Shown one piece after another: positions 1 through 64,000 of a stretch of 64,000 nt of DNA; the stretch's first letter is position 1, and each line of letters starts with the position of its first letter. This DNA is from Bacteroidota bacterium (lineage in GTDB: Bacteria > Bacteroidota > Ignavibacteria > Ignavibacteriales > Ignavibacteriaceae), in contig JAIUOE010000004.1 of NCBI GenBank assembly GCA_020161395.1, positions 62,001 to 126,000 of the forward strand, written 5' to 3'. A program made the position numbers and the translations under genes. Under the pieces are notes generated by a model that saw only the letters and a list, made by a program, of their open reading frames with translations, was not told the DNA's origin and made no database searches.

Positions 1-1614
1 GGATGTGCTAACATGCAGGCGCCCGGTGGTGGTGATGTTGACAGAACCCCTCCACAAATTGTAAGCGTGTCGCCTGAAAATGGTCAGAGAAGGTTTAACT
101 ATAAGGAAATCGAATTTACATTTTCTGAATATGTGGATAAGCGAACCTTTAAAGATGCAATCTTCGTTTCGCCATCTCTCGAAAAAGGTTTTGATGTCAA
201 ATGGTCTGGGAAAACAGCAATACTCAAGTTTAATGAAGAATTGAAACCTGACATTACCTATAACATAACAATCGGTACAAGTGTAACCGATTTGAACAAC
301 AATAACAACATGGCCGGTGCATATTCGTATATTTTCTCAACCGGAGATGTAATAGATAAAGCAACAGTCTTCGGCAAAATTTACGATAAAGATCCCAATA
401 AAATTTTTGTTTTTGCCTACCTTCTCGGTACCCCCGGTGACTCCATTTTAAAAAGAAAACCTGATTTCGTTACTCAGGTCGGTTCAACAGGTGAATTCCG
501 CTTATCAGGTTTGCCAAAGGGAAATTTCAGGTTTTTTGCAGTTGGAAATTCCTTTGGTGATTTAATTTACAATCTCAACAGCGACAGGATTGGAATTTAC
601 AACAAGGATGTCACCCTTTCTCAGAATGATACCCTAAGGGAAAGATTGAATTTTTTCATGACAAAATTTGATACGATTCCCCCTGTACTGCAAAAATCTG
701 TTATGACAGATCGTAACCATGTTTTGCTCAGTTTTAATGAAGACATTGCCATATCATCAATGGAAACCGCTAACATTTCATTTATCGATTCTGCTTCAGA
801 TGGAACGCTAAAACCATTATATGTCTACTCTCCGGGCGGAAAAAAAAGTGAAGCAGTGATTTCAGTTACCGGAAATGTCAAAAAGGAATCATCCCTTTCC
901 ATTGAAATCACCGGAGTAAAAGATATGTTTGGAAATGCATCTTCAAAGATAAGGATGGAAGTGCCGGTTTCTGACAAGAGGGACACTGTTCCGGTTTCAA
1001 TCTCACAAATAGAGCCCGTCGATCTGAACAACATCATACCTGAATTTCCGGAATTTACACTTAAACTGGATGATGGTGTAAACCCGGCAAAAATGACATC
1101 GGCATTAACGGTCTCAGACACATCAAAAAAAAATGTAAAAACCAAAGTTACCAGAGTCGATGATGCGATTTATAAAGTAAAAGTCGATCAAAAACTTGAA
1201 CCACTCTCGGAGTATTTCCTCAAGGTAAACACTGCTGAACTGACAGATGCCGCAGGAAACACGAAGGATACACTGCTTCAGTCGAAATTTACCACCTATA
1301 ACAGCATCAATTTTACAGGACTCTCAGGAACCATTAAAGGAATGACCGGTAAATATATTGTTGAGTTGAGCGATGTCGAACAGGGCGACAGGGTTTACAA
1401 AACCGGTTTACAGTCTGACGGGAAGTTTGAGTTCGTTGATTTACTGCCGGGAAAGTATAACCTGAGGTTGTTTGAAGATAAAAGGGGAGACAAAGAATAT
1501 TTCTCCGGATCGCTCTTTCCCTTCGAGCATTCCGCAAAATTCTTCGTCCACCCTTTAGTAATTGAACTGATTCCCAGATGGGTCACATTCGACTTCAAGT
1601 GGAATGTGGACTGA
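1..1614 (+). CDS. Ig-like (Big_5) domain lipoprotein, 5' end outside the window
   Basis: The frame is open to the first base. The first in-window ATG is at 13, but the codons before it read Gly-Cys-Ala-Asn, which looks like the end of a lipobox with Cys at bases 4-6 as the lipidated residue. The true start and signal peptide therefore lie upstream. The mature part opens with a Gly-rich linker, then a bacterial Ig-like domain of the Big_5 type (TPPQIVSVSPENG through YIFSTGD, roughly the first 110 residues). Further beta-rich repeats follow, and a C-terminal module resembles a carboxypeptidase-regulatory fold (LPGKYNLRLFEDKRGD). It is probably an outer-membrane or surface lipoprotein of unknown function. 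It converges with namZ, only 12 nt away. Confidence 0.8.
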   Translation, partial: GCANMQAPGGGDVDRTPPQIVSVSPENGQRRFNYKEIEFTFSEYVDKRTFKDAIFVSPSLEKGFDVKWSGKTAILKFNEELKPDITYNITIGTSVTDLNNNNNMAGAYSYIFSTGDVIDKATVFGKIYDKDPNKIFVFAYLLGTPGDSILKRKPDFVTQVGSTGEFRLSGLPKGNFRFFAVGNSFGDLIYNLNSDRIGIYNKDVTLSQNDTLRERLNFFMTKFDTIPPVLQKSVMTDRNHVLLSFNEDIAISSMETANISFIDSASDGTLKPLYVYSPGGKKSEAVISVTGNVKKESSLSIEITGVKDMFGNASSKIRMEVPVSDKRDTVPVSISQIEPVDLNNIIPEFPEFTLKLDDGVNPAKMTSALTVSDTSKKNVKTKVTRVDDAIYKVKVDQKLEPLSEYFLKVNTAELTDAAGNTKDTLLQSKFTTYNSINFTGLSGTIKGMTGKYIVELSDVEQGDRVYKTGLQSDGKFEFVDLLPGKYNLRLFEDKRGDKEYFSGSLFPFEHSAKFFVHPLVIELIPRWVTFDFKWNVD

Positions 1615-1626
1615 GATTATTCTCTC

Positions 1627-2862
1627 TTAGTTGTAAAGATAATATTTTGAAGAGAGCTTCCTGAAACTTTCCACATCCTTGTTTAAGTAGTCCTTCACAT
1701 CATCATATTTCATTCTCTTTGAGAATTTCTCCCGCACATTTTTTGATCCGCATACTTTGTCGAACATATCCAGACGGTCTTTCTTTGCAAGTTTGAACGG
1801 GTTTTTGTCGGGATACAATTCGTTGTTTGCTTCCATTACAAGGAACTGAATCGACATGAGATTCACTTTCGAATAATCTGTGATGAAGAGTTGTACGCCA
1901 CCAAGGTTTTTTCCCTTCGCACTGCCGTAGTATGGCTTGAATTTAAGCGGTCTGAAAATAACTCCGGGGATATTTTTTGAATTGAGTTTATCTGCCAGTT
2001 CGAGCTCATCAATCCATTCAGCGCCAAACATCTGAAAGGGGAGAGTGTAACCGACGCCTTCCGAAATTACACCAAGTTCACCCATAATTCCGGATGTCGT
2101 GTAAAAAATCGCTGATTCTTTATATGGAATATGTGGTGATGTAAGCACCCATGGCAAGCCTGTTTTGTCGAAAGTCATCTCTCTTTTCCATCCTTCCATC
2201 GGTACCACTTCGAGGTCACACTTTTTACCACCTTTCAGGTGACCTTCTTCATTCAAAAATTTTGCAAGTTCTCCAACAGTCATCGCATGAGCATAGGGGA
2301 TTTTAAACTGGCTAACAAATGAAATGTAACCTTCTTCTGCAATATTTCCCTCGATTTTAAGTCCTCCCATCGGATTGGGACGGTCGAGCACCACAAATTT
2401 TACTTTGAATTCAGCAGCGGCTTCCATTGCAAGTCCCATGGTTGAAATGTAGGTGTAAGACCTTGAACCGATATCCTGAATATCAAAAACCAGAACATCA
2501 ATCCCTTTTAACATCTCCTTGGTTGGCTTTCTCGTTTTTCCATACAGTGAATAAACGGGGAGGTCAGTTTTTGGGTCTGTATAGGTATCCACTTTGTCAC
2601 CGGCTGAGAAGTCACCTCTGACACCGTGTTCGGGTCCAAAGAGTGCAACCAGTTTCACACCTTCGGCTTTGGAAAGAATATCGATGGTTGTTTCCAGTTT
2701 TGAATTCACACCGGTCGGATTGGTGATCAAACCAACTTTTTTCCCTTTCAGCAGGTCAAAATTCCTTTTTTCAAGAACTTCTATGCCCGTAAGTACCTGA
2801 GCAGAAATGCTGAATGACAATAAGAGGGCAATAATGGTGAGTAAATTAAATTTAATTTTCAT
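1627..2862 (-). CDS. namZ: Exo-beta-N-acetylmuramidase NamZ family protein (DUF1343 / GH171)
   Basis: This 411-residue protein has a clear signal peptide (MKIKFNLLTIIALLLSFSISA). It matches the DUF1343 family throughout: LTGIEVL near the N-terminus, GLITNPTG, FGPEHGVRG, VFDIQDIGSRSYTY, VLDRPNPMGG and EGVGYTLPFQMFGA. The Bacillus and Tannerella members release MurNAc from the non-reducing ends of peptidoglycan glycans, so a periplasmic role in wall-sugar salvage is inferred. nagA and nagB elsewhere in the window would handle the GlcNAc branch. The gene lies 13 nt downstream of hutI on the same strand and may be co-transcribed. Family assignment is strong; substrate is inferred from the family. 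Confidence 0.9.
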   Translation of the reverse strand: MKIKFNLLTIIALLLSFSISAQVLTGIEVLEKRNFDLLKGKKVGLITNPTGVNSKLETTIDILSKAEGVKLVALFGPEHGVRGDFSAGDKVDTYTDPKTDLPVYSLYGKTRKPTKEMLKGIDVLVFDIQDIGSRSYTYISTMGLAMEAAAEFKVKFVVLDRPNPMGGLKIEGNIAEEGYISFVSQFKIPYAHAMTVGELAKFLNEEGHLKGGKKCDLEVVPMEGWKREMTFDKTGLPWVLTSPHIPYKESAIFYTTSGIMGELGVISEGVGYTLPFQMFGAEWIDELELADKLNSKNIPGVIFRPLKFKPYYGSAKGKNLGGVQLFITDYSKVNLMSIQFLVMEANNELYPDKNPFKLAKKDRLDMFDKVCGSKNVREKFSKRMKYDDVKDYLNKDVESFRKLSSKYYLYN

Positions 2863-2875
2863 AGTCGAATCTCAA

Positions 2876-4120
2876 TTAGTTAGGTTTATTGTAAACAATT
2901 TTTCCGGAACGAATGGTTGTTCCATCGAAGTTTTGGGCTGTATTATAAATTATCTGATCCGGGGAGGAAAGATTCAATATCGCAATATCTGCCTTTTTAC
3001 CGGGCTCGAGGCTCCCCGTCTCATCAGAAATTCCGAGTGCAGCAGCGGAATTGATTGTGTATGCAGAGATAATTTCTTCAAACGACATTTTCAATTTTCT
3101 GGCAGCGAGCGACATAATAAGGAAGATGTTATTGATATTCGATGTGCCCGGGTTATAATCTGTAGCCAGAGCCACTGTTGCTCCGGAGTCCAACAATTTT
3201 CTTGCAGGAGCGTAATCATAGTCAAGTGTGTAGGACACACCCGGAAGCAGAACTGCGACCGTGTTTGAATTTGCGATAACGGGAATTTGCCCGTCTTTCA
3301 ATACCTCCAAATGATCGACACTAAGGGCATTCATTGAAACTGCCAGCTCGAGCCCGCCGATATTGTTAAATTGTTCTGTGTGGAGAGTTAGTGTAAAACC
3401 CAAATCTTTGGCTCTCGAAAATATTGTTTCCACTTCATCCGGGGAAAAAGCCGAGGCTTCGCAAAATGCATCACACCTGTTGGAAAGGTTTTCTTCTTTG
3501 ATTTTCGGCAATAGCTGATGAAGCAGAATCTCGATATAACCATTCCTGTTGTTCCTGAATTCGGGTGGAACAGTGTGGGCTCCAAGGAAGCAGGGGATGA
3601 TTCCTACATTTCGGAGGCTTGCCGCTTGTTTGATGACTCTGAGCATTTTAAGTTCTGATTCGAAGTCAAGTCCGTAACCGCTTTTAATTTCAAGAGTTGT
3701 GACTCCCTGTGAAATAAAAAGATCTATTCTTTTCAGGAGTAACGGAAGCAATTCAGAAGTGCTGGCTGCCCTTACTGCTTTCATGGTGCTTGCAATGCCA
3801 CCGCCTGCAGCCGCTATTTCATCATACGACTTTCCCTGCAGTTTCATTTTAAATTCAGCGGAGCGGTCACCGGTGAAGAGGGAGTGTGTATGACATTCCA
3901 CAAATCCCGGCAGAACTATTCGCCCTCTGGCATCAACTTTTTTATGGGGGGAAGCAAATTGTGAACCGGAAGGGATGAAATCGAGAATTTTATCATCCTG
4001 GATCAGAACATCAAAACCTTCGAGGATACGATTGTCAGAGGCGGTCTGTCCGGGTTTTTTACCGGAGCCCTTGGTATCGAGGGTCAGTATAAAAGCGGGG
4101 TCAATTATTCGTTTATACAT
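2876..4120 (-). CDS. hutI: Imidazolonepropionase
   Basis: This is an amidohydrolase-superfamily enzyme of 414 residues, close to the family length. It hydrolyses 4-imidazolone-5-propionate to formiminoglutamate, the third step of histidine degradation. Visible motifs are the metal-binding HTHSLFTGDR loop, GGGIASTMKAVR, the HTEQFNNIGG and SVDHLE histidines, and the characteristic ATDYNPGTSN segment. No hutH, hutU or hutG is in the window, so the rest of the pathway must be elsewhere. The stop of the upstream SPOR-like gene is 3 nt away and namZ follows after 13 nt, suggesting a three-gene minus-strand transcript. Confidence 0.95.
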   Translation of the reverse strand: MYKRIIDPAFILTLDTKGSGKKPGQTASDNRILEGFDVLIQDDKILDFIPSGSQFASPHKKVDARGRIVLPGFVECHTHSLFTGDRSAEFKMKLQGKSYDEIAAAGGGIASTMKAVRAASTSELLPLLLKRIDLFISQGVTTLEIKSGYGLDFESELKMLRVIKQAASLRNVGIIPCFLGAHTVPPEFRNNRNGYIEILLHQLLPKIKEENLSNRCDAFCEASAFSPDEVETIFSRAKDLGFTLTLHTEQFNNIGGLELAVSMNALSVDHLEVLKDGQIPVIANSNTVAVLLPGVSYTLDYDYAPARKLLDSGATVALATDYNPGTSNINNIFLIMSLAARKLKMSFEEIISAYTINSAAALGISDETGSLEPGKKADIAILNLSSPDQIIYNTAQNFDGTTIRSGKIVYNKPN

Positions 4121-4123
4121 TTA

Positions 4124-4534
4124 CTAAAAACTGTAAACTTTGTCCGGAATTACTTTAGCTTTGGTGTAGCCCATCTGAATTAATTGAAACATCATCAGGC
4201 GCGCGGCACCGTTATCCGTGAAATCTCCAAGTCTAAGGAGGTATTTATCTTTCTCCTTATAGATGTATAGGAGATCGATTCCGATCTTGTAACTCAACTC
4301 TCTTTTAATCATGAGAGCCTCTGATTCAGTCTGAACACTTCCGAGGGAAACCTTAAAGCCGTCTGTATAGAATTTGACGATATGGTCGGACAATTTTGAA
4401 TCCTGGTAGGAATACCAGGGTTTGGAGACAATCATTGTTGAGTCACCGGGGAAGGATAGCTGAATATCCTGTTCCTGCCCAAAAGCTGAAACGGAGACAA
4501 CCGTAAGAAGAATCAGGCTAATTTTTAAGTACAT
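4124..4534 (-). CDS. Secreted SPOR-like domain protein
   Basis: A small protein of 136 residues with a signal peptide (MYLKISLILLTVVSVSAFGQ). The region from about residue 55 to the end (GFKVSLGSVQTESEALMIKREL ... YLLRLGDFTD ... LIQMGYTKAKVIPDKVY) has the beta-alpha-beta pattern of the SPOR fold, which binds denuded peptidoglycan glycans in other bacteria. I chose the ATG at 4532-4534 over the TTG one codon upstream because it begins a better signal peptide; neither has a convincing ribosome site. It lies next to hutI and near namZ. A wall-binding role is inferred from the fold only. Confidence 0.65.
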   Translation of the reverse strand: MYLKISLILLTVVSVSAFGQEQDIQLSFPGDSTMIVSKPWYSYQDSKLSDHIVKFYTDGFKVSLGSVQTESEALMIKRELSYKIGIDLLYIYKEKDKYLLRLGDFTDNGAARLMMFQLIQMGYTKAKVIPDKVYSF

Positions 4535-4631
4535 CAATTTGATCTGTTGGTTTCGAAATAAACAAACAATAAATATAAGGGATATTTGGAAATAAGTAAA
4601 GGTAAATGAAAGAAAATTCCTTTTTTTTATG

Positions 4632-4639
4632 TATTTTTG
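4632..4639 (+). promoter_or_regulatory. Putative FCB-type -7 promoter element of glgA
   Basis: The octamer TATTTTTG fits the Bacteroidota-type -7 consensus TAnnTTTG and lies 22 nt before the glgA ATG, in an AT-rich divergent intergenic region. I could not find a well-spaced TTG -33 box, so this is a weak call. Confidence 0.35.
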
Positions 4640-4661
4640 TAATCAATAATTTTTTTGAAGA

Positions 4662-6155
4662 ATGGCTTCAGGAAAAAAATACAAAATCCTTTTTATCACA
4701 TCTGAACTCTTCCCGTTTGTAAAAACAGGTGGGTTGGCAGATGTTTCCGCCTCATTACCACAAGAATTAGCTGAACTTGGTCACGAGATCAGGATAGTTA
4801 TGCCCAGATATGGTGCCATAGACACACGCAAATTCAAGATACATGATGTTGTGCGTTTGAAAGATTTTAGTGTCAGGCTTGGTGAGAAAGATGTCATCTT
4901 TTCGGTCAAGTCATCCTTTCTTCCAAACATGAAAAATCGTGTTCAGGTTTACTTTCTTGATAATGATGAGTACTTCGGAAACCGTAAGAGCTTATACATC
5001 GATATGCTCACGGGATTGCCATATCCTGACAATGATGAGAGGTTTGTCCTTTTTGCAAGAGGAATCTTTGAACTCGTCAAGAAACTGGGATGGGCTCCTG
5101 ATATAATTCATGCAAACGACTGGCAGACGGCTCTTGTACCGGCCTTCCTGAAAACAATCTACAAAGAAGACGATTATTTTAAAAAGTGCAAAGCTGTAAC
5201 CACGATACACAATTTTGAATATGGTGGTGAGTTTCCTATCGAATCTTTCAACAAAACCGGTCTGTCTCAGGATTTTAACAATGATAACTATATCATTCAC
5301 AAGGACAAAGTAAACTTCCTGAAAGCCGGAATCATTTTTTCGGATCACATTAATACTGTCAGTCCCGGTTACAGAAATGATTTGTTGTCTTCACCCGAAC
5401 TAAGCAACGGTCTCGACGAGATTCTAAAAAACAAGGCGGAAGCCTTTAGTGGAATCATAAATGGTGTTGATAAAAAGGTCTGGAATCCCGCGACAGATAA
5501 GCTTATTGTTAAAAATTACGATATCCGAAGTATAGATAACAAGTATGTGAACAAGAAAAACCTTGTTGAGCGGTTTGGACTGGTTTACGACAACAGTGTG
5601 CCGGTTTTCAGCATAATTTCGCGGCTTTATGACTACAAGGGAATCGATCTTATTGAGCAGTGCTTGCCCGATCTGCTGAAACTGAATCTTCAGATTGTTC
5701 TTTTGGGAACAGGTGAAATGAAATATGTCAATAAATTTGATGAATATGCCAAGAAATATCCTTCCAAATTTGCTTGTTATTTAGGCTTTAATGACGAACT
5801 TGCCCATCTGATTGAGGCAGGGTCGGACTTCTACCTCATGCCCTCAAAAACAGAACCATGTGGACTGAATCAGATGTATTCACTGCTTTACGGGACAATT
5901 CCGATTGTGAGAAAAACGGGGGGATTATCTGACACTGTAATCGATTTCAACTCTTCAAATGCGAATCCCACCGGATTGATGTTTGAAAATTACAGCGGCG
6001 CAGCACTTCTGGAACAGATTAACAGAGCCATGGCTCTCTACAAAAAGAAAGAAGATTTGATAACTTTGATCAGAAACGGTATGAAAACCGATTTCAGTTG
6101 GCAGCTCTCCGCAAGAAAATATGTTGAACTCTATAAAAACATTTTAGCGGGTTGA
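4662..6155 (+). CDS. glgA: Glycogen synthase (ADP-glucose type, GT5)
   Basis: This is a GT5 starch/glycogen synthase of 497 residues, as usual for the family. The N-terminal KTGGLADV loop (residues about 22-29) binds ADP-glucose. The GT-B C-terminal half carries IISRLYDYKGIDL, LGTGEMKY and the catalytic TEPCGLNQMYSLLYG segment followed by KTGGLSDTV. It extends alpha-1,4-glucan chains in the cytoplasm. No branching enzyme or ADP-glucose pyrophosphorylase is in the window. It starts a plus-strand run and its stop overlaps the gmhB start (TGATG), so it is probably the first gene of that transcript. Confidence 0.95.
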   Translation: MASGKKYKILFITSELFPFVKTGGLADVSASLPQELAELGHEIRIVMPRYGAIDTRKFKIHDVVRLKDFSVRLGEKDVIFSVKSSFLPNMKNRVQVYFLDNDEYFGNRKSLYIDMLTGLPYPDNDERFVLFARGIFELVKKLGWAPDIIHANDWQTALVPAFLKTIYKEDDYFKKCKAVTTIHNFEYGGEFPIESFNKTGLSQDFNNDNYIIHKDKVNFLKAGIIFSDHINTVSPGYRNDLLSSPELSNGLDEILKNKAEAFSGIINGVDKKVWNPATDKLIVKNYDIRSIDNKYVNKKNLVERFGLVYDNSVPVFSIISRLYDYKGIDLIEQCLPDLLKLNLQIVLLGTGEMKYVNKFDEYAKKYPSKFACYLGFNDELAHLIEAGSDFYLMPSKTEPCGLNQMYSLLYGTIPIVRKTGGLSDTVIDFNSSNANPTGLMFENYSGAALLEQINRAMALYKKKEDLITLIRNGMKTDFSWQLSARKYVELYKNILAG

Positions 6156-6736
6156 TGCCGGTTCCGGTAGTGTTTCTTGACAGGGATGGCACAATCAACT
6201 ATGATCCCGGTTATCTAAAAGATCCCCGGGATGTAAAACTGATTGAGGGTACCGGTGCCGCATTAAAACTTCTGAAAGATGCGGGCTTCACTCTTCTTGT
6301 AGTTTCCAATCAGTCAGGAATAGCAAGGGGTTTAATAACTGATGATCAGGTTGTCTCAATCCATGAAAAAATAAATAACCTTCTTGAAAAATATTATTCT
6401 GTTCACATTGACCGTTTCTTCTACTGTCCTCATCATGAATCATTCAGCCCTCCTTCAGAATGTGACTGCAGAAAGCCCGCAACCGGACTTTTTATGCAGG
6501 CGATGAGTGAGTATGAAATTGATTTGGAAAAATCATTTATGGTGGGGGATTCTCAAGCAGACATTCTTGCTGCACACAATTTCGGTATAACTTCCATTTT
6601 GGTGAATACCGGGAATGGCAGGGAGCATATTTCTGTCTTGCAGGAACAAAATAAAATGCCAAAGTTTACATGTTCAAATCTTTATGAATCTGCAAAATTA
6701 ATTATAAAATTAAAATCCGGAGTTTCCGCTTGTTGA
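6155..6736 (+). CDS. gmhB: D-glycero-D-manno-heptose 1,7-bisphosphate 7-phosphatase family (HAD-IIIA)
   Basis: This is a 193-residue HAD-IIIA phosphatase. It shows the catalytic FLDRDGTIN motif at the N-terminus, VVSNQSGIARG as motif II, a zinc-loop pattern (FYCPHHESF and ECDCRKPATG) and MVGDSQADI as motif IV. This is the GmhB pattern, so it should remove the 7-phosphate during ADP-heptose synthesis for lipopolysaccharide core. Histidinol-phosphatase activity is the main alternative. The ATG at 6155 overlaps the glgA stop by one base; a TTG one codon earlier is less likely. No other heptose gene is nearby. Confidence 0.85.
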   Translation: MPVPVVFLDRDGTINYDPGYLKDPRDVKLIEGTGAALKLLKDAGFTLLVVSNQSGIARGLITDDQVVSIHEKINNLLEKYYSVHIDRFFYCPHHESFSPPSECDCRKPATGLFMQAMSEYEIDLEKSFMVGDSQADILAAHNFGITSILVNTGNGREHISVLQEQNKMPKFTCSNLYESAKLIIKLKSGVSAC

Positions 6737-7917
6737 AAATCAAATTTATTTCCCTTTTTGTCGCTGCAGTAATATTTGCAGGGTGTTCAGATTCACCATC
6801 TCCAATTGGAGTTGATGATTTGGGAAGTGACCTCCTGAAAGTAAAAGTACTCGATTCACAAACAGACAGTTTGACTCAGACATCAGCATCGTTCAGGAAA
6901 ATTGTTCCATTGGGTGCTTCAAATTTTATTCTCCTTGGAAATGCTCTTGGTGTAAAATCGAGTGTCATGCTTCAGTTTAATGTGAATTTTGATGAGACTA
7001 CGAAAAATGCGATCCAAAAAGACAGCATTTCACTTATCTCCGCCCGTATTGTTCTGAAGAAAGTTTATGGAATTGGAGATACCCTTCAGGCTTTCCCGGT
7101 TCCGATGATTAACGGGTATAAGATAACAGGCTCTTGGGATCCCTTAAAAGTCAAACTTGACTCGCTGCCAACCATCGACTACTCTCAGGATATTCTTTCT
7201 GCAAAACCTGCTCCTGATTCTTTCTACTATTTTAATGTAAAAAATGACATTGCCCTTCAGTGGATGAAAAACAGCTACGATACAATAAATTTTGTAAACA
7301 ATGGACTTTTGCTTCGTGCCGAATCTCCGACGCCTTACCTTGCCGGATTTCAGGGATTCTCGTCAACCGGCGAAAATGCTCCTAAAATTGAACTTAAATT
7401 CAAGTATCTGGCTACGAACAAAGATACCACGATTTCATTCAGGACACTTTCCGATGCTCATGTTGTTGATGGTGCCACTCCGGCACTTGCTCAAGATGAG
7501 ATGGTTGTTCAGAGTGGAACAACGATAAAATCACGGTTGTTTTTCGATCTTGCAAAATTACCTGAGCGTGTTTTTATTAATAATGCCGAACTTGTTCTCA
7601 CTGCTGATACTTCAAAGAAACTTATCGGAAACAGTCTTTTGAACGGTATCCTGATCGGAATTATTGATGAGTTGACCAACGACAGCACATTTGTTCAAAA
7701 TTCGCTTTACACAGCTAATCTTTATTATTCAAGTGGAAAATATACAGGCAACCTCACAACATTGGTGAGACAGATTTACGCCACTAAGAAAAATCTTGGA
7801 TTTGTTGTTCAGACTTCAAACGCAATTGAAGGATTGGAAACATTTTACCTTCGGGGTTCGAAAGCAGCAGCCGGATTAAAGCCAAAATTGATCATTACTT
7901 ACTCAAAAATAGATTAG
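6733..7917 (+). CDS. Uncharacterised lipoprotein with repeated beta-sandwich modules
   Basis: I do not recognise a firm family. The protein (about 394 residues) starts at TTG with a hydrophobic signal ending in a lipobox-like FAGC followed by SDSPSP, so it is probably lipid-anchored in the outer membrane. Two similar segments occur, KSSVMLQFNVNF ... LISARIVLKK and KSRLFFDLAKLP ... NNAELVLTAD. These are reminiscent of the beta-sandwich modules in DNRLRE or DUF4270-like surface proteins. The TTG at 6733 gives a TTGA overlap with the gmhB stop; a second TTG at 6730 is possible. The next gene encodes a barrel-like protein 7 nt downstream, suggesting a joint outer-membrane role. Confidence 0.6.
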   Translation: MKIKFISLFVAAVIFAGCSDSPSPIGVDDLGSDLLKVKVLDSQTDSLTQTSASFRKIVPLGASNFILLGNALGVKSSVMLQFNVNFDETTKNAIQKDSISLISARIVLKKVYGIGDTLQAFPVPMINGYKITGSWDPLKVKLDSLPTIDYSQDILSAKPAPDSFYYFNVKNDIALQWMKNSYDTINFVNNGLLLRAESPTPYLAGFQGFSSTGENAPKIELKFKYLATNKDTTISFRTLSDAHVVDGATPALAQDEMVVQSGTTIKSRLFFDLAKLPERVFINNAELVLTADTSKKLIGNSLLNGILIGIIDELTNDSTFVQNSLYTANLYYSSGKYTGNLTTLVRQIYATKKNLGFVVQTSNAIEGLETFYLRGSKAAAGLKPKLIITYSKID

Positions 7918-7924
7918 TTATAAA

Positions 7925-9175
7925 ATGAGATTAAAACTTTTTGTATCCCTTGTAATTTTAACGACTTTCTCGTTTGCTCAGGTCAATACGGTCTATTCAC
8001 GCTTTGGAACCGGCACCCTGATTTACGGGACAACCGCCAGAAGTCTTTCTTTCGGAGAGCTTGGTACAGCAAACTATGATGATGACAGAATAAATTTATT
8101 TAATCCGGCTTCATTCGGAAGTTTTAATTTGACAAGAGTCGATTTCGGGCAGGTCCTTGAGGCTTCATTTGTATCTGATTCGAAGAACAAAAACTACTAT
8201 GCCGGTTCATATTTCCCCGGATTTAATATGGGGATACCTGTCAGCCACGAGCACGGAATAGGTATTGTATTTGGTGTTTCCAAGTATTCAGATGTGAGCT
8301 ACGAAGGGTCGAGGGACGGATCAGTAACAGGTGCCGGTTCCATCGTACCTGTTAATTACCGGGAAGAATATTTTTATGATGGTGGAATAACTAAAATATT
8401 CCTTGGTTCATCATACAGATTGCCGTTTGGTTTGAATATTGGCGGAACTGCTGATTTTTATATGGGCCACTACGAGTATAATTCAACGGTGAAATTCTTT
8501 TCTGACGGTGTACTGAATGGAATTTTTGCCAAGGAACAGAACTTTAAAGGATTTGGCGCAACTTTTGGACTTATTACCGAAGATTTGAACAGGTTTATGA
8601 AGATTGAAGCGCTTGACGAAATCAGATTATCTGCGGGGTACAGCCTCAAAGCTACACTTAAAGGTGATTACAGCAGCTATACCGTTAACAATTTCGGGTT
8701 CCAGGATACCACATTAAAAGGTGACATGGAGTCCTCAATTCCATCCCGCTTCTTTGCCGGCTTTTCGATCAAATTTAATCCGCGGACAAAAATATTTGCA
8801 GACTACCTGACTCAGTCATGGACAGACTACTACATGACAAATCAGGGTACTCAATCTCTCACAAATACTTTTAAAGTGAGTGCCGGGTTTGAATATAATC
8901 CAAATTCGAAGTCTAACACTTTTGAACAGAATCTTTCTTACAGACTTGGACTCAGCTATGAAAAACTTCCATATTTGTTATCAGGTGAGAGTTCATACAG
9001 AATGTCCGCCGGAATTGGAATCAGCTTTCCACTTTCACCGGCAAACTATATAGATCTCGGTTTGCAATACTCGTTCAATTCATCAAACGCTGCCAATGTT
9101 ATAAAAGATAACACGATTAACTTCGTAATTGGTTTAAGTATTGGTGAATTATGGTTTTTGAGAACGGACTATTAG
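7925..9175 (+). CDS. Putative outer-membrane beta-barrel protein
   Basis: A 416-residue protein with a cleavable signal peptide (MRLKLFVSLVILTTFSFAQ). It continues as alternating hydrophobic/polar strands rich in Gly, Tyr and Phe, typical of an outer-membrane barrel. The N-terminal pattern NTVYSRFGTGTLIYGTTARS, then FGELGTANYDDDRINLFNPASFG, resembles FadL/PorV-like proteins of Bacteroidota, in which an NPAS motif follows the N-terminal hatch. That is a resemblance only. It lies between a lipoprotein and a TPR gene, overlapping the latter by about 25 nt if that gene begins at 9151. Cargo or function unknown. Confidence 0.65.
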   Translation: MRLKLFVSLVILTTFSFAQVNTVYSRFGTGTLIYGTTARSLSFGELGTANYDDDRINLFNPASFGSFNLTRVDFGQVLEASFVSDSKNKNYYAGSYFPGFNMGIPVSHEHGIGIVFGVSKYSDVSYEGSRDGSVTGAGSIVPVNYREEYFYDGGITKIFLGSSYRLPFGLNIGGTADFYMGHYEYNSTVKFFSDGVLNGIFAKEQNFKGFGATFGLITEDLNRFMKIEALDEIRLSAGYSLKATLKGDYSSYTVNNFGFQDTTLKGDMESSIPSRFFAGFSIKFNPRTKIFADYLTQSWTDYYMTNQGTQSLTNTFKVSAGFEYNPNSKSNTFEQNLSYRLGLSYEKLPYLLSGESSYRMSAGIGISFPLSPANYIDLGLQYSFNSSNAANVIKDNTINFVIGLSIGELWFLRTDY

Positions 9176-10407
9176 CAGTAGTGATCAACACAGTTCTTAG
9201 ATCATGCCTGTTAATCTTTGTCTTCATCTTTTCTCTTTCCGGGAAGAATGCTGACTCACTTTCGCAGAAATACAACACATTTTCGAATCTTGTTGTAAAA
9301 GGTGAATTTGATTCAGCATTTTATCTTGGTCAAGAGTTGATGTCGGAGTCCGGTTTTTCCCCCTATTATTCCTGGTTCTACCCTAAGTTTAATGAAGTTT
9401 TGTTTCATAACATTTCTGACACCACAAAATTAATTACGCCGGGATTTATTCGAGATTTTTTCAAGTCCGCAAGGGCAAACGATCCCGATAATTCACTCCC
9501 TTACTATGTTTCTGAAGCATTTCTACTCGACAGATACTTTGATCTGGGATTTAAGGATATTTACCCGCTCTACGAAGCCGCACTAAAACTTGCAGGTAAA
9601 CAGGATGACCTTATTGTCCAACGACTTTCAGAAAAAGCTGCCCGGGCAGATATCAAAGATACGACGACAATTCTCACGATTCTGGATATGAGTACATATC
9701 TACTCGAAAAATATCCGGATGAAGTAAAATGGGGTGAACTGATAAGTCAACTCGCCGGATCAGAAGAAAACCTGATAAAACTGCGTTTAAAACTGCATGA
9801 ACTGAAACCCGAAAGTTCCTCCAACACCTGGGCTCTGGTCTCGATACTGATAGAGAACGAAAAGTACAAAGATGCCTTTCCATATTTACTGAAACTGACC
9901 CGACAATTTCCGGATGAGTTGAAATACTGGAAAAGCTTCACTTTCACTGCAGATAAGTTGAAAGATGAAGAAAGCACATTAACAGGCTATCTGAATCTGA
10001 TAAAACTGGAACCGTCCGTTAAAGACTACTATTTCAACATTGGTGTGCTTTTTGAGAAAAAAGACAACTACGGGGCTGCTGTTAAATATTTCAGGAAGGC
10101 TTCGGAGGCAGGGAAGGGGTGGGGAAAAGCACTTTTTTATGAAGGACTGGTTTATGAGAACTCTGCCAGAACCTGCGGTAAACTCGAGTTTTATGACAAG
10201 TGTGTCTATCAACTTGCCTATGAAAAATATCTTAATGCCCTCGGGTATGATTCCACGCTTACAGAATTGAAAGACAGAATTGAAGATATAGAAAAATATC
10301 TTCCCGACACCTCTGAGTATACGGCTAATGGCTTCAAGTCGGGTGATGATATAAAGATTATGGGAAGTTGTTATATTTGGATTGAAGAAAAGTTAAAGAT
10401 ACAATAA
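9151..10407 (+). CDS. TPR-repeat protein with N-terminal signal or anchor
   Basis: This 418-residue protein has a hydrophobic N-terminal segment ([12 protein letters not shown]) and then helical repeats. Clear TPR-like units lie in the last half ([53 protein letters not shown]). The C-terminal [13 protein letters not shown] ... [13 protein letters not shown] tail recalls TPR proteins of other Bacteroidota. The ATG at 9151 overlaps the barrel gene. A GTG at 9181, just after the barrel stop, would give a cleaner signal peptide and is a real alternative. It probably acts in the periplasm as a scaffold for the two preceding envelope proteins, by inference from position. Confidence 0.65.
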
Positions 10408-10421
10408 ACGGAGATTATATA

Positions 10422-11714
10422 ATGTACGATTCTTTAAAAAATGATCCCGAAATGTACGAGGTTTTGCAACTCGAAACGGGAAGACAGACAGAAAAACTTG
10501 AACTGATTGCTTCCGAAAACATCGTAAGTCCGGCTGTTCTTGCTGCGGCAGGATCCGTTCTGACCAACAAATATGCGGAAGGGTACCCCGGAAAACGATA
10601 CTATGGCGGATGCGAATATGTTGATATGGCGGAAGATATTGCTCGTGAAAGACTAAAAAAACTTTTTGGTGCAGAGTATGTAAATGTTCAGCCACACAGC
10701 GGATCTCAGGCGAATATGGGTGTTTTTATGACGATCCTGAAGCCGGGTGATAAGATTCTCGGTCTGAGTCTTGCTCATGGTGGTCACCTGACACACGGTT
10801 CTCCTGTCAACTTCTCCGGCAAAATTTATCAGGCGGTTGCGTATGAACTTGACAAAGAGACCGGCCTCCTGAATTATGAGAATATTGAGTCGCTTGCAAA
10901 ACAGGAAAAACCAAAATTGATTATTGCCGGTGGCAGTGCGTATTCGAGAGACTGGGATTATAAAAAATTCAGAGAAATAGCTGACCAGGTCGGTGCTTTC
11001 CTCCTTTGCGACATGGCACATCCTGCAGGACTGATTTCAAAAGGGCTGTTGAACAACCCTCTCGAACATTGTCATTTTGTGACTTCCACAACCCACAAAA
11101 CACTTCGTGGTCCGAGAGGCGGAGTAATATTGATGGGGAAGGATTTTGAAAATCCATTTGGAATATCGGTTCCCAAAACCGGAAGATTAAAAATGATGTC
11201 AGAATTGATTGACAGCACGATAATGCCGGGTATTCAGGGCGGTCCCCTTATGCATATTATTATGGCTAAAGGTGTGGCTTTTGGTGAAGCTTTACAGGAC
11301 TCTTTTACGGGTTATGTACATCAGGTGAGGGCGAATGCAAGAAAACTTGCGGCGGAACTCGTTAAAAAGGACTATCATATTATATCGGGTGGTACCGACA
11401 ATCATTTGATGCTTGTTGACCTGTCAAATAAAAATATCAGCGGAAAAGCTGCTGAAATTGCACTCGGAAAAGCCGGGATTACCGTAAATAAAAACATGGT
11501 GCCTTTTGATCAGAGAAGTCCTTTTGTTACCAGCGGAATAAGAGTCGGAACGCCTGCATCCACAACCCGTGGAATGAAGGAAAATGAAATGGTGAGAATC
11601 GCAGAGCTGATCGACAAAGCAGTCGTTAATTCAGAAAATGAAGAGATTCTGGCAGGCATTAAAAATGATGTAAAAGAGCTCTGCTCGGGTTTTCCTCTGT
11701 TTTTCGGGAAATAA
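10422..11714 (+). CDS. glyA: Serine hydroxymethyltransferase
   Basis: This PLP enzyme of 430 residues interconverts serine plus tetrahydrofolate with glycine plus methylene-tetrahydrofolate. Conserved segments include [26 protein letters not shown] and [11 protein letters not shown], and [13 protein letters not shown] with the PLP lysine at residue 226. [12 protein letters not shown] lies near the C-terminus. A GGAG ribosome site precedes the ATG. It sits 14 nt after the TPR gene, and tatC begins directly after its stop, so the three are probably co-transcribed. folP at 56 kb is the other folate gene in the window. Confidence 0.97.
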
Positions 11715-12491
11715 ATGATCGCTGAAGAAATTCCGGATCAGTTATCGGGAGAAGAGAATGATGAACCTGAAGTGGAGATGTCATTTTGGGATCATCTCGA
11801 AGAGCTAAGAAGCAGACTCCTCAAAATATTCGCCGGGGTAATTCCGATATGGTTGATTTCAATTGGTTTTGCGCAGGATGTAATTAATACTGTATTGTTG
11901 ACACCGGCATGGAATTCAACAATAAAGCTGCAAAACATCAGGCCCTTTGGTCAGTTGATGTTAAACTTTGAGGTAAGTTTTATTGTTGCACTTATTGTAA
12001 CGGTACCTTACAGTTTTTATCATCTGTGGCAGTTTATTGCGCCTGCTTTGCACAAACATGAGAAAAATGCTTTGCTTTGGGCAGCATTCTACTCGTCATT
12101 CTGTTTTTTAGGTGGCACCGCTTTTGGATACTTTGTCATGATTCCGATGACTTTAAGTTTCGCTGCCGGTTTTGGCAGTGCAGAGGTGCTGAATATTTTC
12201 GCGCTCGATGAATATATGTCGCTGATTTTCAGCATCTTGATCGGTAGTTCATTGATATTCGAATTGCCGGTTGTTTCCTATCTCCTGACACGAATAGGAA
12301 TACTTTCGCCGGAGTTCATGATCAAGTATCGCAGACATGCCATCATAATCCTGATGGTTCTGGCAGCATTTTTATCACCGGGAACTGATCCGTTTTCAAT
12401 GTTGATTCTGGCTGTTCCGCTTTTTTTACTTTACGAAACGAGTATTCTCATATCCAAATGGGCAACAAAGAAAAATTTAACTTCCCGGTAA
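11715..12491 (+). CDS. tatC: Twin-arginine translocase subunit TatC
   Basis: A 258-residue polytopic membrane protein with the TatC hallmark FWDHLEELRSRL just before the first membrane helix (after an acidic 22-residue head). It has about six predicted helices and the conserved loops VPYSFYHLWQFIAPALHKHEK and FELPVVSYLLTRIGI. TatC is the receptor for twin-arginine signal peptides and exports folded proteins. No TatA/B gene is in the window. The ATG directly follows the glyA stop codon. The stop overlaps the ATG of the prenyl synthase as TAATG. Confidence 0.95.
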   Translation: MIAEEIPDQLSGEENDEPEVEMSFWDHLEELRSRLLKIFAGVIPIWLISIGFAQDVINTVLLTPAWNSTIKLQNIRPFGQLMLNFEVSFIVALIVTVPYSFYHLWQFIAPALHKHEKNALLWAAFYSSFCFLGGTAFGYFVMIPMTLSFAAGFGSAEVLNIFALDEYMSLIFSILIGSSLIFELPVVSYLLTRIGILSPEFMIKYRRHAIIILMVLAAFLSPGTDPFSMLILAVPLFLLYETSILISKWATKKNLTSR

Positions 12492-13456
12492 TGGATCAGG
12501 TTTTGGCTCCGGTCAAGGATGGTTTGACAGAATTTAACAGACACTTCAAAGAGTCGATGAAATCCAATGTCAAACTGCTCAATCTTGCCACTTCCTTTAT
12601 TTTAAAGCAAAAGGGTAAGAAAATAAGACCGACCCTTGTGCTTTTAACTGCGAGCCTGTGTGGTGGTATCAATGAAAGAACCTATCGTGGTGCCACAATG
12701 GTTGAATTGTTGCATACCGCAACCCTTGTACACGATGATGTCGTAGATCAGGCTGACAAGAGGAGAGGATTTCCATCCATTAATGCCATCTGGAAAAACA
12801 AAGCTTCGGTTCTGCTGGGAGATTATCTTCTTTCCAAAGGTTTGATGCTTTCGGTTTCATCCAAGGATTATGATTTTCTCGAGACAATAACTGATACTGT
12901 AAAACGGATGGCGGAAGGGGAGTTGCTTCAACTCGAAAAATCGCGGAAACTTGATATTGACGAAGAGACATACTTCAGGGTGATTTCTGATAAAACTGCC
13001 TCTCTTATCGAAACCTGTTGCTATATTGGTGCACTGAGTTCGACCGATAACGAAACCTTCAGGCAGGAAGCAAGAAAATTCGGGAGTCTTTTAGGAATTT
13101 CATTTCAAATTAAAGATGATATTCTTGACTACGAAGGGACGACTAAGCTTTTTGGCAAACCAATCGGTGGTGACATAAAAGAGAAAAAGATTACTCTTCC
13201 CCTAATCTATGCAATGGAAAAAGCGGGGAAATCCGCCGGCAGGAAAATTATTAAAGAGATCCGGTCTCTAAACGAAAAAGACAGTGTGGAAAATATTATC
13301 GACTTCGTAATCAAGAACGATGGTCTGAAGCTCGCGCAGGAAAAAGCGGTACAAATAGCAGATGAGGCTAAAGCCTGTCTCGAAGTTTTTCCTCAGAGTG
13401 AGTACAAAAATTCACTTCTTTCGCTCGTTGACTTCGTAGTAAACAGAAAAAGTTAG
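12491..13456 (+). CDS. Long-chain polyprenyl diphosphate synthase
   Basis: A trans-prenyltransferase of about 321 residues that adds isopentenyl units to an allylic diphosphate, most likely to make the menaquinone side chain. It shows GKKIRPTLV, the first Asp-rich motif in VHDDVVDQADKRRG, and the second in IKDDILDYEG followed by KPIGGDIKEKKITLP. I chose the ATG at 12491, which forms TAATG with the tatC stop. An ATG at 12458 would add 11 residues and overlap tatC by 34 nt. Product length (heptaprenyl, octaprenyl or other) cannot be read from sequence alone, so no symbol is given. Confidence 0.9.
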   Translation: MDQVLAPVKDGLTEFNRHFKESMKSNVKLLNLATSFILKQKGKKIRPTLVLLTASLCGGINERTYRGATMVELLHTATLVHDDVVDQADKRRGFPSINAIWKNKASVLLGDYLLSKGLMLSVSSKDYDFLETITDTVKRMAEGELLQLEKSRKLDIDEETYFRVISDKTASLIETCCYIGALSSTDNETFRQEARKFGSLLGISFQIKDDILDYEGTTKLFGKPIGGDIKEKKITLPLIYAMEKAGKSAGRKIIKEIRSLNEKDSVENIIDFVIKNDGLKLAQEKAVQIADEAKACLEVFPQSEYKNSLLSLVDFVVNRKS

Positions 13457-13486
13457 ATTCTCAATAATCCCGGTGCAGTCGAACAA

Positions 13487-13963
13487 TCATGCCCGGCTGT
13501 CTCTGAAATCGAATCCTTTCACAGGTTCCCGTAAAGTAAGAACGGGACATGGTGCCTTCCTTACCACTTTATCAGCGGTGCTTCCAAAGAGAATCTGTTC
13601 GACACCCGAATGACCATGTGTGGAAATAATGATCAGATCGACATCTTCAGATTTTGCAAGGTCAATTATCTCCAGGTAAGGTTTACCGAGTTTAACAATT
13701 GGAATCACTTCAATATCAGCAGGAATATTTTCTCTGGCAACCCTTCCCAGTTCTTCCTTGGCTTTTTCATCAATCTGGTATGACAGTGTTGGAAGTGCAA
13801 TCTGACCAATACTAAGATCGGGGGGATAAATTACAGGTTCGACAACATAAACGAGTAAAATCTGTGATTTATACAGTTTAGCGAACTCCGAGGCATATTT
13901 AAGAGCCTGCAGTGAGTAATCACTAAAATCGATTGGAACGAGTATTTTATCGAATTGTATCAT
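13487..13963 (-). CDS. Universal stress protein (UspA family)
   Basis: A single Usp domain of 158 residues. It starts FDKILVPIDFSDYSLQALKYA and carries the ATP-binding signature G-2x-G-9x-G-S/T in THGHSGVEQILFGSTADKV, followed by KAPCPVLTLR. ATP-binding Usp proteins usually modulate stress physiology; the specific target is unknown. A GAAAGG ribosome site lies 8 nt before the ATG. It is 25 nt downstream of the HisA-like gene on the same strand and probably shares its transcript. A few extra residues follow the usual domain end. Confidence 0.93.
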   Translation of the reverse strand: MIQFDKILVPIDFSDYSLQALKYASEFAKLYKSQILLVYVVEPVIYPPDLSIGQIALPTLSYQIDEKAKEELGRVARENIPADIEVIPIVKLGKPYLEIIDLAKSEDVDLIIISTHGHSGVEQILFGSTADKVVRKAPCPVLTLREPVKGFDFRDSRA

Positions 13964-13988
13964 TGTTTTAACCTTTCAATTAGTTTGA

Positions 13989-14738
13989 CTAATCAAATAA
14001 TCCCGATTCTGCAAGTCGCCAGATTTTTTGACAGGGGAACCTGTTCTCATAGAGTGCTCTGCCAATAATTACAGAGTCAACTCCTTCAGACGCCAATGCA
14101 TTTACAGCGAAAAGTTCTTCTTTATTTGCGATTCCACCCGAATGAGTAATTCTTTTTTGAGTAACTTCTGCGATCAGCCGTGTAAGTTCGATATTGGGAC
14201 CCCCGAGCATGCCGTTTGTAAGTACATCAGCAACAATAAACCTGTTTACGCCGATACCCGCCAGTTGAGAGGCTAAATCAGCCGGATGAATCCCGGTTTT
14301 TTGTTTTCGTCCCTTGATTACTACCTCGTTATCGATAACATCGATTCCGACCACCACTTTTGATGGACCAAATTTGTCAAAAATCCGGTAAAATTCTTTT
14401 CTGTTTTCGATGACAACCGAGGCGACTACTACTCTACATACACCCGTGTCAAAAGCATATTCTGCATCCTTTACGGTTCTGATGCCACCCGTAAACTCAA
14501 CCGGAATGATCACGGATGAACAAATCTGTGCGATCAGTGAATGATTTACTGATGTGGAACCATAAATACCGTCAAAATCCACCACATGGATCATCTTGGC
14601 ATTTTCACTTCGCCAGATCATCGCCATCTCGAGGGGATCATCGCAATAGCCAGCACATCCCAGTTCGGGAATGCCCTGGACTGTACGAACAGTTTTACCG
14701 TTTTTTATATCAATAGAGGGAATTACTAGCAATGACAT
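13989..14738 (-). CDS. HisA-like phosphoribosyl isomerase, divergent at the active site
   Basis: A TIM-barrel protein of 249 residues that aligns along its length with HisA, which isomerises ProFAR to PRFAR in histidine synthesis. The N-terminal IPSIDIKNGK keeps the first catalytic Asp (D10), and VVGIDVIDNE keeps the second (D133). The usual T-D-x-x-R-D-G-T/M-L segment reads IVADVLTNGML, so the catalytic Thr is Ala170 and RDG is TNG. The phosphate-binding GT near 106-107 is AS. It is not surrounded by other his genes. It may be a true but unusual HisA or a paralogue with another sugar-phosphate substrate; I therefore give no symbol. Confidence 0.75.
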   Translation of the reverse strand: MSLLVIPSIDIKNGKTVRTVQGIPELGCAGYCDDPLEMAMIWRSENAKMIHVVDFDGIYGSTSVNHSLIAQICSSVIIPVEFTGGIRTVKDAEYAFDTGVCRVVVASVVIENRKEFYRIFDKFGPSKVVVGIDVIDNEVVIKGRKQKTGIHPADLASQLAGIGVNRFIVADVLTNGMLGGPNIELTRLIAEVTQKRITHSGGIANKEELFAVNALASEGVDSVIIGRALYENRFPCQKIWRLAESGLFD

Positions 14739-14883
14739 ATAATTTGTTGTTTTACCTTGCTAAAATAAGAAATAATTAATAAAAAGGTGTTGATATTAAT
14801 TTTTATAAAGAAATTTTTACAATTTCCACGATTTTTGAGCTAAAAATTTGATTTTATGACCAATTTATAGCATTTTAGAAAAT

Positions 14884-15717
14884 ATGAAATATAATTTCTT
14901 GATAGATACAATATCCGGAAACAAAATTGAGCTGGATGTTTATTCGAGCAACAAATCCTTACCCAAACCTGTGGTTGTTTTTGTGCACGGATTTAAGGGA
15001 TTCAAAGACTGGGGTTTTTTCCCTTTGGCAGCACGGTTTTTCGAGGAGAGGGGATATCATTCACTCGTCTTTAATTTTTCGCATAATGGTATATCTTCAG
15101 GCAATGATGTTTTCAACGAGCTTGAAAAATTTGAAAAGAACACCCTTTCTCTGGAAGTTGAAGAATTAAAAGAGATTTCGTTGCGTGTTATTTCAAATGA
15201 ATTTTGTAATTTTAATGGTGAATTATTCATTATTGGACACAGCAGGGGCGGAGCGGTTACACTTCTTGCTTCTCCCGAAATTAAAAATCTTAGTGCTTTG
15301 TCTGTATGGGCTTCCATCTCTTATGTCGACAGATATACTGACAGACAGAAAAAGGAGTGGAGGGAGAAAGGCTGTCTCAGCTTTTTAAACACACGAACGG
15401 GACAGGAGATGAAGCTCGATTATTCGTTCCTGGAAGATATTCTGACGAATAAAAACGACAAACTCTCAGTTGAGAAGCATGTAAGAATGCTGGACTTGCC
15501 AATTCTTACAATCCATGGCGAAATCGACTTGACAGTGCCCTTAAGAGATGCAGGAAACATCAGTTCTTATTGCAAAAATCCTTCATCAGAGTTTTTTATT
15601 GTCCCGAAAGCAGGGCACACATTCAATATGGTGCATCCCCCGGGGGAGATGACAGATCAATTTAACGAAGTATTAAATAAAACAGAATCTTTTTTCCGAA
15701 AATATAACAGAGGTTAG
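14884..15717 (+). CDS. Alpha/beta hydrolase (serine-aminopeptidase-like)
   Basis: A 277-residue alpha/beta hydrolase. VVVFVHGFKGFKDWGFFP contains the HG oxyanion loop, GHSRGG holds the nucleophile Ser, HGEIDLTVP the acid and KAGHTFNMVHP the His. The triad is complete, so it is likely active as an esterase, acyl hydrolase or peptidase; the substrate is unknown. There is no signal peptide, so it is cytoplasmic. The 145-nt AT-rich gap upstream (14739-14883) separates it from the divergent HisA-like gene and must carry both promoters. bioY begins one base after its stop. Confidence 0.88.
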   Translation: MKYNFLIDTISGNKIELDVYSSNKSLPKPVVVFVHGFKGFKDWGFFPLAARFFEERGYHSLVFNFSHNGISSGNDVFNELEKFEKNTLSLEVEELKEISLRVISNEFCNFNGELFIIGHSRGGAVTLLASPEIKNLSALSVWASISYVDRYTDRQKKEWREKGCLSFLNTRTGQEMKLDYSFLEDILTNKNDKLSVEKHVRMLDLPILTIHGEIDLTVPLRDAGNISSYCKNPSSEFFIVPKAGHTFNMVHPPGEMTDQFNEVLNKTESFFRKYNRG

Positions 15718-15718
15718 A

Positions 15719-16282
15719 ATGTCCGTGATTACAAAATCAGAAAATATTATTTCTTACATCAAAGATAAAGTGATATCACATCCACTTTTCGGTATCGCAT
15801 CCTTTTCAATTCTTATGGCTATTGCCGCACAAATTACAATTCCGGTGAAACCGGTTCCTACAACACTTCAATCCATGATTGTCGTACTGTCGGGAGCAAT
15901 GCTTGGTTCCAGAAAAGGATTTTATGCAATGATCGCTTATTTGGGCATGGGAATTGCCGGATTGCCTGTCTTTGCACAGTCACCCGATCTTGCTCCGGGA
16001 ATCGCCAGATTGTTTGGACCTACAGGTGGATATCTTCTTGCTTTCCCGCTTGCTGCCTGGCTGACCGGCTTTGTCATGGAAAGAAAATCTGATTATGTGA
16101 CTTCTGTTCTTACATTCTTCGGTGCGCATGTTGTTATTCTGGGAATGGGAGCTCTTTATCTCGATCTTTTCCTCGCAGGCGGTTTTACCAAAACCCTTGA
16201 ACTTGGAGTGATTATCTTTTCGATTTCAACTGTTGTAAAAGTTTTAGCAGCTTCATTGATCTTCAAATCCCTCAGAAAATAA
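15719..16282 (+). CDS. bioY: Biotin transporter BioY
   Basis: A 187-residue membrane protein of the BioY family, the substrate-binding S component of ECF-type biotin importers. Conserved sequence includes ITIPVKPVPTTLQSMIVVLSGAMLG, AYLGMGIAGLPVFA and GPTGGYLLAFPLAAW. About six membrane helices are predicted. No EcfA or EcfT gene is near, so it either shares a module encoded elsewhere or works alone. No biotin synthesis genes are in the window. It lies directly after the hydrolase gene and 12 nt before the Fe-S oxidoreductase. Confidence 0.95.
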   Translation: MSVITKSENIISYIKDKVISHPLFGIASFSILMAIAAQITIPVKPVPTTLQSMIVVLSGAMLGSRKGFYAMIAYLGMGIAGLPVFAQSPDLAPGIARLFGPTGGYLLAFPLAAWLTGFVMERKSDYVTSVLTFFGAHVVILGMGALYLDLFLAGGFTKTLELGVIIFSISTVVKVLAASLIFKSLRK

Positions 16283-16294
16283 GAATTATTAGAG

Positions 16295-18289
16295 ATGTTG
16301 AAAATCGTTGCGTTTGCGATCGTTCTTTTAACGGCGTTTATTATTTTTTCGATAAGTGCCAGGAGAATACTGGGCTTTCTTAAACTCGGGAAGCCTGATA
16401 ACAGGTTTGGTGATATAGGTTTAAGAATAAAAAATGTGATAGTGATCGCAATTGCCCAGTCAAAACTTTTCAGAGATCCTGTGGCAGGAATCGTTCACGC
16501 ACTCATTTTCTGGGGCTTTGTCCTGTTTATCTCTGCAGTTCTTGAGACTTTCATTCAGGGATTTGTGCCTCATTTTACATTTGCTTTTCTGGGACCACTT
16601 TTCAGTCTGATGACATTCACACAGGATGTTTTTGGACTTTTAGTGATCGGCTCTGTGCTTTTTGCTTTGTACAGAAGATTTGTACAGAGAGTAAAGAGGC
16701 TCGAGGTGGACAGGGAAGGACAACTTGATGCAGCATTTATTCTTGTTTTGATTCTGTTTGTTGTTCTTAGCATGATGGGTCAAAATGCAGCTCATGTTGC
16801 GAAGACAGGTCATCTTGCCGAGTGGGAGGTCAGACCGGTTGTAACTTATCTGACGGGGCTTTTTGGTACTTCCGGCGCTGCGGAAAACGCATTTGAAGTC
16901 TTTTGGTGGTTGCATGTTTTACTTGTATTGGGCTTCCTCAACTATCTTCCTTACTCAAAACATCTCCATGTTATCACTTCAGTTCCGAATGTCTGGTTCT
17001 CGAATCCATTGGAGAAGAGAGCGCAACTTCAACCGATAAATCTTGCGGATGAAAATGCCGAATATTTTGGTGTGAATGACATTGAAAAGTTTACCTGGAA
17101 GCAATTGCTTGATGGTTTTTCTTGTACCGAGTGTGGCCGTTGTGAATCTGTTTGTCCTGCGAATACAGTCGGGAAACCGCTTTCACCCCGAAAAATAATC
17201 ACCGATGTTCGCGACAGAACGCTGGACAAGGGGCCACTGCTTGTTGCTGGAGTGAAAGAAGGCGAGATGCTGGAAAAATCTCTTGTCCCCAACTACACTT
17301 CCGAAGCTGAGCTATGGTCATGCACCACCTGCATGGCTTGTGTTCAGGAGTGTCCGGTAATGATCGAGCATGTGGGTACAATAGTGGATATGCGCCGTCA
17401 CCTGGTATTGATGGAATCCAATTTCCCGGCTGAGTTGAATAATACTTTCAAAAGTCTGGAAAACAATGGCTCCCCTTGGGCATTTCCGGCTTCTGAAAGA
17501 GGTGCTTGGGCAGAAGGATTGGGTATAAAGACCATGGCAGAAGACCCGAATACTGAATATCTGTTTTGGGTCGGATGCGCAGGTTCTTTCGATGACAGAT
17601 ACAAAAAAGTATCTAAATCTTTCGCCGGAATTATGCAAAAGGCGGGAATTGATTTCAGAATTCTGGGCAGTGAAGAGCAGTGCAACGGTGATACAGCCCG
17701 CAGGCTGGGAAATGAATACCTTGCACAGACACTGATGCAGACAAACATTGAGACATTGAATAATTACGGTGTCAAGAAAATTGTAACTGCTTGCCCGCAC
17801 TGTTTCAACTCACTTAAAAATGAATTTCCTCAGTTTGGTGGAAACTATGAGGTTCTACATCACTCGGAGATGATCGATAAGCTTATATCTGATGGCAAAA
17901 TAGACATTGACGAAAAATCAAAGGAAATTACCGCTACTTATCACGATTCGTGCTACATTGGAAGATACAATGAGATTTATGACGCCCCGAGAAACATAAT
18001 AACGAAATCGGTGGCAAACCCGCAAATTGAAATGACACGGAGCAAATCAAAAGGATTTTGCTGTGGAGCTGGTGGCGGCAGGATGTTCATGGAAGATTCC
18101 GAGGGGGGAAGAGTGAACATTGAAAGAAGTAAGGAGGCGATAGCAACCGGAGCCAATATCATTGCTACAGCCTGCCCCTTCTGTATGACCATGATGACAG
18201 ATGGTGTCAAGGCTTTGGAAAAATCGGACGATGTGAAAGTTAAAGACATCGCAGAAATTGTTTTTGAAAACACACACATCCATAAATAA
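16295..18289 (+). CDS. Membrane-anchored HdrD-type Fe-S oxidoreductase
   Basis: A 664-residue fusion. The N-terminal 240 residues form about five to six membrane helices of NarI type with several His candidates for b-haems (GIVHALIFWGF, WWLHVLLVLGF, SKHLHV). Two [4Fe-4S] motifs follow, CTECGRCESVCP and CTTCMACVQECP. Two CCG domains end the protein (WVGCAGSF, TACPHCFNS, DSCYIGRYN, GFCCGAGGG). This architecture matches proteins proposed to pass electrons from EtfAB to menaquinone during acyl-CoA oxidation. EtfAB genes are not in the window, although an enoyl-CoA hydratase-like gene lies 5 kb downstream. Function is inferred from architecture. Confidence 0.88.
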   Translation: MLKIVAFAIVLLTAFIIFSISARRILGFLKLGKPDNRFGDIGLRIKNVIVIAIAQSKLFRDPVAGIVHALIFWGFVLFISAVLETFIQGFVPHFTFAFLGPLFSLMTFTQDVFGLLVIGSVLFALYRRFVQRVKRLEVDREGQLDAAFILVLILFVVLSMMGQNAAHVAKTGHLAEWEVRPVVTYLTGLFGTSGAAENAFEVFWWLHVLLVLGFLNYLPYSKHLHVITSVPNVWFSNPLEKRAQLQPINLADENAEYFGVNDIEKFTWKQLLDGFSCTECGRCESVCPANTVGKPLSPRKIITDVRDRTLDKGPLLVAGVKEGEMLEKSLVPNYTSEAELWSCTTCMACVQECPVMIEHVGTIVDMRRHLVLMESNFPAELNNTFKSLENNGSPWAFPASERGAWAEGLGIKTMAEDPNTEYLFWVGCAGSFDDRYKKVSKSFAGIMQKAGIDFRILGSEEQCNGDTARRLGNEYLAQTLMQTNIETLNNYGVKKIVTACPHCFNSLKNEFPQFGGNYEVLHHSEMIDKLISDGKIDIDEKSKEITATYHDSCYIGRYNEIYDAPRNIITKSVANPQIEMTRSKSKGFCCGAGGGRMFMEDSEGGRVNIERSKEAIATGANIIATACPFCMTMMTDGVKALEKSDDVKVKDIAEIVFENTHIHK

Positions 18290-18303
18290 ACAGGAGCAAC
18301 CAT

Positions 18304-18486
18304 ATGGAGAAATACAAGCAGTTATTAGACGCGGTTCAAGCTATGGAAGCTGATTTCCATAAATTCTATGAAAAGGAACAATCAGCAGCCGGTACAAGAA
18401 TCAGAAAAAGCCTCAGCGACCTTAAAAAACTCGCTCAGGACCTTCGCGAAGATGTACAGAACACAAAGAATTCACGCAAAGGTTAG
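18304..18486 (+). CDS. Histone H1-like small protein
   Basis: A 60-residue, lysine-rich helical protein. MEKYKQLLDAVQAMEADFHK, AAGTRIRKSLSDLKKLAQDLR and the basic end NTKNSRKG match the small histone-H1-like (Hc1-like) proteins common in Bacteroidota. It is probably a nucleoid-associated protein. A strong AGGAG ribosome site (CAGGAGCAACCAT) precedes the ATG, consistent with abundant expression. A strong intrinsic terminator follows 30 nt after its stop. It is downstream of the Fe-S oxidoreductase by 14 nt. Confidence 0.8.
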   Translation: MEKYKQLLDAVQAMEADFHKFYEKEQSAAGTRIRKSLSDLKKLAQDLREDVQNTKNSRKG

Positions 18487-18516
18487 TATACTTTACTGAT
18501 TCTTATATCAATTGTT

Positions 18517-18551
18517 AAGCCGCTCAATACCCGTTGAGTGGCTTTTTTTTT
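18517..18551 (+). terminator. Intrinsic terminator after the histone-like gene
   Basis: An 11-bp stem (18517-18527 with 18534-18544, one G-U pair) with a six-base loop is followed by a run of nine T. It closes the bioY/oxidoreductase/histone transcript. It also overlaps the promoter region of the MFS gene, so a longer MFS reading frame beginning at 18534 cannot be the real one. Confidence 0.9.
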
Positions 18552-18552
18552 G

Positions 18553-18560
18553 TAATTTTG
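18553..18560 (+). promoter_or_regulatory. Putative FCB-type promoter of the MFS gene
   Basis: TAATTTTG is a perfect match to TAnnTTTG. A TTG at 18534-18536 lies 16 nt upstream as a possible -33 box. The element is directly after the T-run of the preceding terminator and 22 nt before the MFS ATG, so the terminator stem supplies the -33 box. Confidence 0.5.
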
Positions 18561-18581
18561 CATTTTGTTTCCGGAAAAATT

Positions 18582-19781
18582 ATGAGAAAAAATCTCCCGC
18601 TGTCACTTATATTTTTAGTCGTCTTTATTGATTTGCTCGGATTCGGGATCCTGATCCCGATCATTCCTACATTTGCAGTTAAAGTTCTGCATATGAATGA
18701 GAGTTCTGTCGGAATTATAGTGGCAGTTTATTCACTCACACAGTTTTTGTTTAATCCGTTGTTCGGTTCACTGTCTGACAGATTCGGGAGAAGAAAGATA
18801 ATTCTCATCACCCTCCTTTTGAATGCAGCCGGTTATATCCTTTTCTCCTTCACACATTCGTTTATAATGCTTCTTGCCGCACGAATAATTTCGGGAGTTG
18901 GTGGGAGCAGTATCGGAGTTGCACAAGCCTATATCGCTGATGTAACGACACCACAGGAACGGGCAAAAGGAATGGGACTGATTGGAGTGGCTTTCGGGCT
19001 GGGATTTGTATTTGGTCCGATGCTGGGCGGTATTTTTTCGAAATTTGGATATGAAGTCACCGGATTCGCCAGTGCGGCGTTTTCTGTGCTTGCATTTGTA
19101 TTAAGTTTCTTTTATCTGCCTGAATCCCTGAAAAAACCGGGAGAAGGTGAAGCACCGTTAAGAAAAAGAAAGCTGATCGACTTTCCTGCCTTCATTGAGG
19201 TATTTAGAAAAAAGGCTTCATTTTTCGTTATCACTCTGACTTTCTTTTTGACTTTCTCTGTTGCCAATATCTACGGTACATTTGCCATCCTCGGAAGCGG
19301 ACACTTCGGATTTACCGACTTCGATAACGGGATGCTCTTCGGCATCATGGGAATTGTCTCTGCATTTATGCAAGGCTTCATGATGGGTAAACTGACAACC
19401 CGCTTTACCAAATTACAACTTCTTATAACGGGTTTTTCGAGCCTGGCTGTGGGTTTGGCACTTATACCCTACGGACATTCATTTACAATAATGGCATTAA
19501 TATTGGGTCTTATGTCGGTTGGTACAGGCTCGTTACAGCCGATACTGTTAAGCCTGATCTCTCAGGTCTCCTCGGAAGCTGATCAGGGGATGGTCTTGGG
19601 GTTGAATCAATCAATGTCATCATTTGCGAGGGTTCTCGGACCGTTGTGGGGAGGCTTTGCCTTCCAGTACCTCGGGTATCAGATTCCGTTCTTCACAGGT
19701 GCTGTGGTTTCGATCCTGCTCCTTTTTTACTGTGCAAAATATTACAATATTATTATTAAACCAAAGTTGGCAAATGTTTAG
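18582..19781 (+). CDS. Major facilitator superfamily exporter (TetA/DHA1-like)
   Basis: A 12-helix MFS protein of 399 residues from the ATG at 18582 (MRKNLPLSLIFLVVFIDLLG). I rejected the longer frame from 18534 because it would start inside the upstream terminator. Features are LGFGILIPIIPTF in helix 1, the motif-A loop GSLSDRFGRRKIIL, and motif C in GLGFVFGPMLGG, which marks a drug:H+ antiporter. It is similar to tetracycline-type and multidrug exporters; the substrate is unknown. Its end overlaps the dus start by 8 nt. Confidence 0.88.
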   Translation: MRKNLPLSLIFLVVFIDLLGFGILIPIIPTFAVKVLHMNESSVGIIVAVYSLTQFLFNPLFGSLSDRFGRRKIILITLLLNAAGYILFSFTHSFIMLLAARIISGVGGSSIGVAQAYIADVTTPQERAKGMGLIGVAFGLGFVFGPMLGGIFSKFGYEVTGFASAAFSVLAFVLSFFYLPESLKKPGEGEAPLRKRKLIDFPAFIEVFRKKASFFVITLTFFLTFSVANIYGTFAILGSGHFGFTDFDNGMLFGIMGIVSAFMQGFMMGKLTTRFTKLQLLITGFSSLAVGLALIPYGHSFTIMALILGLMSVGTGSLQPILLSLISQVSSEADQGMVLGLNQSMSSFARVLGPLWGGFAFQYLGYQIPFFTGAVVSILLLFYCAKYYNIIIKPKLANV

Positions 19782-20787
19782 AGTTGGTCCCGTTGAAATA
19801 GATAAAGCCCTGCTGCTTGCACCCATGGAGGATGTCACAGACATCTCCTACAGACTGGTGTGCCGTGAACTGGGTGCGGATGTGGTGTACACTGAATTTG
19901 TGAATGCCGAAGGCATTATACGCAAAAATGAAAAGACGCATAAAAAGCTAAAAATAATTGATGAGGAACGCCCGGTTGGTATTCAAATTTATGGTGGAAA
20001 ACTTGAGTCTATGGTCGAAGCTGCCAGGATTGCCGAGTCGTTTCAACCTGAGTTGATAGATATTAATGCCGGTTGCTGGATCAAAGGAGTTGTAGCCTGT
20101 GGTGCAGGTGCAGGTATGATAAAAGACCCGGTAAACATGCAAAGACTTGTGAAAGCTGTGGTAGATTCCGTCGAACTCCCCGTTACTGTTAAAACCAGAA
20201 TCGGCTGGGATCACGAAAATATAAATATAATTGAAGTTGCTCAGCGACTTGAAGATGCCGGAGTAAAAGCTTTGACCATACATTGCAGAACCAGAAGCAT
20301 GGGACACAAGGGTGATGCCGATTGGGAATGGATTAACAAAGTGAAGGAAGTTGTGTCGATACCGGTGGCGTTAAACGGGAATGTAATGTCGGCTGAGGAT
20401 GTTGTAAAAGCGTTTCAGGAAACCACGGCTGATGCAGTAATGATTGCCCGCGGGGCAATCGGTTATCCCTGGATTTTTAAGGATGCCAAGAGGCTGATGA
20501 ATGGATTACCGATAGAAGATGAGATACCTTATTCAGAAAGAATCAGGGTCTGCCTTAGACATCTTCAACTTGCCACAATGGTAAAAGGTGAAAGGAGAGC
20601 CATACTTGAACAAAGGAAGTATTATTCAGGATACCTTAAAGGTTTGGTAAACGCCAGCCATATTCGTCAGGAATTGATGAAAATTCTTGAGTTTTCGCAG
20701 GTCGAGGAGCTTCTGTTTGGTTACGAGAGATATCTTTCAGGTCTTGAAAATGCTTATGCAAATGCTCACATCGATTTGAGACAGTAA
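19774..20787 (+). CDS. dusB: tRNA-dihydrouridine synthase (DusB-like)
   Basis: A flavin TIM-barrel enzyme of 337 residues that reduces uridines in tRNA. It begins MFRVGPVEIDKALLLAPMED, with VTDISYRLVCRELGA and YTEFVNAEG following. The catalytic Cys is in DINAGCWIKGVV, where the usual Pro after Cys is Trp. VKTRIGWDHEN, LTIHCRTRSMG and ALNGNV are also typical. The frame stays open 150 nt further upstream, but the ATG at 19774 starts where the family starts. It overlaps the MFS gene by 8 nt. The exact Dus subtype is uncertain. Confidence 0.93.
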   Translation: MFRVGPVEIDKALLLAPMEDVTDISYRLVCRELGADVVYTEFVNAEGIIRKNEKTHKKLKIIDEERPVGIQIYGGKLESMVEAARIAESFQPELIDINAGCWIKGVVACGAGAGMIKDPVNMQRLVKAVVDSVELPVTVKTRIGWDHENINIIEVAQRLEDAGVKALTIHCRTRSMGHKGDADWEWINKVKEVVSIPVALNGNVMSAEDVVKAFQETTADAVMIARGAIGYPWIFKDAKRLMNGLPIEDEIPYSERIRVCLRHLQLATMVKGERRAILEQRKYYSGYLKGLVNASHIRQELMKILEFSQVEELLFGYERYLSGLENAYANAHIDLRQ

Positions 20788-20788
20788 T

Positions 20789-21385
20789 ATGGGAAATGGT
20801 AAGCAGGAGTTGATGGCTAAAGTCATTTCATACCTCTTTCTCCCTCCCGTTCTCAACCTTAGCTCATTTTTTTTAATAATTAACAAGTTCGAACCGGAAT
20901 CAGGGAATTCTCTTCTGATCCTCGGTTACACCTCTCTTTTTTCAGTCGTACTTCCGGTTTTGGTCTTCATTCTTTTCCTGCGCAAGGGCAAAATAGCCGA
21001 TGCTGACGCGAGAAACAGAACAGAGAGGCACATCCCTTATCTTGTTTTTGCGGCGATCATTCTGGCAGGATATTTCCTGATACCCTGGGCTGGACACGCG
21101 ACTGAAATAAAAATTTTATTTCTCATCTATCTTGTTAATCTTTTAACTCTCTTTTTTGTAAATTTGCTGTGGAAAATAAGTGCACATACGATGGGTGCCG
21201 GAGGACTGATGGCTGTTGTTATTTTGGCACATGGTTTCTGGGGATTGGTGGCACTTCCTGTTGTACTCGCTTTGGGTTGGGCAAGATTTGAATTGAAGTG
21301 TCACACACCCGGTCAGATCATAGCCGGTGCGTCACTTGGCGTTTTTAATACATTTATTCTTTTTAAACTAATTCCATTATTATGA
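20789..21385 (+). CDS. PAP2-like membrane phosphatase-related protein
   Basis: A 198-residue integral membrane protein with about six helices. KISAHTMGAGG and RFELKCHTPGQIIAGASLG resemble the second and third motifs of the PAP2 (lipid phosphatase) family, with both His residues. The first motif (K-x6-RP) is only weakly represented by ADARNRTERHIPY. It may act on a lipid diphosphate or may be catalytically altered. It begins one base after the dus stop and its stop overlaps the polX start as ATGA. Confidence 0.65.
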   Translation: MGNGKQELMAKVISYLFLPPVLNLSSFFLIINKFEPESGNSLLILGYTSLFSVVLPVLVFILFLRKGKIADADARNRTERHIPYLVFAAIILAGYFLIPWAGHATEIKILFLIYLVNLLTLFFVNLLWKISAHTMGAGGLMAVVILAHGFWGLVALPVVLALGWARFELKCHTPGQIIAGASLGVFNTFILFKLIPLL

Positions 21386-23043
21386 ATAACGACAAAGAAA
21401 ACCTTTTACAAATAATTGACAGAATTACCTATCTTTTCGAACTGAAAGGTGAGAATGTTTTCAAGATTAATGCTTTTCGAAAGGCATATTCCATTCTGTC
21501 CGGTCTGCAGGAAGACCTTGCACTGATGTTCGAGTCGGGTCAAATGGCTGAATTAAAAGGAATTGGTAAAGGAATTCTTTCAGTGATTGCGGACTATTAC
21601 AATATGGGTTATTCTTCGGCATTAAGAGAACTGGAAAATGAAGTTCCTCCCGGTCTGATTGAAATTAATCAGATCCGGGGTTTGGGTCCAAAAAAAGCCG
21701 TTCAGTTATACTATGATTACGGAGTTACCAGTGTTCAGGTTTTAGAGCAGTTTTGTTTGTCGGGAGAACTTGCCAAGGTCAAGGGTTTTACCGATGCAGG
21801 GGCTGAGAAATTGCTCGATCATATAAAAATGTATAAAAAGAATCAGACGCAAATCCGGCTAAATGATGCAACTCGGATTGTAGAAGAAATCGAAGAAGTA
21901 CTTAAAGAGTGCTCAGGTATCGAACTTTATTCTGTGACAGGGGAATACCGCAGGAATATGGAAGTGATATCAGTTATCGAGTTCGTAATACTCACCCAGG
22001 ATCAGCAAAAAGTGCTTGAACAGTTAAAGGAAAAACTTGGCTTGCCTGACCTTTCATACTCTGAAGAAACAAATTATGGCGGCAGAGTGAAAATAATGTT
22101 TCATCAGGAAATGAGCCAGCATTTTTTCTTTGATACTCTTTATGAGACTACAGGTTCGAAGGATTTTGTTGAAAAATACCGCGTGACTGAGTCAAAATCC
22201 GGCGAATTCAATTCCGAAGTTGATATTTTTCAGAAACTCGGTTTGAGCTATATTTCTCCGGAAATGAGGGAACGGGAGTATCTGCCGTTCATTGATGATT
22301 CAAGATTTTCCATTTCAACACTCGCTCTCGAGGATTTTAAGGGATGTTTCCATTTCCACACCAACTATTCAGACGGGTCGAATACCCTGAGTGAGATGGT
22401 TACAGCCGCTTCTGCACTCGGTTATGAGTATTTCGCTGTCTGTGATCACAGCAAAGCTTCTTTTCAAGCCAACGGGTTAAGAGAAGACAGGGTCTTTGTC
22501 CAAAAGGATGAAATATCAAATGTTGCCACCACACTCGGGAAGAACATTTTTCACGGAATCGAAGCAGATATTCTCAAAGATGGCAGTCTTGATTATGGAG
22601 ATGAATTTTTGAATAATTTTGATTTTGTGGTTGCTTCAATTCATTCCCGTTTTTCTCTGAACAGGGAGGAGATGACCGCAAGAATTATCAGGGCAATAGA
22701 GAATCCTCACACTGATGTTCTTGGGCATCCAAGCGGCAGGATTTTGCTGGAACGACCCGAGTATGAAGCAGACTATGAAAAAATTATCGATGCATGTCTT
22801 GCCAACGGGGTGGCGATAGAAATAAATGCTTCAGCCTATCGTCTCGATATGGATTGGAGAAGGCTGTTCATCGCGAGAGACAAAGGATGCAATTTTAGTA
22901 TTAATCCTGATGCCCATTCCACTTCACAATTGTCAAGCGTGATGTACGGAATTAAAATTGCAAAGAAAGCCGGAATGCAAAAGGATGAAATCATAAATTG
23001 CTACTCACTGGAAAAATTTAAAGAGTTCATCGGGAGAAAATGA
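21382..23043 (+). CDS. PolX-family HhH/PHP protein with a degenerate polymerase site
   Basis: A 553-residue protein of PolX architecture. It has an N-terminal 8-kDa-like domain with helix-hairpin-helix motifs (LKGIGKG near 59, IRGLGPKKA near 98, VKGF near 133), a palm-like region (about 160-310) and a C-terminal PHP phosphoesterase domain from about 320 (FHFHTNYSDGS, CDHSKASF, IEADIL, GHPSG, NPDAHS). The palm keeps TGEYRRNMEV, but the usual D-I-D is V198-I199-E200, and the third aspartate segment reads GGRVKIMF. All three metal-binding Asp therefore look lost. It may act only as a PHP nuclease. Probable role: DNA repair. Confidence 0.88.
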   Translation: MNNDKENLLQIIDRITYLFELKGENVFKINAFRKAYSILSGLQEDLALMFESGQMAELKGIGKGILSVIADYYNMGYSSALRELENEVPPGLIEINQIRGLGPKKAVQLYYDYGVTSVQVLEQFCLSGELAKVKGFTDAGAEKLLDHIKMYKKNQTQIRLNDATRIVEEIEEVLKECSGIELYSVTGEYRRNMEVISVIEFVILTQDQQKVLEQLKEKLGLPDLSYSEETNYGGRVKIMFHQEMSQHFFFDTLYETTGSKDFVEKYRVTESKSGEFNSEVDIFQKLGLSYISPEMREREYLPFIDDSRFSISTLALEDFKGCFHFHTNYSDGSNTLSEMVTAASALGYEYFAVCDHSKASFQANGLREDRVFVQKDEISNVATTLGKNIFHGIEADILKDGSLDYGDEFLNNFDFVVASIHSRFSLNREEMTARIIRAIENPHTDVLGHPSGRILLERPEYEADYEKIIDACLANGVAIEINASAYRLDMDWRRLFIARDKGCNFSINPDAHSTSQLSSVMYGIKIAKKAGMQKDEIINCYSLEKFKEFIGRK

Positions 23044-23789
23044 TGGTTGATTTGAGGATCGAGAACGAGACTGCAATTGTTTCATTAAACAGACCCGAAA
23101 AAAGAAATGCCCTTTCACCCGGACTTATTAGAGAATTTATTGACATTTTCCGTAGTTGTGAAACTGACAGTTCCGTTAAGTCAATTATTGTTACGGGTTC
23201 CGGAAAGGCATTTTCTGCCGGGGCAGATTTGGCATATCTCCAGCAATTGCAAAACAATTCAATACTGGAAAACGATAAAGATTCTGAACTGATTTCCGGG
23301 ATGATCCTTGCTGTTTACGAATGTGACAAGCCCGTTGTTGGCGCAGTCAACGGTCCTGCCATTGCAGGAGGGTGCGGACTTGCAACTGCATGCGATTTTA
23401 TTATCGCAGACAGAACAAACTGCATGATGGGATACAGTGAGGTAAAGATTGGATTCCTCCCTGCAATTGTATCTTTTCTCCTTCTGAGAAGACTTCCGGA
23501 GTTCAAGGCAAGACAGCTTCTGATCTCGGCTGAAATCCTGAATGCAGACAGAGCTCTGGAAACCGGCTTAATAGATCAGATTTCGGATGATGTGATGAAA
23601 GATGCCATCGAATTATGCTCCAAACTGAATAAAAATTCTACAGACAGCATTGCTCTAACCAAGAGATTGATCAGGGAAACATCCTCACTGAACTACAAAA
23701 ATTCCGTAAAACTTTCTCAAAAGTATAATGTTATTAGCAGATCAACCGAGGAATTCAAATCAGGAATCGACAAGTTTCTTAACAAATGA
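23040..23789 (+). CDS. Enoyl-CoA hydratase/isomerase family protein
   Basis: A crotonase-fold protein of 249 residues. VSLNRPEKRNALSPGLI and GSGKAFSAGADLAYL form the CoA and oxyanion region, and VNGPAIAGGCGLATACDFIIA supplies the second oxyanion half. In place of the usual catalytic Glu pair, the region NCMMGYSEVKIGFLPAIV has a Glu in SEVKIG, as in many hydratases of the methylglutaconyl-CoA/short-chain type. The exact substrate cannot be read. The ATG overlaps the polX stop (ATGA), and apt starts 12 nt downstream. Confidence 0.88.
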   Translation: MMVDLRIENETAIVSLNRPEKRNALSPGLIREFIDIFRSCETDSSVKSIIVTGSGKAFSAGADLAYLQQLQNNSILENDKDSELISGMILAVYECDKPVVGAVNGPAIAGGCGLATACDFIIADRTNCMMGYSEVKIGFLPAIVSFLLLRRLPEFKARQLLISAEILNADRALETGLIDQISDDVMKDAIELCSKLNKNSTDSIALTKRLIRETSSLNYKNSVKLSQKYNVISRSTEEFKSGIDKFLNK

Positions 23790-23801
23790 ACAGGTATTAA
23801 T

Positions 23802-24326
23802 ATGGATTTAAAAGCCACAATCCGCAGTATCAAAGACTTCCCAAAACCCGGGATAATGTTCCGGGACATAACCACTTTGCTTGAAAATCCCTTGGCACTT
23901 AACTATTCCGCTGAAGAGATTTATAACAGGGTGAAACATCTTGGCATAACCAAAGTAGCCGGAATAGAGTCAAGAGGTTTTATTTTGGGTGGAATTGTTG
24001 CCTCCCTCTTAAATGCGGGATTTGTCCTTATCAGAAAGCCGGGAAAACTTCCTTCAGCAAAGTATTCGGAAGATTATTCGCTCGAATATGGTACAGATTC
24101 GATTGAGATGCATGTTGACTCGATCAAAAAAGGGGACAGAGTGCTGCTTCATGATGATCTTCTTGCCACGGGTGGTACTGCCGCAGCAGCAATAAAACTG
24201 ATCGAAAAAGCCGGTGGTGAGGTTGTTTCGATTCAATTTATTATAGAGCTTACTTTTCTGCCCGGCAGGGAAAAGCTTACAGGATACGATGTTGACAGCC
24301 TTGTAGCTTATGAAGATGAGAATTAA
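23802..24326 (+). CDS. apt: Adenine phosphoribosyltransferase
   Basis: A 174-residue type I phosphoribosyltransferase, normal length, salvaging adenine to AMP with PRPP. It has KDFPKPGIMFRDITTLLENP, the flexible-loop residues IRKPGKLPSAKYSEDYSLEYG, and the PRPP motif VLLHDDLLATGGTAAAAIKL. It is the last gene of the plus-strand run, followed by a hairpin at 24351-24370. Confidence 0.97.
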   Translation: MDLKATIRSIKDFPKPGIMFRDITTLLENPLALNYSAEEIYNRVKHLGITKVAGIESRGFILGGIVASLLNAGFVLIRKPGKLPSAKYSEDYSLEYGTDSIEMHVDSIKKGDRVLLHDDLLATGGTAAAAIKLIEKAGGEVVSIQFIIELTFLPGREKLTGYDVDSLVAYEDEN

Positions 24327-24350
24327 CCCGGCGATTATTTAAAACTGAAA

Positions 24351-24370
24351 CGGCTCCCTTTCGGGAGCCG
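24351..24370. terminator. Hairpin between convergent apt and lysine aminotransferase genes
   Basis: A perfect 8-bp GC-rich stem (CGGCTCCC / GGGAGCCG) with a four-base loop lies between two converging genes. No T-run follows on the plus strand. On the minus strand it is followed by TTTCAGTTTT, so it best serves as terminator of the aminotransferase gene and possibly for both. Confidence 0.65.
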
Positions 24371-24408
24371 TGCAGTGCAAGTAGTTTAAAGGTATATACA
24401 ACTTTATG

Positions 24409-25752
24409 TTATTTGACTAGGGAATTTAACACTTCTCTGATAATTTTGCAACCCTTTAATAAATCATCACTCTGAATGATCAGAGGTGTTCTGAAGCGAA
24501 CACTTCTTTCACCACAGGAAAGAATCATTAGTTTTTCTTTCCAGCATCTCGAGATGAATTCATTTCTTGTTGCTTTATCAGGCATGTCAAAAGCACACAT
24601 CAAACCTCTTCCTCTAACTCCGGAAACCAGAGCGGGGAATTCAGTTTGCATATCGTTCAGTTCCGAAAGCAGCAGATCTCCCATGATAGCAGAGTTCTGA
24701 ACTAAACCTTCCTCATGAATCACTTGAAGGATTTTGGCAGCTCTAACCATATCGGTCAGATTTCCACCCCAGGTTGAGTTGATTCGTGAAGAAACTTTAA
24801 ACACATTATCCGGCTCTTCATTTACGCGGTCACTAACCATAATTCCACAAACTTGCATTTTTTTACCGAATGAGATGATGTCTGGCATTACGAAGTGCTC
24901 GGATGCCCACATTTTACCTGTCAATCCAACTCCTGTCTGGACTTCATCAAACATAAGCATGATATCATTTTCATCGGCAATTTCTCTCAGTTTCAAAAGA
25001 AATTCCTTTCTGAAATGATTGTCACCACCCTCTGCCTGTATTGGTTCAATGATTATAACCGCAATATCGTCAGGATACTGTTTGATGGCGGAATAGATCT
25101 GAGCTATTGCCTCATTCTCGGCGTCAATAACCTCCTGAAGGTTATCCTTTAACGGGAATATAATTTTTGGGTTGAGAACACGGGGCCAGTCAAATTTAGG
25201 GTATAAATTCACCTTGTTCGGGTCGGTGTTCGTAAGAGACATCGTGTACCCTGTTCGTCCGTGAAATGCCTCTTTGAAATGAAGGACTTTATGTCCCTTT
25301 TCTTCTTTGTATCCTTTTCTAAAGTTCTTGCGAACTTTCCAGTCGAAGGCAACTTTTAATCCGTTTTCAACAGCTACGGCACCACCTTCAACAAAGAACA
25401 GGTATTTGAAATGATCAGGCATTACATATTTGCTGATGGTATCGACAAGTTCCGCCTTAAAAACAGTATAAATGTCACTGTTTGAAGGTTTATTCAGAGC
25501 TGCCCATGCCAATTTTTCACGAAACTCAGGATTGTTGAGTTTAGGGTGATTCATCCCCAAAGCCGAGGATGCAAAAAATGAGAAGAAATCCAGATACTCG
25601 TCACCGGTTCTCTCATCAACCATATAGCAGCCGTGGCTTTTTTTAATATCGAGTACAAAATCGTATCCATCAGCGAGAATATGCTTGTGGAGAATTGGAA
25701 AAACATCATTTGCAGTAACATTATGTTCACTGAAAGTTGCTGTATTATTCAT
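24409..25752 (-). CDS. lat: L-lysine 6-transaminase
   Basis: A class III PLP aminotransferase of 447 residues. The sequence matches lysine-epsilon aminotransferases (Lat): FFSFFASSALGMNHPKL, FVEGGAVAVENGLKVAFDWK, EAFHGRTGYTMSLTNTDP, EPIQAEGGDNHFR, FDEVQTGVGLTGK and the PLP-Lys segment SFGKKMQVCG. It converts lysine and 2-oxoglutarate to aminoadipate semialdehyde (as the cyclic P6C) and glutamate. A strong GGGAGGTG ribosome site precedes the ATG. The divergent aldehyde dehydrogenase gene at 26097 would take the next step. Confidence 0.92.
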   Translation of the reverse strand: MNNTATFSEHNVTANDVFPILHKHILADGYDFVLDIKKSHGCYMVDERTGDEYLDFFSFFASSALGMNHPKLNNPEFREKLAWAALNKPSNSDIYTVFKAELVDTISKYVMPDHFKYLFFVEGGAVAVENGLKVAFDWKVRKNFRKGYKEEKGHKVLHFKEAFHGRTGYTMSLTNTDPNKVNLYPKFDWPRVLNPKIIFPLKDNLQEVIDAENEAIAQIYSAIKQYPDDIAVIIIEPIQAEGGDNHFRKEFLLKLREIADENDIMLMFDEVQTGVGLTGKMWASEHFVMPDIISFGKKMQVCGIMVSDRVNEEPDNVFKVSSRINSTWGGNLTDMVRAAKILQVIHEEGLVQNSAIMGDLLLSELNDMQTEFPALVSGVRGRGLMCAFDMPDKATRNEFISRCWKEKLMILSCGERSVRFRTPLIIQSDDLLKGCKIIREVLNSLVK

Positions 25753-26096
25753 AGAACACCTCCCGTAAGGAAATTTATCTGAAAGAAAAGCGTATGTAAA
25801 AAAAAGGATTTGTAAAGTCTGGGGGGAGTGTGCTTAAAACACTGATTCGAATTTGGAGACAAAATAGCTGCGGAGGAGCCGGGGGCTAAATGACTCGTTG
25901 AAAGGACGACAAGGGTAAATTAAATTGTTTAATCTCATACCTTAATATAATCAATTTCAATGAGAGAATAAATTACAGTTTGTTGATCTTTTAAGTTTTT
26001 TTGTACAGTAACTCAGCCCAAAAAGAAAAACGAAATTCCATTTATCTATTATCCATATATTTCGGTGATACATTTATTAATTTCTCGGGAGAAAAA
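25753..26096. promoter_or_regulatory. 344-nt divergent regulatory region of the lysine-catabolism genes
   Basis: This is the only gene-free stretch over 300 nt. It must hold both promoters. It contains a perfect palindrome ATTAAA-ttg-TTTAAT at 25919-25933 and an inverted pair TCTCAT/ATGAGA at about 25933-25938 and 25960-25965. There is also a locally GC-rich patch (25826-25893) with no open frame of interest. A frame runs through 26001-26096 into the dehydrogenase gene but has no ribosome site. No RNA gene is recognised. Confidence 0.5.
25919..25933. promoter_or_regulatory. Palindromic candidate operator
   Basis: Two 6-bp arms (ATTAAA and TTTAAT) are separated by three bases, midway between the divergent lat and aldehyde dehydrogenase genes. 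Position and symmetry suggest a regulator site. The AT-rich make-up means chance is possible. Confidence 0.3.
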
Positions 26097-27629
26097 ATGG
26101 ATTTCCTAAAAACACTTGGAATCGAAGAAATAAATTATGGTTCGTGCACCGGTCGCGAATGGAAGAAAACTGAAAATGCCGGAAAACTTGAGATATATTC
26201 ACCAGGATCAGGTGAGAAGATAGCCTCCGTTTATCAGGCTTCAGAGTCTGATTACGAAGAGATTATTCAGAAAGCTTCTGAGGCTTTTATTTACTGGCGT
26301 GATGTACCGGCTCCTAAAAGAGGAGAGATTGTCAGACAGATAGGTGATGAACTCCGTAAATATAAAGATCCGCTTGGAAGACTCGTTTCGTATGAGATGG
26401 GTAAATCCCTGCAGGAAGGCTGGGGTGAAGTTCAGGAGATGATCGATATTTGTGATTTCGCAGTAGGTCTGTCAAGACAGCTTTACGGACTCTCCATGCA
26501 TTCCGAGAGACCCGATCACAGAATGTATGAACAATGGCATCCCCTCGGAATCGTATGCACTATTTCGGCATTTAATTTTCCTGTAGCGGTATGGTCGTGG
26601 AACGCAATGATAGCTGCGGTTTGCGGTGATGTTAATTTGTGGAAACCAAGCTCGAAAGTCCCGTTGGCTGCGGTCGCAGTACAGAAAATTGTTGCCAGAG
26701 TGCTTGAAGTCAACAACATACCTGAAGGCGTTTTCTCTCTTATTGTTGGTAAAGGTTCAACCATTGGAGAAAGAATCCTTAATGACAAAAGAATTCCGCT
26801 CATATCTTTAACAGGATCGACCCGTGTCGGGAAACATGCAAATTCCGTAATAGCAGGCAGATTCGGAAAGGCGATCATGGAGCTCGGCGGTAACAACGCT
26901 ATCATTCTTACTCCGGATGCAGATCTTCAACTGGCAGTACCTGCCATCGTGTTTGGAGCGGTAGGAACAGCCGGACAGAGATGTACTTCCACACGCCGTC
27001 TGATTATCCATGATAGTATTTACGACAAGATTAAAGATACGCTCGTAAAAGCCTACGGATCACTTAAAATCGGAAATCCTCTTGATATTGCTAACCATGT
27101 GGGTCCACTCATCGATAAAGGTGCGGTAGCTGATTTTTCCAAGGCAATCGAAGAAGTAAAAAAATCGGGTGGAAAAGTTCTCTATGGCGGAGAAGTACTT
27201 TCCGGTGAAGGTTATGAATCAGGCTGCTATGTGAAACCGGCAATATGTGAAGTTGAAAACAGCTATCCGATTGTTCAGGAAGAAACTTTTGCACCAATTC
27301 TGTATCTGATTAAGTACAGTGGTGATGTAAAAGAAGCCATAGCCATTCAAAACGATGTGGTGCAGGGACTCTCTTCTGCAATATTCTCATTGAATATGAG
27401 AGAAACAGAAGAATTCCTCTCTGCCCGCGGTTCTGACTGTGGAATCGCAAATGTGAATATCGGAACTTCAGGTGCCGAGATCGGTGGTGCCTTCGGTGGC
27501 GAAAAAGAAACCGGAGGGGGCAGAGAATCAGGATCTGATTCATGGCGTGCTTATATGAGAAGACAAACGAATACCATCAACTTCTCAACGAAAATACCAC
27601 TCGCTCAGGGAATCAAGTTCGATCTTTGA
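26097..27629 (+). CDS. amaB: Aldehyde dehydrogenase, aminoadipate-semialdehyde (ALDH7) type
   Basis: An NAD(P)-dependent aldehyde dehydrogenase of 510 residues, the ALDH7/antiquitin length. It includes the substrate and cofactor segments CTISAFNFPVAVWSWNAM, ISLTGSTRVGK, MELGGNNAI (general-base Glu) and GTAGQRCTSTRRL (catalytic Cys). The FNFPVAV and ENSYPIVQEETFAPI segments are typical of aminoadipate semialdehyde dehydrogenase. The ATG at 26097 has a GGGAG ribosome site and gives the family N-terminus; the frame is open to 26001 but without support. Paired with lat it would finish lysine conversion to 2-aminoadipate. The symbol is used by family analogy. Confidence 0.9.
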   Translation: MDFLKTLGIEEINYGSCTGREWKKTENAGKLEIYSPGSGEKIASVYQASESDYEEIIQKASEAFIYWRDVPAPKRGEIVRQIGDELRKYKDPLGRLVSYEMGKSLQEGWGEVQEMIDICDFAVGLSRQLYGLSMHSERPDHRMYEQWHPLGIVCTISAFNFPVAVWSWNAMIAAVCGDVNLWKPSSKVPLAAVAVQKIVARVLEVNNIPEGVFSLIVGKGSTIGERILNDKRIPLISLTGSTRVGKHANSVIAGRFGKAIMELGGNNAIILTPDADLQLAVPAIVFGAVGTAGQRCTSTRRLIIHDSIYDKIKDTLVKAYGSLKIGNPLDIANHVGPLIDKGAVADFSKAIEEVKKSGGKVLYGGEVLSGEGYESGCYVKPAICEVENSYPIVQEETFAPILYLIKYSGDVKEAIAIQNDVVQGLSSAIFSLNMRETEEFLSARGSDCGIANVNIGTSGAEIGGAFGGEKETGGGRESGSDSWRAYMRRQTNTINFSTKIPLAQGIKFDL

Positions 27630-27666
27630 TTAAGTATCTCGCTTAAGCATTAAGCCTAATATTCTT

Positions 27667-27700
27667 AAGCTGCCCGAGAATAAGTCCGGGCAGCTTTTTT
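27667..27700 (+). terminator. Intrinsic terminator of the aldehyde dehydrogenase gene
   Basis: A 10-bp stem, AAGCTGCCCG pairing with CGGGCAGCTT, and a ten-base loop precede a T-rich tail. It lies 38 nt past the stop codon and insulates the following peroxiredoxin gene. Confidence 0.9.
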
Positions 27701-27777
27701 GTTTTAAATCCGGAGAGGAAAAAATAACCGGAACACTCTCAGGATTGTGATTGTTTATTATGAAAAAAGGAGATACG

Positions 27778-28296
27778 ATGAATAATTTAAAAATATTTTT
27801 TCTGTTTGTATCCGGTTTGTTACTTGCTTCTTGTGGCGGGACTGCCGAGAATATCAAACCAGGAATGTCAGCACCTCAATTTTCATTGAGTGATCAAAAC
27901 GGAGTAACAGTCTCACTTTCCGATTTCAAAGGAAAGAGCCCTGTAGTTCTCTATTTTTATCCAAAAGCGGGCACACCCGGTTGCACAAAACAGGCATGCG
28001 GAATAAGAGATAACTTCAAGAAGTTTGAGGAGAACGGAATAAAGGTTCTGGGTATAAGTGTTGACGATACCAAAAGTCTGAAAGAATTTGAAACTGAACA
28101 AAAGCTCAATTTTACACTTCTCTCAGACTCGGATAAAAAAACAAGTGAAGCCTACGGGGTTTTGAATAAACTTGGCATGTCCAGCCGAATCACATTTATT
28201 ATCGACAAATCAGGTAACATCGCGCATATCTTGAGAGATGTCGATGTATCCAGCCATGCAGAAACCGTTTTCAATCTTTCGAAAAAGCTTATTTAG
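27778..28296 (+). CDS. Lipoprotein peroxiredoxin (BCP/PrxQ type)
   Basis: A 172-residue peroxiredoxin reducing hydroperoxides. The start at 27778 follows a textbook AAGGAG ribosome site; upstream in-frame codons are unsupported. It begins with a lipoprotein signal ending LLLASCGG, then KPGMSAPQFSLSDQNG and the BCP active site AGTPGCTKQACGIRDNF with both peroxidatic and resolving Cys. GISVDDTKSLKEFE follows. BCP proteins are normally cytoplasmic, so the lipid anchor places this one on the periplasmic or outer-membrane side, where it would need a periplasmic thiol reductant. Its stop overlaps the convergent purB stop by 4 nt. Confidence 0.92.
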   Translation: MNNLKIFFLFVSGLLLASCGGTAENIKPGMSAPQFSLSDQNGVTVSLSDFKGKSPVVLYFYPKAGTPGCTKQACGIRDNFKKFEENGIKVLGISVDDTKSLKEFETEQKLNFTLLSDSDKKTSEAYGVLNKLGMSSRITFIIDKSGNIAHILRDVDVSSHAETVFNLSKKLI

Positions 28297-29588
28297 CCAA
28301 GAGTCCTGTTGAAAATATAGTCGATATTTCGCATTGAATTTGTTAGATCAAATATTGCATCGAACCTCGTCGGATCAATATTTTGAACCACTTTTTCGTT
28401 TTTAAGGAGTTCTTCCTTCAGATTTAGTGAGGTATCACGCCAGACTCTCATTGCCGCATCCTGAACCGTTGCATACGATTCTTCCCGTGACATTCCCGAT
28501 TCGGTTAAAGCGAGCAGGACTTTCTGAGAATAAATCAGTCCACGGGTGAGATGGATGTTTCTCATCATGTTCTCAGGGTAAATAATAAGTTTTGTGACAA
28601 GGTCAATCGATTTTTGTAACATGTAATCGATAAGTATTGTGGCATCGGGAAAAACCACCCGTTCAACTGATGAGTGTGAGATATCCCTTTCATGCCAAAG
28701 GGCAATATTTTCGATGGCAGGGGAGACATAGGAACGCATCAGCCTCGCCATACCTGTAATCCTCTCACAGATGATCGGATTTCTTTTATGTGGCATTGCG
28801 GATGAGCCTTTTTGCCCTTTTCCAAAGTATTCCTCAGCTTCAAGAACTTCTGTTTTTTGCAGGTGTCTTATCTCGGTAGCAATTTTTTCGAGGGTACCTC
28901 CGATTATACCGAGCACAGACAGATAAAAAGCATGACGGTCTCTTTGAATGACCTGAGTGGAAACCGGCTCCGGTTTTAGCCCAAGTTTTTCACAAACGAA
29001 TTCTTCAACAACTGGTGAAAGGTGATCGAAAGTGCCCACTGCTCCGGAAATCTGTCCTGTTGAAATTTCATCAATCGCCTTCGTAAACCTCTCCCGGTTT
29101 CTTTTCATCTCATCGTACCACTGAGCAAATTTCAAACCCATTGTAGTAACCTCGGCATGTATTCCATGCGTTCTGCCGATGCATAATGTGTTTTTATGCT
29201 CAACTGCTCTCGTTTTCAGAGCATTCGTGAGAAGATCGATCTTCTTTAAAATGATGCCCGATGCTTCCTTGATCTGCACCGAAAGAGCTGTATCCAAAAC
29301 ATCCGAAGAGGTCATTCCATAATGCAGGTGCCTGCTCGCAGGTCCAATATTTTCATTAACATTGGTGAGAAATGCTATAACATCATGTTGGGTTGTGAGT
29401 TCAATTTCACTGATTCGCTCAACTGAAAACGAGGCTTTCTCCTTTATTACCGCAAGATCTTCCTTAGGTACTTCACCTGTGCCGACTCTTGCTTCTGTAG
29501 CCAGGATTTCGATTTTGAGCCATGTTTCATATTTAAATTGATCGCTCCAGATTTTTCCCATTTCCGGAAGAGTATATCTGTCGATCAT
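28293..29588 (-). CDS. purB: Adenylosuccinate lyase
   Basis: A fumarase/aspartase-superfamily enzyme of 431 residues acting twice in purine synthesis (SAICAR and adenylosuccinate cleavage). It has MIDRYTLPEMGKIWSD at the start, TQHDVIAFLTNVNE, the HYGMTSSDVLDTA and GRTHGIHAE His motifs, and the family signature GSSAMPHKRNPI with the catalytic Ser. It overlaps the stop of the DegS-like gene as ATGA, so the two are co-transcribed. No other pur gene is in the window. Confidence 0.97.
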   Translation of the reverse strand: MIDRYTLPEMGKIWSDQFKYETWLKIEILATEARVGTGEVPKEDLAVIKEKASFSVERISEIELTTQHDVIAFLTNVNENIGPASRHLHYGMTSSDVLDTALSVQIKEASGIILKKIDLLTNALKTRAVEHKNTLCIGRTHGIHAEVTTMGLKFAQWYDEMKRNRERFTKAIDEISTGQISGAVGTFDHLSPVVEEFVCEKLGLKPEPVSTQVIQRDRHAFYLSVLGIIGGTLEKIATEIRHLQKTEVLEAEEYFGKGQKGSSAMPHKRNPIICERITGMARLMRSYVSPAIENIALWHERDISHSSVERVVFPDATILIDYMLQKSIDLVTKLIIYPENMMRNIHLTRGLIYSQKVLLALTESGMSREESYATVQDAAMRVWRDTSLNLKEELLKNEKVVQNIDPTRFDAIFDLTNSMRNIDYIFNRTLG

Positions 29589-30724
29589 TTTCTTTTCTCC
29601 AGTTCCATTTCAAGTTTTAAATTCTTTTCATCGCGAAGAACGGAGAATGTAACATTCTGTCCTGTTCTGTATTCCTGCAAAGCACCGAGAAGAGTGTTCC
29701 GGTTGCTGATCTTGAAATCTCCGAGTGCAAGTATTACATCACCATTCTTGAATCCGGCTTTCTCTGCCGGTGAATTTTTCATAACGCTGTTTACGATCAC
29801 TCCTCTGGAGTTGGGAAGCTTGAAGTAAGCTGCAATTTTTTCATCTATATCCTGAACTCCAAGGCCTGTGAAGAAATTTCTGTCGATTTCGCCTTTAACT
29901 TTAAGTTCATCCACGATCTTCTTTACTTTATTTATCGGAATGGCAAATCCGAGACCGATACTTCCTTTTCCACTGCCGGTCGAGTAAATTATAGTATTCA
30001 TTCCAATTACATCACCCAAAGAATTAACCAGTGGTCCACCACTGTTTCCACCATTGATGGCTGCATCGGTCTGAATCATATTAAGATAAAAACGATCTTC
30101 AACAGGTTCAAGATTCATTCCGGTTGCTGAAATTACGCCAACAGTAACTGTGGGTTTGTCGTTAACATCAAACAGACCGAAAGGATTGCCGAGTGCAATC
30201 GACCATTCTCCGATAATTATATCAGATGAATTCCCAAGCTTTAGAAAGGGAAGTTTGTTCTCTTCAATTTTCAGCAGACAAACATCCGAGACTTTATCTG
30301 TCCCGATAACTTTGGCGTCGAAGTGTCTGCCGTCAGTCAAGGTGACAGTTATTTTTTTTGCATTTCCAGCAACATGATCATTTGTAAGAATGTAACCGTC
30401 TGCTGAAATCAAAAAGCCGGAACCTAGACCTTTTACTTCCTGCGAATAGCTTTGGTCACCAAAAAACTGTTGAAAGAAAGGATCATTGAAAAAAGGATTA
30501 AAGAACGGGTTATTTACCTGTCGAACTTCTGTGACATTGATTCCGACGATGGCAGGGGAGATTTTTGCCACGGTTCGCGTGATTATATTTTCTCTCTCGG
30601 AAGAGATGGAATTCGAATTCTCATAAATTGATTTACCCGATGAATTGTCACCATTTAGCAAAAATATTGCCGACGAAACGGCGATTACCGCAATGACTGT
30701 AAGAACCGGTCTGCTCTTCAACAC
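29585..30724 (-). CDS. DegS/HtrA-type periplasmic serine protease with one PDZ domain
   Basis: A trypsin-like protease of about 379 residues. It has an uncleaved-looking N-terminal membrane segment (KSRPVLTVIAVIAVSSAIFLL), the triad in LTNDHVAGN (His), VSDVCLLKIE (Asp) and NGGNSGGPLVN (Ser), and one C-terminal PDZ domain (GVIVNSVMKNSPAEKAGFKN). One PDZ plus an anchor is the DegS layout rather than DegP. An LA-like loop contains the Phe/Asn-rich NPFFNPFFNDPFFQQFFG, usual in FCB HtrA proteins. I placed the start at GTG 30724 (TTG 30721 is equally possible), because a GGAGG ribosome site at 30730-30734 lies inside a longer frame starting at 30751. Confidence 0.92.
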   Translation of the reverse strand: MLKSRPVLTVIAVIAVSSAIFLLNGDNSSGKSIYENSNSISSERENIITRTVAKISPAIVGINVTEVRQVNNPFFNPFFNDPFFQQFFGDQSYSQEVKGLGSGFLISADGYILTNDHVAGNAKKITVTLTDGRHFDAKVIGTDKVSDVCLLKIEENKLPFLKLGNSSDIIIGEWSIALGNPFGLFDVNDKPTVTVGVISATGMNLEPVEDRFYLNMIQTDAAINGGNSGGPLVNSLGDVIGMNTIIYSTGSGKGSIGLGFAIPINKVKKIVDELKVKGEIDRNFFTGLGVQDIDEKIAAYFKLPNSRGVIVNSVMKNSPAEKAGFKNGDVILALGDFKISNRNTLLGALQEYRTGQNVTFSVLRDEKNLKLEMELEKRK

Positions 30725-30808
30725 AAATACCTCCATCTGTTTAATTTTCAACTGTACAAAAATAAAAAAACGGCACTTTCAAAAAGGGTCATTTATTAAA
30801 AACCGGAA

Positions 30809-30839
30809 TTCTAACTTGTTAGAACTATTTCTCTAACAA
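30809..30839. promoter_or_regulatory. Overlapping inverted repeats upstream of hydCBA
   Basis: TTCTAAC-tt-GTTAGAA (30809-30824) is a perfect 7-bp palindrome. Its right half, read as TTGTTAGA, pairs with a second copy TCTAACAA at 30832-30839 across eight bases. Three half-sites of the same CTAACAA-type word therefore lie within 31 nt, about 120-150 nt before the hydrogenase start. This looks like an operator for a dimeric regulator. The half-site recalls but does not match the redox repressor Rex. Confidence 0.5.
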
Positions 30840-30956
30840 ATGAGAATTGTGTCTTATAAGCAAAAAGCGTGCCAATACGAATGTGAATGAATTTGTGACC
30901 TGTTTTTAATCGGCACGATTATTGCTTAATTTCAGTGTATCATTAAGGAAATTGCA

Positions 30957-31448
30957 ATGGCAAATCATATAATTGAAAATTACCCAAAGAACGACAGAAG
31001 TATCTTAATACCACTTCTGCAGGATATCCAGGATGAACACGGTTATCTGCCCGAAGATGTATTAACGGAAGCAGCCAAACATATCGGAATGCCTTTAAGC
31101 TCGATATATGGCGTTGCTACATTTTATAATCAGTTTCGTTTAACCCCGCTCGGCAAAAATATCGTCAGAGTGTGCAGAGGAACTGCTTGCCATGTAAAAA
31201 ATTCTGCAAACATTTTATTCGGACTTGAATCTGCTCTCAACATTAAAGCCGGTCAAACAACCCGTGACAAGAATTTTACTCTTGAGGTGGTCAGTTGCAT
31301 CGGTGCGTGTTCAATAGCTCCGGTAATATGCATCAACGATGATTATTATGGCAGAATTAGTGTAAAAGAAATTGATAAGATTCTCAAAAAATACCAGCCG
31401 GTTACCCCCAGATCATCATCGATTAAAACAGAGGAGACAGTAAAATGA
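30957..31448 (+). CDS. hydC: Electron-bifurcating [FeFe] hydrogenase, NuoE-like subunit
   Basis: A 163-residue thioredoxin-fold [2Fe-2S] protein of the NuoE/HydC family. It has the helical head NDRSILIPLLQDIQDEHGYLP and PLSSIYGVATFYNQF. The cluster Cys lie in VCRGTACHVK (C-x4-C) and VVSCIGACSIAP (C-x3-C). With HydB and HydA it forms the soluble trimer that couples NADH and reduced ferredoxin oxidation to H2 formation in Thermotoga-type enzymes. An AAGGAA ribosome site precedes the ATG. The gene ends in an ATGA overlap with hydB. Palindromes lie upstream. Confidence 0.94.
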   Translation: MANHIIENYPKNDRSILIPLLQDIQDEHGYLPEDVLTEAAKHIGMPLSSIYGVATFYNQFRLTPLGKNIVRVCRGTACHVKNSANILFGLESALNIKAGQTTRDKNFTLEVVSCIGACSIAPVICINDDYYGRISVKEIDKILKKYQPVTPRSSSIKTEETVK

Positions 31449-33430
31449 ACAGTTTTATCGAAAAATGTTGTTCGGAGTGCTGGCATTCACCTGAAAAACA
31501 GTGTCAGCATTTCGTACAGTGCTGTACTGAAGGACCACTCTGTCACCACAGCGAAGAGTGTACAAATGAAATTAAATCGTTCAACAACCGGCTTCTCTTC
31601 AAGGAGCATGAGGTACCTGTAATATTTATTGGTGCCGGAACCTGTGGACTTGCAGCCGGTGCGGCCAAAGTTGAAGAGGCTATAAAAGCTGAACTTGTGA
31701 AACAAAACATTGAAGCTCAAATTGTCAGAACCGGATGCATCGGTTACTGTGCAAAAGAACCAATAGTTGATATAAAACTTCCAAACGGTGAAAGAATTGC
31801 GTACTCGGAGGTTACTCCCAAACTGGCAGCAAAACTGATTCAGACCACAATTGTGGAAGGTGGAATTCTGCAGGATAATCTTCTCGGAAGTCATGAAAGA
31901 AAATCGGAAGTATGCGCATCAATGCACGACACACCTTTCTTCAGACATCAAAAGAAAATTGTTCTGGAGAATTGCGGTGTAATTAACCCCGATTCGATTG
32001 ACACATACATCGCCAGCGGTGGTTTTAAAGCAATTAACAAGGCTTTAAAGTTGATGAAACCGGAAGAAGTTGTGCAGGAAATTCTGGATTCCGGACTCAG
32101 AGGCAGAGGTGGTGCAGGATTTCCAACCGGTAAAAAATGGGAATTCGCACTAAAACAGAAATCTGAGACAAAATACATCATTTGTAATGCCGACGAAGGT
32201 GATCCCGGTGCTTTCATGGACAGATCAGTGCTCGAAAGTGACCCGTTTAAGCTCATTGAAGGTATGATGGTTGCCGCATATGCCATCGGTGCAAGTTCAG
32301 GATATATCTACTGCAGAGCTGAGTATCCTCTGGCAATATCGAGATTGACCCATTGTATCCATGAATGTGAACGGTATGGTTTACTTGGTGACAACATCCT
32401 TAACAGTGGATTCAACTTCAGACTGAAAATTAAAAAGGGTGCCGGTGCATTTGTTTGTGGAGAGGAAACCGCCCTTATTGCTTCAATTGAAGGAAAAAGA
32501 GGAATGCCAAAGCCAAGACCTCCATTTCCTGTGGTATCAGGTCTTTGGGGCAAACCGACTGTGATAAACAATGTCGAGACACTTTCAAATGTCTCCGCCA
32601 TTATAGCCAGAGGTGCAGAGTGGTTCTCAAGTGTTGGTACGGATAAAAGTAAAGGCACAAAAGTTTTCGCTCTCTCAGGTAAAATCGTAAACACAGGACT
32701 CGTTGAAATACCCATGGGAATTACACTCGAGGAAGTGGTTTTCAGCATTGGTGGCGGAATTCCTTACAACAAGAAATTCAAAGCCGTTCAGATAGGTGGA
32801 CCTTCGGGCGGTTGTTTGCCGATGAGTGTCATAAAAACCCAGGTTGATTATGAATCACTGAAAGAAGTCGGTGCAATGATGGGTTCGGGCGGTTTCGTTG
32901 TGATGGATGAGGACACTTGTATGGTGGATATCGCCAGATTCTTCCTCAACTTCATTCAAAATGAATCGTGCGGCAAATGCGTTCCCTGCAGAGAGGGTAC
33001 AAAGAGGATGCTTGAGATTATCGAGAGAATCCCGGTTGCCTACAAGGATGGAGCTGATAAATATGATCAGTTGCAGAGATTCAAAGGCATCATCGGATTG
33101 AAAAGACTGGCTGATGTAATCCGGGACACCTCATTATGCGGACTCGGGCAGTCGGCTCCCAATCCAATTCTTTCCGGTTTGCAATACTTCAAAGAAGAGT
33201 ATGAAGAGCATCTCTTCGACAGAAAATGCCGTTCCGGAGTTTGTAAAGAACTTCTGACCTTTACAATCGACAATACTCTATGCTCGGGTTGCGGTCTCTG
33301 TAAGAGAAAATGCGGTACCGAGGCAATAGTAGGGCAGAAGGGCGAAGGGCACTACATTTTACAGGATAAATGTATTAAATGTGGAATGTGTCTCGAAACC
33401 TGCAGATTCTGTGCAATTAATGTAAACTGA
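31445..33430 (+). CDS. hydB: Electron-bifurcating [FeFe] hydrogenase, NuoF-like subunit with extra Cys-rich head
   Basis: A 661-residue NuoF/HydB flavoprotein. Residues about 60-105 are a thioredoxin-like [2Fe-2S] domain. The NADH/FMN core holds GLRGRGGAGFPTGKKWEF and CNADEGDPGAFMDR. Next comes the [4Fe-4S] site ESCGKCVPCREG. Two C-terminal [4Fe-4S] motifs are CSGCGLCKRKCG and CIKCGMCLETC. Two oddities: residues 1-39 hold eight Cys and four His (CCSEC, CQHF, QCC, CHHSEEC) not seen in the Thermotoga protein, and the first of the four [2Fe-2S] Cys is missing (IFIGAGTCG). It should be the NADH-oxidising and probable bifurcating subunit. Confidence 0.93.
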   Translation: MNSFIEKCCSECWHSPEKQCQHFVQCCTEGPLCHHSEECTNEIKSFNNRLLFKEHEVPVIFIGAGTCGLAAGAAKVEEAIKAELVKQNIEAQIVRTGCIGYCAKEPIVDIKLPNGERIAYSEVTPKLAAKLIQTTIVEGGILQDNLLGSHERKSEVCASMHDTPFFRHQKKIVLENCGVINPDSIDTYIASGGFKAINKALKLMKPEEVVQEILDSGLRGRGGAGFPTGKKWEFALKQKSETKYIICNADEGDPGAFMDRSVLESDPFKLIEGMMVAAYAIGASSGYIYCRAEYPLAISRLTHCIHECERYGLLGDNILNSGFNFRLKIKKGAGAFVCGEETALIASIEGKRGMPKPRPPFPVVSGLWGKPTVINNVETLSNVSAIIARGAEWFSSVGTDKSKGTKVFALSGKIVNTGLVEIPMGITLEEVVFSIGGGIPYNKKFKAVQIGGPSGGCLPMSVIKTQVDYESLKEVGAMMGSGGFVVMDEDTCMVDIARFFLNFIQNESCGKCVPCREGTKRMLEIIERIPVAYKDGADKYDQLQRFKGIIGLKRLADVIRDTSLCGLGQSAPNPILSGLQYFKEEYEEHLFDRKCRSGVCKELLTFTIDNTLCSGCGLCKRKCGTEAIVGQKGEGHYILQDKCIKCGMCLETCRFCAINVN

Positions 33431-33443
33431 GCCGGAGATTAAA

Positions 33444-35162
33444 ATGGTAGAATTAACAATAAATAATTTAAAAGTTAAAGCCGAAGAAGGAATGACTATT
33501 CTTGATGCGGCAAAGTCTGTAGGTGTATCGATACCTACATTGTGTTACATTAAAAATTTGTTTCCAACAGGTGCCTGCAGAATGTGCGTGGTCGAAGTCT
33601 CCGGACAACGGAACCTGCTTCCTTCATGTGCATACCCTGTAGCGGAAGGGATGGTTGTTGAGACCAACTCGCCTCGGGTAAGAAGAGCCAGAAAGACGAT
33701 CGTCGAGCTTCTCGTTGAGAATCATCCACAGGACTGCCTGATTTGTGTTCGTAATAAAAATTGTGAACTTCAGGACCTCTCCGAAAGATATGCTGTACGG
33801 GAACACAGATTCGCCGGTGACAAGAGGAAACATGTTGTGGATATCTCAAGTCCTTCCTTGGAGAGGGATCCTGCAAAGTGTATTCTTTGCGGCAGATGCG
33901 TTCGAGTATGTAACGAAGTTCAAAAAGTTGGTGCCATTGATTTCTCTGGAAGGGGATTTGGCAGCATCGTGACAACTCCTTATAATAAAGGATTAAATGT
34001 AAGCGATTGTATCCTCTGCGGGCAGTGTATCCTTGCATGTCCTACAGCGGCACTTCGGGAAAGAAGTTCCACGAAAATTGTAAGTACAGCACTTGGAAAC
34101 AAGAATAAATTTGTCATAGCACAGATTGCTCCTGCAGTGAGAGCCACACTCGGTGAGGAATTCCACATGCCGGCAGGTACTGATGTTACAGGAAAACTCG
34201 TGAGTGGTTTAAGAAGGCTTGGGTTCAAGAAAGTGTTCGATACAAATTTCGCTGCTGATTTGACAATCATCGAAGAAGCAAACGAACTTGTATCGAGGGT
34301 CCAGAACAACCAGCCTCTTCCAATGTTCACGAGTTGCTGCCCGGGTTGGGTTAAGTTCGCTGAAATGAACTACCCTGAAATTATACCGAATCTCTCGAGT
34401 TGTAAATCGCCTCATGAGATGGAAGGTGCCGTTTTGAAAAGCTACTACGCCAAGAAGATGGGCATCAACCCGAGAGACATATTTGTGGTTTCAATTATGC
34501 CGTGTACGGTGAAGAAATTCGAATCCGAGAGACCCGAGCTTTCACATGATGCACTGCATGATGTCGATTCTGTTCTTACAACAAGAGAGCTTGTTCGTTT
34601 CTTCAATATGGCAGGTATCGATTTTTCCGATTTGCCGGATGAAGAATTTGACAATCCACTTGGTGAATCGACCGGAGCTGCAGCAATTTTCGGCACGAGC
34701 GGTGGTGTTATGGAAGCTGCGATAAGAACTGCATACTTCAATATTACTGGTGAAAATCTTGACAATGTGGAAGTTGACCAGATTCGTGGCATGGAAGGTG
34801 TAAAGTCAGCCACTCTTAAAATGGGTGATCTTGAAGTGAAAGTTGCCGTTGTCAATGGAATCGGAAATGTCAGACCTCTTATTGATGAGATAATTGCCGG
34901 CACATCGCCATATCACTTTATTGAAGTGATGGCTTGTCCGGGTGGTTGTATCAACGGAGGCGGGCAGCCTATCCATCAAAATCTCGATAATGTTATGAAA
35001 AGAGTTCGTGCATTGTATGAAATAGACAAACAGAGTGTAACAAGAAGATCACATGACAACGAATCAGTAAAGAAGCTCTATAAGGAGTTCCTGCGTGAAC
35101 CCGGAAGTCATACGGCTCATACATTGCTTCATACACATTACCATGACAGGACAGTTAAGTAA
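33444..35162 (+). CDS. hydA: [FeFe] hydrogenase catalytic subunit
   Basis: A 572-residue group A [FeFe] hydrogenase. The N-terminal [2Fe-2S] ligands are C34, C45, C48 and C62. The His-Cys3 [4Fe-4S] site is H94, C98, C101 and C107. Two [4Fe-4S] motifs follow (CILCGRCVRVC from 146, CILCGQCILAC near 190). The H-cluster motifs are TSCCPGW (C298/C299), MPCTVKKFE (C354) and ACPGGCINGGGQP (C498/C502), all intact. It makes or consumes H2 in the cytoplasm with HydB and HydC. It is shorter than Thermotoga HydA, lacking the C-terminal [2Fe-2S] domain. Maturases HydE, HydF and HydG are not in the window. Confidence 0.96.
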   Translation: MVELTINNLKVKAEEGMTILDAAKSVGVSIPTLCYIKNLFPTGACRMCVVEVSGQRNLLPSCAYPVAEGMVVETNSPRVRRARKTIVELLVENHPQDCLICVRNKNCELQDLSERYAVREHRFAGDKRKHVVDISSPSLERDPAKCILCGRCVRVCNEVQKVGAIDFSGRGFGSIVTTPYNKGLNVSDCILCGQCILACPTAALRERSSTKIVSTALGNKNKFVIAQIAPAVRATLGEEFHMPAGTDVTGKLVSGLRRLGFKKVFDTNFAADLTIIEEANELVSRVQNNQPLPMFTSCCPGWVKFAEMNYPEIIPNLSSCKSPHEMEGAVLKSYYAKKMGINPRDIFVVSIMPCTVKKFESERPELSHDALHDVDSVLTTRELVRFFNMAGIDFSDLPDEEFDNPLGESTGAAAIFGTSGGVMEAAIRTAYFNITGENLDNVEVDQIRGMEGVKSATLKMGDLEVKVAVVNGIGNVRPLIDEIIAGTSPYHFIEVMACPGGCINGGGQPIHQNLDNVMKRVRALYEIDKQSVTRRSHDNESVKKLYKEFLREPGSHTAHTLLHTHYHDRTVK

Positions 35163-35232
35163 ATCAGACTAATTAGGCTGAAATCAAATAAAAATTGCTT
35201 ATAATTTAAATACAATTTTTATTTTTTTTGTA

Positions 35233-35249
35233 ACTCCAAATCGTGGAGT
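35233..35249 (+). other. Small hairpin in the ccoI leader
   Basis: A perfect 6-bp inverted repeat, ACTCCA-aatcg-TGGAGT, directly follows a T-rich tract and lies 13 nt before the ccoI ATG. The 99-nt gap also contains the palindrome CTAATTAG (35169-35176). It may be an operator or an mRNA leader stem affecting ccoI translation; it is not a terminator for hydA, since no T-run follows. Confidence 0.35.
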
Positions 35250-35261
35250 CGTTGACGAAGA

Positions 35262-37688
35262 ATGCCTGAAATAGTCGATTTACGAGAAGATTTGATCTGT
35301 TTTCATTGTGGTGAAAAGTGTGAAGACGGATCAATCTCTATTGAAGACAAATCATTTTGTTGTGAAGGTTGCAAACTGGTTTACCAGGTGCTTGAGGAGA
35401 ACAATCTCTGCACCTACTACAATCTGAATGCAACTCCCGGATCATCAAAACGGGAGAAGGTGGCAGGGAAACGATATGACTACCTCGATGATCCTGAAAT
35501 TTCTGAAAAGCTGATCGAATTTGGAAACGATCAGCTTTTCAAACTTTCCTTTTTAGTTCCCTCAATACATTGCAGTTCCTGCATCTGGCTTCTCGAAAAT
35601 CTGTACAAACTTGACGACCGGATTCTCGAGTCCCGGGTTGATTTCCCCGCTAAAAAAGTATTTATCAAAGCAAAACCGGCCATAAAGATAAGTGAAATTG
35701 TATCTGTTATGGATTCGATCGGGTATGAACCGAGACTCAGTCTCGATGAACTCGACCGGAAGGATACAAAATCGTTTAACAAATCGCTTTATTTAAAACT
35801 TGGCATTGCCGGATTCGCCTTTGGGAATATCATGATGTTGAGTTTTCCGGAATACTTGTCAATAAAGGACAGTGTGGAATCATTTGGAGTTTTATTTCAA
35901 TTAATCATGGTCGCACTTTCACTCCCTGTACTCTTTTACAGCAGTTCAGATTATTTCATATCAGCGTGGAAAGGGATCAGGAAAAAATATATTAATATCG
36001 ATTTTCCTCTTTCAATCGGAATAATTGCTCTTTGGGGAAGGAGTATCTATGAAATATTTTGGGGTTCGGGTGAGAGTTATATGGATTCCTTTGCGGGTCT
36101 GATATTTTTTCTGTTGATTGGAAAAGTCTTTCAGAATAAAACTTACGAGTATTTTAATTTTGAGAGAAATTACAAATCTTATTTCCCGATATCGATTACA
36201 AGGAAGTCAAAGGAAGGCATTGAGGAAGTGGTGCCACTTTCCAGAATTTCGGTGAAAGACAGAATATTAATTCGAAATAATGAAATAATTCCAGCCGACT
36301 CAATTCTTCTTACGGGAACCGGAAATATTGATTATAGTTTTGTGACGGGTGAAAGTCTTCCACAATTCAGAAAACCGGGTGATAAAGTCTTTGCGGGTGG
36401 CAAACAAATTGGTGGTGTGATTGAGTTGGAAGTTTACAAGCAGGTGTCACAAAGCTACCTCACAAGACTTTGGAATGATTTTATTGTTTCCAAGAATCGA
36501 GAAAACGGGCTCATAAATTTTTCAAATATAGTAAGCAAGTACTTTACACTGGCAATTTTATTGCTCGCAGTCCTTGGCGGTATTCTTTGGTATAATTCGG
36601 GTTTGGCTCAGGTTTTGTCTGTAATCACCTCGGTTTTAATCGTTGCCTGTCCTTGTGCACTGGCACTTTCTGCCCCTTTTGCACTTGGAAACACTCTCAG
36701 ACTGCTTGGAAGAAATAAATTTTACCTGAAAAGTGTGAATGTAGTCGAGGATCTTGGTTCGATCGATACAATCGTTTTCGATAAGACCGGCACTCTTACA
36801 GAGAATCAGGAGATTGGCATAGTATTTGAGGGAGATAATTTGTCAGATTACGAGAGGTCGCTCGTAAAGTCTGCCTTAAAGAATTCACTTCATCCATTAA
36901 GTAAAATAATTTACCGTTCTTTGGTGCAAACTAAAGAGCTGCCCGTTGAATCATTTGAAGAAATCCCGGGAAAGGGAGGTTCGGCAAAAATTGAATCAAA
37001 AATTGTGGTTTTTGGTTCTTCAGGTTTTTTGAAATTAAGCGGATGGGACAGCAAAACAAACATTGAAGTTGGAGCTGAAGGGAGCAGAGTCTATTTGAGT
37101 ATTGATTCTGTGAACAAAGGCTTTTTCAGGGTAACTAATAAATACCGCAATGGCATTGCTGATATTATTAAGGAAATCGGAAAGAAAAAAGAGATTTTCA
37201 TTCTGTCAGGTGACAATTCAAGCGAACGGGAAAATTTAATTAAACTAACAAAGCCCGAGAATGTAATCTTCAACTGTTCACCGTCAGACAAAATGAATTT
37301 TATCGGGAAACTTCAGTCCGGGAACAGAAAAATATTAATGATAGGGGACGGATTAAATGATGCTGCCGCTTTGAGTAAAGCCGATGTAGGAGTTTCATTG
37401 TCAGATGATCTGATGAATTTCACTCCCGCAAGTGATTCATTACTCCACGGAAGTGCTTTGCACAAACTCTCTGCCTTCATTAAACAATCGGTCTCGACCA
37501 TGAATGTGGTTAAAATGAGTTTTGTAATGTCAACAATTTATAATATAATAGGTGTCACCGTTGCTTTAAGCGGTGAACTTTCACCATTATTTGCTGCAAT
37601 CCTTATGCCTGTCAGTTCTATTTCTGTTGTGGTGTTTACTACCATGGGAACCCTGTATACGGCAAAAAAACACGGACTTGAGGTATGA
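35262..37688 (+). CDS. ccoI: Copper-exporting P-type ATPase for cbb3 oxidase assembly
   Basis: An 808-residue P1B-type ATPase of the CcoI/FixI class, which loads copper for cbb3 oxidase. The N-terminus carries the Cys-rich domain CFHCGEKC ... CCEGCKLVYQ and an HMA-like domain with HCSSCIWLLENL. Then come eight membrane helices with CPC at 463-465, the phosphorylation site DKTGTLT at 507, an HP motif in HPLSK and the hinge GDGLNDAAAL. It is the first gene of the cco locus, and ccoS overlaps its end (ATGA). Its position upstream of ccoS and ccoNO supports the role. Confidence 0.94.
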   Translation: MPEIVDLREDLICFHCGEKCEDGSISIEDKSFCCEGCKLVYQVLEENNLCTYYNLNATPGSSKREKVAGKRYDYLDDPEISEKLIEFGNDQLFKLSFLVPSIHCSSCIWLLENLYKLDDRILESRVDFPAKKVFIKAKPAIKISEIVSVMDSIGYEPRLSLDELDRKDTKSFNKSLYLKLGIAGFAFGNIMMLSFPEYLSIKDSVESFGVLFQLIMVALSLPVLFYSSSDYFISAWKGIRKKYINIDFPLSIGIIALWGRSIYEIFWGSGESYMDSFAGLIFFLLIGKVFQNKTYEYFNFERNYKSYFPISITRKSKEGIEEVVPLSRISVKDRILIRNNEIIPADSILLTGTGNIDYSFVTGESLPQFRKPGDKVFAGGKQIGGVIELEVYKQVSQSYLTRLWNDFIVSKNRENGLINFSNIVSKYFTLAILLLAVLGGILWYNSGLAQVLSVITSVLIVACPCALALSAPFALGNTLRLLGRNKFYLKSVNVVEDLGSIDTIVFDKTGTLTENQEIGIVFEGDNLSDYERSLVKSALKNSLHPLSKIIYRSLVQTKELPVESFEEIPGKGGSAKIESKIVVFGSSGFLKLSGWDSKTNIEVGAEGSRVYLSIDSVNKGFFRVTNKYRNGIADIIKEIGKKKEIFILSGDNSSERENLIKLTKPENVIFNCSPSDKMNFIGKLQSGNRKILMIGDGLNDAAALSKADVGVSLSDDLMNFTPASDSLLHGSALHKLSAFIKQSVSTMNVVKMSFVMSTIYNIIGVTVALSGELSPLFAAILMPVSSISVVVFTTMGTLYTAKKHGLEV

Positions 37689-37891
37689 GCGCATTCTACA
37701 TTCTTATAGGTGCGAGTCTTGTTGTTGCAACAGGTTTCCTCGTTGCCTTTTTGTGGGCAGTAAAGAGCGGGCAAATGGACGACAGATACACCCCTTCGGT
37801 TCGGATGTTATTTGAGGACGAGCCAAAAGTTTTAAAAAGTCAAAATGATTCTTCACAATTAAATGACCAGGAGAAAAAGGAGCACAATTAA
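37685..37891 (+). CDS. ccoS: cbb3 oxidase assembly protein CcoS
   Basis: A 68-residue single-helix protein: FYILIGASLVVATGFLVAFLWAVKSGQMDD with the family signature of an acidic/Gly turn (SGQMDD) after the helix, then a charged tail. CcoS is needed to insert haem b and CuB into CcoN in Rhodobacter. It overlaps ccoI by 4 nt and its stop overlaps the ccoNO ATG as TAATG. Confidence 0.92.
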   Translation: MSAFYILIGASLVVATGFLVAFLWAVKSGQMDDRYTPSVRMLFEDEPKVLKSQNDSSQLNDQEKKEHN

Positions 37892-40026
37892 TGCAAGTTG
37901 AAAAATTCAGTTATGACAATAAGATTGTCAAGTACTTTGCTCTGGCAACCACCGTTTGGGGTGTTGTTGGTATGCTTGTCGGACTTCTTATCGCATTGCA
38001 GTTGTTCATTCCGTCACTAAGTCTGAATCTGCCGTTCCTGACTTTCGGCAGACTGAGACCGCTGCATACAAACGCAGTTATTTTTGCGTTTGTCGGAAAT
38101 GGTTTATTCATGGGTGTCTACTACTCGCTTCAACGATTGTTGAAGGCGAGGATGTTCAACGACATTCTTAGTTATGCACACTTCTGGGGGTGGCAGCTAA
38201 TAATTGTTCTGGCTGCAGTTACACTTCCATTAGGTTTCACATCAAGCAAAGAATATGCGGAGTTGGAATGGCCAATTGATATACTTATTGCCGTTGTTTG
38301 GGTTATTTTCGGTGTAAATATGATCGGTACGATCATAAAAAGACGCGAAAAACACATGTATGTTGCGGTATGGTTTTATATAGCAACATTTGTTACAGTT
38401 GCAGTGCTTCATATAGTGAATTCATTCGAAATACCTGTCAGTTTCTTAAAGAGCTATTCACTTTATGCCGGTGTCCAGGATGCACTGGTTCAGTGGTGGT
38501 ACGGTCATAATGCAGTTGCATTCTTCCTGACCACTCCTTATCTTGGTATAATGTATTACTTCATGCCAAAGGCAGCGAACAGACCGGTATATTCCTACAG
38601 GTTGTCAATTATCCATTTCTGGGCATTGATTTTTCTGTACATTTGGGCAGGACCACATCACCTGCTCTACAGTGCACTTCCTGACTGGGCTCAGTCACTC
38701 GGGACTGTGTTCTCTGTTATGCTGATTGCTCCATCATGGGGTGGTATGATAAATGGACTGTTGACACTTCGTGGTGCATGGGACAAGGTGAGAGAAGACC
38801 CCGTATTGAAATTTATGGTCGTGGCTATCACAGCTTATGGTATGTCCACCTTTGAAGGACCAATGCTTTCTCTCAAAAATCTGAATGCTTTGGCACATTT
38901 TACCGACTGGATTATCGCACATGTGCATATCGGTGCTTTGGGATGGAACGGTTTCCTTACATTTGGAATGCTGTACTATCTGGTGCCAAAGTTGTGGAGA
39001 ACAAATCTTTACTCAAAAAAACTCGCCAATTATCATTTCTGGCTCGGTTTCCTCGGTATTGTTTTTTATGCTTCATCGATGTACTGGAGTGCACTTACTC
39101 AGGGTTTGATGTGGAAACAATTTACTCCACAAGGGATTTTGCAATATCCTAATTTCCTTGAGACAACGATCCAGATTATTCCGATGTATATCATCAGAGC
39201 CTTTGGCGGGTTGCTCTACTTCATCAGTTTGTTTATTATGATTTATAACCTGATGAAGACTGCGAAACAAGGACAGTTCCTTGCTGAAGAAGAAGCTGAA
39301 GCTGCTCCTTTGGAGAAAAAGGCGGAGAAATTCAACAAAAAAGCACCTCACACCTGGATCGAAAGTCGTCCAATACAGTTTACACTGTTAGCTACAGTAG
39401 CGATACTTATTGGTGGTATAGTGGAATTTGTGCCTGCGTTTTTGGTTAAGTCAAATATACCAACCATTGCATCTGTAAAACCCTACACCCCACTTGAACT
39501 TGAGGGGAGGGACCTTTATATCCGAGAAGGATGTGTCGGTTGCCACAGTCAATTGGTGAGACCTTTCAGATCTGAAACAGAACGCTATGGTGAATATTCG
39601 AAAGCTGGAGAATTCGTTTACGATCATCCATTTTTGTGGGGTTCGAAAAGAACAGGTCCGGACCTTCACAGAGAAGGCGGGAAATATCCCAATTTATGGC
39701 ATTATCACCACATGATAGAGCCAACAAGGATGTCACCGGGATCCATTATGCCACCATATCCCTGGCTTGAGACTAATGTGCTCGATGTTTCCTCGACTGC
39801 TGACAAAATTACAGCTCTTAGAAGAGTAGGAGTTCCATATCCGGAAGGATTTGAGAGCACTGCACTTCAGAATCTTGAAGCACAGGCAAAGGAAATTTCA
39901 AAAGATTTGTTGAAAAACGGTGTGATAATCGATCACGACAGGGAACTTGTAGCATTGATTGCCTATCTTCAGAGGTTGGGCAAGGACATCAAAGCTGTTC
40001 CGGCAGCTACAAATCAGGTTAAATAA
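37891..40026 (+). CDS. ccoN: cbb3-type cytochrome c oxidase, fused subunits I and II (CcoNO)
   Basis: A 711-residue fusion. Residues about 1-470 are CcoN, a 12-helix haem-copper subunit with the low-spin haem His in RPLHTNAVIFAF, the active-site WYGHNAVAF and GPHHLLY (CuB ligands), and the AHVHIGALGWN haem pair. A charged linker and a membrane helix lead to the CcoO domain, whose c-type haem motif CVGCH starts at C548, followed by MSPGSIMPPYPWL with the Met ligand. Fusion of N and O is common in Bacteroidota. It reduces oxygen with high affinity at the inner membrane. An AAGGAG-rich site precedes the ATG. Confidence 0.96.
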   Translation: MQVEKFSYDNKIVKYFALATTVWGVVGMLVGLLIALQLFIPSLSLNLPFLTFGRLRPLHTNAVIFAFVGNGLFMGVYYSLQRLLKARMFNDILSYAHFWGWQLIIVLAAVTLPLGFTSSKEYAELEWPIDILIAVVWVIFGVNMIGTIIKRREKHMYVAVWFYIATFVTVAVLHIVNSFEIPVSFLKSYSLYAGVQDALVQWWYGHNAVAFFLTTPYLGIMYYFMPKAANRPVYSYRLSIIHFWALIFLYIWAGPHHLLYSALPDWAQSLGTVFSVMLIAPSWGGMINGLLTLRGAWDKVREDPVLKFMVVAITAYGMSTFEGPMLSLKNLNALAHFTDWIIAHVHIGALGWNGFLTFGMLYYLVPKLWRTNLYSKKLANYHFWLGFLGIVFYASSMYWSALTQGLMWKQFTPQGILQYPNFLETTIQIIPMYIIRAFGGLLYFISLFIMIYNLMKTAKQGQFLAEEEAEAAPLEKKAEKFNKKAPHTWIESRPIQFTLLATVAILIGGIVEFVPAFLVKSNIPTIASVKPYTPLELEGRDLYIREGCVGCHSQLVRPFRSETERYGEYSKAGEFVYDHPFLWGSKRTGPDLHREGGKYPNLWHYHHMIEPTRMSPGSIMPPYPWLETNVLDVSSTADKITALRRVGVPYPEGFESTALQNLEAQAKEISKDLLKNGVIIDHDRELVALIAYLQRLGKDIKAVPAATNQVK

Positions 40027-40208
40027 TGTATAAAGATGTTCTTTCATCAATTGATGGCATCACGATATTCCCGATAATAGGGCTTGTAATCTTCGTTTCA
40101 TTTTTCTCTTTCATGATATTTCATGTAGTCAAAATGCCAAAAACGAAGATAGATGAGCTTGAAAAAATTCCCCTTGACGAAAAGAATTTAGAGGAAAAAA
40201 ATGTTTAA
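40026..40208 (+). CDS. ccoQ: cbb3 oxidase small subunit (CcoQ-like)
   Basis: A 60-residue protein with one membrane helix (TIFPIIGLVIFVSFFSFMIFHVV) and a charged C-terminal tail, in the canonical CcoQ position between the ccoNO fusion and ccoP. The ATG overlaps the ccoNO stop by one base (TAATG), and the stop overlaps the ccoP start by 8 nt. CcoQ stabilises the complex. Sequence conservation of this family is low, so position carries much of the weight. Confidence 0.8.
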   Translation: MYKDVLSSIDGITIFPIIGLVIFVSFFSFMIFHVVKMPKTKIDELEKIPLDEKNLEEKNV

Positions 40209-41118
40209 AAAAATTAATTACAGATTTGGATCGACTGTGAAAAGCAAGCAGTTCATCTTTTTGAGTTTCGTGCTTTCGCTTATCCTGTTGCAGAGCAATG
40301 CAATTGCAGCAGAAGGCACGGGTTTTGATGCTGAAACATACATCAATACCGGATTCCTGATTTTCTTCATTTATGTAATTGTAATGACCATCATCTTTTT
40401 GATTGGTCAAAACAAAAAGCCTGAAGAAGAAAAGGAAATGATCAAAAAACTTGACAGAATGATAAACGATGCAAAACCTTTGGAGGAAGAGGAAGCACTC
40501 CTTCTCGAACACAATTACGATGGCATCAGAGAGCTGGACAACAATCTGCCCCCTTGGTGGAAGTATATGTTCTATGCGACAATAGTTTTCTCTGTTGTTT
40601 ACATGGGTTATTATCATTTATCAAGTGGTCCTTCGTCAGCAGCAGAATATGAAAACGAAGTGCGTCAGGCACAACTGGCTCTCGCTGCATCACAGGGACA
40701 ATCAACTGTTAATGCCGATAATGTCAAGCTTCTGACAGATGCAGCCTCACTTGCAAAAGGCAAGGATATTTTTGATAAAAACTGCGCATCCTGCCATGGA
40801 ACAAAAGGTGAAGGTCTGGTCGGTCCCAACCTGACAGACGATTACTGGATACACGGTGGCTCTGTTAAAGAGGTTTACATTGTTCTCGTAAATGGTGTCC
40901 TCGCAAAAGGCATGCCATCATGGAGGGCACAATTTAGCTCACAAGACCTTGAAGCGACAGCCAGCTATATTAAGAGCCTGAAGGGCACCAATCCTCCGAA
41001 TGCCAAAGAACCTCAGGGTGATCTTGTTAAAGAGACTGCCCCTGCCGATTCGGCAAAAGGAGACGGTGCAAAGAAGGACAGTGTTAAAAACGACAAAAAG
41101 AACGAAGTTAAAAAATAG
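40201..41118 (+). CDS. ccoP: cbb3 oxidase cytochrome c subunit CcoP, single-haem form
   Basis: A 305-residue protein. A first hydrophobic segment (about 15-35) and a second (39-65) precede the typical CcoP N-terminal helix, NNLPPWWKYMFYATIVFSV. One c-haem domain follows with CASCH from C195, GEGLVGPNLTDDYW and the Met ligand in AKGMPSW. Proteobacterial CcoP has two CxxCH motifs; only one is present here. The C-terminus is an Ala/Lys/Asp-rich tail of about 35 residues. The subunit passes electrons from soluble cytochrome c to CcoO. A 22-nt hairpin at 41118 separates it from ccoG. Confidence 0.92.
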   Translation: MFKKINYRFGSTVKSKQFIFLSFVLSLILLQSNAIAAEGTGFDAETYINTGFLIFFIYVIVMTIIFLIGQNKKPEEEKEMIKKLDRMINDAKPLEEEEALLLEHNYDGIRELDNNLPPWWKYMFYATIVFSVVYMGYYHLSSGPSSAAEYENEVRQAQLALAASQGQSTVNADNVKLLTDAASLAKGKDIFDKNCASCHGTKGEGLVGPNLTDDYWIHGGSVKEVYIVLVNGVLAKGMPSWRAQFSSQDLEATASYIKSLKGTNPPNAKEPQGDLVKETAPADSAKGDGAKKDSVKNDKKNEVKK

Positions 41119-41139
41119 TTTCAAATTTTATTTTGAAAC
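41118..41139 (+). other. Hairpin between ccoP and ccoG
   Basis: GTTTCAAA and TTTGAAAC pair perfectly around a six-base loop, starting at the last base of the ccoP stop codon. No T-run follows, so it is more likely an mRNA-stabilising or partial-attenuation element, setting structural subunits above the assembly genes, than a full terminator. Confidence 0.45.
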
Positions 41140-41152
41140 GGATTGATGTGTT

Positions 41153-42553
41153 ATGAACGAAGAAGAAGTTATCGATCAGTCGTTCAGGGATTCGATTGGT
41201 ACGATTAAAAAAGATGGTAAAAGAAACTGGATATTTCCTAAACGACCCTCGGGATGGTACTACAATGCACGGAGTGTAGTCAGTATCTTTCTCCTGGCAT
41301 TTCTGTTTGGGATGCCTTTCATAGAAGTGAATGGACAGCCGTTTCTGTTATTTAATGTCTTCGAGAGAAAATTTATCATATTTGGTATTTTTTTCGGGCC
41401 CTATGATTTTCACATTTTTCTTCTTTCGTTCATAGCACTGATCATTTTTGTTATACTGTTCACAGCGATTTACGGCAGGATCTTTTGCGGGTGGGTATGT
41501 CCGCAAACTATCTTCATGGAACTTGTATTCAGAAAAATTGAGTATCTAATTGATGGTGATTACAGGGATCAAAGGCGACTAAAGGCTGCACCCTGGACCG
41601 GAAATAAAATATTCAAAAGGGTACTTAAGTATTCTGTTTTTCTCGGTATATCATATCTGATTGCCCATACATTTATGGCTTATCTGGTTGGATTGGATGA
41701 GGTCACACAAATTGTAACATCTCCTCCCTCCGAGAGACCCGGTGGCTTTATAGCAATGAATGTCTTCACTGGACTCTTTTTCTTCGTTTTTTCGTGGTTC
41801 CGGGAGCAGGCTTGTTTGATAGTCTGTCCTTACGGAAGACTGCAGGGGGTTCTGCTCGATAAAAACTCTCTTGCTGTAACCTATGATTTTGTCAGGGGAG
41901 AACCTCGCGGTAAAATTCGTAAAGATCAGGTTAGAACTGAAGGAGATTGCATTGACTGTAAACTCTGTGTCGATGTTTGTCCTACCGGAATCGACATCCG
42001 AAACGGGATTCAGTTGGAATGCGTAAACTGTACAGCTTGTATGGATGCTTGCGACGAAGTCATGACGAAGATAAAGAAACCGAAAGGACTCATTAGACTG
42101 GATTCACTGAATGGCGTGGAGACCGGAAAAAAGTTCAGTTTTTCGCTGCGGGTTGGAATTTATTCTGCAATTCTGGTTATTCTAATTTCAATTATCTCGG
42201 TTTTAATGGCTAACAGGAAGGATGTTGAAGTTAACATTTTAAGAACCCCGGGTATGTTGTTTCAGGAACAGCCGAACAATAAAATAAGCAACATCTACAA
42301 TTTTCATGTGATCAACAAAACTTTTTACGATATGAATATCGAACTAAAAGTGAAAGGAATACCGGCAACTATTAAGATTCTCGGATCTGAACCTAAAGTT
42401 AAACAGCTCGAGGTTTATGAAGGAAGATTTATGCTCGTGGTTGATCAAAAGGATTTAAAAGCTGTGAATACAAAAATAGATATTGCAGTTATTGAGAATG
42501 GAAGAGAAATTGATACGATAAAGACTTCGTTTTTGGGAAAGGTTAATGAATAA
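41153..42553 (+). CDS. ccoG: cbb3 oxidase accessory Fe-S protein CcoG (FixG/RdxA)
   Basis: A 466-residue membrane protein. About five helices include FCGWVCPQTIFMELVFRKIE. Two [4Fe-4S] sites follow, CIDCKLCVDVCP and CVNCTACMDACD, then a periplasmic C-terminal Ig-like domain after the last helix (about 330-350). CcoG reduces Cu(II) for delivery to the oxidase in Rhodobacter. It follows ccoP after 34 nt, including a hairpin, and is directly followed by ccoH. Confidence 0.95.
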   Translation: MNEEEVIDQSFRDSIGTIKKDGKRNWIFPKRPSGWYYNARSVVSIFLLAFLFGMPFIEVNGQPFLLFNVFERKFIIFGIFFGPYDFHIFLLSFIALIIFVILFTAIYGRIFCGWVCPQTIFMELVFRKIEYLIDGDYRDQRRLKAAPWTGNKIFKRVLKYSVFLGISYLIAHTFMAYLVGLDEVTQIVTSPPSERPGGFIAMNVFTGLFFFVFSWFREQACLIVCPYGRLQGVLLDKNSLAVTYDFVRGEPRGKIRKDQVRTEGDCIDCKLCVDVCPTGIDIRNGIQLECVNCTACMDACDEVMTKIKKPKGLIRLDSLNGVETGKKFSFSLRVGIYSAILVILISIISVLMANRKDVEVNILRTPGMLFQEQPNNKISNIYNFHVINKTFYDMNIELKVKGIPATIKILGSEPKVKQLEVYEGRFMLVVDQKDLKAVNTKIDIAVIENGREIDTIKTSFLGKVNE

Positions 42554-43003
42554 TTGAAAAAGAAATTGAATTGGGGGCATGGCATTGCGATAACTCTGGG
42601 GGCATTCCTTCTGCTGAATTTGATTGTAATTGTCTTTGTCTTCAGGCAGGATGTACAGCTTGTAACTGATAACTATTATGAAAAAGAGTTGAAATACGAA
42701 GATGATATCGTGATGATGCGCAATGCGCTAAATTTGCCCGATTCACTGAAAATAAACTTAAATAATGTGACTCTTGAGATATTCTATCCCGCATCCTTGC
42801 GAAAAAATGATGTGAAAGGGAACATCCACTTGTACAGACCTGATCAGAAGAAGTTTGACTATAATATAGCTGTGAAATATGACTCGACCGGGTTTCAGAC
42901 GATCAACATGGCAGGGAAAGCTCCCGGTAAATGGAAAATCTCAATCCTGGTGAACGATGGCAGTAAAGATTATTTGTTTAAAGAAGATTTATTCCTGAGG
43001 TAA
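42554..43003 (+). CDS. ccoH: FixH/CcoH-family protein
   Basis: A 149-residue protein with one N-terminal membrane helix (GIAITLGAFLLLNLIVIVFVF), the conserved DNYYEKELKYEDDI segment and a periplasmic beta-sandwich, as in FixH/CcoH assembly factors. The start is a TTG immediately after the ccoG stop codon, in the same frame; no ATG lies before the conserved region, and a GGAAAGG site sits in the end of ccoG. Translation is probably coupled to ccoG. It should assist late cbb3 assembly. Confidence 0.85.
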   Translation: MKKKLNWGHGIAITLGAFLLLNLIVIVFVFRQDVQLVTDNYYEKELKYEDDIVMMRNALNLPDSLKINLNNVTLEIFYPASLRKNDVKGNIHLYRPDQKKFDYNIAVKYDSTGFQTINMAGKAPGKWKISILVNDGSKDYLFKEDLFLR

Positions 43004-43005
43004 TC

Positions 43006-43722
43006 ATGTTTATTCTGTCCGGTTTTGTTTTAGGTTTTTTAGGAAGTCTTCACTGCATTGGAATGTGCGGTCCGATTGTGCTTGCGATCAGCAGTGCAAA
43101 ACATGAGATGTATGAGATGGTATTGCAGAGAGTTCTCTATCATCTTGGTAAAGCCTTTACTTATGCTGTGATGGGTGCGCTTTTTGGTGTGCTCGGAAAT
43201 CATATACAACTATCTGGTCTGCAGCAAATCGCCTCAATCATCATCGGGTCTTTGATAGTTCTCTGGATAATTCTGCCAAAATCCTTCAAAACGGCAGTTA
43301 CAAGTTTGCCACCATTCAAACAATACAATGAACAGATCAAAAACCTTCTCTCAAAAGTTCTAAGTTCAGGCAACTCAAAGCCTTTTTTCGTGATTGGTGT
43401 CGTAAACGGATTTCTCCCGTGCGGACTTGTTTATGCCGGTCTGGCGGGAGCGATAGCCACAGGAAATGCGTTTGATGGCTCGCTTTATATGTTTCTCTTT
43501 GGAATGGGCACCATGCCTGCGCTTTTTGCTTTTTCATTTCTGCCAACACTTCGGAAATACCTGCCGAAAATTAACTCCAGGAAAATAATTCCAGCCGTAT
43601 CACTCGTTCTGGGGATTATCTTCATCCTTAGAGGGTTAAACCTTGGGATACCTTTTATAAGTCCAAAATTTGAGCACAAACCGCAAACTGAAGAGTTGAG
43701 TCAACCTGACTGCTGTCATTAG
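43006..43722 (+). CDS. DsbD_2-type membrane protein (sulfite exporter TauE/SafE-like) of the cco locus
   Basis: A 238-residue protein with about six helices. It has LGFLGSLHCIGMCGPIVLAI near the N-terminus and the matching half-site NGFLPCGLVYAGLAGAIATGN, an inverted duplication typical of the DsbD transmembrane family (PF13386). The Cys residues of CIGMC and PCG could carry thiols or copper. Such genes regularly end cbb3 assembly clusters and have been linked to copper handling or cytochrome c maturation. The C-terminus has a Cys/His end (DCCH), another possible metal site. It starts 2 nt after ccoH. Confidence 0.82.
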   Translation: MFILSGFVLGFLGSLHCIGMCGPIVLAISSAKHEMYEMVLQRVLYHLGKAFTYAVMGALFGVLGNHIQLSGLQQIASIIIGSLIVLWIILPKSFKTAVTSLPPFKQYNEQIKNLLSKVLSSGNSKPFFVIGVVNGFLPCGLVYAGLAGAIATGNAFDGSLYMFLFGMGTMPALFAFSFLPTLRKYLPKINSRKIIPAVSLVLGIIFILRGLNLGIPFISPKFEHKPQTEELSQPDCCH

Positions 43723-43760
43723 TAACATCTTTTTGGTATCAAATTATCGGTTGTTTTGCT

Positions 43761-43768
43761 TAATTTTG
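43761..43768 (+). promoter_or_regulatory. Putative FCB-type -7 promoter element of porX
   Basis: TAATTTTG is a perfect TAnnTTTG match 27 nt before the porX ATG, in a 73-nt AT-rich gap. The upstream TTG candidates (43733 or 43751) are poorly spaced, so the call rests on the -7 box. Confidence 0.4.
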
Positions 43769-43795
43769 AACAACTAAACAGAAATATTTAAGACT

Positions 43796-45364
43796 ATGAA
43801 GCAAAAGACCATTCTTTGGGTGGACGACGAGATTGAACTCCTTCGTTCACATGTAATTTTCCTCACAGAAAAAGGGTATAATGTTCTTACTGTCACCAAC
43901 GGGATTGACGCACTCGAAACCATAGAAGAGAGTGAAGTGGATCTCGTATTCCTCGATGAAATGATGCCCGGAATGGGAGGACTTGAGGTGTTGGGACGGA
44001 TCAAGGACAAAGACCCCAATATTCCTGTAGTGATGATCACAAAGAATGAAGAAGAATCTGTGATGGTAGATGCCATCGGCAGTAAAATTGATGACTACCT
44101 CACAAAGCCTGTTAACCCTAGCCAGGTTCTCCTTGTATGCAAAAAAATCCTCGAGAAAAAGAAAATTTCAACAGAATATGTTGCCAAAGATTACCTCCAG
44201 GATTTCAACCAGATTTCATTTCTCCTTCTGAATCAACCCGATCACCAAGACTGGATAGAAATCTACCTTAAATTGGTGAACTGGGATATCGAGCTCGATT
44301 CTCACCCACAAATCGGACTTCGTCAGACACTGAATGAGCAGAAAAAAGAATGCAACAAGGAATTCAGCAGATATATCGAAAAGAACTATAAAAGCTGGGT
44401 TCAGGCTAAGAACAAGGCGGACAGACCCGTTCTTACAGTAGATATAGTTAATGATTATGTTCTTCCCGCACTAAAAGAGGACAATGTTCCTGTCTTTTTC
44501 TTCGTAATTGATTGTCTCAGATACGATCAATGGCTTGTAATGGAAAAGCTTTTGACCGATGATTTCAAAATCGATAAAACCTTTTATTATGGTATTTTAC
44601 CTACTGCCACTTCATACTCGAGAAATGCTCTTTTTGCAGGTTTGTATCCCTCGGAGATAGAACAGTATTATCCTGATCTTTGGTATGGGGATGACGAGGA
44701 TGAGACTTCCATGAATAAATATGAGAAAGATCTGCTTCAGTTACAACTCGACAGAAAAAAAATACACCTCCGAAGCGATCTCAAGTTTGTAAAGGTGATT
44801 GATCCGGAGTACGGACGAAACTTTGAACATAACATAAAATCGTACCATAACAGTCACCTGAGTGCAGTCGTTATAAATTTTCTGGACATGATTGCACACG
44901 GAAGGTCTGATTCCGACCTCCTGAAGGAAATTGCACCTGATGAACCGGCTTACAGGTCGCTGACCAACAGTTGGTTTTCTCACTCCTACCTGATTTCCAC
45001 TTTCAAGGCGATTGCTGCAATGGGTAAGGCGAAAGTGGTTATAACCACTGATCATGGCAGCATAAGAGCTCTGAGAGGTGCAAAAGTACTTGGAGACAGG
45101 GAAGCGTCATCAAATCTTCGCTTTAAGTACGGCAGAAACCTTAAAGTTGATGATAAGCATGCTGTCTTCATTAAAGACCCGGCAGATTACAAACTACCGA
45201 GAAGAGGAATTACAGTCAACTATATCATCGCCAAAGAAGACTATTATTTTGTTTACCCGACTGATTATCATAAATATCTCAGTTACTATAAAGACACTTT
45301 TCAACATGGCGGCATTTCACTTGAGGAGATGATTATTCCTGTAATCACGATGGAGCCTAAATGA
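43796..45364 (+). CDS. porX: PorX-type response regulator with PglZ domain
   Basis: A 522-residue protein. The N-terminal receiver (TILWVDDEIELLRSHV, VFLDEMMPGMGG with the phospho-Asp, DDYLTKPV) is joined by a helical linker to a C-terminal PglZ/alkaline-phosphatase-type domain (FFFVIDCLRYDQW, GILPTATSYSRNALFAGLYPSEI, TTDHGSIR, FKYGRNL). This is the PorX layout. In Bacteroidota PorX controls the type IX secretion system and its PglZ domain hydrolyses oligonucleotides; the metal-site residues (D in VIDCLR, T in PTATSYSRN, DH) appear present. No por secretion genes or PorY are in the window. tsaE overlaps its stop (ATGA). Confidence 0.92.
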   Translation: MKQKTILWVDDEIELLRSHVIFLTEKGYNVLTVTNGIDALETIEESEVDLVFLDEMMPGMGGLEVLGRIKDKDPNIPVVMITKNEEESVMVDAIGSKIDDYLTKPVNPSQVLLVCKKILEKKKISTEYVAKDYLQDFNQISFLLLNQPDHQDWIEIYLKLVNWDIELDSHPQIGLRQTLNEQKKECNKEFSRYIEKNYKSWVQAKNKADRPVLTVDIVNDYVLPALKEDNVPVFFFVIDCLRYDQWLVMEKLLTDDFKIDKTFYYGILPTATSYSRNALFAGLYPSEIEQYYPDLWYGDDEDETSMNKYEKDLLQLQLDRKKIHLRSDLKFVKVIDPEYGRNFEHNIKSYHNSHLSAVVINFLDMIAHGRSDSDLLKEIAPDEPAYRSLTNSWFSHSYLISTFKAIAAMGKAKVVITTDHGSIRALRGAKVLGDREASSNLRFKYGRNLKVDDKHAVFIKDPADYKLPRRGITVNYIIAKEDYYFVYPTDYHKYLSYYKDTFQHGGISLEEMIIPVITMEPK

Positions 45365-45783
45365 TTGAAACGACTGTCGTTCGCTCTGAAAATGAGATGA
45401 CGGATCTCGCGGAAAAGTTATTTAAGAGCTTAAAGGGAGGCGCGATCGTCACATTAAACGGTAATCTGGGTGCCGGTAAAACCTTTTTTGTGAAGGCGTT
45501 TTGCAGGGCTGCGGGTGTCCCGTTATCTTCAAGTCCGACTTTCGCAATCGTAAACTCCTATGAGGGGAAGTTCAGAATTTATCATTTTGACTTTTACCGG
45601 ATAAAAAAAACCGCTGAATTGCACGATATTGGTCTTGAGGAATATCTTGCTGATGAAAATGCTGTTTCATTTATTGAATGGGCAGACCTTTTTCCTGAGG
45701 TGCTCCCACACAAAAAAATAAATATTCTCATTAAAATATCGGAAGACGATTCGAGAGAGGTCATCATTGAATATCCTTGGTAA
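45361..45783 (+). CDS. tsaE: tRNA threonylcarbamoyladenosine synthesis ATPase TsaE
   Basis: A 140-residue P-loop ATPase. LNGNLGAGKTFFVKAF is the Walker A motif, SSPTFAIVNSYEG the switch-like region, and FDFYRIKKTAELHDIGLEEYL with FIEWADLFPEVLP the conserved C-terminal half. It supports TsaB-TsaD in making t6A37 on ANN-decoding tRNAs. It overlaps porX by 4 nt and tsaB by about 17 nt. Confidence 0.96.
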   Translation: MIETTVVRSENEMTDLAEKLFKSLKGGAIVTLNGNLGAGKTFFVKAFCRAAGVPLSSSPTFAIVNSYEGKFRIYHFDFYRIKKTAELHDIGLEEYLADENAVSFIEWADLFPEVLPHKKINILIKISEDDSREVIIEYPW

Positions 45784-46432
45784 ACCGGTTCTTGGAATTG
45801 AAACCACCGGTTCAGTCTGTAGTGTTTGTGTTTATGAAAGCGAAAAGAAGAATCTGACCATCTCTCTGAATCTGGATAAGGCACATTCGCGAAAGATTCT
45901 TTCCCTTATTGATTTTGCAGTAGATTCTTTTAATATTACTCCTGTTGATCTTGGCGGAATATGTGTTTCGGAGGGTCCCGGTTCGTTTACAGGGCTTCGT
46001 CTCGGATTTGCAGCTGCAAAAGGGATTGCTTACGGTGCAGGTATCGGAATCATAAAAGTCCCAACATTTAAAAGCCTTGCTGAAGAACTATCCATGACTA
46101 TGAGTCCGGGGAGCAGAGGCTTAATTGTTACCAAAGCCGCCCTCGAGGAATCTTATGTCTACGGGTTTGAAGCACAATCCGGTTATTTCAACGAACTCTT
46201 CGAACTTTCGTTGATTGAGAACAATGTTGTAAATTCGCTTGTCAGTAAATGGGATTTTTCGAAAGTTTTTTCAAATGTAAAACTGGATCAAATAGAGATT
46301 GTGGAAAAAACTTCCCCCGAAGCATTGTCGGTTGTCAGGTACGCAAAAAGAAGAACTGACTTTAAGTTTGATTATGATGTTGATTTTATAGAACCCCGTT
46401 ACTTTAAAAATTTTATAGTGAAAGTTAAATAA
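45767..46432 (+). CDS. tsaB: tRNA threonylcarbamoyladenosine synthesis protein TsaB
   Basis: An ASKHA-fold protein of 221 residues. VLGIETTGSVCSVCVYE at the N-terminus and the signature CVSEGPGSFTGLRLGFAAAKGIAYG identify TsaB, the scaffold of the t6A complex. It begins at TTG within the end of tsaE; there is no ATG before the conserved IETTG motif, so a TTG start with translational coupling is the simplest reading. TsaD is not in the window. Confidence 0.94.
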   Translation: MNILGKPVLGIETTGSVCSVCVYESEKKNLTISLNLDKAHSRKILSLIDFAVDSFNITPVDLGGICVSEGPGSFTGLRLGFAAAKGIAYGAGIGIIKVPTFKSLAEELSMTMSPGSRGLIVTKAALEESYVYGFEAQSGYFNELFELSLIENNVVNSLVSKWDFSKVFSNVKLDQIEIVEKTSPEALSVVRYAKRRTDFKFDYDVDFIEPRYFKNFIVKVK

Positions 46433-46433
46433 T

Positions 46434-47141
46434 ATGATGAAGACCTTTTCTTTTCTCTTGCTTCTTTCGATTGCGGTTTTAGCGCAGTTTCAAGGACCAA
46501 AAATATATTCACCTGCGAGCAAATATGACTTTGGGTCTGTTGAAGCCGGTGTTTTAGTAAAACACAAATTTGTGTTGGTAAATAATGGTGATCAAAATCT
46601 GGTTATAGATAAAGTAGTTTCTTCCTGCGGTTGCACGGTAGCTGAACCAGAAAAGAAAGAACTGAAACCTTCCGAAACCACTACCGTGGCCGTTGAATTT
46701 AACTCAACCGGCAGAACTGGGGACCAGTTAAAAACAATAAGTGTGTTGTCAAATGATGCAAATAACCCTTTGTTTCAGTTTACACTTTCCGGGAAGGTGA
46801 TAGAAGTTCCTGCTAAAGAACTCGAAGGCGCAAAGATCAAATTTGAAAAATCTCAGCATGATTTCGGTGTCATTAAAGAAGGAATTATCGTTTCGCATGT
46901 TTTCAAGTTCTCAAATATTGGAAAAGCGGATCTTGAAATAAAAGACATCAGAACTTCATGTGGTTGCACTGCTGCCGAACCGAGTAAAAAGATATTTAAA
47001 CCCGGTGAATCGGGAGAATTGAAGGTTTCTTTCGATTCAAAGAACAGAGCGGGGAGAACGAGCAGAACCATCACTCTCGTCACAAATGATAAAACCGAAG
47101 AGTATTACACACTTACTATTTATGCAGAAATTACTAATTAG
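46434..47141 (+). CDS. Secreted DUF1573 protein with two repeats
   Basis: A 235-residue protein with a signal peptide ([17 protein letters not shown]) and two DUF1573 Ig-like repeats. Each has the pattern YDFGSV/HDFGVI ... [13 protein letters not shown] / [13 protein letters not shown] ... [10 protein letters not shown] / [10 protein letters not shown] ... PGES. The family is common in Bacteroidota periplasms and its function is unknown. Two ATG codons (46434, 46437) are adjacent. It begins one base after tsaB. Confidence 0.9.
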
Positions 47142-47152
47142 AGATTAAATTT

Positions 47153-48001
47153 ATGGCATGGTTTAAAAGGAAAAAAGATAACATCGCTCCCGAAACAAAT
47201 CCAAAGGAAAACATGCCTGATGGACTGTGGGAGAAGTGTACCGATTGTGGTGAAATTATGCACAAAAAACAGCTTGAGAATAATCTCTGGACCTGTATAA
47301 AGTGTAATTACCATTTCAGAATAGGAAGCGCAGAATATTTTAAATTGCTGCTCGATGAAGGTACCTTCAAGGAGTACGACAAAAAAATGAAATCTGCCGA
47401 TCCTCTCAAGTTCGAGGATTCAAAAAAATATACTCAAAGAATAGAGAGCACAATCAAAGCCACGGGTCTTCAGGATGCTGTCAGAACCGGTATTGGGAAA
47501 ATTCTTGGCAAAGAGGTTGTGATCGGTTGTATGGACTTTAAGTTTATTGGTGGCTCCATGGGTTCTGTAGTCGGAGAAAAACTCGCACGGGCTGCGCACA
47601 AGGCATTAAAAAACAAATGTCCGCTGATTATTATCAGTTCAAGCGGTGGTGCCAGAATGATGGAAGGAGCTCTTTCATTGATGCAGATGGCAAAAACAAG
47701 TGCAAGACTAGCCCAACTGGCAGATGCCAAAATTCCGTACATCTCTGTTGTAACTGATCCTACGACAGGTGGAACGACCGCGAGCTATGCAATGCTGGGT
47801 GATGTGATTGTGGCGGAACCCAATGCTCTGATTGGTTTTGCCGGTCCAAGAGTAATTAAACAAACAATTGGCAAGGACCTTCCGGCCGGTTTTCAGAAAT
47901 CCGAGTTTGTTCAGGAGCACGGATTTGTTGATATGATATCACACAGAAAAGAACTCCGTCAGACACTTTCGACAATTTTAGACTTTCTTCAAGTGAGGTA
48001 A
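47153..48001 (+). CDS. accD: Acetyl-CoA carboxylase carboxyltransferase subunit beta
   Basis: A 282-residue protein. An N-terminal zinc ribbon (CTDCGE ... CIKCNYHF) precedes the crotonase-like carboxyltransferase core with [42 protein letters not shown] and [13 protein letters not shown]. It transfers the carboxyl group from biotin to acetyl-CoA with AccA in fatty acid synthesis. accA is not in the window. The GAGG at its end probably serves as ribosome site for panC. Confidence 0.96.
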
Positions 48002-48003
48002 TC

Positions 48004-48855
48004 ATCAGGATCGTCAACCACATAAAGGAAATGCAGGCAATCTCCTCCGCTCTGACAAAGGAGGGGAAGTCTATTGGTTTTGTTCCAACCATGGGTTATT
48101 TGCACAGCGGGCATATGTCACTTGTGCAAAAATCAAAGGCAGAAAATTCTGTCACGGTTGTATCCATTTTTGTAAATCCGACACAGTTTGGTCCAAATGA
48201 AGACCTCTCCAAATATCCCCGGGATTTCAAGAAAGATGAGTCACTTTTGAACGAAGCGGGTGTAGATTTTGTATTTTATCCCGAAAGTTCTGAGATATAC
48301 CCGGATGGTTTCGAAACATTTGTGGTCCAGGAAAAGATATCCTCCCGGCTTGAAGGGGAGTTCCGGCCGACTCATTTCAGAGGAGTTACCACTATTGTCT
48401 CAATCCTGTTTAACGCCGTAAAACCCCACCGGGCATATTTTGGTCAGAAAGATGCCCAACAGTGCGCTGTTCTAAACAGAATGGTAAAAGATCTGGCTAT
48501 CGATCTTGAGATGATAATATGTCCAATTGTGCGCGAACCCGACGGACTTGCTATGAGTTCGAGGAATGTTTATTTGTCGGAAACCGAACGGCAAGATGCT
48601 TTGGTGTTATCACGATCTTTAAAATTGGCTTCTGAATTAATTTCGGGAGGGGAGACTTCAGTATCAAAAATTAAAGAAAATGCAACCTCACTTTACGCCA
48701 AGGTTGAGTCTGCATCTCTTGACTACTTTGAGATTGTGGAATTTGATTCTTGTCAATCCGCAGAAAAACTGGGTAAAGGCAAAAAATATTTTATTCTCGT
48801 TGCCTGTAGGATCGGGAAAACAAGATTGATTGACAACTACCTGATACAGGTATAA
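48004..48855 (+). CDS. panC: Pantothenate synthetase, probably starting at an ATC codon
   Basis: The enzyme condenses pantoate and beta-alanine with ATP. It shows FVPTMGYLHSGHMSLV, IFVNPTQFGPNEDLSKYPRD, FRGVTTIVSILFN, YFGQKDAQQCAVL and the KMSKS-like MSSRNVYLS. The first ATG (48031) comes after the family's first beta strand. The same frame upstream reads IRIVNHIKE, without ATG, GTG or TTG. Starting at the ATC at 48004 makes the length 283 and puts the conserved segment at residue 25, as in E. coli PanC; a GAGG site lies 5 nt before it. A sequencing error or a truncated start at 48031 remains possible. Confidence 0.9.
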   Translation: MRIVNHIKEMQAISSALTKEGKSIGFVPTMGYLHSGHMSLVQKSKAENSVTVVSIFVNPTQFGPNEDLSKYPRDFKKDESLLNEAGVDFVFYPESSEIYPDGFETFVVQEKISSRLEGEFRPTHFRGVTTIVSILFNAVKPHRAYFGQKDAQQCAVLNRMVKDLAIDLEMIICPIVREPDGLAMSSRNVYLSETERQDALVLSRSLKLASELISGGETSVSKIKENATSLYAKVESASLDYFEIVEFDSCQSAEKLGKGKKYFILVACRIGKTRLIDNYLIQV

Positions 48856-48861
48856 AGAAAG

Positions 48862-48896
48862 AGGGCTAATCCATTCAAAATAAACGGGTTAGCCCT
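48862..48896 (-). terminator. Hairpin between convergent panC and nagB
   Basis: An 11-bp stem (48862-48872 with 48886-48896, one G-U pair) with a 13-base loop lies between the two stop codons. On the minus strand it is followed by CTTTCTTTATA, a fair U-tract, so it should end the nagB transcript; it may also slow panC read-through. Confidence 0.7.
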
Positions 48897-48908
48897 GAAT
48901 AGCTAAAG

Positions 48909-49721
48909 TCAGATCAATTGTGTTTTTGGATCAAGATTTTGCGCTTCAATATCTTTGAAATAGTTAACAGTTCCAACTTTCAACTCCACAGTTGAAGCTT
49001 CATCACACACGATCGTACTTTTCGGGTGCAGTTGCAGTGCACTGACGGTCCACATGTGATTCACTCCCTCTTCCACAACTTTCGCCAATGCTCTCGCCTT
49101 GGCATGTCCTGAAATGATCACAAGTACTTCTTCTGAATCCAGTACGGTTTTTACACCAACTGTAAGAGCAGTTTTTGGCACTTTGTCGACATCATTATCG
49201 AAGAAACGACTGTTCGCGATAATTGTATCCATGGTGAGGGTTTTAACTCTCGTCAGTGACCCGAGTGAAGATGCCGGTTCGTTGAAAGCAATATGCCCGT
49301 CCGGACCGATACCTCCTACAAAAAGCATTATCCCGCCTGCTGCATTAATCTTGCTCTCGTACAAATTGCACTCTTCCTCAAGATCATCAGCATTACCATT
49401 AAGTATATTGATGTTTTCAGGATCAATATCTATGTGATTGAAAAAGTTTGAATGCATGAAATGATGATAACTTTCAGGATGATTTTCCGGCAAGCCTACA
49501 TATTCATCCATGTTGAAAGTAACTACATGCTTGAATGATACATATCCGGATTTGTTCAATTCGATCAGTTTTTTATACATTCCCATTGGGGAGGAACCGG
49601 TTGGCAAACCCAGAACAAATTTTCTTCTGTTGTTGGGAGCATATTCCTTGATTCTGGCTGCCACATAATAGGCAACCCACTCAGAAATCCGTTCATAATT
49701 TGGTTGAATAATTAGTCTCAT
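48909..49721 (-). CDS. nagB: Glucosamine-6-phosphate deaminase
   Basis: A 270-residue isomerase/deaminase converting glucosamine-6-phosphate to fructose-6-phosphate and ammonia. It has [17 protein letters not shown] for phosphate binding, [18 protein letters not shown] and [17 protein letters not shown] with the catalytic Asp/His. The length matches E. coli NagB. A GGAGATC ribosome site precedes the ATG. It is 17 nt downstream of rqcH and separate from nagA (54.8 kb, other strand), so the two are not one operon. Confidence 0.97.
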
Positions 49722-49738
49722 TTTTTGATCTCCATTTA

Positions 49739-51352
49739 TTAATCGTTATTCTCCTGCAGAGCATTATCCGGGATTACAGGAGGAACCATAACCACTTCTT
49801 CTCTCAGTAACGAAACCTGCCCGGGATTCATACCTTTACGCTTTACAACATATTTTTTTTGTGTAAAACATACCGGAACGAGTTTCGAGTTTTTTGCTTT
49901 GCTGTAAAATGCGGCAATTTGAGCAACTTTTTTAATTATTTCTTTTGGTGGTTTTTCTTTGCCACTAAACCGCAGGATTGTATGTGATCCTGATGAGCCT
50001 CTTGCGTGAAACCAGTAGTCGGACTGTTTTGCCACATTAAGAGTAAGATAATCGTTATTCTCACTGTCCTTACCAACAAGAACTTCCCACTTGCCGTCAA
50101 TCAGGAATCTTCTGGCTTTCAGCTCCTCTTTAGAAGCACCACTTCCTTTATCACGATCGGGTGGAAGTCCCTTTTCATAATTTCTTAAATCGTTTAAATC
50201 CATATTCTCAAATAATTTAATCTTTGATTCCAAATCTACAATTTTTTGTTTTACCATCACAAGTGACTTTGCGGCAGTCTCAAATTTTAGCCGTTCGCCT
50301 CTTGCTTTTTTGAAGTAAAATTCAACATTCTCGTTCACAGAAAGGTCACTTTTTAGTTTTATCTTCACCATTTTTTCCGAATCAAAAAGATTGCTGACTG
50401 TCAGCTCTTCTGCTCCTTTGGAGATATCATCGCGGTTTATCATAATAAGATTTGCGAACTGGTCATACATTTCAGCTTTATTTTCTGATGCGAGCACATT
50501 CTCAAGGTTTTCCTTTTTCTGAAGATAAAACTGATAATCCTTTCTGATTCGGGTTTCCACCCTTTTTCTTATCTGAATTTCGGAGTCATGTTTTCTAAGA
50601 TGAGAAATAAACTCCTGCAGAGCGATTACTGTCGTATCAAATGTTTTTATCTTCTCACAGTCGGTCTTGAATGATTCGGGCAACAATACCATTTTTCCTG
50701 TCAGACCATCTTTCACCATCACAATTTTATCGTTCAAAACACTGTTGATTTTATTCATAAGCCCGCTACGGGTGTAAGGTCCGGGTAAAACCTGGATTTC
50801 TCTAAGCAAATCGTTTCCCAGAAAGGGGAGAGTCTTTTTTACAGCCGTTATATCAGGATAAGAATCCGTTTCCGGTAACGCATCCGGATCATTGGGAGAG
50901 ATGAATGTAAGCCCCTTGCTGTTCTCAAACCAGGAGTTTGAGCTGTCTGTTTTTTTTACCGAAAAATGCAAGTTTGAATCAGAATCAAGAAAGAAAAGAT
51001 TGGTTCTCACACCTTTAAGAGAGATTACCACAAATCCTGATTCGAGAATCAGCATCAAATCCCTCTCTCCGCGGGCAATCTTTACATCTCTGATTTTTTG
51101 CGGAATGTAGTCTTTGAAAAAGTAAACCAGATTCTTACCGGCAGGTTTAAAGTATTTTCTTTTCAGAAGGTAAGGGGAGTTGGGGACTGTCGAAAATTCA
51201 AGGATTATATTCTCATCAGAATGGAGATATTCACCTGTCGTAATGTGAAAAATATCCTTTTCCTGAGAGTGGATTGAGATTAGGGATTTTCCTTTTATTT
51301 CCGGAAGAATTTCAAGTAAAAATCGTTTTAGAAAAAAATAACTGTTGTACAT
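49739..51352 (-). CDS. rqcH: NFACT-family ribosome quality control protein (RqcH-like)
   Basis: A 537-residue NFACT protein. The N-terminal NFACT-N domain ([26 protein letters not shown]) is followed by HhH-like and long coiled-coil segments (about 270-395). The C-terminal NFACT-R (DUF814) domain is [19 protein letters not shown], then [28 protein letters not shown]. RqcH binds stalled 50S subunits and adds Ala tails in Bacillus. Residue-level activity here is inferred. The start codon lies only 3 nt after the T-run of the upstream gene's terminator and has no ribosome site. Confidence 0.9.
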
Positions 51353-51355
51353 GGC

Positions 51356-51386
51356 AAAAAAAGAGGCTGCCTCAAAGGACAGCCTC
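51356..51386 (-). terminator. Intrinsic terminator of the POT transporter gene, abutting rqcH
   Basis: On the minus strand GAGGCTG pairs with CAGCCTC across ten bases and is followed by seven T, ending three bases before the rqcH ATG. It is a textbook intrinsic terminator 9 nt past the POT stop codon. It leaves no room for a separate rqcH promoter and leader downstream of it. Confidence 0.9.
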
Positions 51387-51394
51387 CATAAAAT

Positions 51395-53122
51395 TTATGA
51401 GTGCTGTGAAATTACTCTTCGTAACCATTTTATCATCAGGAAGATTGCCAAAGCAGCAAATCCTGCAGCGATAAAGTTAATCAGGAAGAAATAAACTTTG
51501 TTGTCGAAACTGGTCCAAAGGCCTGAAATCACACCGGAAAGTTTATTACCAATTGAGGTGGAAAGAAACCATCCACCCATCATCAGAGCGGTAAACCGTG
51601 GAGGTGAAACCTTTGAAACGAGAGAGAGACCCATTGGACTCAGACACAATTCACCGATTGTGATGACAAAATAAGTACCAACAAGCCAGGCAGCAGAACT
51701 CTTTACACTTCCATTTTCTGAAAAGATAACAGCACCGATCATCACGATGGTTGAAACAGCAGTGATAAACAATCCCCATCCGATTTTACCTGCTGTGGAA
51801 GGTTCCTTGCCCCGTTTGCGGAGAAGAGAGAAAAATGAAACAACGACAGGGGTCAGGAGAACAACCCAGAAAGGATTGATTGACTGAAAAATTTCGGTCG
51901 AAAGAATGATGTAAGCCTCATTTTCAGGGACTTTCGCTTTATCTTCCTGAGACATGTTTCCAAAATAGGATCCATGACCTTTTGTCACTTTTGCTCCGGT
52001 AGTGTCAACGGATAGAGTGGTTTTTTCACCGGCAGAAGTTTTGTAGTAAATTTTTGAAGGTTCCTTGCCTGTGGTTATCAGCAAAACAGGAACTTCGGTA
52101 GTTTTACCGGCTTTCTCGACTATGAGCACATTTTTATACTTTTCTTCCGTTAATCCGAGTGGAGAAACTACTGATTCAACTACTGTGGGAAGTTGACGGT
52201 TGGTGTAATCTCTTGCCCAAACTGTCAGAGCTGCTCCATTCTGATGGAAAATAGCCCAAAAGACTATAACCACACCAAAAATGGAAAGAAGTGCGGCAAT
52301 TGACTCCTTGTCCTCTTTAGCTGCACGGAACCACAGACTGAAATAAAACAATACAATGGGTATGCTCGCAAAAATAAATGCATCAGTAGCAGGGGAGCCA
52401 AACAGCGGTTTTCCGAAAGCAATTGTCGGAAGCATATAACCGATTATGGCTGTAACTATAGCCGGCAAAAAGACATAAAGGAATATGGATGCGAGTGACT
52501 GATCACCCTGTTGAGCAGGTTTTTTAATGTCGGCTTCGCGAACATGCTTCAGACCCGACATGAACCAGATAACCCCGATGATCATTCCGATACCGGCTCC
52601 GGCAAACGCAAATCCCCACCCAAATTCATTTCTCAGGTAGGCAGCAACAAAGTTACATACAAATGCTCCTATATTGATTCCCATATAGAAGATGTTGTAT
52701 CCGGTATCTTTGAGAATTTTGTATTTTTCCTGTGAATAAAGATTGCCAACAAGTGTGGAGATATTTGGTTTAAAGAAACCGTTCCCAAAGATTACGAGAA
52801 AAAGTGAGGGCCATAAAAAGGTATCGCCGGGTATGGCGAGTCCAAAATAACCGAGCGCCATCAATATTCCGCCGAAAACAATAGATTTTATATAGCCAAA
52901 CACTCTGTCAGCCAGCAATCCTCCTAAAAACGGGGTTAAATAAACCAAAGCAATATATGTACCGTAAATATCGGAAGCCATTTCGGTTGAATATCCCAAT
53001 CCCTTGGGGGCAAAATCAGTCATGTAAAGGAAAAAGATTCCTAACATTAAATAGTAGCCGAATCTTTCCCACAATTCAGTGAAGAAGAGAACCGGAAGTC
53101 CGGAAGGGTGATTTTTGAACAT
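51395..53122 (-). CDS. POT-family proton-coupled oligopeptide transporter
   Basis: A 575-residue transporter of the POT/PTR2 family with about 14 helices. It begins HPSGLPVLFFTELWERFGYYLMLGIFFLYMTD, which contains the conserved ExxER-like proton-coupling motif (ELWERF). It has LGGLLADRVFGYIKSIVFGG, FFKPNISTLVGNLY, the FYMGINIGAFVCNF helix and a periplasmic insert of about 100 residues (330-430). It imports di- and tripeptides with protons. The gene has its own terminator. Confidence 0.95.
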   Translation of the reverse strand: MFKNHPSGLPVLFFTELWERFGYYLMLGIFFLYMTDFAPKGLGYSTEMASDIYGTYIALVYLTPFLGGLLADRVFGYIKSIVFGGILMALGYFGLAIPGDTFLWPSLFLVIFGNGFFKPNISTLVGNLYSQEKYKILKDTGYNIFYMGINIGAFVCNFVAAYLRNEFGWGFAFAGAGIGMIIGVIWFMSGLKHVREADIKKPAQQGDQSLASIFLYVFLPAIVTAIIGYMLPTIAFGKPLFGSPATDAFIFASIPIVLFYFSLWFRAAKEDKESIAALLSIFGVVIVFWAIFHQNGAALTVWARDYTNRQLPTVVESVVSPLGLTEEKYKNVLIVEKAGKTTEVPVLLITTGKEPSKIYYKTSAGEKTTLSVDTTGAKVTKGHGSYFGNMSQEDKAKVPENEAYIILSTEIFQSINPFWVVLLTPVVVSFFSLLRKRGKEPSTAGKIGWGLFITAVSTIVMIGAVIFSENGSVKSSAAWLVGTYFVITIGELCLSPMGLSLVSKVSPPRFTALMMGGWFLSTSIGNKLSGVISGLWTSFDNKVYFFLINFIAAGFAALAIFLMIKWLRRVISQHS

Positions 53123-53300
53123 AAGATACCTTTTACGATTATTAAGGATAATCAGTTAACTAAAAGTGAAAGAAAAATGAAGTGATAATAAACTTAAAAT
53201 TGTAAGTAGGCAAATTACGAAACTGCGACTTAATTTCTCTAATTCATTTTTTTGTGATAAATTTCATGTTTAAAACAAAAATTTCACTAAAACAGATTTG

Positions 53301-54134
53301 ATGAAAAAAACTCGCAAAATCACACTTTTACTAAGAGCATCCTACATTGTTCTCGGTTTGTTTATTTCTCTTTTTGCAATAGATAAAATAATCATGCCAT
53401 TCTATGTCTCCGGCGATGAAGTAAAAGTTCCAAATGTTGTCGGACTGGACAAGCAACGGGCTCTCGATATTTTGGACTCGATCGATTTAAACTACTCAGT
53501 TTCAAATGTGATCGAAGTATCAGATCCCACAAAAGATGGTAAAATTCTTCAGCAGAAACCGGTTAATGGTAAAATTGTCAAAGAGGGAAGAGTAATTTTA
53601 CTGTGGGTGGGAAGCTATAGAGGCAGCGGTCCAAATGATAACCGGCAGACTGTTGAGGTTCCCGATCTGATTGGAAAAACATACGCAGAAGCTGAACAGA
53701 TTTTGCTTTCCTCAAACCTGCTTCTCAGACTGATAAACAAAGTCTCGGAACCCGACCTGCAGGCCCTCGTTCTCGAGCAGAGCCGTAAACCGGGTGAAAA
53801 AGTTCCTGAGGGTTCTTCGATTTACATCAGAATTGATATGCCGGGTGAAATTATTGTTGATACACTCGATTTTAAATCAACCGAGGAGGATCAGAGTACC
53901 GACATAGATATGGTGACCATGCCCGGATTAAAGAAATTGTCGAAGCAGGAAGCAATAAAACAACTTACCGATCTCGGACTAAAAGTTGGTACCATAAAAG
54001 AGGTCGTTTCACCTGACCATCTTCCAGGATCTGTGATCAGCCAAAGCATCAGCCCCGGAATTAAAGTGAAGAAGGGTGAGGTAGTCGATCTCGAAGTTTC
54101 GGCATCAAATTCTGATGAGGAGATTATCCAGTGA
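53301..54134 (+). CDS. Membrane-anchored protein with three PASTA domains
   Basis: A 277-residue protein with an N-terminal signal-anchor helix (ASYIVLGLFISLFAIDKII) and three extracytoplasmic PASTA domains (EVKVPNVVGLDKQRAL, TVEVPDLIGKTYAEAEQ, MVTMPGLKKLSKQEAI). PASTA domains bind muropeptides or unlinked peptidoglycan in kinases and PBPs. No kinase or transpeptidase is attached here, so it may be a sensor or scaffold in wall assembly. I used ATG 53301 rather than TTG 53298. The gene begins a long operon-like run, its stop overlapping the rpe GTG. Confidence 0.9.
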   Translation: MKKTRKITLLLRASYIVLGLFISLFAIDKIIMPFYVSGDEVKVPNVVGLDKQRALDILDSIDLNYSVSNVIEVSDPTKDGKILQQKPVNGKIVKEGRVILLWVGSYRGSGPNDNRQTVEVPDLIGKTYAEAEQILLSSNLLLRLINKVSEPDLQALVLEQSRKPGEKVPEGSSIYIRIDMPGEIIVDTLDFKSTEEDQSTDIDMVTMPGLKKLSKQEAIKQLTDLGLKVGTIKEVVSPDHLPGSVISQSISPGIKVKKGEVVDLEVSASNSDEEIIQ

Positions 54135-54793
54135 TACGAAAGATTTTGGCGCCCTCAATTTTATCCGCTGATTTTACCAATCTTGAAAAACAGATTAAAA
54201 TTGTTGAAAATGGCGGTGCCGGTTTCATTCATTGTGACATCATGGATGGAAAATTTGTGCCAAACCTTACTTTTGGAAGTATCATCGTTGAAGCTGTTCG
54301 TCGAGTAACGGAACTTCCGATAGATGTCCATCTGATGGTAGAGGATCCGGACTCCCTGATTCCCGGTTTTATAAAAGCGGGTGCTGATTTCATTACTGTG
54401 CATCAGGAAGAAGTTGTTCACCTCGACAGAACATTAAATCGCATCAAAGAATACGGAGCGAAAGCCGGTGTTGCCATTAATCCTGCAACTCCGGTTGAAA
54501 CACTCTCCGAGGTCTTGAATCTGGCAGACCTTATTCTTGTAATGTCGGTAAATCCGGGGTTCGGTGGGCAAAAGTTTATTCCTAATGCTCTTAAGAAGAT
54601 AAAGAAGCTTGCCGCTCTGAAAAATGAGAACGGTTACGACTATCTGATTGAGGTGGATGGTGGAGTAAATCAGGAGAATATCAAAGAAATTTCAAGCGCA
54701 GGTTGTGAAGTATTCGTAGCAGGGTCATCGATTTACAACGCAAAGAATATTAAAGAGTCAATGAATAATTTTTTAAAGATTTTAAATAGTTGA
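54131..54793 (+). CDS. rpe: Ribulose-phosphate 3-epimerase
   Basis: A 220-residue TIM barrel interconverting ribulose-5-P and xylulose-5-P in the pentose phosphate pathway. ILAPSILSADFTNLEKQI, HCDIMDGKFVPNLTFG, PIDVHLMVEDP, MSVNPGFGGQKFIP and IEVDGGVNQENI carry the metal ligands and catalytic Asp residues. The start is GTG overlapping the PASTA gene stop (GTGA). Confidence 0.97.
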   Translation: MIRKILAPSILSADFTNLEKQIKIVENGGAGFIHCDIMDGKFVPNLTFGSIIVEAVRRVTELPIDVHLMVEDPDSLIPGFIKAGADFITVHQEEVVHLDRTLNRIKEYGAKAGVAINPATPVETLSEVLNLADLILVMSVNPGFGGQKFIPNALKKIKKLAALKNENGYDYLIEVDGGVNQENIKEISSAGCEVFVAGSSIYNAKNIKESMNNFLKILNS

Positions 54794-54801
54794 GGTAAAC
54801 T

Positions 54802-55968
54802 GTGAAATTAGCACTAATCGGCGGAGAGATAATCACTCCCTTCCGTATCGTTAAAAACGGCACTATAGTTATGCAGGATGGACAGATATCTGACATCGGA
54901 AAAGCCTCGGATGTAAGAATTCCAGATGAATGCGAAGTGATTGATGTAAGCGGGAACATTGTAACTCCCGGTTTTGTCGATCTCCTTGTTCATGGTGGTG
55001 GTGGAAAAGGTTTTGCCGATGAAGATCCTTCTAGCATCGGTATAGTTGCTGATTATTTTATTCGTCATGGATCAACCACGGTTCTGGCTTCACTCTATGC
55101 AAAACCAAAAGATCAACTTTTAGCTGATTTAAGGAGGATTGCTGATTACATTCATGCCAACCCTGATTCGAATATCATAGGAATCCACATGGAAGGACCA
55201 TACCTCAACCCTGTATTAAAGGGTGCCATGAACGAGGAATACCTTTGGACTCCATCAGTCGAATCATGGGATGAAATGTGGGAGGCTTCCCGCGGGCTTA
55301 TAAAAATAATGACAATTGCCCCTGAACTTGAAGGATCACTTCAGGTAATGCGGGCTGCTGCTTTAAAGGGTGTCGTCCTTTCAATCGGACACTCGACAGC
55401 CAACTATGAAACCATTGAGCTTGCCATTGATCACGGCGCTGCACATGTTACCCACATGTTTAACGCCATGACTCCGTTGCACCACAGAAATCCCGGGGTG
55501 GTATTGGGTGCGATGTTGCGAAATGAATTGAAAATAGAGCTGATAGCAGATACACTTCATGTTCACCCTGCGGTTATGGAATTGCTGCTCAAGCTAAAGG
55601 GATCGAACGGGATTATCCTGATAACAGATTCCATTCGCGCCGGTGGAATGCACGAGGGTGAGTATGAATTTGCAGATCAGAAAGTTTACATGAAAGGCAG
55701 CAAGGCATTTTTGTCTGACGGCACTCTCGCAGGAAGTACGCTTACCTTAAATCGTGCGATCAAAAACATGATTAAAAAAGCTAATGCAAAAGTGACTGAA
55801 TCTGTCAGAATGGCTTCATTGAATGGCGCAAAGGTTCTGAACATTGAAGACAGAAAAGGTATCCTCGCTGTAGGAAAAGACGCAGATATTGTAGTGATGA
55901 ATGATGAGTTTGAAGTGGAAATGACAATTCATCAGGGAAATATCAAATATAAGAGAATGCTGGACTAA
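54802..55968 (+). CDS. nagA: N-acetylglucosamine-6-phosphate deacetylase
   Basis: An amidohydrolase of 388 residues that removes acetate from GlcNAc-6-P. GFVDLLVHGGGGKGFADED, IGIHMEGPYLNPVLKGAM with the metal-binding Glu, LSIGHSTANYE, VTHMFNAMTPLHHRNPGVVLGA and ITDSIRAGG with the catalytic Asp are all present. The usual metal site is therefore intact. It starts at GTG with a GAGG ribosome site and feeds NagB, which is encoded 5 kb upstream on the other strand. Confidence 0.96.
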   Translation: MKLALIGGEIITPFRIVKNGTIVMQDGQISDIGKASDVRIPDECEVIDVSGNIVTPGFVDLLVHGGGGKGFADEDPSSIGIVADYFIRHGSTTVLASLYAKPKDQLLADLRRIADYIHANPDSNIIGIHMEGPYLNPVLKGAMNEEYLWTPSVESWDEMWEASRGLIKIMTIAPELEGSLQVMRAAALKGVVLSIGHSTANYETIELAIDHGAAHVTHMFNAMTPLHHRNPGVVLGAMLRNELKIELIADTLHVHPAVMELLLKLKGSNGIILITDSIRAGGMHEGEYEFADQKVYMKGSKAFLSDGTLAGSTLTLNRAIKNMIKKANAKVTESVRMASLNGAKVLNIEDRKGILAVGKDADIVVMNDEFEVEMTIHQGNIKYKRMLD

Positions 55969-55978
55969 CCTGAGTATC

Positions 55979-56770
55979 GTGACAAATTTGAAGATTGCAG
56001 GAATTGTCAATGTAACACCTGATTCTTTTTCAGATGGCGGACTTTATTTTTCCGCTGTAGATGCCATTCGCTATTCGCTCGAAGTTTTGCACCGGGGTGT
56101 GGACATCATCGATATAGGTGGTGAGTCGACGCGGCCCGGTGCAGAAGAAGTAACTGCCGGGGAAGAAATCAGACGGACGATTCCTGTAATTAAAGGGATC
56201 CTCAGGGAAATACCTGATGCAGCAATCTCAATTGATACATACAAAAGTGAAGTTGCCAAAGCTGCGCTCGATGAGGGCGTAACATTCGTCAACGACATAA
56301 GCGGAGGCACTTTTGATGCAGAAATGTGGAAGGTTGTTGCGGGTTCCAAGGCAAAATATATTTTGATGCATACACCCGGGAGACCTTCGGTAATGCAGCA
56401 AATGACCACCTACAGTGATGTTGTGAATGATGTGAAAGGCTGGCTTTTATCAAGAGCAAAAGAAGCTGAAGGTGAAGGAATCAGTGAAGTGATAATCGAT
56501 CCGGGTATTGGTTTTGGCAAGACAGTCGAGCAAAATCTCCAAATTATCTCGAACATTGATAAGTTCACGAATAACGGCTTTGATGTTTTAGTTGGTCTCT
56601 CAAGGAAATCCTTCATCGGAAAATATCTGAATCTTGATACCTCTGAGCGGGATTTCCCATCTGCAATATATGAATTCTTCGTTGCGCTAAAAGGAGTTCG
56701 GTATATAAGGACACACAATATCGAAAACGCTCTGAAATACAGGAGAATGTTGGAGAGTCTGAATGTTTGA
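55979..56770 (+). CDS. folP: Dihydropteroate synthase
   Basis: A 263-residue TIM barrel joining 6-hydroxymethyl-dihydropterin diphosphate to p-aminobenzoate. It has IVNVTPDSFSDGG, IDIGGESTRPGAEEV, FVNDISGG, ILMHTPGRP and IIDPGIGFGKTVEQN, then LVGLSRKSFIGKYL. The start is GTG at 55979, which puts the conserved NVTPDSFSDGG near residue 11, as usual for the family. The end overlaps cdaA by 8 nt; the folP-cdaA pair is widespread in Bacteroidota. Confidence 0.97.
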   Translation: MTNLKIAGIVNVTPDSFSDGGLYFSAVDAIRYSLEVLHRGVDIIDIGGESTRPGAEEVTAGEEIRRTIPVIKGILREIPDAAISIDTYKSEVAKAALDEGVTFVNDISGGTFDAEMWKVVAGSKAKYILMHTPGRPSVMQQMTTYSDVVNDVKGWLLSRAKEAEGEGISEVIIDPGIGFGKTVEQNLQIISNIDKFTNNGFDVLVGLSRKSFIGKYLNLDTSERDFPSAIYEFFVALKGVRYIRTHNIENALKYRRMLESLNV

Positions 56771-57581
56771 TCTTTTCCAAATCGGGTTCGTTACTTTCAG
56801 ATTCCTCGATTTACTTGATATTGTCATTGTTGCGGCGATTATTTATAACATTTACAAACTTCTTCGTGGAACAATCGCCAGTCAAATTCTATTTGGTCTG
56901 GTAATAATTCTTGTACTCTTCCTGATCTCACAAGCCCTTAATCTAAAAGCTGTAAGCATCATCCTTAAGGTTATTACCGATATCTGGCTGATCGCTTTTA
57001 TTATTCTTTTCCAACCCGAGATAAGGCGTTTTTTGGCATCACTCGCTTCGAATCCGTTGTTTCAGGCATTCAGAAGAGATAAAAACAATCCGGGACTTGT
57101 AGAAGTACTAACCAATGCTGCGATTGCTCTGTCAAATGTCGGTCACGGTGCTTTGATCATTGTCGAGAAAGAGAATGATCTCAGACAGCTTATTGAAAGT
57201 GGAACTGAAGTTAATGCGAAGGTTTCGACAATGCTTCTACGGTCGATATTTGTTCCAGGCTCGCCGCTCCACGATGGAGCAGTAGTTGTTCGTGATGATG
57301 TAATAGTTGCTGCACGATGCTCAATCCCGTTTTCGAAGGAGGAACATTTCAGTGAAGAAGGTACCGGGATGAGGCATAAAGCGGGCTTGACACATTCTGC
57401 GGAATACGATTCGCTTGTAATTATCGTTTCGGAGGAAACAAGGACCATCTCCGTTGCTCTAAATGGAACACTGACCCGCGGACTGACCAGAGAGTCGCTC
57501 ACAAATATTCTTAAAAAATCACTAATTAAAGAAGAATCGACAAAAGATACCTTACTTAGACGGGTTTTCTCAAGAAAATGA
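56763..57581 (+). CDS. cdaA: Diadenylate cyclase CdaA family, with altered RHR motif
   Basis: A 272-residue protein with three N-terminal membrane helices and a DisA_N domain that makes c-di-AMP from two ATP. The DGA motif is intact (PGSPLHDGAVVV). The usual GTRHRA-AxGISE segment reads GMRHKAGLTHSAE, so the second Arg of RHR is Lys and the Glu after Ser is shifted or lost. ESLTNILKK and other tail features follow. It overlaps folP by 8 nt and the GT2 gene by 4 nt. Activity is likely but not certain because of the motif change. Confidence 0.9.
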   Translation: MFDLFQIGFVTFRFLDLLDIVIVAAIIYNIYKLLRGTIASQILFGLVIILVLFLISQALNLKAVSIILKVITDIWLIAFIILFQPEIRRFLASLASNPLFQAFRRDKNNPGLVEVLTNAAIALSNVGHGALIIVEKENDLRQLIESGTEVNAKVSTMLLRSIFVPGSPLHDGAVVVRDDVIVAARCSIPFSKEEHFSEEGTGMRHKAGLTHSAEYDSLVIIVSEETRTISVALNGTLTRGLTRESLTNILKKSLIKEESTKDTLLRRVFSRK

Positions 57582-58240
57582 GCTACTGCGTTGTCATCCC
57601 TTTCTTTAACGAAAAACGCTTCATTTTCGAAGTGGTGAAACAATCACTCGAATATTCACCGGTAGTTATAGCTGTGGATGACGGCTCCACTGACGGAAGT
57701 GCAGAGCTTATCGGGGGAATGGAGGGTGTGGAGATATTAAGAATCGAACCAAATTCGGGCAAGGGAAACGCTCTTGTTACAGGATTTAAGTCAGCTTTGG
57801 AAAGAGGTTTCAAAAAAATAATTACATTGGACGGTGATTTGCAACATCCGCCAAAATACATTCCGTATTTTCTCGCTGAATTGGAGAATTTTGATTTTGT
57901 GATCGGGAAGCGGAAAATCAGACCGGGCATTATGCCCATCTCAAGAGTTATAAGTAATTCTGTCTCTTCATTTTTGCTGTCAAGGAAAACCGGTGTCAGA
58001 ATAATTGACAGTCAGTCCGGTTTCCGTGGAATAAGAGCAAGTCTGCTAAAGGAAATAATTCCTGCTGAAAAAGGTTATATTGCCGAAACGGAAATGATAA
58101 TAAGAGCAGCAAAAAAACAGGCTTCATTTGGATGGGTTGATATTCCGACAATTTATGGGGAAGAAAAAAGTAAAATGAAAAATATGGAAACAACTGTTAA
58201 ATTTGTGAGTCAAATACTCAAACCTTTGAAAGATTACTAA
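57578..58240 (+). CDS. Family 2 glycosyltransferase (dolichyl-phosphate mannosyltransferase-like)
   Basis: A 220-residue GT-A enzyme. CVVIPFFNEKRFI opens the nucleotide-binding fold, VAVDDGSTDGSAELI and the metal-binding LDGDLQHPPK follow, and SQSGFRGIRASLL is near the end. There are no membrane helices at the C-terminus, so it resembles the soluble DPM-like class that charges polyprenyl phosphate with a sugar. Acceptor and donor are unknown. It overlaps cdaA by 4 nt. Confidence 0.9.
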   Translation: MSYCVVIPFFNEKRFIFEVVKQSLEYSPVVIAVDDGSTDGSAELIGGMEGVEILRIEPNSGKGNALVTGFKSALERGFKKIITLDGDLQHPPKYIPYFLAELENFDFVIGKRKIRPGIMPISRVISNSVSSFLLSRKTGVRIIDSQSGFRGIRASLLKEIIPAEKGYIAETEMIIRAAKKQASFGWVDIPTIYGEEKSKMKNMETTVKFVSQILKPLKDY

Positions 58241-58241
58241 A

Positions 58242-58919
58242 ATGAAACTGCGATTTTTTGGGCATTCTGCATGCCTCTTTACCACCACAAATGGCATCCG
58301 GATACTTATCGACCCGTTTTTGGACGGAAATCCCGTTTCACCGGTGAAAGCTGATGAAGTTGATGCCGAATATATCATTTTAACACATGCTCACGGTGAC
58401 CATGTAGGTGACACCGTTTCAATCGCCAAACGATGTAATGCAACCGTAATCTGCGTTTTCGAGCTTGGAAATATTCTCGCGGAAGAGGGATTGAAAGTCC
58501 ACACAATGCATATTGGTGGCGGGTTCAATTTTGAATTTGGCAGGGTAAAGTTTACAATTGCCCATCATGGAAGTTCTTATCCTGATGGAAGATATGGTGG
58601 CAACCCTGTTGGTGTGATTCTCACCGCTGATGGTTTAACAGTCTATCACACCGGTGACACAGGATTGTTTAGTGACATGAAACTTATCGGTGAATTGAAT
58701 AAAATTGATTACATGTTACTCCCGATTGGTGATAATTACACGATGGGAATCGATGATGCGGTAGTGGCAGTAGAATTTGCCGATCCAAAAGTGGCAATAC
58801 CCCTCCACTTCAACACATTTCCCGTGATCGAAAATGATCCCGAAGATTTTAAACGAAAACTTGAATCTGTAAACAAAAATTGTACGATTCTCAAATTTGG
58901 AGAAGAAATATCTTTATGA
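58242..58919 (+). CDS. Metallo-beta-lactamase-fold metal-dependent hydrolase (UPF0173)
   Basis: A 225-residue MBL-fold protein. LRFFGHSACLF opens it, with LTHAHGDHVGDT as the metal HxHxDH motif. AHHGSSYPDGRYGGNPVGVIL, VYHTGDTGLFSDM and IPLHFNTFP complete the UPF0173 pattern. The family is conserved but its substrate is unknown. It begins one base after the GT2 stop. Confidence 0.93.
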   Translation: MKLRFFGHSACLFTTTNGIRILIDPFLDGNPVSPVKADEVDAEYIILTHAHGDHVGDTVSIAKRCNATVICVFELGNILAEEGLKVHTMHIGGGFNFEFGRVKFTIAHHGSSYPDGRYGGNPVGVILTADGLTVYHTGDTGLFSDMKLIGELNKIDYMLLPIGDNYTMGIDDAVVAVEFADPKVAIPLHFNTFPVIENDPEDFKRKLESVNKNCTILKFGEEISL

Positions 58920-58955
58920 CAGATTCAGAAGATATCAGGAACAGAAGTAAAAATT

Positions 58956-59723
58956 ATGCATGGTAAAATAATATCCGTGGCGAATCAGAAGGGTGGAGTG
59001 GGGAAGACGACCACTGCAATCAACCTTTCTGCTTCGCTCGCGGTTGCTGAAAAGAAAATATTAGTTATAGATATTGACCCTCAAGGGAATTCATCATCAG
59101 GTTTGAGTTTCCCCAACACTCAACCTTCCATCTATGACCTGCTCGTCGGGTCTGTCGGTTTTTCCGACACAATTGTTAAAGAAGTGATACCTTTCCTCGA
59201 TCTGATCCCGGCAACAATAGATCTTGTTGGCGCTGAAATTGAATTACTTGAGATGGAGAGAAGAGAATTCATCCTAAAAGAGCGAATTAAGGAAGCAAAG
59301 TCAAAATACGATTATATCTTCATCGACTGCCCTCCGACGCTCGGAATCCTTACTTTGAACGCGCTTGCAGCGAGTGATTCAGTACTTATCCCTGTCCAGT
59401 GCGAGTATTTTGCTCTTGAAGGACTTGGTCAACTGCTTAGAACAATTGCTTTGGTGAAGGAACGGTTCAACAAACATTTGACAATCGAGGGAGTTTTGCT
59501 TACCATGTATGATTCAAGGTTGAAACTCTCCGAACAGGTGGCTGAGGAAGTACGAAAATATTTCGAAGACAAAGTTTTTACTACAAAAATTCACAGAAAT
59601 GTCAGGGTTTCAGAGGCACCAAGTTTTGGAAAACCTGTTCTGATGTACGATGCACTTTCAAATGGTGCAAAAAACTACATCGAACTGGCTCAGGAATTTT
59701 TGGGAAGGAACAGTAAAAGGTGA
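58956..59723 (+). CDS. parA: Chromosome partitioning ATPase ParA/Soj
   Basis: A 255-residue P-loop ATPase with the deviant Walker A motif in ISVANQKGGVGKTTTAINL, DIDPQGNSSSGL, the Walker B region YIFIDCPPTLGIL and VQCEYFALEGLGQL. The short N-terminus without a helix-turn-helix marks a chromosomal Soj/ParA. It forms ATP-dependent gradients on DNA that move ParB-parS complexes. parB overlaps its stop. Confidence 0.97.
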   Translation: MHGKIISVANQKGGVGKTTTAINLSASLAVAEKKILVIDIDPQGNSSSGLSFPNTQPSIYDLLVGSVGFSDTIVKEVIPFLDLIPATIDLVGAEIELLEMERREFILKERIKEAKSKYDYIFIDCPPTLGILTLNALAASDSVLIPVQCEYFALEGLGQLLRTIALVKERFNKHLTIEGVLLTMYDSRLKLSEQVAEEVRKYFEDKVFTTKIHRNVRVSEAPSFGKPVLMYDALSNGAKNYIELAQEFLGRNSKR

Positions 59724-60652
59724 TGAGTAAAGGAAAAACCGGCCTCGGCAGAGGGCTCGAAGCATTGATGGGGAATAGAAATGGTGAGAATTATCAGACT
59801 CAGGAAGTGGAGAGAAAGGAAACGCAGACGGCTGATTCGATTGTGAAATTGCCAATTATGCAGATTAGACCGAATCCTTTTCAGCCCCGAACAAATTTTG
59901 ACCGCCAGTCTCTTGAAGATCTGAAGAAATCGATTCAGTCCAATGGACTGATCCAGCCGGTTACAGTAAGAAATGTCGGCAAGAACAGCTATGAACTGAT
60001 TTCAGGTGAGCGTCGTTTACGAGCTTTCAGGGAATTGGGGCTCTCAGAGATTCCTGCTTATATAATGGAAGTCTCCTCTGACGAGGTTATGCTTGCCATG
60101 GCACTCATTGAAAATATTCAGAGAGAACGGCTCAACCCGATTGAGGAAGGTTTGGCATATAAAAGACTTATGGAAGAGTGCGACCTCACACAGGAGGAAA
60201 TTGCTGAACGGGTCGGCAAGAACAGATCCACTGTCGCAAATTCAATAAGACTGCTCAAACTCCCCGACAAAATACAGCAGTCGTTAATTGAAGACGAAAT
60301 TACAGTCGGACACGCACGGGCGTTGATCAATCTTCCGGGTGAATCTCTCCAGCTTCATGCTTTTGACAAAATTAAGGACGAGGGACTTTCTGTAAGGAAA
60401 GTGGAAGAGCTCGTAAAAAAGATGTCAAAGCCTTCTTCACCCAAATTGACAAGGCTTCCTGAAAAGCCAAAACCGAGAAATACAGCGGCTTTAAATTCAA
60501 TTGAGGACTACCTGCGGAAATTGCTTGCGACAAAAATAACCTGCACACAAAAACCTGACGGCACGGGAGATATTGTAATCCAGTTTTATTCAAATGATGA
60601 GCTTGACAGGCTGATCGAACTTTTTGAGATAATTGAAAAAAATCATATATAG
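59723..60652 (+). CDS. parB: Chromosome partitioning protein ParB/Spo0J
   Basis: A 309-residue ParB. It starts SKGKTGLGRGLEALMG (ParA-stimulating head), then the CTPase/N-terminal domain (IRPNPFQPRTNFD, ISGERRLRAFRELGL, ALIENIQRERLNPIEEG). The helix-turn-helix follows (LTQEEIAERVGKNRSTVANSIRLLKLP), and a C-terminal dimer domain ends it. GERR and ENIQR carry the CTP-binding residues. I used ATG 59723 (TGATG with the parA stop); GTG 59720 is possible. I noticed no parS site nearby. Confidence 0.96.
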   Translation: MSKGKTGLGRGLEALMGNRNGENYQTQEVERKETQTADSIVKLPIMQIRPNPFQPRTNFDRQSLEDLKKSIQSNGLIQPVTVRNVGKNSYELISGERRLRAFRELGLSEIPAYIMEVSSDEVMLAMALIENIQRERLNPIEEGLAYKRLMEECDLTQEEIAERVGKNRSTVANSIRLLKLPDKIQQSLIEDEITVGHARALINLPGESLQLHAFDKIKDEGLSVRKVEELVKKMSKPSSPKLTRLPEKPKPRNTAALNSIEDYLRKLLATKITCTQKPDGTGDIVIQFYSNDELDRLIELFEIIEKNHI

Positions 60653-61166
60653 CCTCACAGGTTTTATACTCCTGCTCTCAGTAAGCCTTTCAGGGCAGGG
60701 GATTGACACAACCAAGACTGACTCCACATCTTTGAATAAAGGAGTTCCGGGTATTGTGATGGATACTGTTGGAAACTCTGATATTTATGTGCCCACTAAA
60801 AATCCAATGACTGCGGTTTGGAAAAGTGCGATTCTGCCCGGGTGGGGACAGTACTACAACGAGTCTTACTGGAAGATCCCTGTCTTCTGGGGAGTCTTTG
60901 GCTGGCTTGCGTATAACTATGTAATTAACAACAATAACTACTCTGATTACAAGAGCCTCTATGTTCAGTCAGGTTTTTCTATCGAGAGTTATCGCCGTTT
61001 AAGGGATTTTTATCGCGATCAAAGAGATTTATTTGTTATTTATATTGGAATTGCTTATTTAGCCAACCTGCTTGACGCATATGTTGATGCGAGTTTATTC
61101 GATTTTGATGTATCGGAAAATTTCAATACAGGCAGTAAACAGCTAAATTTCAAATTTAAGTTTTGA
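60633..61166 (+). CDS. DUF5683-type secreted/membrane protein
   Basis: A 177-residue protein starting at TTG within the end of parB (20-nt overlap). It has a signal peptide (KKIIYSLTGFILLLSVSLSG), a Ser/Thr-rich linker and the DUF5683 core AVWKSAILPGWGQYYNESYWKIPVFWG with the NNYSDYKSLY and YRRLRDFYRDQRDL segments, then a helix YLANLLDAYVDASL. Function is unknown; the gene frequently follows parB in Bacteroidota-like genomes. The TTG start is supported by the signal peptide that it begins. Confidence 0.85.
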   Translation: MKKIIYSLTGFILLLSVSLSGQGIDTTKTDSTSLNKGVPGIVMDTVGNSDIYVPTKNPMTAVWKSAILPGWGQYYNESYWKIPVFWGVFGWLAYNYVINNNNYSDYKSLYVQSGFSIESYRRLRDFYRDQRDLFVIYIGIAYLANLLDAYVDASLFDFDVSENFNTGSKQLNFKFKF

Positions 61167-61885
61167 TCAATATGATCCCTGCTATGACAATCTGTCCCGG
61201 GTGCGGGACGGAAAATTCGCGATTCAACCATGATTGTACAGATTGTGGAAACATTCTCCGCGACAGAGTTGCCAACATCGACTTGTGGGAAACACTATCC
61301 GGAATCATCGATCACCCCGGCGAAACATTCGATAAAATAATCTTCGCTGAGAATAAAAATTTTACTTCCTTTTTCGTGGTTTTTGCAGTCATGAAGTATT
61401 TTTTTCTCACCTTGCTTTTCTCATTCCACTTCAATGAATATCAGTTTGACAAAGTACTGATGCTTTATTTCCAGTATCTTCTGCTACTGAGTGTATTTCT
61501 AATTTTGCCGTTGATCATTCTTAAAACAGGAAATTTCCGTGCCCTGAAACTGAAATGGAGGGATTTGATGGCGGGTGTCAGTTATTCATATTCTCCCGTT
61601 GCAATGAGTGCCTTACTTCTTATATTTTTTGAATTCATAATTTACGGGGGTTTCCTGTTTAACAAACAACCTTCTCCTCTCGACTTTAAGCAATCATTCG
61701 GAGTCATGTTTATCTTGCTGGAGGTAGTTTTTATTGGTTGGACTCTTGCTCTGAATACGGCTTTATTTCACAGATTTGGAATTAAGAGGATAACGGCACT
61801 TGTCATCTCGTTTTTGATGATGTCAGGTTATTCTCTAATTTGTTTTCTGACAATTAATTATTTGAATTTCAATCAGGCAGGTTAA
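61163..61885 (+). CDS. Zinc-ribbon plus Yip1-like membrane protein
   Basis: A protein of up to 240 residues. The N-terminus carries a zinc ribbon (ICPGCGTENSRFNHDCTDCGNIL, four Cys) before about five membrane helices (from residue 68) of Yip1-like type. It lies between the DUF5683 gene and nadB. The start is uncertain: TTG 61163 gives a TTGA overlap with the previous stop, while ATG 61172 or ATG 61184 would begin just before the ribbon; none has a clear ribosome site. Function unknown. Confidence 0.7.
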   Translation: MINMIPAMTICPGCGTENSRFNHDCTDCGNILRDRVANIDLWETLSGIIDHPGETFDKIIFAENKNFTSFFVVFAVMKYFFLTLLFSFHFNEYQFDKVLMLYFQYLLLLSVFLILPLIILKTGNFRALKLKWRDLMAGVSYSYSPVAMSALLLIFFEFIIYGGFLFNKQPSPLDFKQSFGVMFILLEVVFIGWTLALNTALFHRFGIKRITALVISFLMMSGYSLICFLTINYLNFNQAG

Positions 61886-61887
61886 TA

Positions 61888-63516
61888 ATGAATTTCAAAA
61901 CTGATGTTTTGGTAATAGGAAGTGGAATTGCGGGTCTTTACAGCGCCATAAAAATTTCTGAATTTGCTGAAGTAATATTAGTTACCAAAAAAGATAAAAG
62001 TGAATCCAATACAAACTACGCTCAAGGTGGTATTGCGTCTGTTCTTGACCCCAATGATTCATTTGAGAACCACATCAAGGATACACTGATAGCAGGTGCG
62101 GGACTTTGTGATAGAAAAACCGTTGAGATACTTGTTAAAGAGGGTCCCGAAAGAATAATGGAACTTGTAGAAATCGGAACCGGATTTACTCTGAAGGATG
62201 GAAAGCTTGACCTTGTCAGAGAGGGCGGACACTCATTCAGCAGGATTGTTCATGCAAAGGATCTCACAGGAAAAGAGGTTGAGAGAGCTTTAATTGAAAA
62301 AGCAGCAAATACCCCGAATATTAAAATTATCGAGAACACCCTTGCGATCGATCTTATTACAGAACATAATGTTACGAATTTACGACATCTCCCTATCAGC
62401 AGCAGACACTGTTGGGGAGCTTATGTTTTAGAGAACAGTTCCGGTAAAGTAATTAAAATCACCTCAAAAGCTACAATTCTTGCAACCGGCGGAATTGGTC
62501 AGGTTTATTTTCATACAACGAATCCTTCAATCGCTACCGGTGACGGTTTTGCAATGGCTTACAGGGCCGGTGCGAAAATGGGCAACATGGAATTCATTCA
62601 GTTTCATCCAACTTCTTTTTATGATCCGAAACCTGACAACAAAGCTACTCACTCCTTTTTGATCTCGGAAGCCGTAAGAGGTTTTGGTGGAATCTTGAGG
62701 AACGGTTCGGGTGATGCATTCATGCACAGGTATGATCCGAGGAAGGAACTTGCTCCCAGGGACATCGTTGCCAGAGCTATCGATACCGAGATGAAAAAGA
62801 AGGGAGAGGATTTTGTCTACCTCGATATCACACACAAAGAGAAGTCTCAAATTCTCGATCATTTTCCTAACATCTATCAGAACTGTCTAAATCGGGGAGT
62901 CGACATCACCAGTGACTACATTCCGGTGGTTCCCGCAGCGCATTATATCTGCGGGGGTGTATGTGTGGATGAATATTCCAGGACAACCCTAACCGGGTTG
63001 TATGCTGTGGGTGAAGTGTCGATGACCGGAGTACACGGGGCAAACCGTTTAGCGAGCAATTCTCTTCTTGAGGCATTGGTATTCGCTCAAAGGGCAGCAA
63101 ATGATATCAGAAAAAACATTAATGATTTTCCCGGATGTGCAGAGCATATTCCTGATTGGGATGATTCGGGTACGCTGACTGCTGATGAAAAGGTTCTGAT
63201 TACACACGGTGCAAGGGAGTTGAAACAACTGATGTCAGATTATGTTGGAATCGTACGGTCAAATCTTCGGCTCGATTTTGCTTCAAGAAGGATCAACCTT
63301 CTCTACAACGAAATTGAGGAGTTTTACAAGAAGACAAAAGTTTTTGATTCCCTGATCGAGTTGAGAAATCTCGTAACTTCGGGGTACCTGGTTGTTAAGT
63401 CTGCTGTGCTTCGAAAAGAGAGCAGGGGACTGCACTACACACTCGATTATCCATTAACGGATGAAACAAGACCACCTGAGAATACGATAATTCAAAATAC
63501 TTATCAGAAGTCTTAG
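61888..63516 (+). CDS. nadB: L-aspartate oxidase
   Basis: An FAD enzyme of 542 residues that oxidises L-aspartate to iminoaspartate, the first step of NAD synthesis. It has the dinucleotide motif VIGSGIAGLYSAIK, TNYAQGGIASVLD, the catalytic region FIQFHPTSFYDP, EAVRGFGGILRN, VPAAHYICGGV and TGVHGANRLASNSLLEALVFA. It is distinguished from succinate dehydrogenase flavoprotein by length and motif spacing. nadA and nadC are not in the window. Its stop overlaps the convergent Ppx/GppA gene by 4 nt. Confidence 0.96.
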   Translation: MNFKTDVLVIGSGIAGLYSAIKISEFAEVILVTKKDKSESNTNYAQGGIASVLDPNDSFENHIKDTLIAGAGLCDRKTVEILVKEGPERIMELVEIGTGFTLKDGKLDLVREGGHSFSRIVHAKDLTGKEVERALIEKAANTPNIKIIENTLAIDLITEHNVTNLRHLPISSRHCWGAYVLENSSGKVIKITSKATILATGGIGQVYFHTTNPSIATGDGFAMAYRAGAKMGNMEFIQFHPTSFYDPKPDNKATHSFLISEAVRGFGGILRNGSGDAFMHRYDPRKELAPRDIVARAIDTEMKKKGEDFVYLDITHKEKSQILDHFPNIYQNCLNRGVDITSDYIPVVPAAHYICGGVCVDEYSRTTLTGLYAVGEVSMTGVHGANRLASNSLLEALVFAQRAANDIRKNINDFPGCAEHIPDWDDSGTLTADEKVLITHGARELKQLMSDYVGIVRSNLRLDFASRRINLLYNEIEEFYKKTKVFDSLIELRNLVTSGYLVVKSAVLRKESRGLHYTLDYPLTDETRPPENTIIQNTYQKS

Positions 63517-64000
63517 GAACCGTTACCTGACCAGTCATCAGGATTTTGGAGATATTTGAGAATAATGCCGTATCGAAGTCCGGTTACTGAAACAAAAGTA
63601 CCTGTAAGTCCCGTTTTTTTCAATATTGTTTTTAGAACTATCGCACCGGCAGCGAGAAGGTCTTCCCGTCCTTTTACTATTTTTCCGAATTTACCATAAT
63701 CACTAAACGGAATTTTGTGGAGACTTTTCAGCACTTCATCAATGTTTTCAATTGTTAGAAATTGCTTGTGAATCTTCTCTCCATAGAATTCAGGATATTT
63801 TTTGTATAGGGAGAAAATGGTTGTAGGTGTTCCTGCGATTGAGATCGCTTTCGCAGGAAGCTGATCTATTTTTGTTAATTCATCAAAGAAATTATCACAA
63901 AATTGTTCCAGCATCTCACTATTTTCTGAGGTTACCATCCCTTCACCAAGGAAATTCTCTCGTAGTGTTACGACACCTATGCTAAAACTTTTTTGAAATA
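63513..64000 (-). CDS. Ppx/GppA-type exopolyphosphatase family protein, 5' end outside the window
   Basis: This is the C-terminal part of an ASKHA-fold Ppx/GppA phosphatase. The frame is open to the window edge, so the ATG at 63938 is internal. The part before it reads FSIGVVTLRENFLGEG, typical of the middle of this family. Later KAISIAGTPTTIF and GREDLLAAGAIVLKTIL are also typical. No HD domain follows, so it is the short form. It may act on polyphosphate or pppGpp; at least 162 residues are visible. Confidence 0.85.
   Translation of the reverse strand, partial: FQKSFSIGVVTLRENFLGEGMVTSENSEMLEQFCDNFFDELTKIDQLPAKAISIAGTPTTIFSLYKKYPEFYGEKIHKQFLTIENIDEVLKSLHKIPFSDYGKFGKIVKGREDLLAAGAIVLKTILKKTGLTGTFVSVTGLRYGIILKYLQNPDDWSGNGS

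Follow-up and report, generated by a model that had tools for sequence, protein, structure and literature searches.

Where does translation of panC begin when its reading frame offers no conventional start codon at the expected place? The question arises in a window of 64,000 nucleotides (the whole stretch of DNA analysed here, from an Ignavibacteriaceae genome), in which panC, the gene for pantoate--beta-alanine ligase, lies directly behind accD (Table 1). The first-pass annotation had noted that ATG, GTG and TTG (hereafter canonical codons) are missing from the panC frame ahead of ATG48031, back to the region of the accD stop; they are missing all the way from the upstream in-frame TGA. The sequence leading to that ATG is agt GAG Gta atc ATC agg atc gtc aac cac ata aag gaa ATG, with in-frame ATC codons at 48001, 48004 and 48010. 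That annotation placed the start at ATC48004 and took GAGG as its Shine–Dalgarno (SD) sequence, a proposal now supported by a comparison over 23 genera, by 15 genomes with no canonical codon before the active-site motif and by the alignment of residue 1 with the beginning of the TIGR00018 profile. We use AUH for AUC, AUU or AUA and count the codon at 48004, or its counterpart in relatives, as codon 1.

Table 1. Features around the accD–panC junction, numbered from the first nucleotide of the window
Feature	Position	Strand	Basis or remark
accD, acetyl-CoA carboxylase carboxyltransferase beta subunit	47153..48001	+	ORF; TIGR00515; directly upstream of panC
In-frame TGA, upstream bound of the panC frame	47929..47931	+	read in the sequence
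Shine–Dalgarno GAGG	47995..47998	+	5 nt before AUC48004
accD stop TAA	47999-48001	+	separates the SD from the start of panC here
Tandem AUC, disfavoured alternative start	48001..48003	+	2 nt from GAGG
Putative AUC start codon of panC	48004..48006	+	homology, spacing, conservation among relatives
panC, pantoate--beta-alanine ligase, 283 aa	48004..48855	+	PF02569, TIGR00018, PDB PanC chains, model
First in-frame ATG, residue 10, rejected start	48031..48033	+	relatives, motif, SD spacing
VPTMG motif, residues 27-31, anchor for aligning starts	48082..48096	+	conserved in PanC

The accD gene ends ...caa gtg agg TAA, and its product matches TIGR00515 (8.9e-119) with residues 1-280 aligned to profile positions 1-280. 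Since two ATC codons stand in tandem at 48001 and 48004, it is spacing and homology, not the sequence alone, that pick the second. The spacing from GAGG to AUC48004 is the commonest among relatives, in agreement with the earlier judgement that this SD is well placed. The AAGGA at 48025-48029 had been thought too near ATG48031 to serve it, and only one base does separate the two.

The protein itself points to the same codon. Read from AUC48004, PanC matches PF02569 (5.2e-106) and, over its full length, TIGR00018 (9.4e-99, 329.9 bits against a curated cut-off of 212.75), with residues 1-281 on positions 1-282 of the 283 in the profile and residue 1 on position 1. The catalytic motifs are present, P28 T29 M30 G31 (PTMG) and HxGH being invariant in 38 aligned PanC sequences. 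In comparisons with PDB chains, residues 2 and 16 fall on the residues of the same number in 2ejc and 1iho, respectively, so that, with the TIGR00018 alignment, AUC48004 occupies the place of Met1 in known PanC. One detail of the first-pass annotation needs correction: the F of FVPTMG, which it had put at residue 25, is residue 26 counted from 48004. An AlphaFold2 model built from 38 sequences (pLDDT 91.2) predicts a strand at residues 2-4, a helix at 7-19 and a second strand at 24-29. A start at ATG48031 is predicted from this model to delete strand 2-4, the loss of the first beta strand that had been foreseen, together with the first turn of helix 7-19.

Translation from ATG48031, which would yield a PanC without its first nine residues, is what a start predictor restricted to canonical codons would choose, and an ATG stands at codon 10 in 21 of the 42 AUH relatives described below. 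We nevertheless consider it very unlikely. Residues 2-9 are conserved and align from residue 1 or 2 of known PanC, the modelled truncation costs a strand and part of a helix, AAGGA lies only 1 nt ahead of this ATG whereas GAGG and AUH are conserved, and 15 of the 42 AUH relatives have no canonical codon ahead of VPTMG.

These relatives come from a survey of 97 genomes, 72 with a panC match and 25 without, in which all 72 starts were read; G329, found in a search of the class, brings the panC loci of the order to 73. In 52 of them accD, called by tblastn with the window accD, lies directly upstream. The comparison of relatives' N-termini and start codons, which the first-pass annotation had itself put forward as a check, gives AUH at codon 1 in 42 of these 52 accD-linked loci, a canonical start in nine and one ambiguous case (L160, classed so because a UUG lies before its SD). 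None of the 42 has a canonical codon from the in-frame stop to codon 3. Their start codons (24 AUC, 15 AUU, 3 AUA) are spread over 23 genera in two families, 20 in family f1 (38 loci) and three in family f3 (4 loci). The panC loci that do not follow accD are canonical without exception (21 of 21).

Several features of the 42 AUH loci single out codon 1. A codon one base off AUG is found there in every locus, compared with 8, 2, 5 and 5 loci at codons 0, -1, -2 and -3; codon 0, the place of the tandem AUC in the window, is thus near-cognate in only 8 of 42. An in-frame stop lies no more than five codons upstream in 33 loci, so few candidate starts exist. Residue conservation sets in directly after codon 1, with K or R at position 2 in 34 of the 42 and I, V or L at position 4 in all of them. 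In the 15 loci (10 genera) that have no canonical codon before VPTMG, the first usable Met falls inside the motif, and a non-AUG start is therefore obligatory there. That a sequencing or assembly error erased an ATG from the window has virtually no chance of being true, since G003, a near-identical but separate genome, has the same ATC ATC and 42 genomes show the pattern. With no canonical start that would preserve the protein, AUH at a constant place in most accD-linked orthologues and a strong, well-spaced SD, the comparison strongly supports initiation at ATC48004, with GAGG as the SD, rather than at ATG48031.

The SD and the start codon vary together. Of the 42 AUH panC genes, 41 have GAGG or GGAG at a distance of 5-7 nt from codon 1 (the lone exception, L143, carries only TTAGG), compared with one of the nine canonical accD-linked ones (Fisher 1.2e-7). 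That one is G026, in which GAGG is kept with an AUG start, and among the 43 accD-linked loci with the SD at codon 1 (41 AUH, L160 and G026) it alone has AUG. G001, which belongs to the window's own genus, has ATG and an altered SD, and in genus g20 GAGG is lost and an ATG lies four codons upstream of codon 1. As far as comparison can, these counts demonstrate the position of the start, its conservation and a trade-off between strong SD and start codon in accD-linked panC. SD-led initiation operates in the host genome (G000), to judge from the 16S-tail-like GGATCACCTCCTTT at G000:C5:339754-339767, beside tRNA-Ile and tRNA-Ala genes, from CACCTCCTTT, likewise 16S-tail-like and present in the genome, and from SD-like tetramers, which precede 129 of 351 first canonical codons compared with 17-44 when the count is made at five shifted positions. 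Folding energies around the start gave no strong signal of a conserved RNA structure in the 42 loci, with a mean z of -0.63 (-3.6 to 1.6) against mononucleotide shuffles.

In 34 of the 42 AUH loci the accD stop lies within the SD and reads UGAGG, at -10 in 28 and at -11 in six; the 28 include L005, whose anchor was one codon off and which was adjusted by hand to GAGG at 5 nt and an accD stop at -10. The window and G003 have TAA at -5, and in the four f3 loci the accD stops are at -25, -60, -71 and -99. The overlap is therefore not universal, and the AUH start does not depend on close coupling. The same stops bear on the idea that programmed frameshifting at the end of accD, or readthrough of its stop, yields PanC as an AccD–PanC fusion. 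A +1 frameshift at a stop has a precedent in prfB, and the phase of the accD stop would let a +1 step enter the panC frame in 30 of 42 loci. The accD stops nevertheless take up each of the three possible phases with respect to panC (30, 9 and 3 of 42, the window being among the 9), the f3 loci L011, L021 and L167 have a stop in the panC frame between the accD end and AUH, and the accD stop of L017 is itself in the panC frame, all of which makes a fusion exceedingly unlikely.

Outside the order the panC starts read are canonical. A search of the class matched 337 of 391 genomes, and all 47 panC loci read from its other families (the 30 best-scoring and 17 picked to represent one family each) carry a canonical codon somewhere from codon -9 to codon +5. 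A scan of genome contigs gave similar results for its best 80 panC loci, of which 78 could be read (L084, on a cut contig, and L105, with no motif, were unusable): 76 are canonical, and both of the others, L033 and L035, come from Ignavibacteria records. Nor was pathway-wide use of AUH found: in the stretch from the in-frame stop to the profile start, a canonical codon is available in 30 of 30 panB loci read and in 25 of 25 panD loci, two G002 fragments (L340 and L341) among the 27 panD loci having been set aside.

Most of the panC loci of the order that are not linked to accD represent a second type of the gene (19 of 21; L162-L166 and L170-L183, with 14 in f2 and five in f1). These have ATG starts and frames of about 253-270 aa, in which the match to the window PanC is confined to roughly its first 210 residues. 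The second type stands behind panB in the six genomes in which both were located (G011, G063, G067, G069, G072 and G076), and panD is nearby in four genomes. G021, G028, G042 and other near-complete genomes of the order have no PF02569 match; G021 is also without a panB or panD match, a gene content that suggests pantothenate auxotrophy.

The order also permits a comparison with infC, which has AUH behind an SD-like tetramer (mostly AGAGG) and no canonical codon in 23 of the 30 loci read (20 AUC, 2 AUU and 1 AUA, the AUU of L208 being doubtful, as it lies at the very start of the domain). In the window's genus, all four genomes (L222, at G000:C4:51188 on the + strand, L221, L204 and L205) have a UUG option for infC and no AUH with an SD, and the classic AUH start of infC seems, from these sequences, to have been lost there. 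The AUH starts of panC and infC are not co-inherited: G000 and G003 combine AUH panC with the UUG option for infC, and the f2 genomes G073, G074 and G075 show the reverse, AUC infC with canonical panC. The two thus do not regularly share a genome, as a consistency check for IF3-repressed genes, though not a defining one, would have it, and this counts against a strict IF3 circuit for panC.

A census of G000 (351 predicted genes on 430 kb) identified 11 sites at which AUH follows an SD, two of them those of panC. Pfam matches begin downstream of the first canonical codon in six of the other nine ORFs, in which AUH is unneeded; one has no Pfam match, and in the remaining two, YegS/DAGK-like and PdaC-like, the match already starts ahead of the AUH as well as of the canonical codon. 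Within this census, panC is the only case upheld by homology. In the stop-to-stop frame of the YegS/diacylglycerol-kinase-like gene (L236:10800-11711; G000:C4:135800-136711, +), DAGK_cat begins at residue 9 and no canonical codon occurs before residue 75, CTG codons near the beginning of the frame being possible starts. The other ORF (L233:1519-2121; G000:C4:20519-21121, -), with PdaC and DUF3298 and a match beginning upstream of its first canonical codon, may have either a frameshift or a non-canonical start.

The corresponding census of G004 (307 predicted genes) gave five sites at four genes. Besides panC and infC, the latter serving as a positive control, these are an hpnC-like gene whose codon is AUA and a gene with two sites, at C1:287211 and 287217. 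AUH with an SD was rare in both censuses. In the squalene synthase HpnC gene of G004 (L345:4240-5090; G004:C1:62090, -) the AUA is preceded by TAGAGG, and the first canonical codon comes 115 codons later. Of 30 hpnC loci read from other relatives, 28 offer a canonical codon, and two have neither a canonical codon nor AUH with an SD upstream of the profile start; the AUA of the G004 gene is therefore not a conserved trait. An odd initiator tRNA was considered and, within the loci covered, set aside: ARAGORN, applied to 30 loci drawn from 44 places with tRNAs, identified three different CAU Met tRNAs and a single GAU Ile.

Codon 1 of panC is used differently from ordinary Ile codons, as far as codon counts can tell. 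AUC accounts for 57% of the starts (24 of 42) and for 18% of the Ile codons (95 of 537) in the bodies of 23 full-length AUH panC genes, and AUA for 3 of 42 and 138 of 537; for AUC/AUU/AUA as a whole (24/15/3 vs 95/304/138) the chi-square p is 5e-9, a value too small because the loci are related. We placed the starts on a tree of 60 rows (30 full-length loci of the 73 in the order and 30 outgroup loci), made with a quick method with SH-aLRT only and from order rows without their first 20 residues. The three AUH codons interchange at least eight times on the tree of the order's 30 rows. The AUH label itself requires four changes, at least two of them forced by starred branches, compared with a mean of 18.6 for shuffled labels. 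This fits a single origin of AUH near the base of the order's accD-linked panC, followed by several returns to AUG, on a tree whose deep branches are unsettled and leave AUH gain and loss indistinguishable.

We interpret the start of panC as attenuated, SD-driven initiation that usually adjoins accD termination and is sensitive to IF3, and put the probability of this reading at about 0.8. The ordinary initiator fMet-tRNA would read the near-cognate AUC48004, positioned by GAGG at 5 nt. In vitro, codon bases one and two need Watson–Crick pairs while weaker pairs pass at base three (PMC10158994), a tolerance that bears on AUH because AUH varies at base three only. In most AUH relatives UGAGG-N5/6-AUH would set ribosomes or 30S subunits that are ending accD beside the panC start, and panC would be a low set-point gene served mainly by ribosomes finishing accD. 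What is observed here is the architecture, and from it we infer that panC translation may be coupled to that of accD.

The weak start codon would keep PanC synthesis at a fraction of the AUG level. Attenuation by the AUC start is to be expected by analogy with S. aureus reporters, in which output from AUA and AUU was about 10% of that from AUG in poor medium, and for ccpN up to 30% in rich medium (PMC13009471). IF3 rejects such codons, and the start is presumably sensitive to it as well: when AUU was read by a CAU initiator, the full-length share went down to 31% at 1.5 uM IF3 (PMC10158994), and in Streptomyces sigR-rsrA IF3 repression of a non-canonical start sets stoichiometry (PMC5472188). 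Overproduction of IF3 lowers reinitiation at AUG without an SD (PMC2268962), a finding by which the strength of the SD would be important to an AUH start that is coupled. That the non-AUG start of panC means regulation is plausible by analogy; IF3 level or growth state as the signal in use is speculative.

AUH might instead be a neutral, tolerated degeneration of the start without regulatory meaning, the strong SD and the nearness of accD making the codon unimportant and little PanC being needed. Nine of the 52 accD-linked panC genes are canonical, which makes AUH dispensable; its lack of co-inheritance with AUH infC is in keeping with neutrality, as is the general trend for the SD to compensate weaker starts in GUG and UUG genes (PMC5622118). 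Neutrality is harder to reconcile with the solitary AUG of G026 among SD-bearing accD-linked loci in which AUC, AUU and AUA interchange repeatedly, a pattern that hints at selection for a weak start codon where the SD is strong. We regard it as possible but doubtful. The attenuated, SD-driven start remains our preferred reading, and it can be set beside systems already described.

In E. coli pcnB, studied by Binns and Masters in 2002, an AUU start reportedly limits the amount of enzyme; it is another gene in another lineage. Like panC, infC, the gene of IF3 autoregulation, has an AUH codon with an SD, mostly AUC in this order too, whereas panC encodes a biosynthetic enzyme with no autoregulatory loop and mostly abuts accD. 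The earlier statement that AUU and AUC starts belong to few genes (infC and pcnB) holds for their rarity among the cases we encountered, but its list was short: published examples include S. aureus ccpN (AUA), cvfC1 (AUU) and citZ (AUA) (PMC13009471) and, with GTC, sigR (PMC5472188). The S. aureus genes share the AUH start with panC, and ccpN and cvfC1 also a strong SD and conservation; their starts were shown by ribosome profiling and reporters, that of panC is known by comparison only (PMC13009471). Streptomyces sigR resembles panC in its non-canonical start, strong SD and operon and differs in having GTC instead of AUH and in having been tested by IF3 mutants and codon swaps (PMC5472188). 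Termination–reinitiation at adjoining genes likewise places the downstream start beside the upstream stop (PMC2268962), while in panC the stop lies mostly inside the SD and the start is AUH. No report of a non-AUG start of panC was found by title or abstract in the literature searched, which comprised open-licence PMC papers and leaves absence unproven. Non-AUG starts with a strong SD are already known, and the panC case adds conservation and the overlap of stop and SD.

The described bacterial AUH starts that we encountered are few and mostly regulatory (infC, ccpN), and panC adds a metabolic gene, with an AUH start kept over 23 genera in two families and a matching SD trade-off. By implication, panC of these genomes would come out too short or misplaced with any gene caller that accepts canonical codons alone. 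Similar genes might be sought as profile matches reaching upstream of the first canonical codon, combined with an SD and AUH. The proposed mechanism predicts a measurable PanC set-point. A further step, that panC and infC read the same initiation-fidelity signal and that CoA synthesis is gated by the IF3:ribosome ratio and, via the stop in the SD, by accD translation, seems to us improbable; if true, it would tie CoA supply to translation capacity and fatty-acid synthesis in these bacteria.
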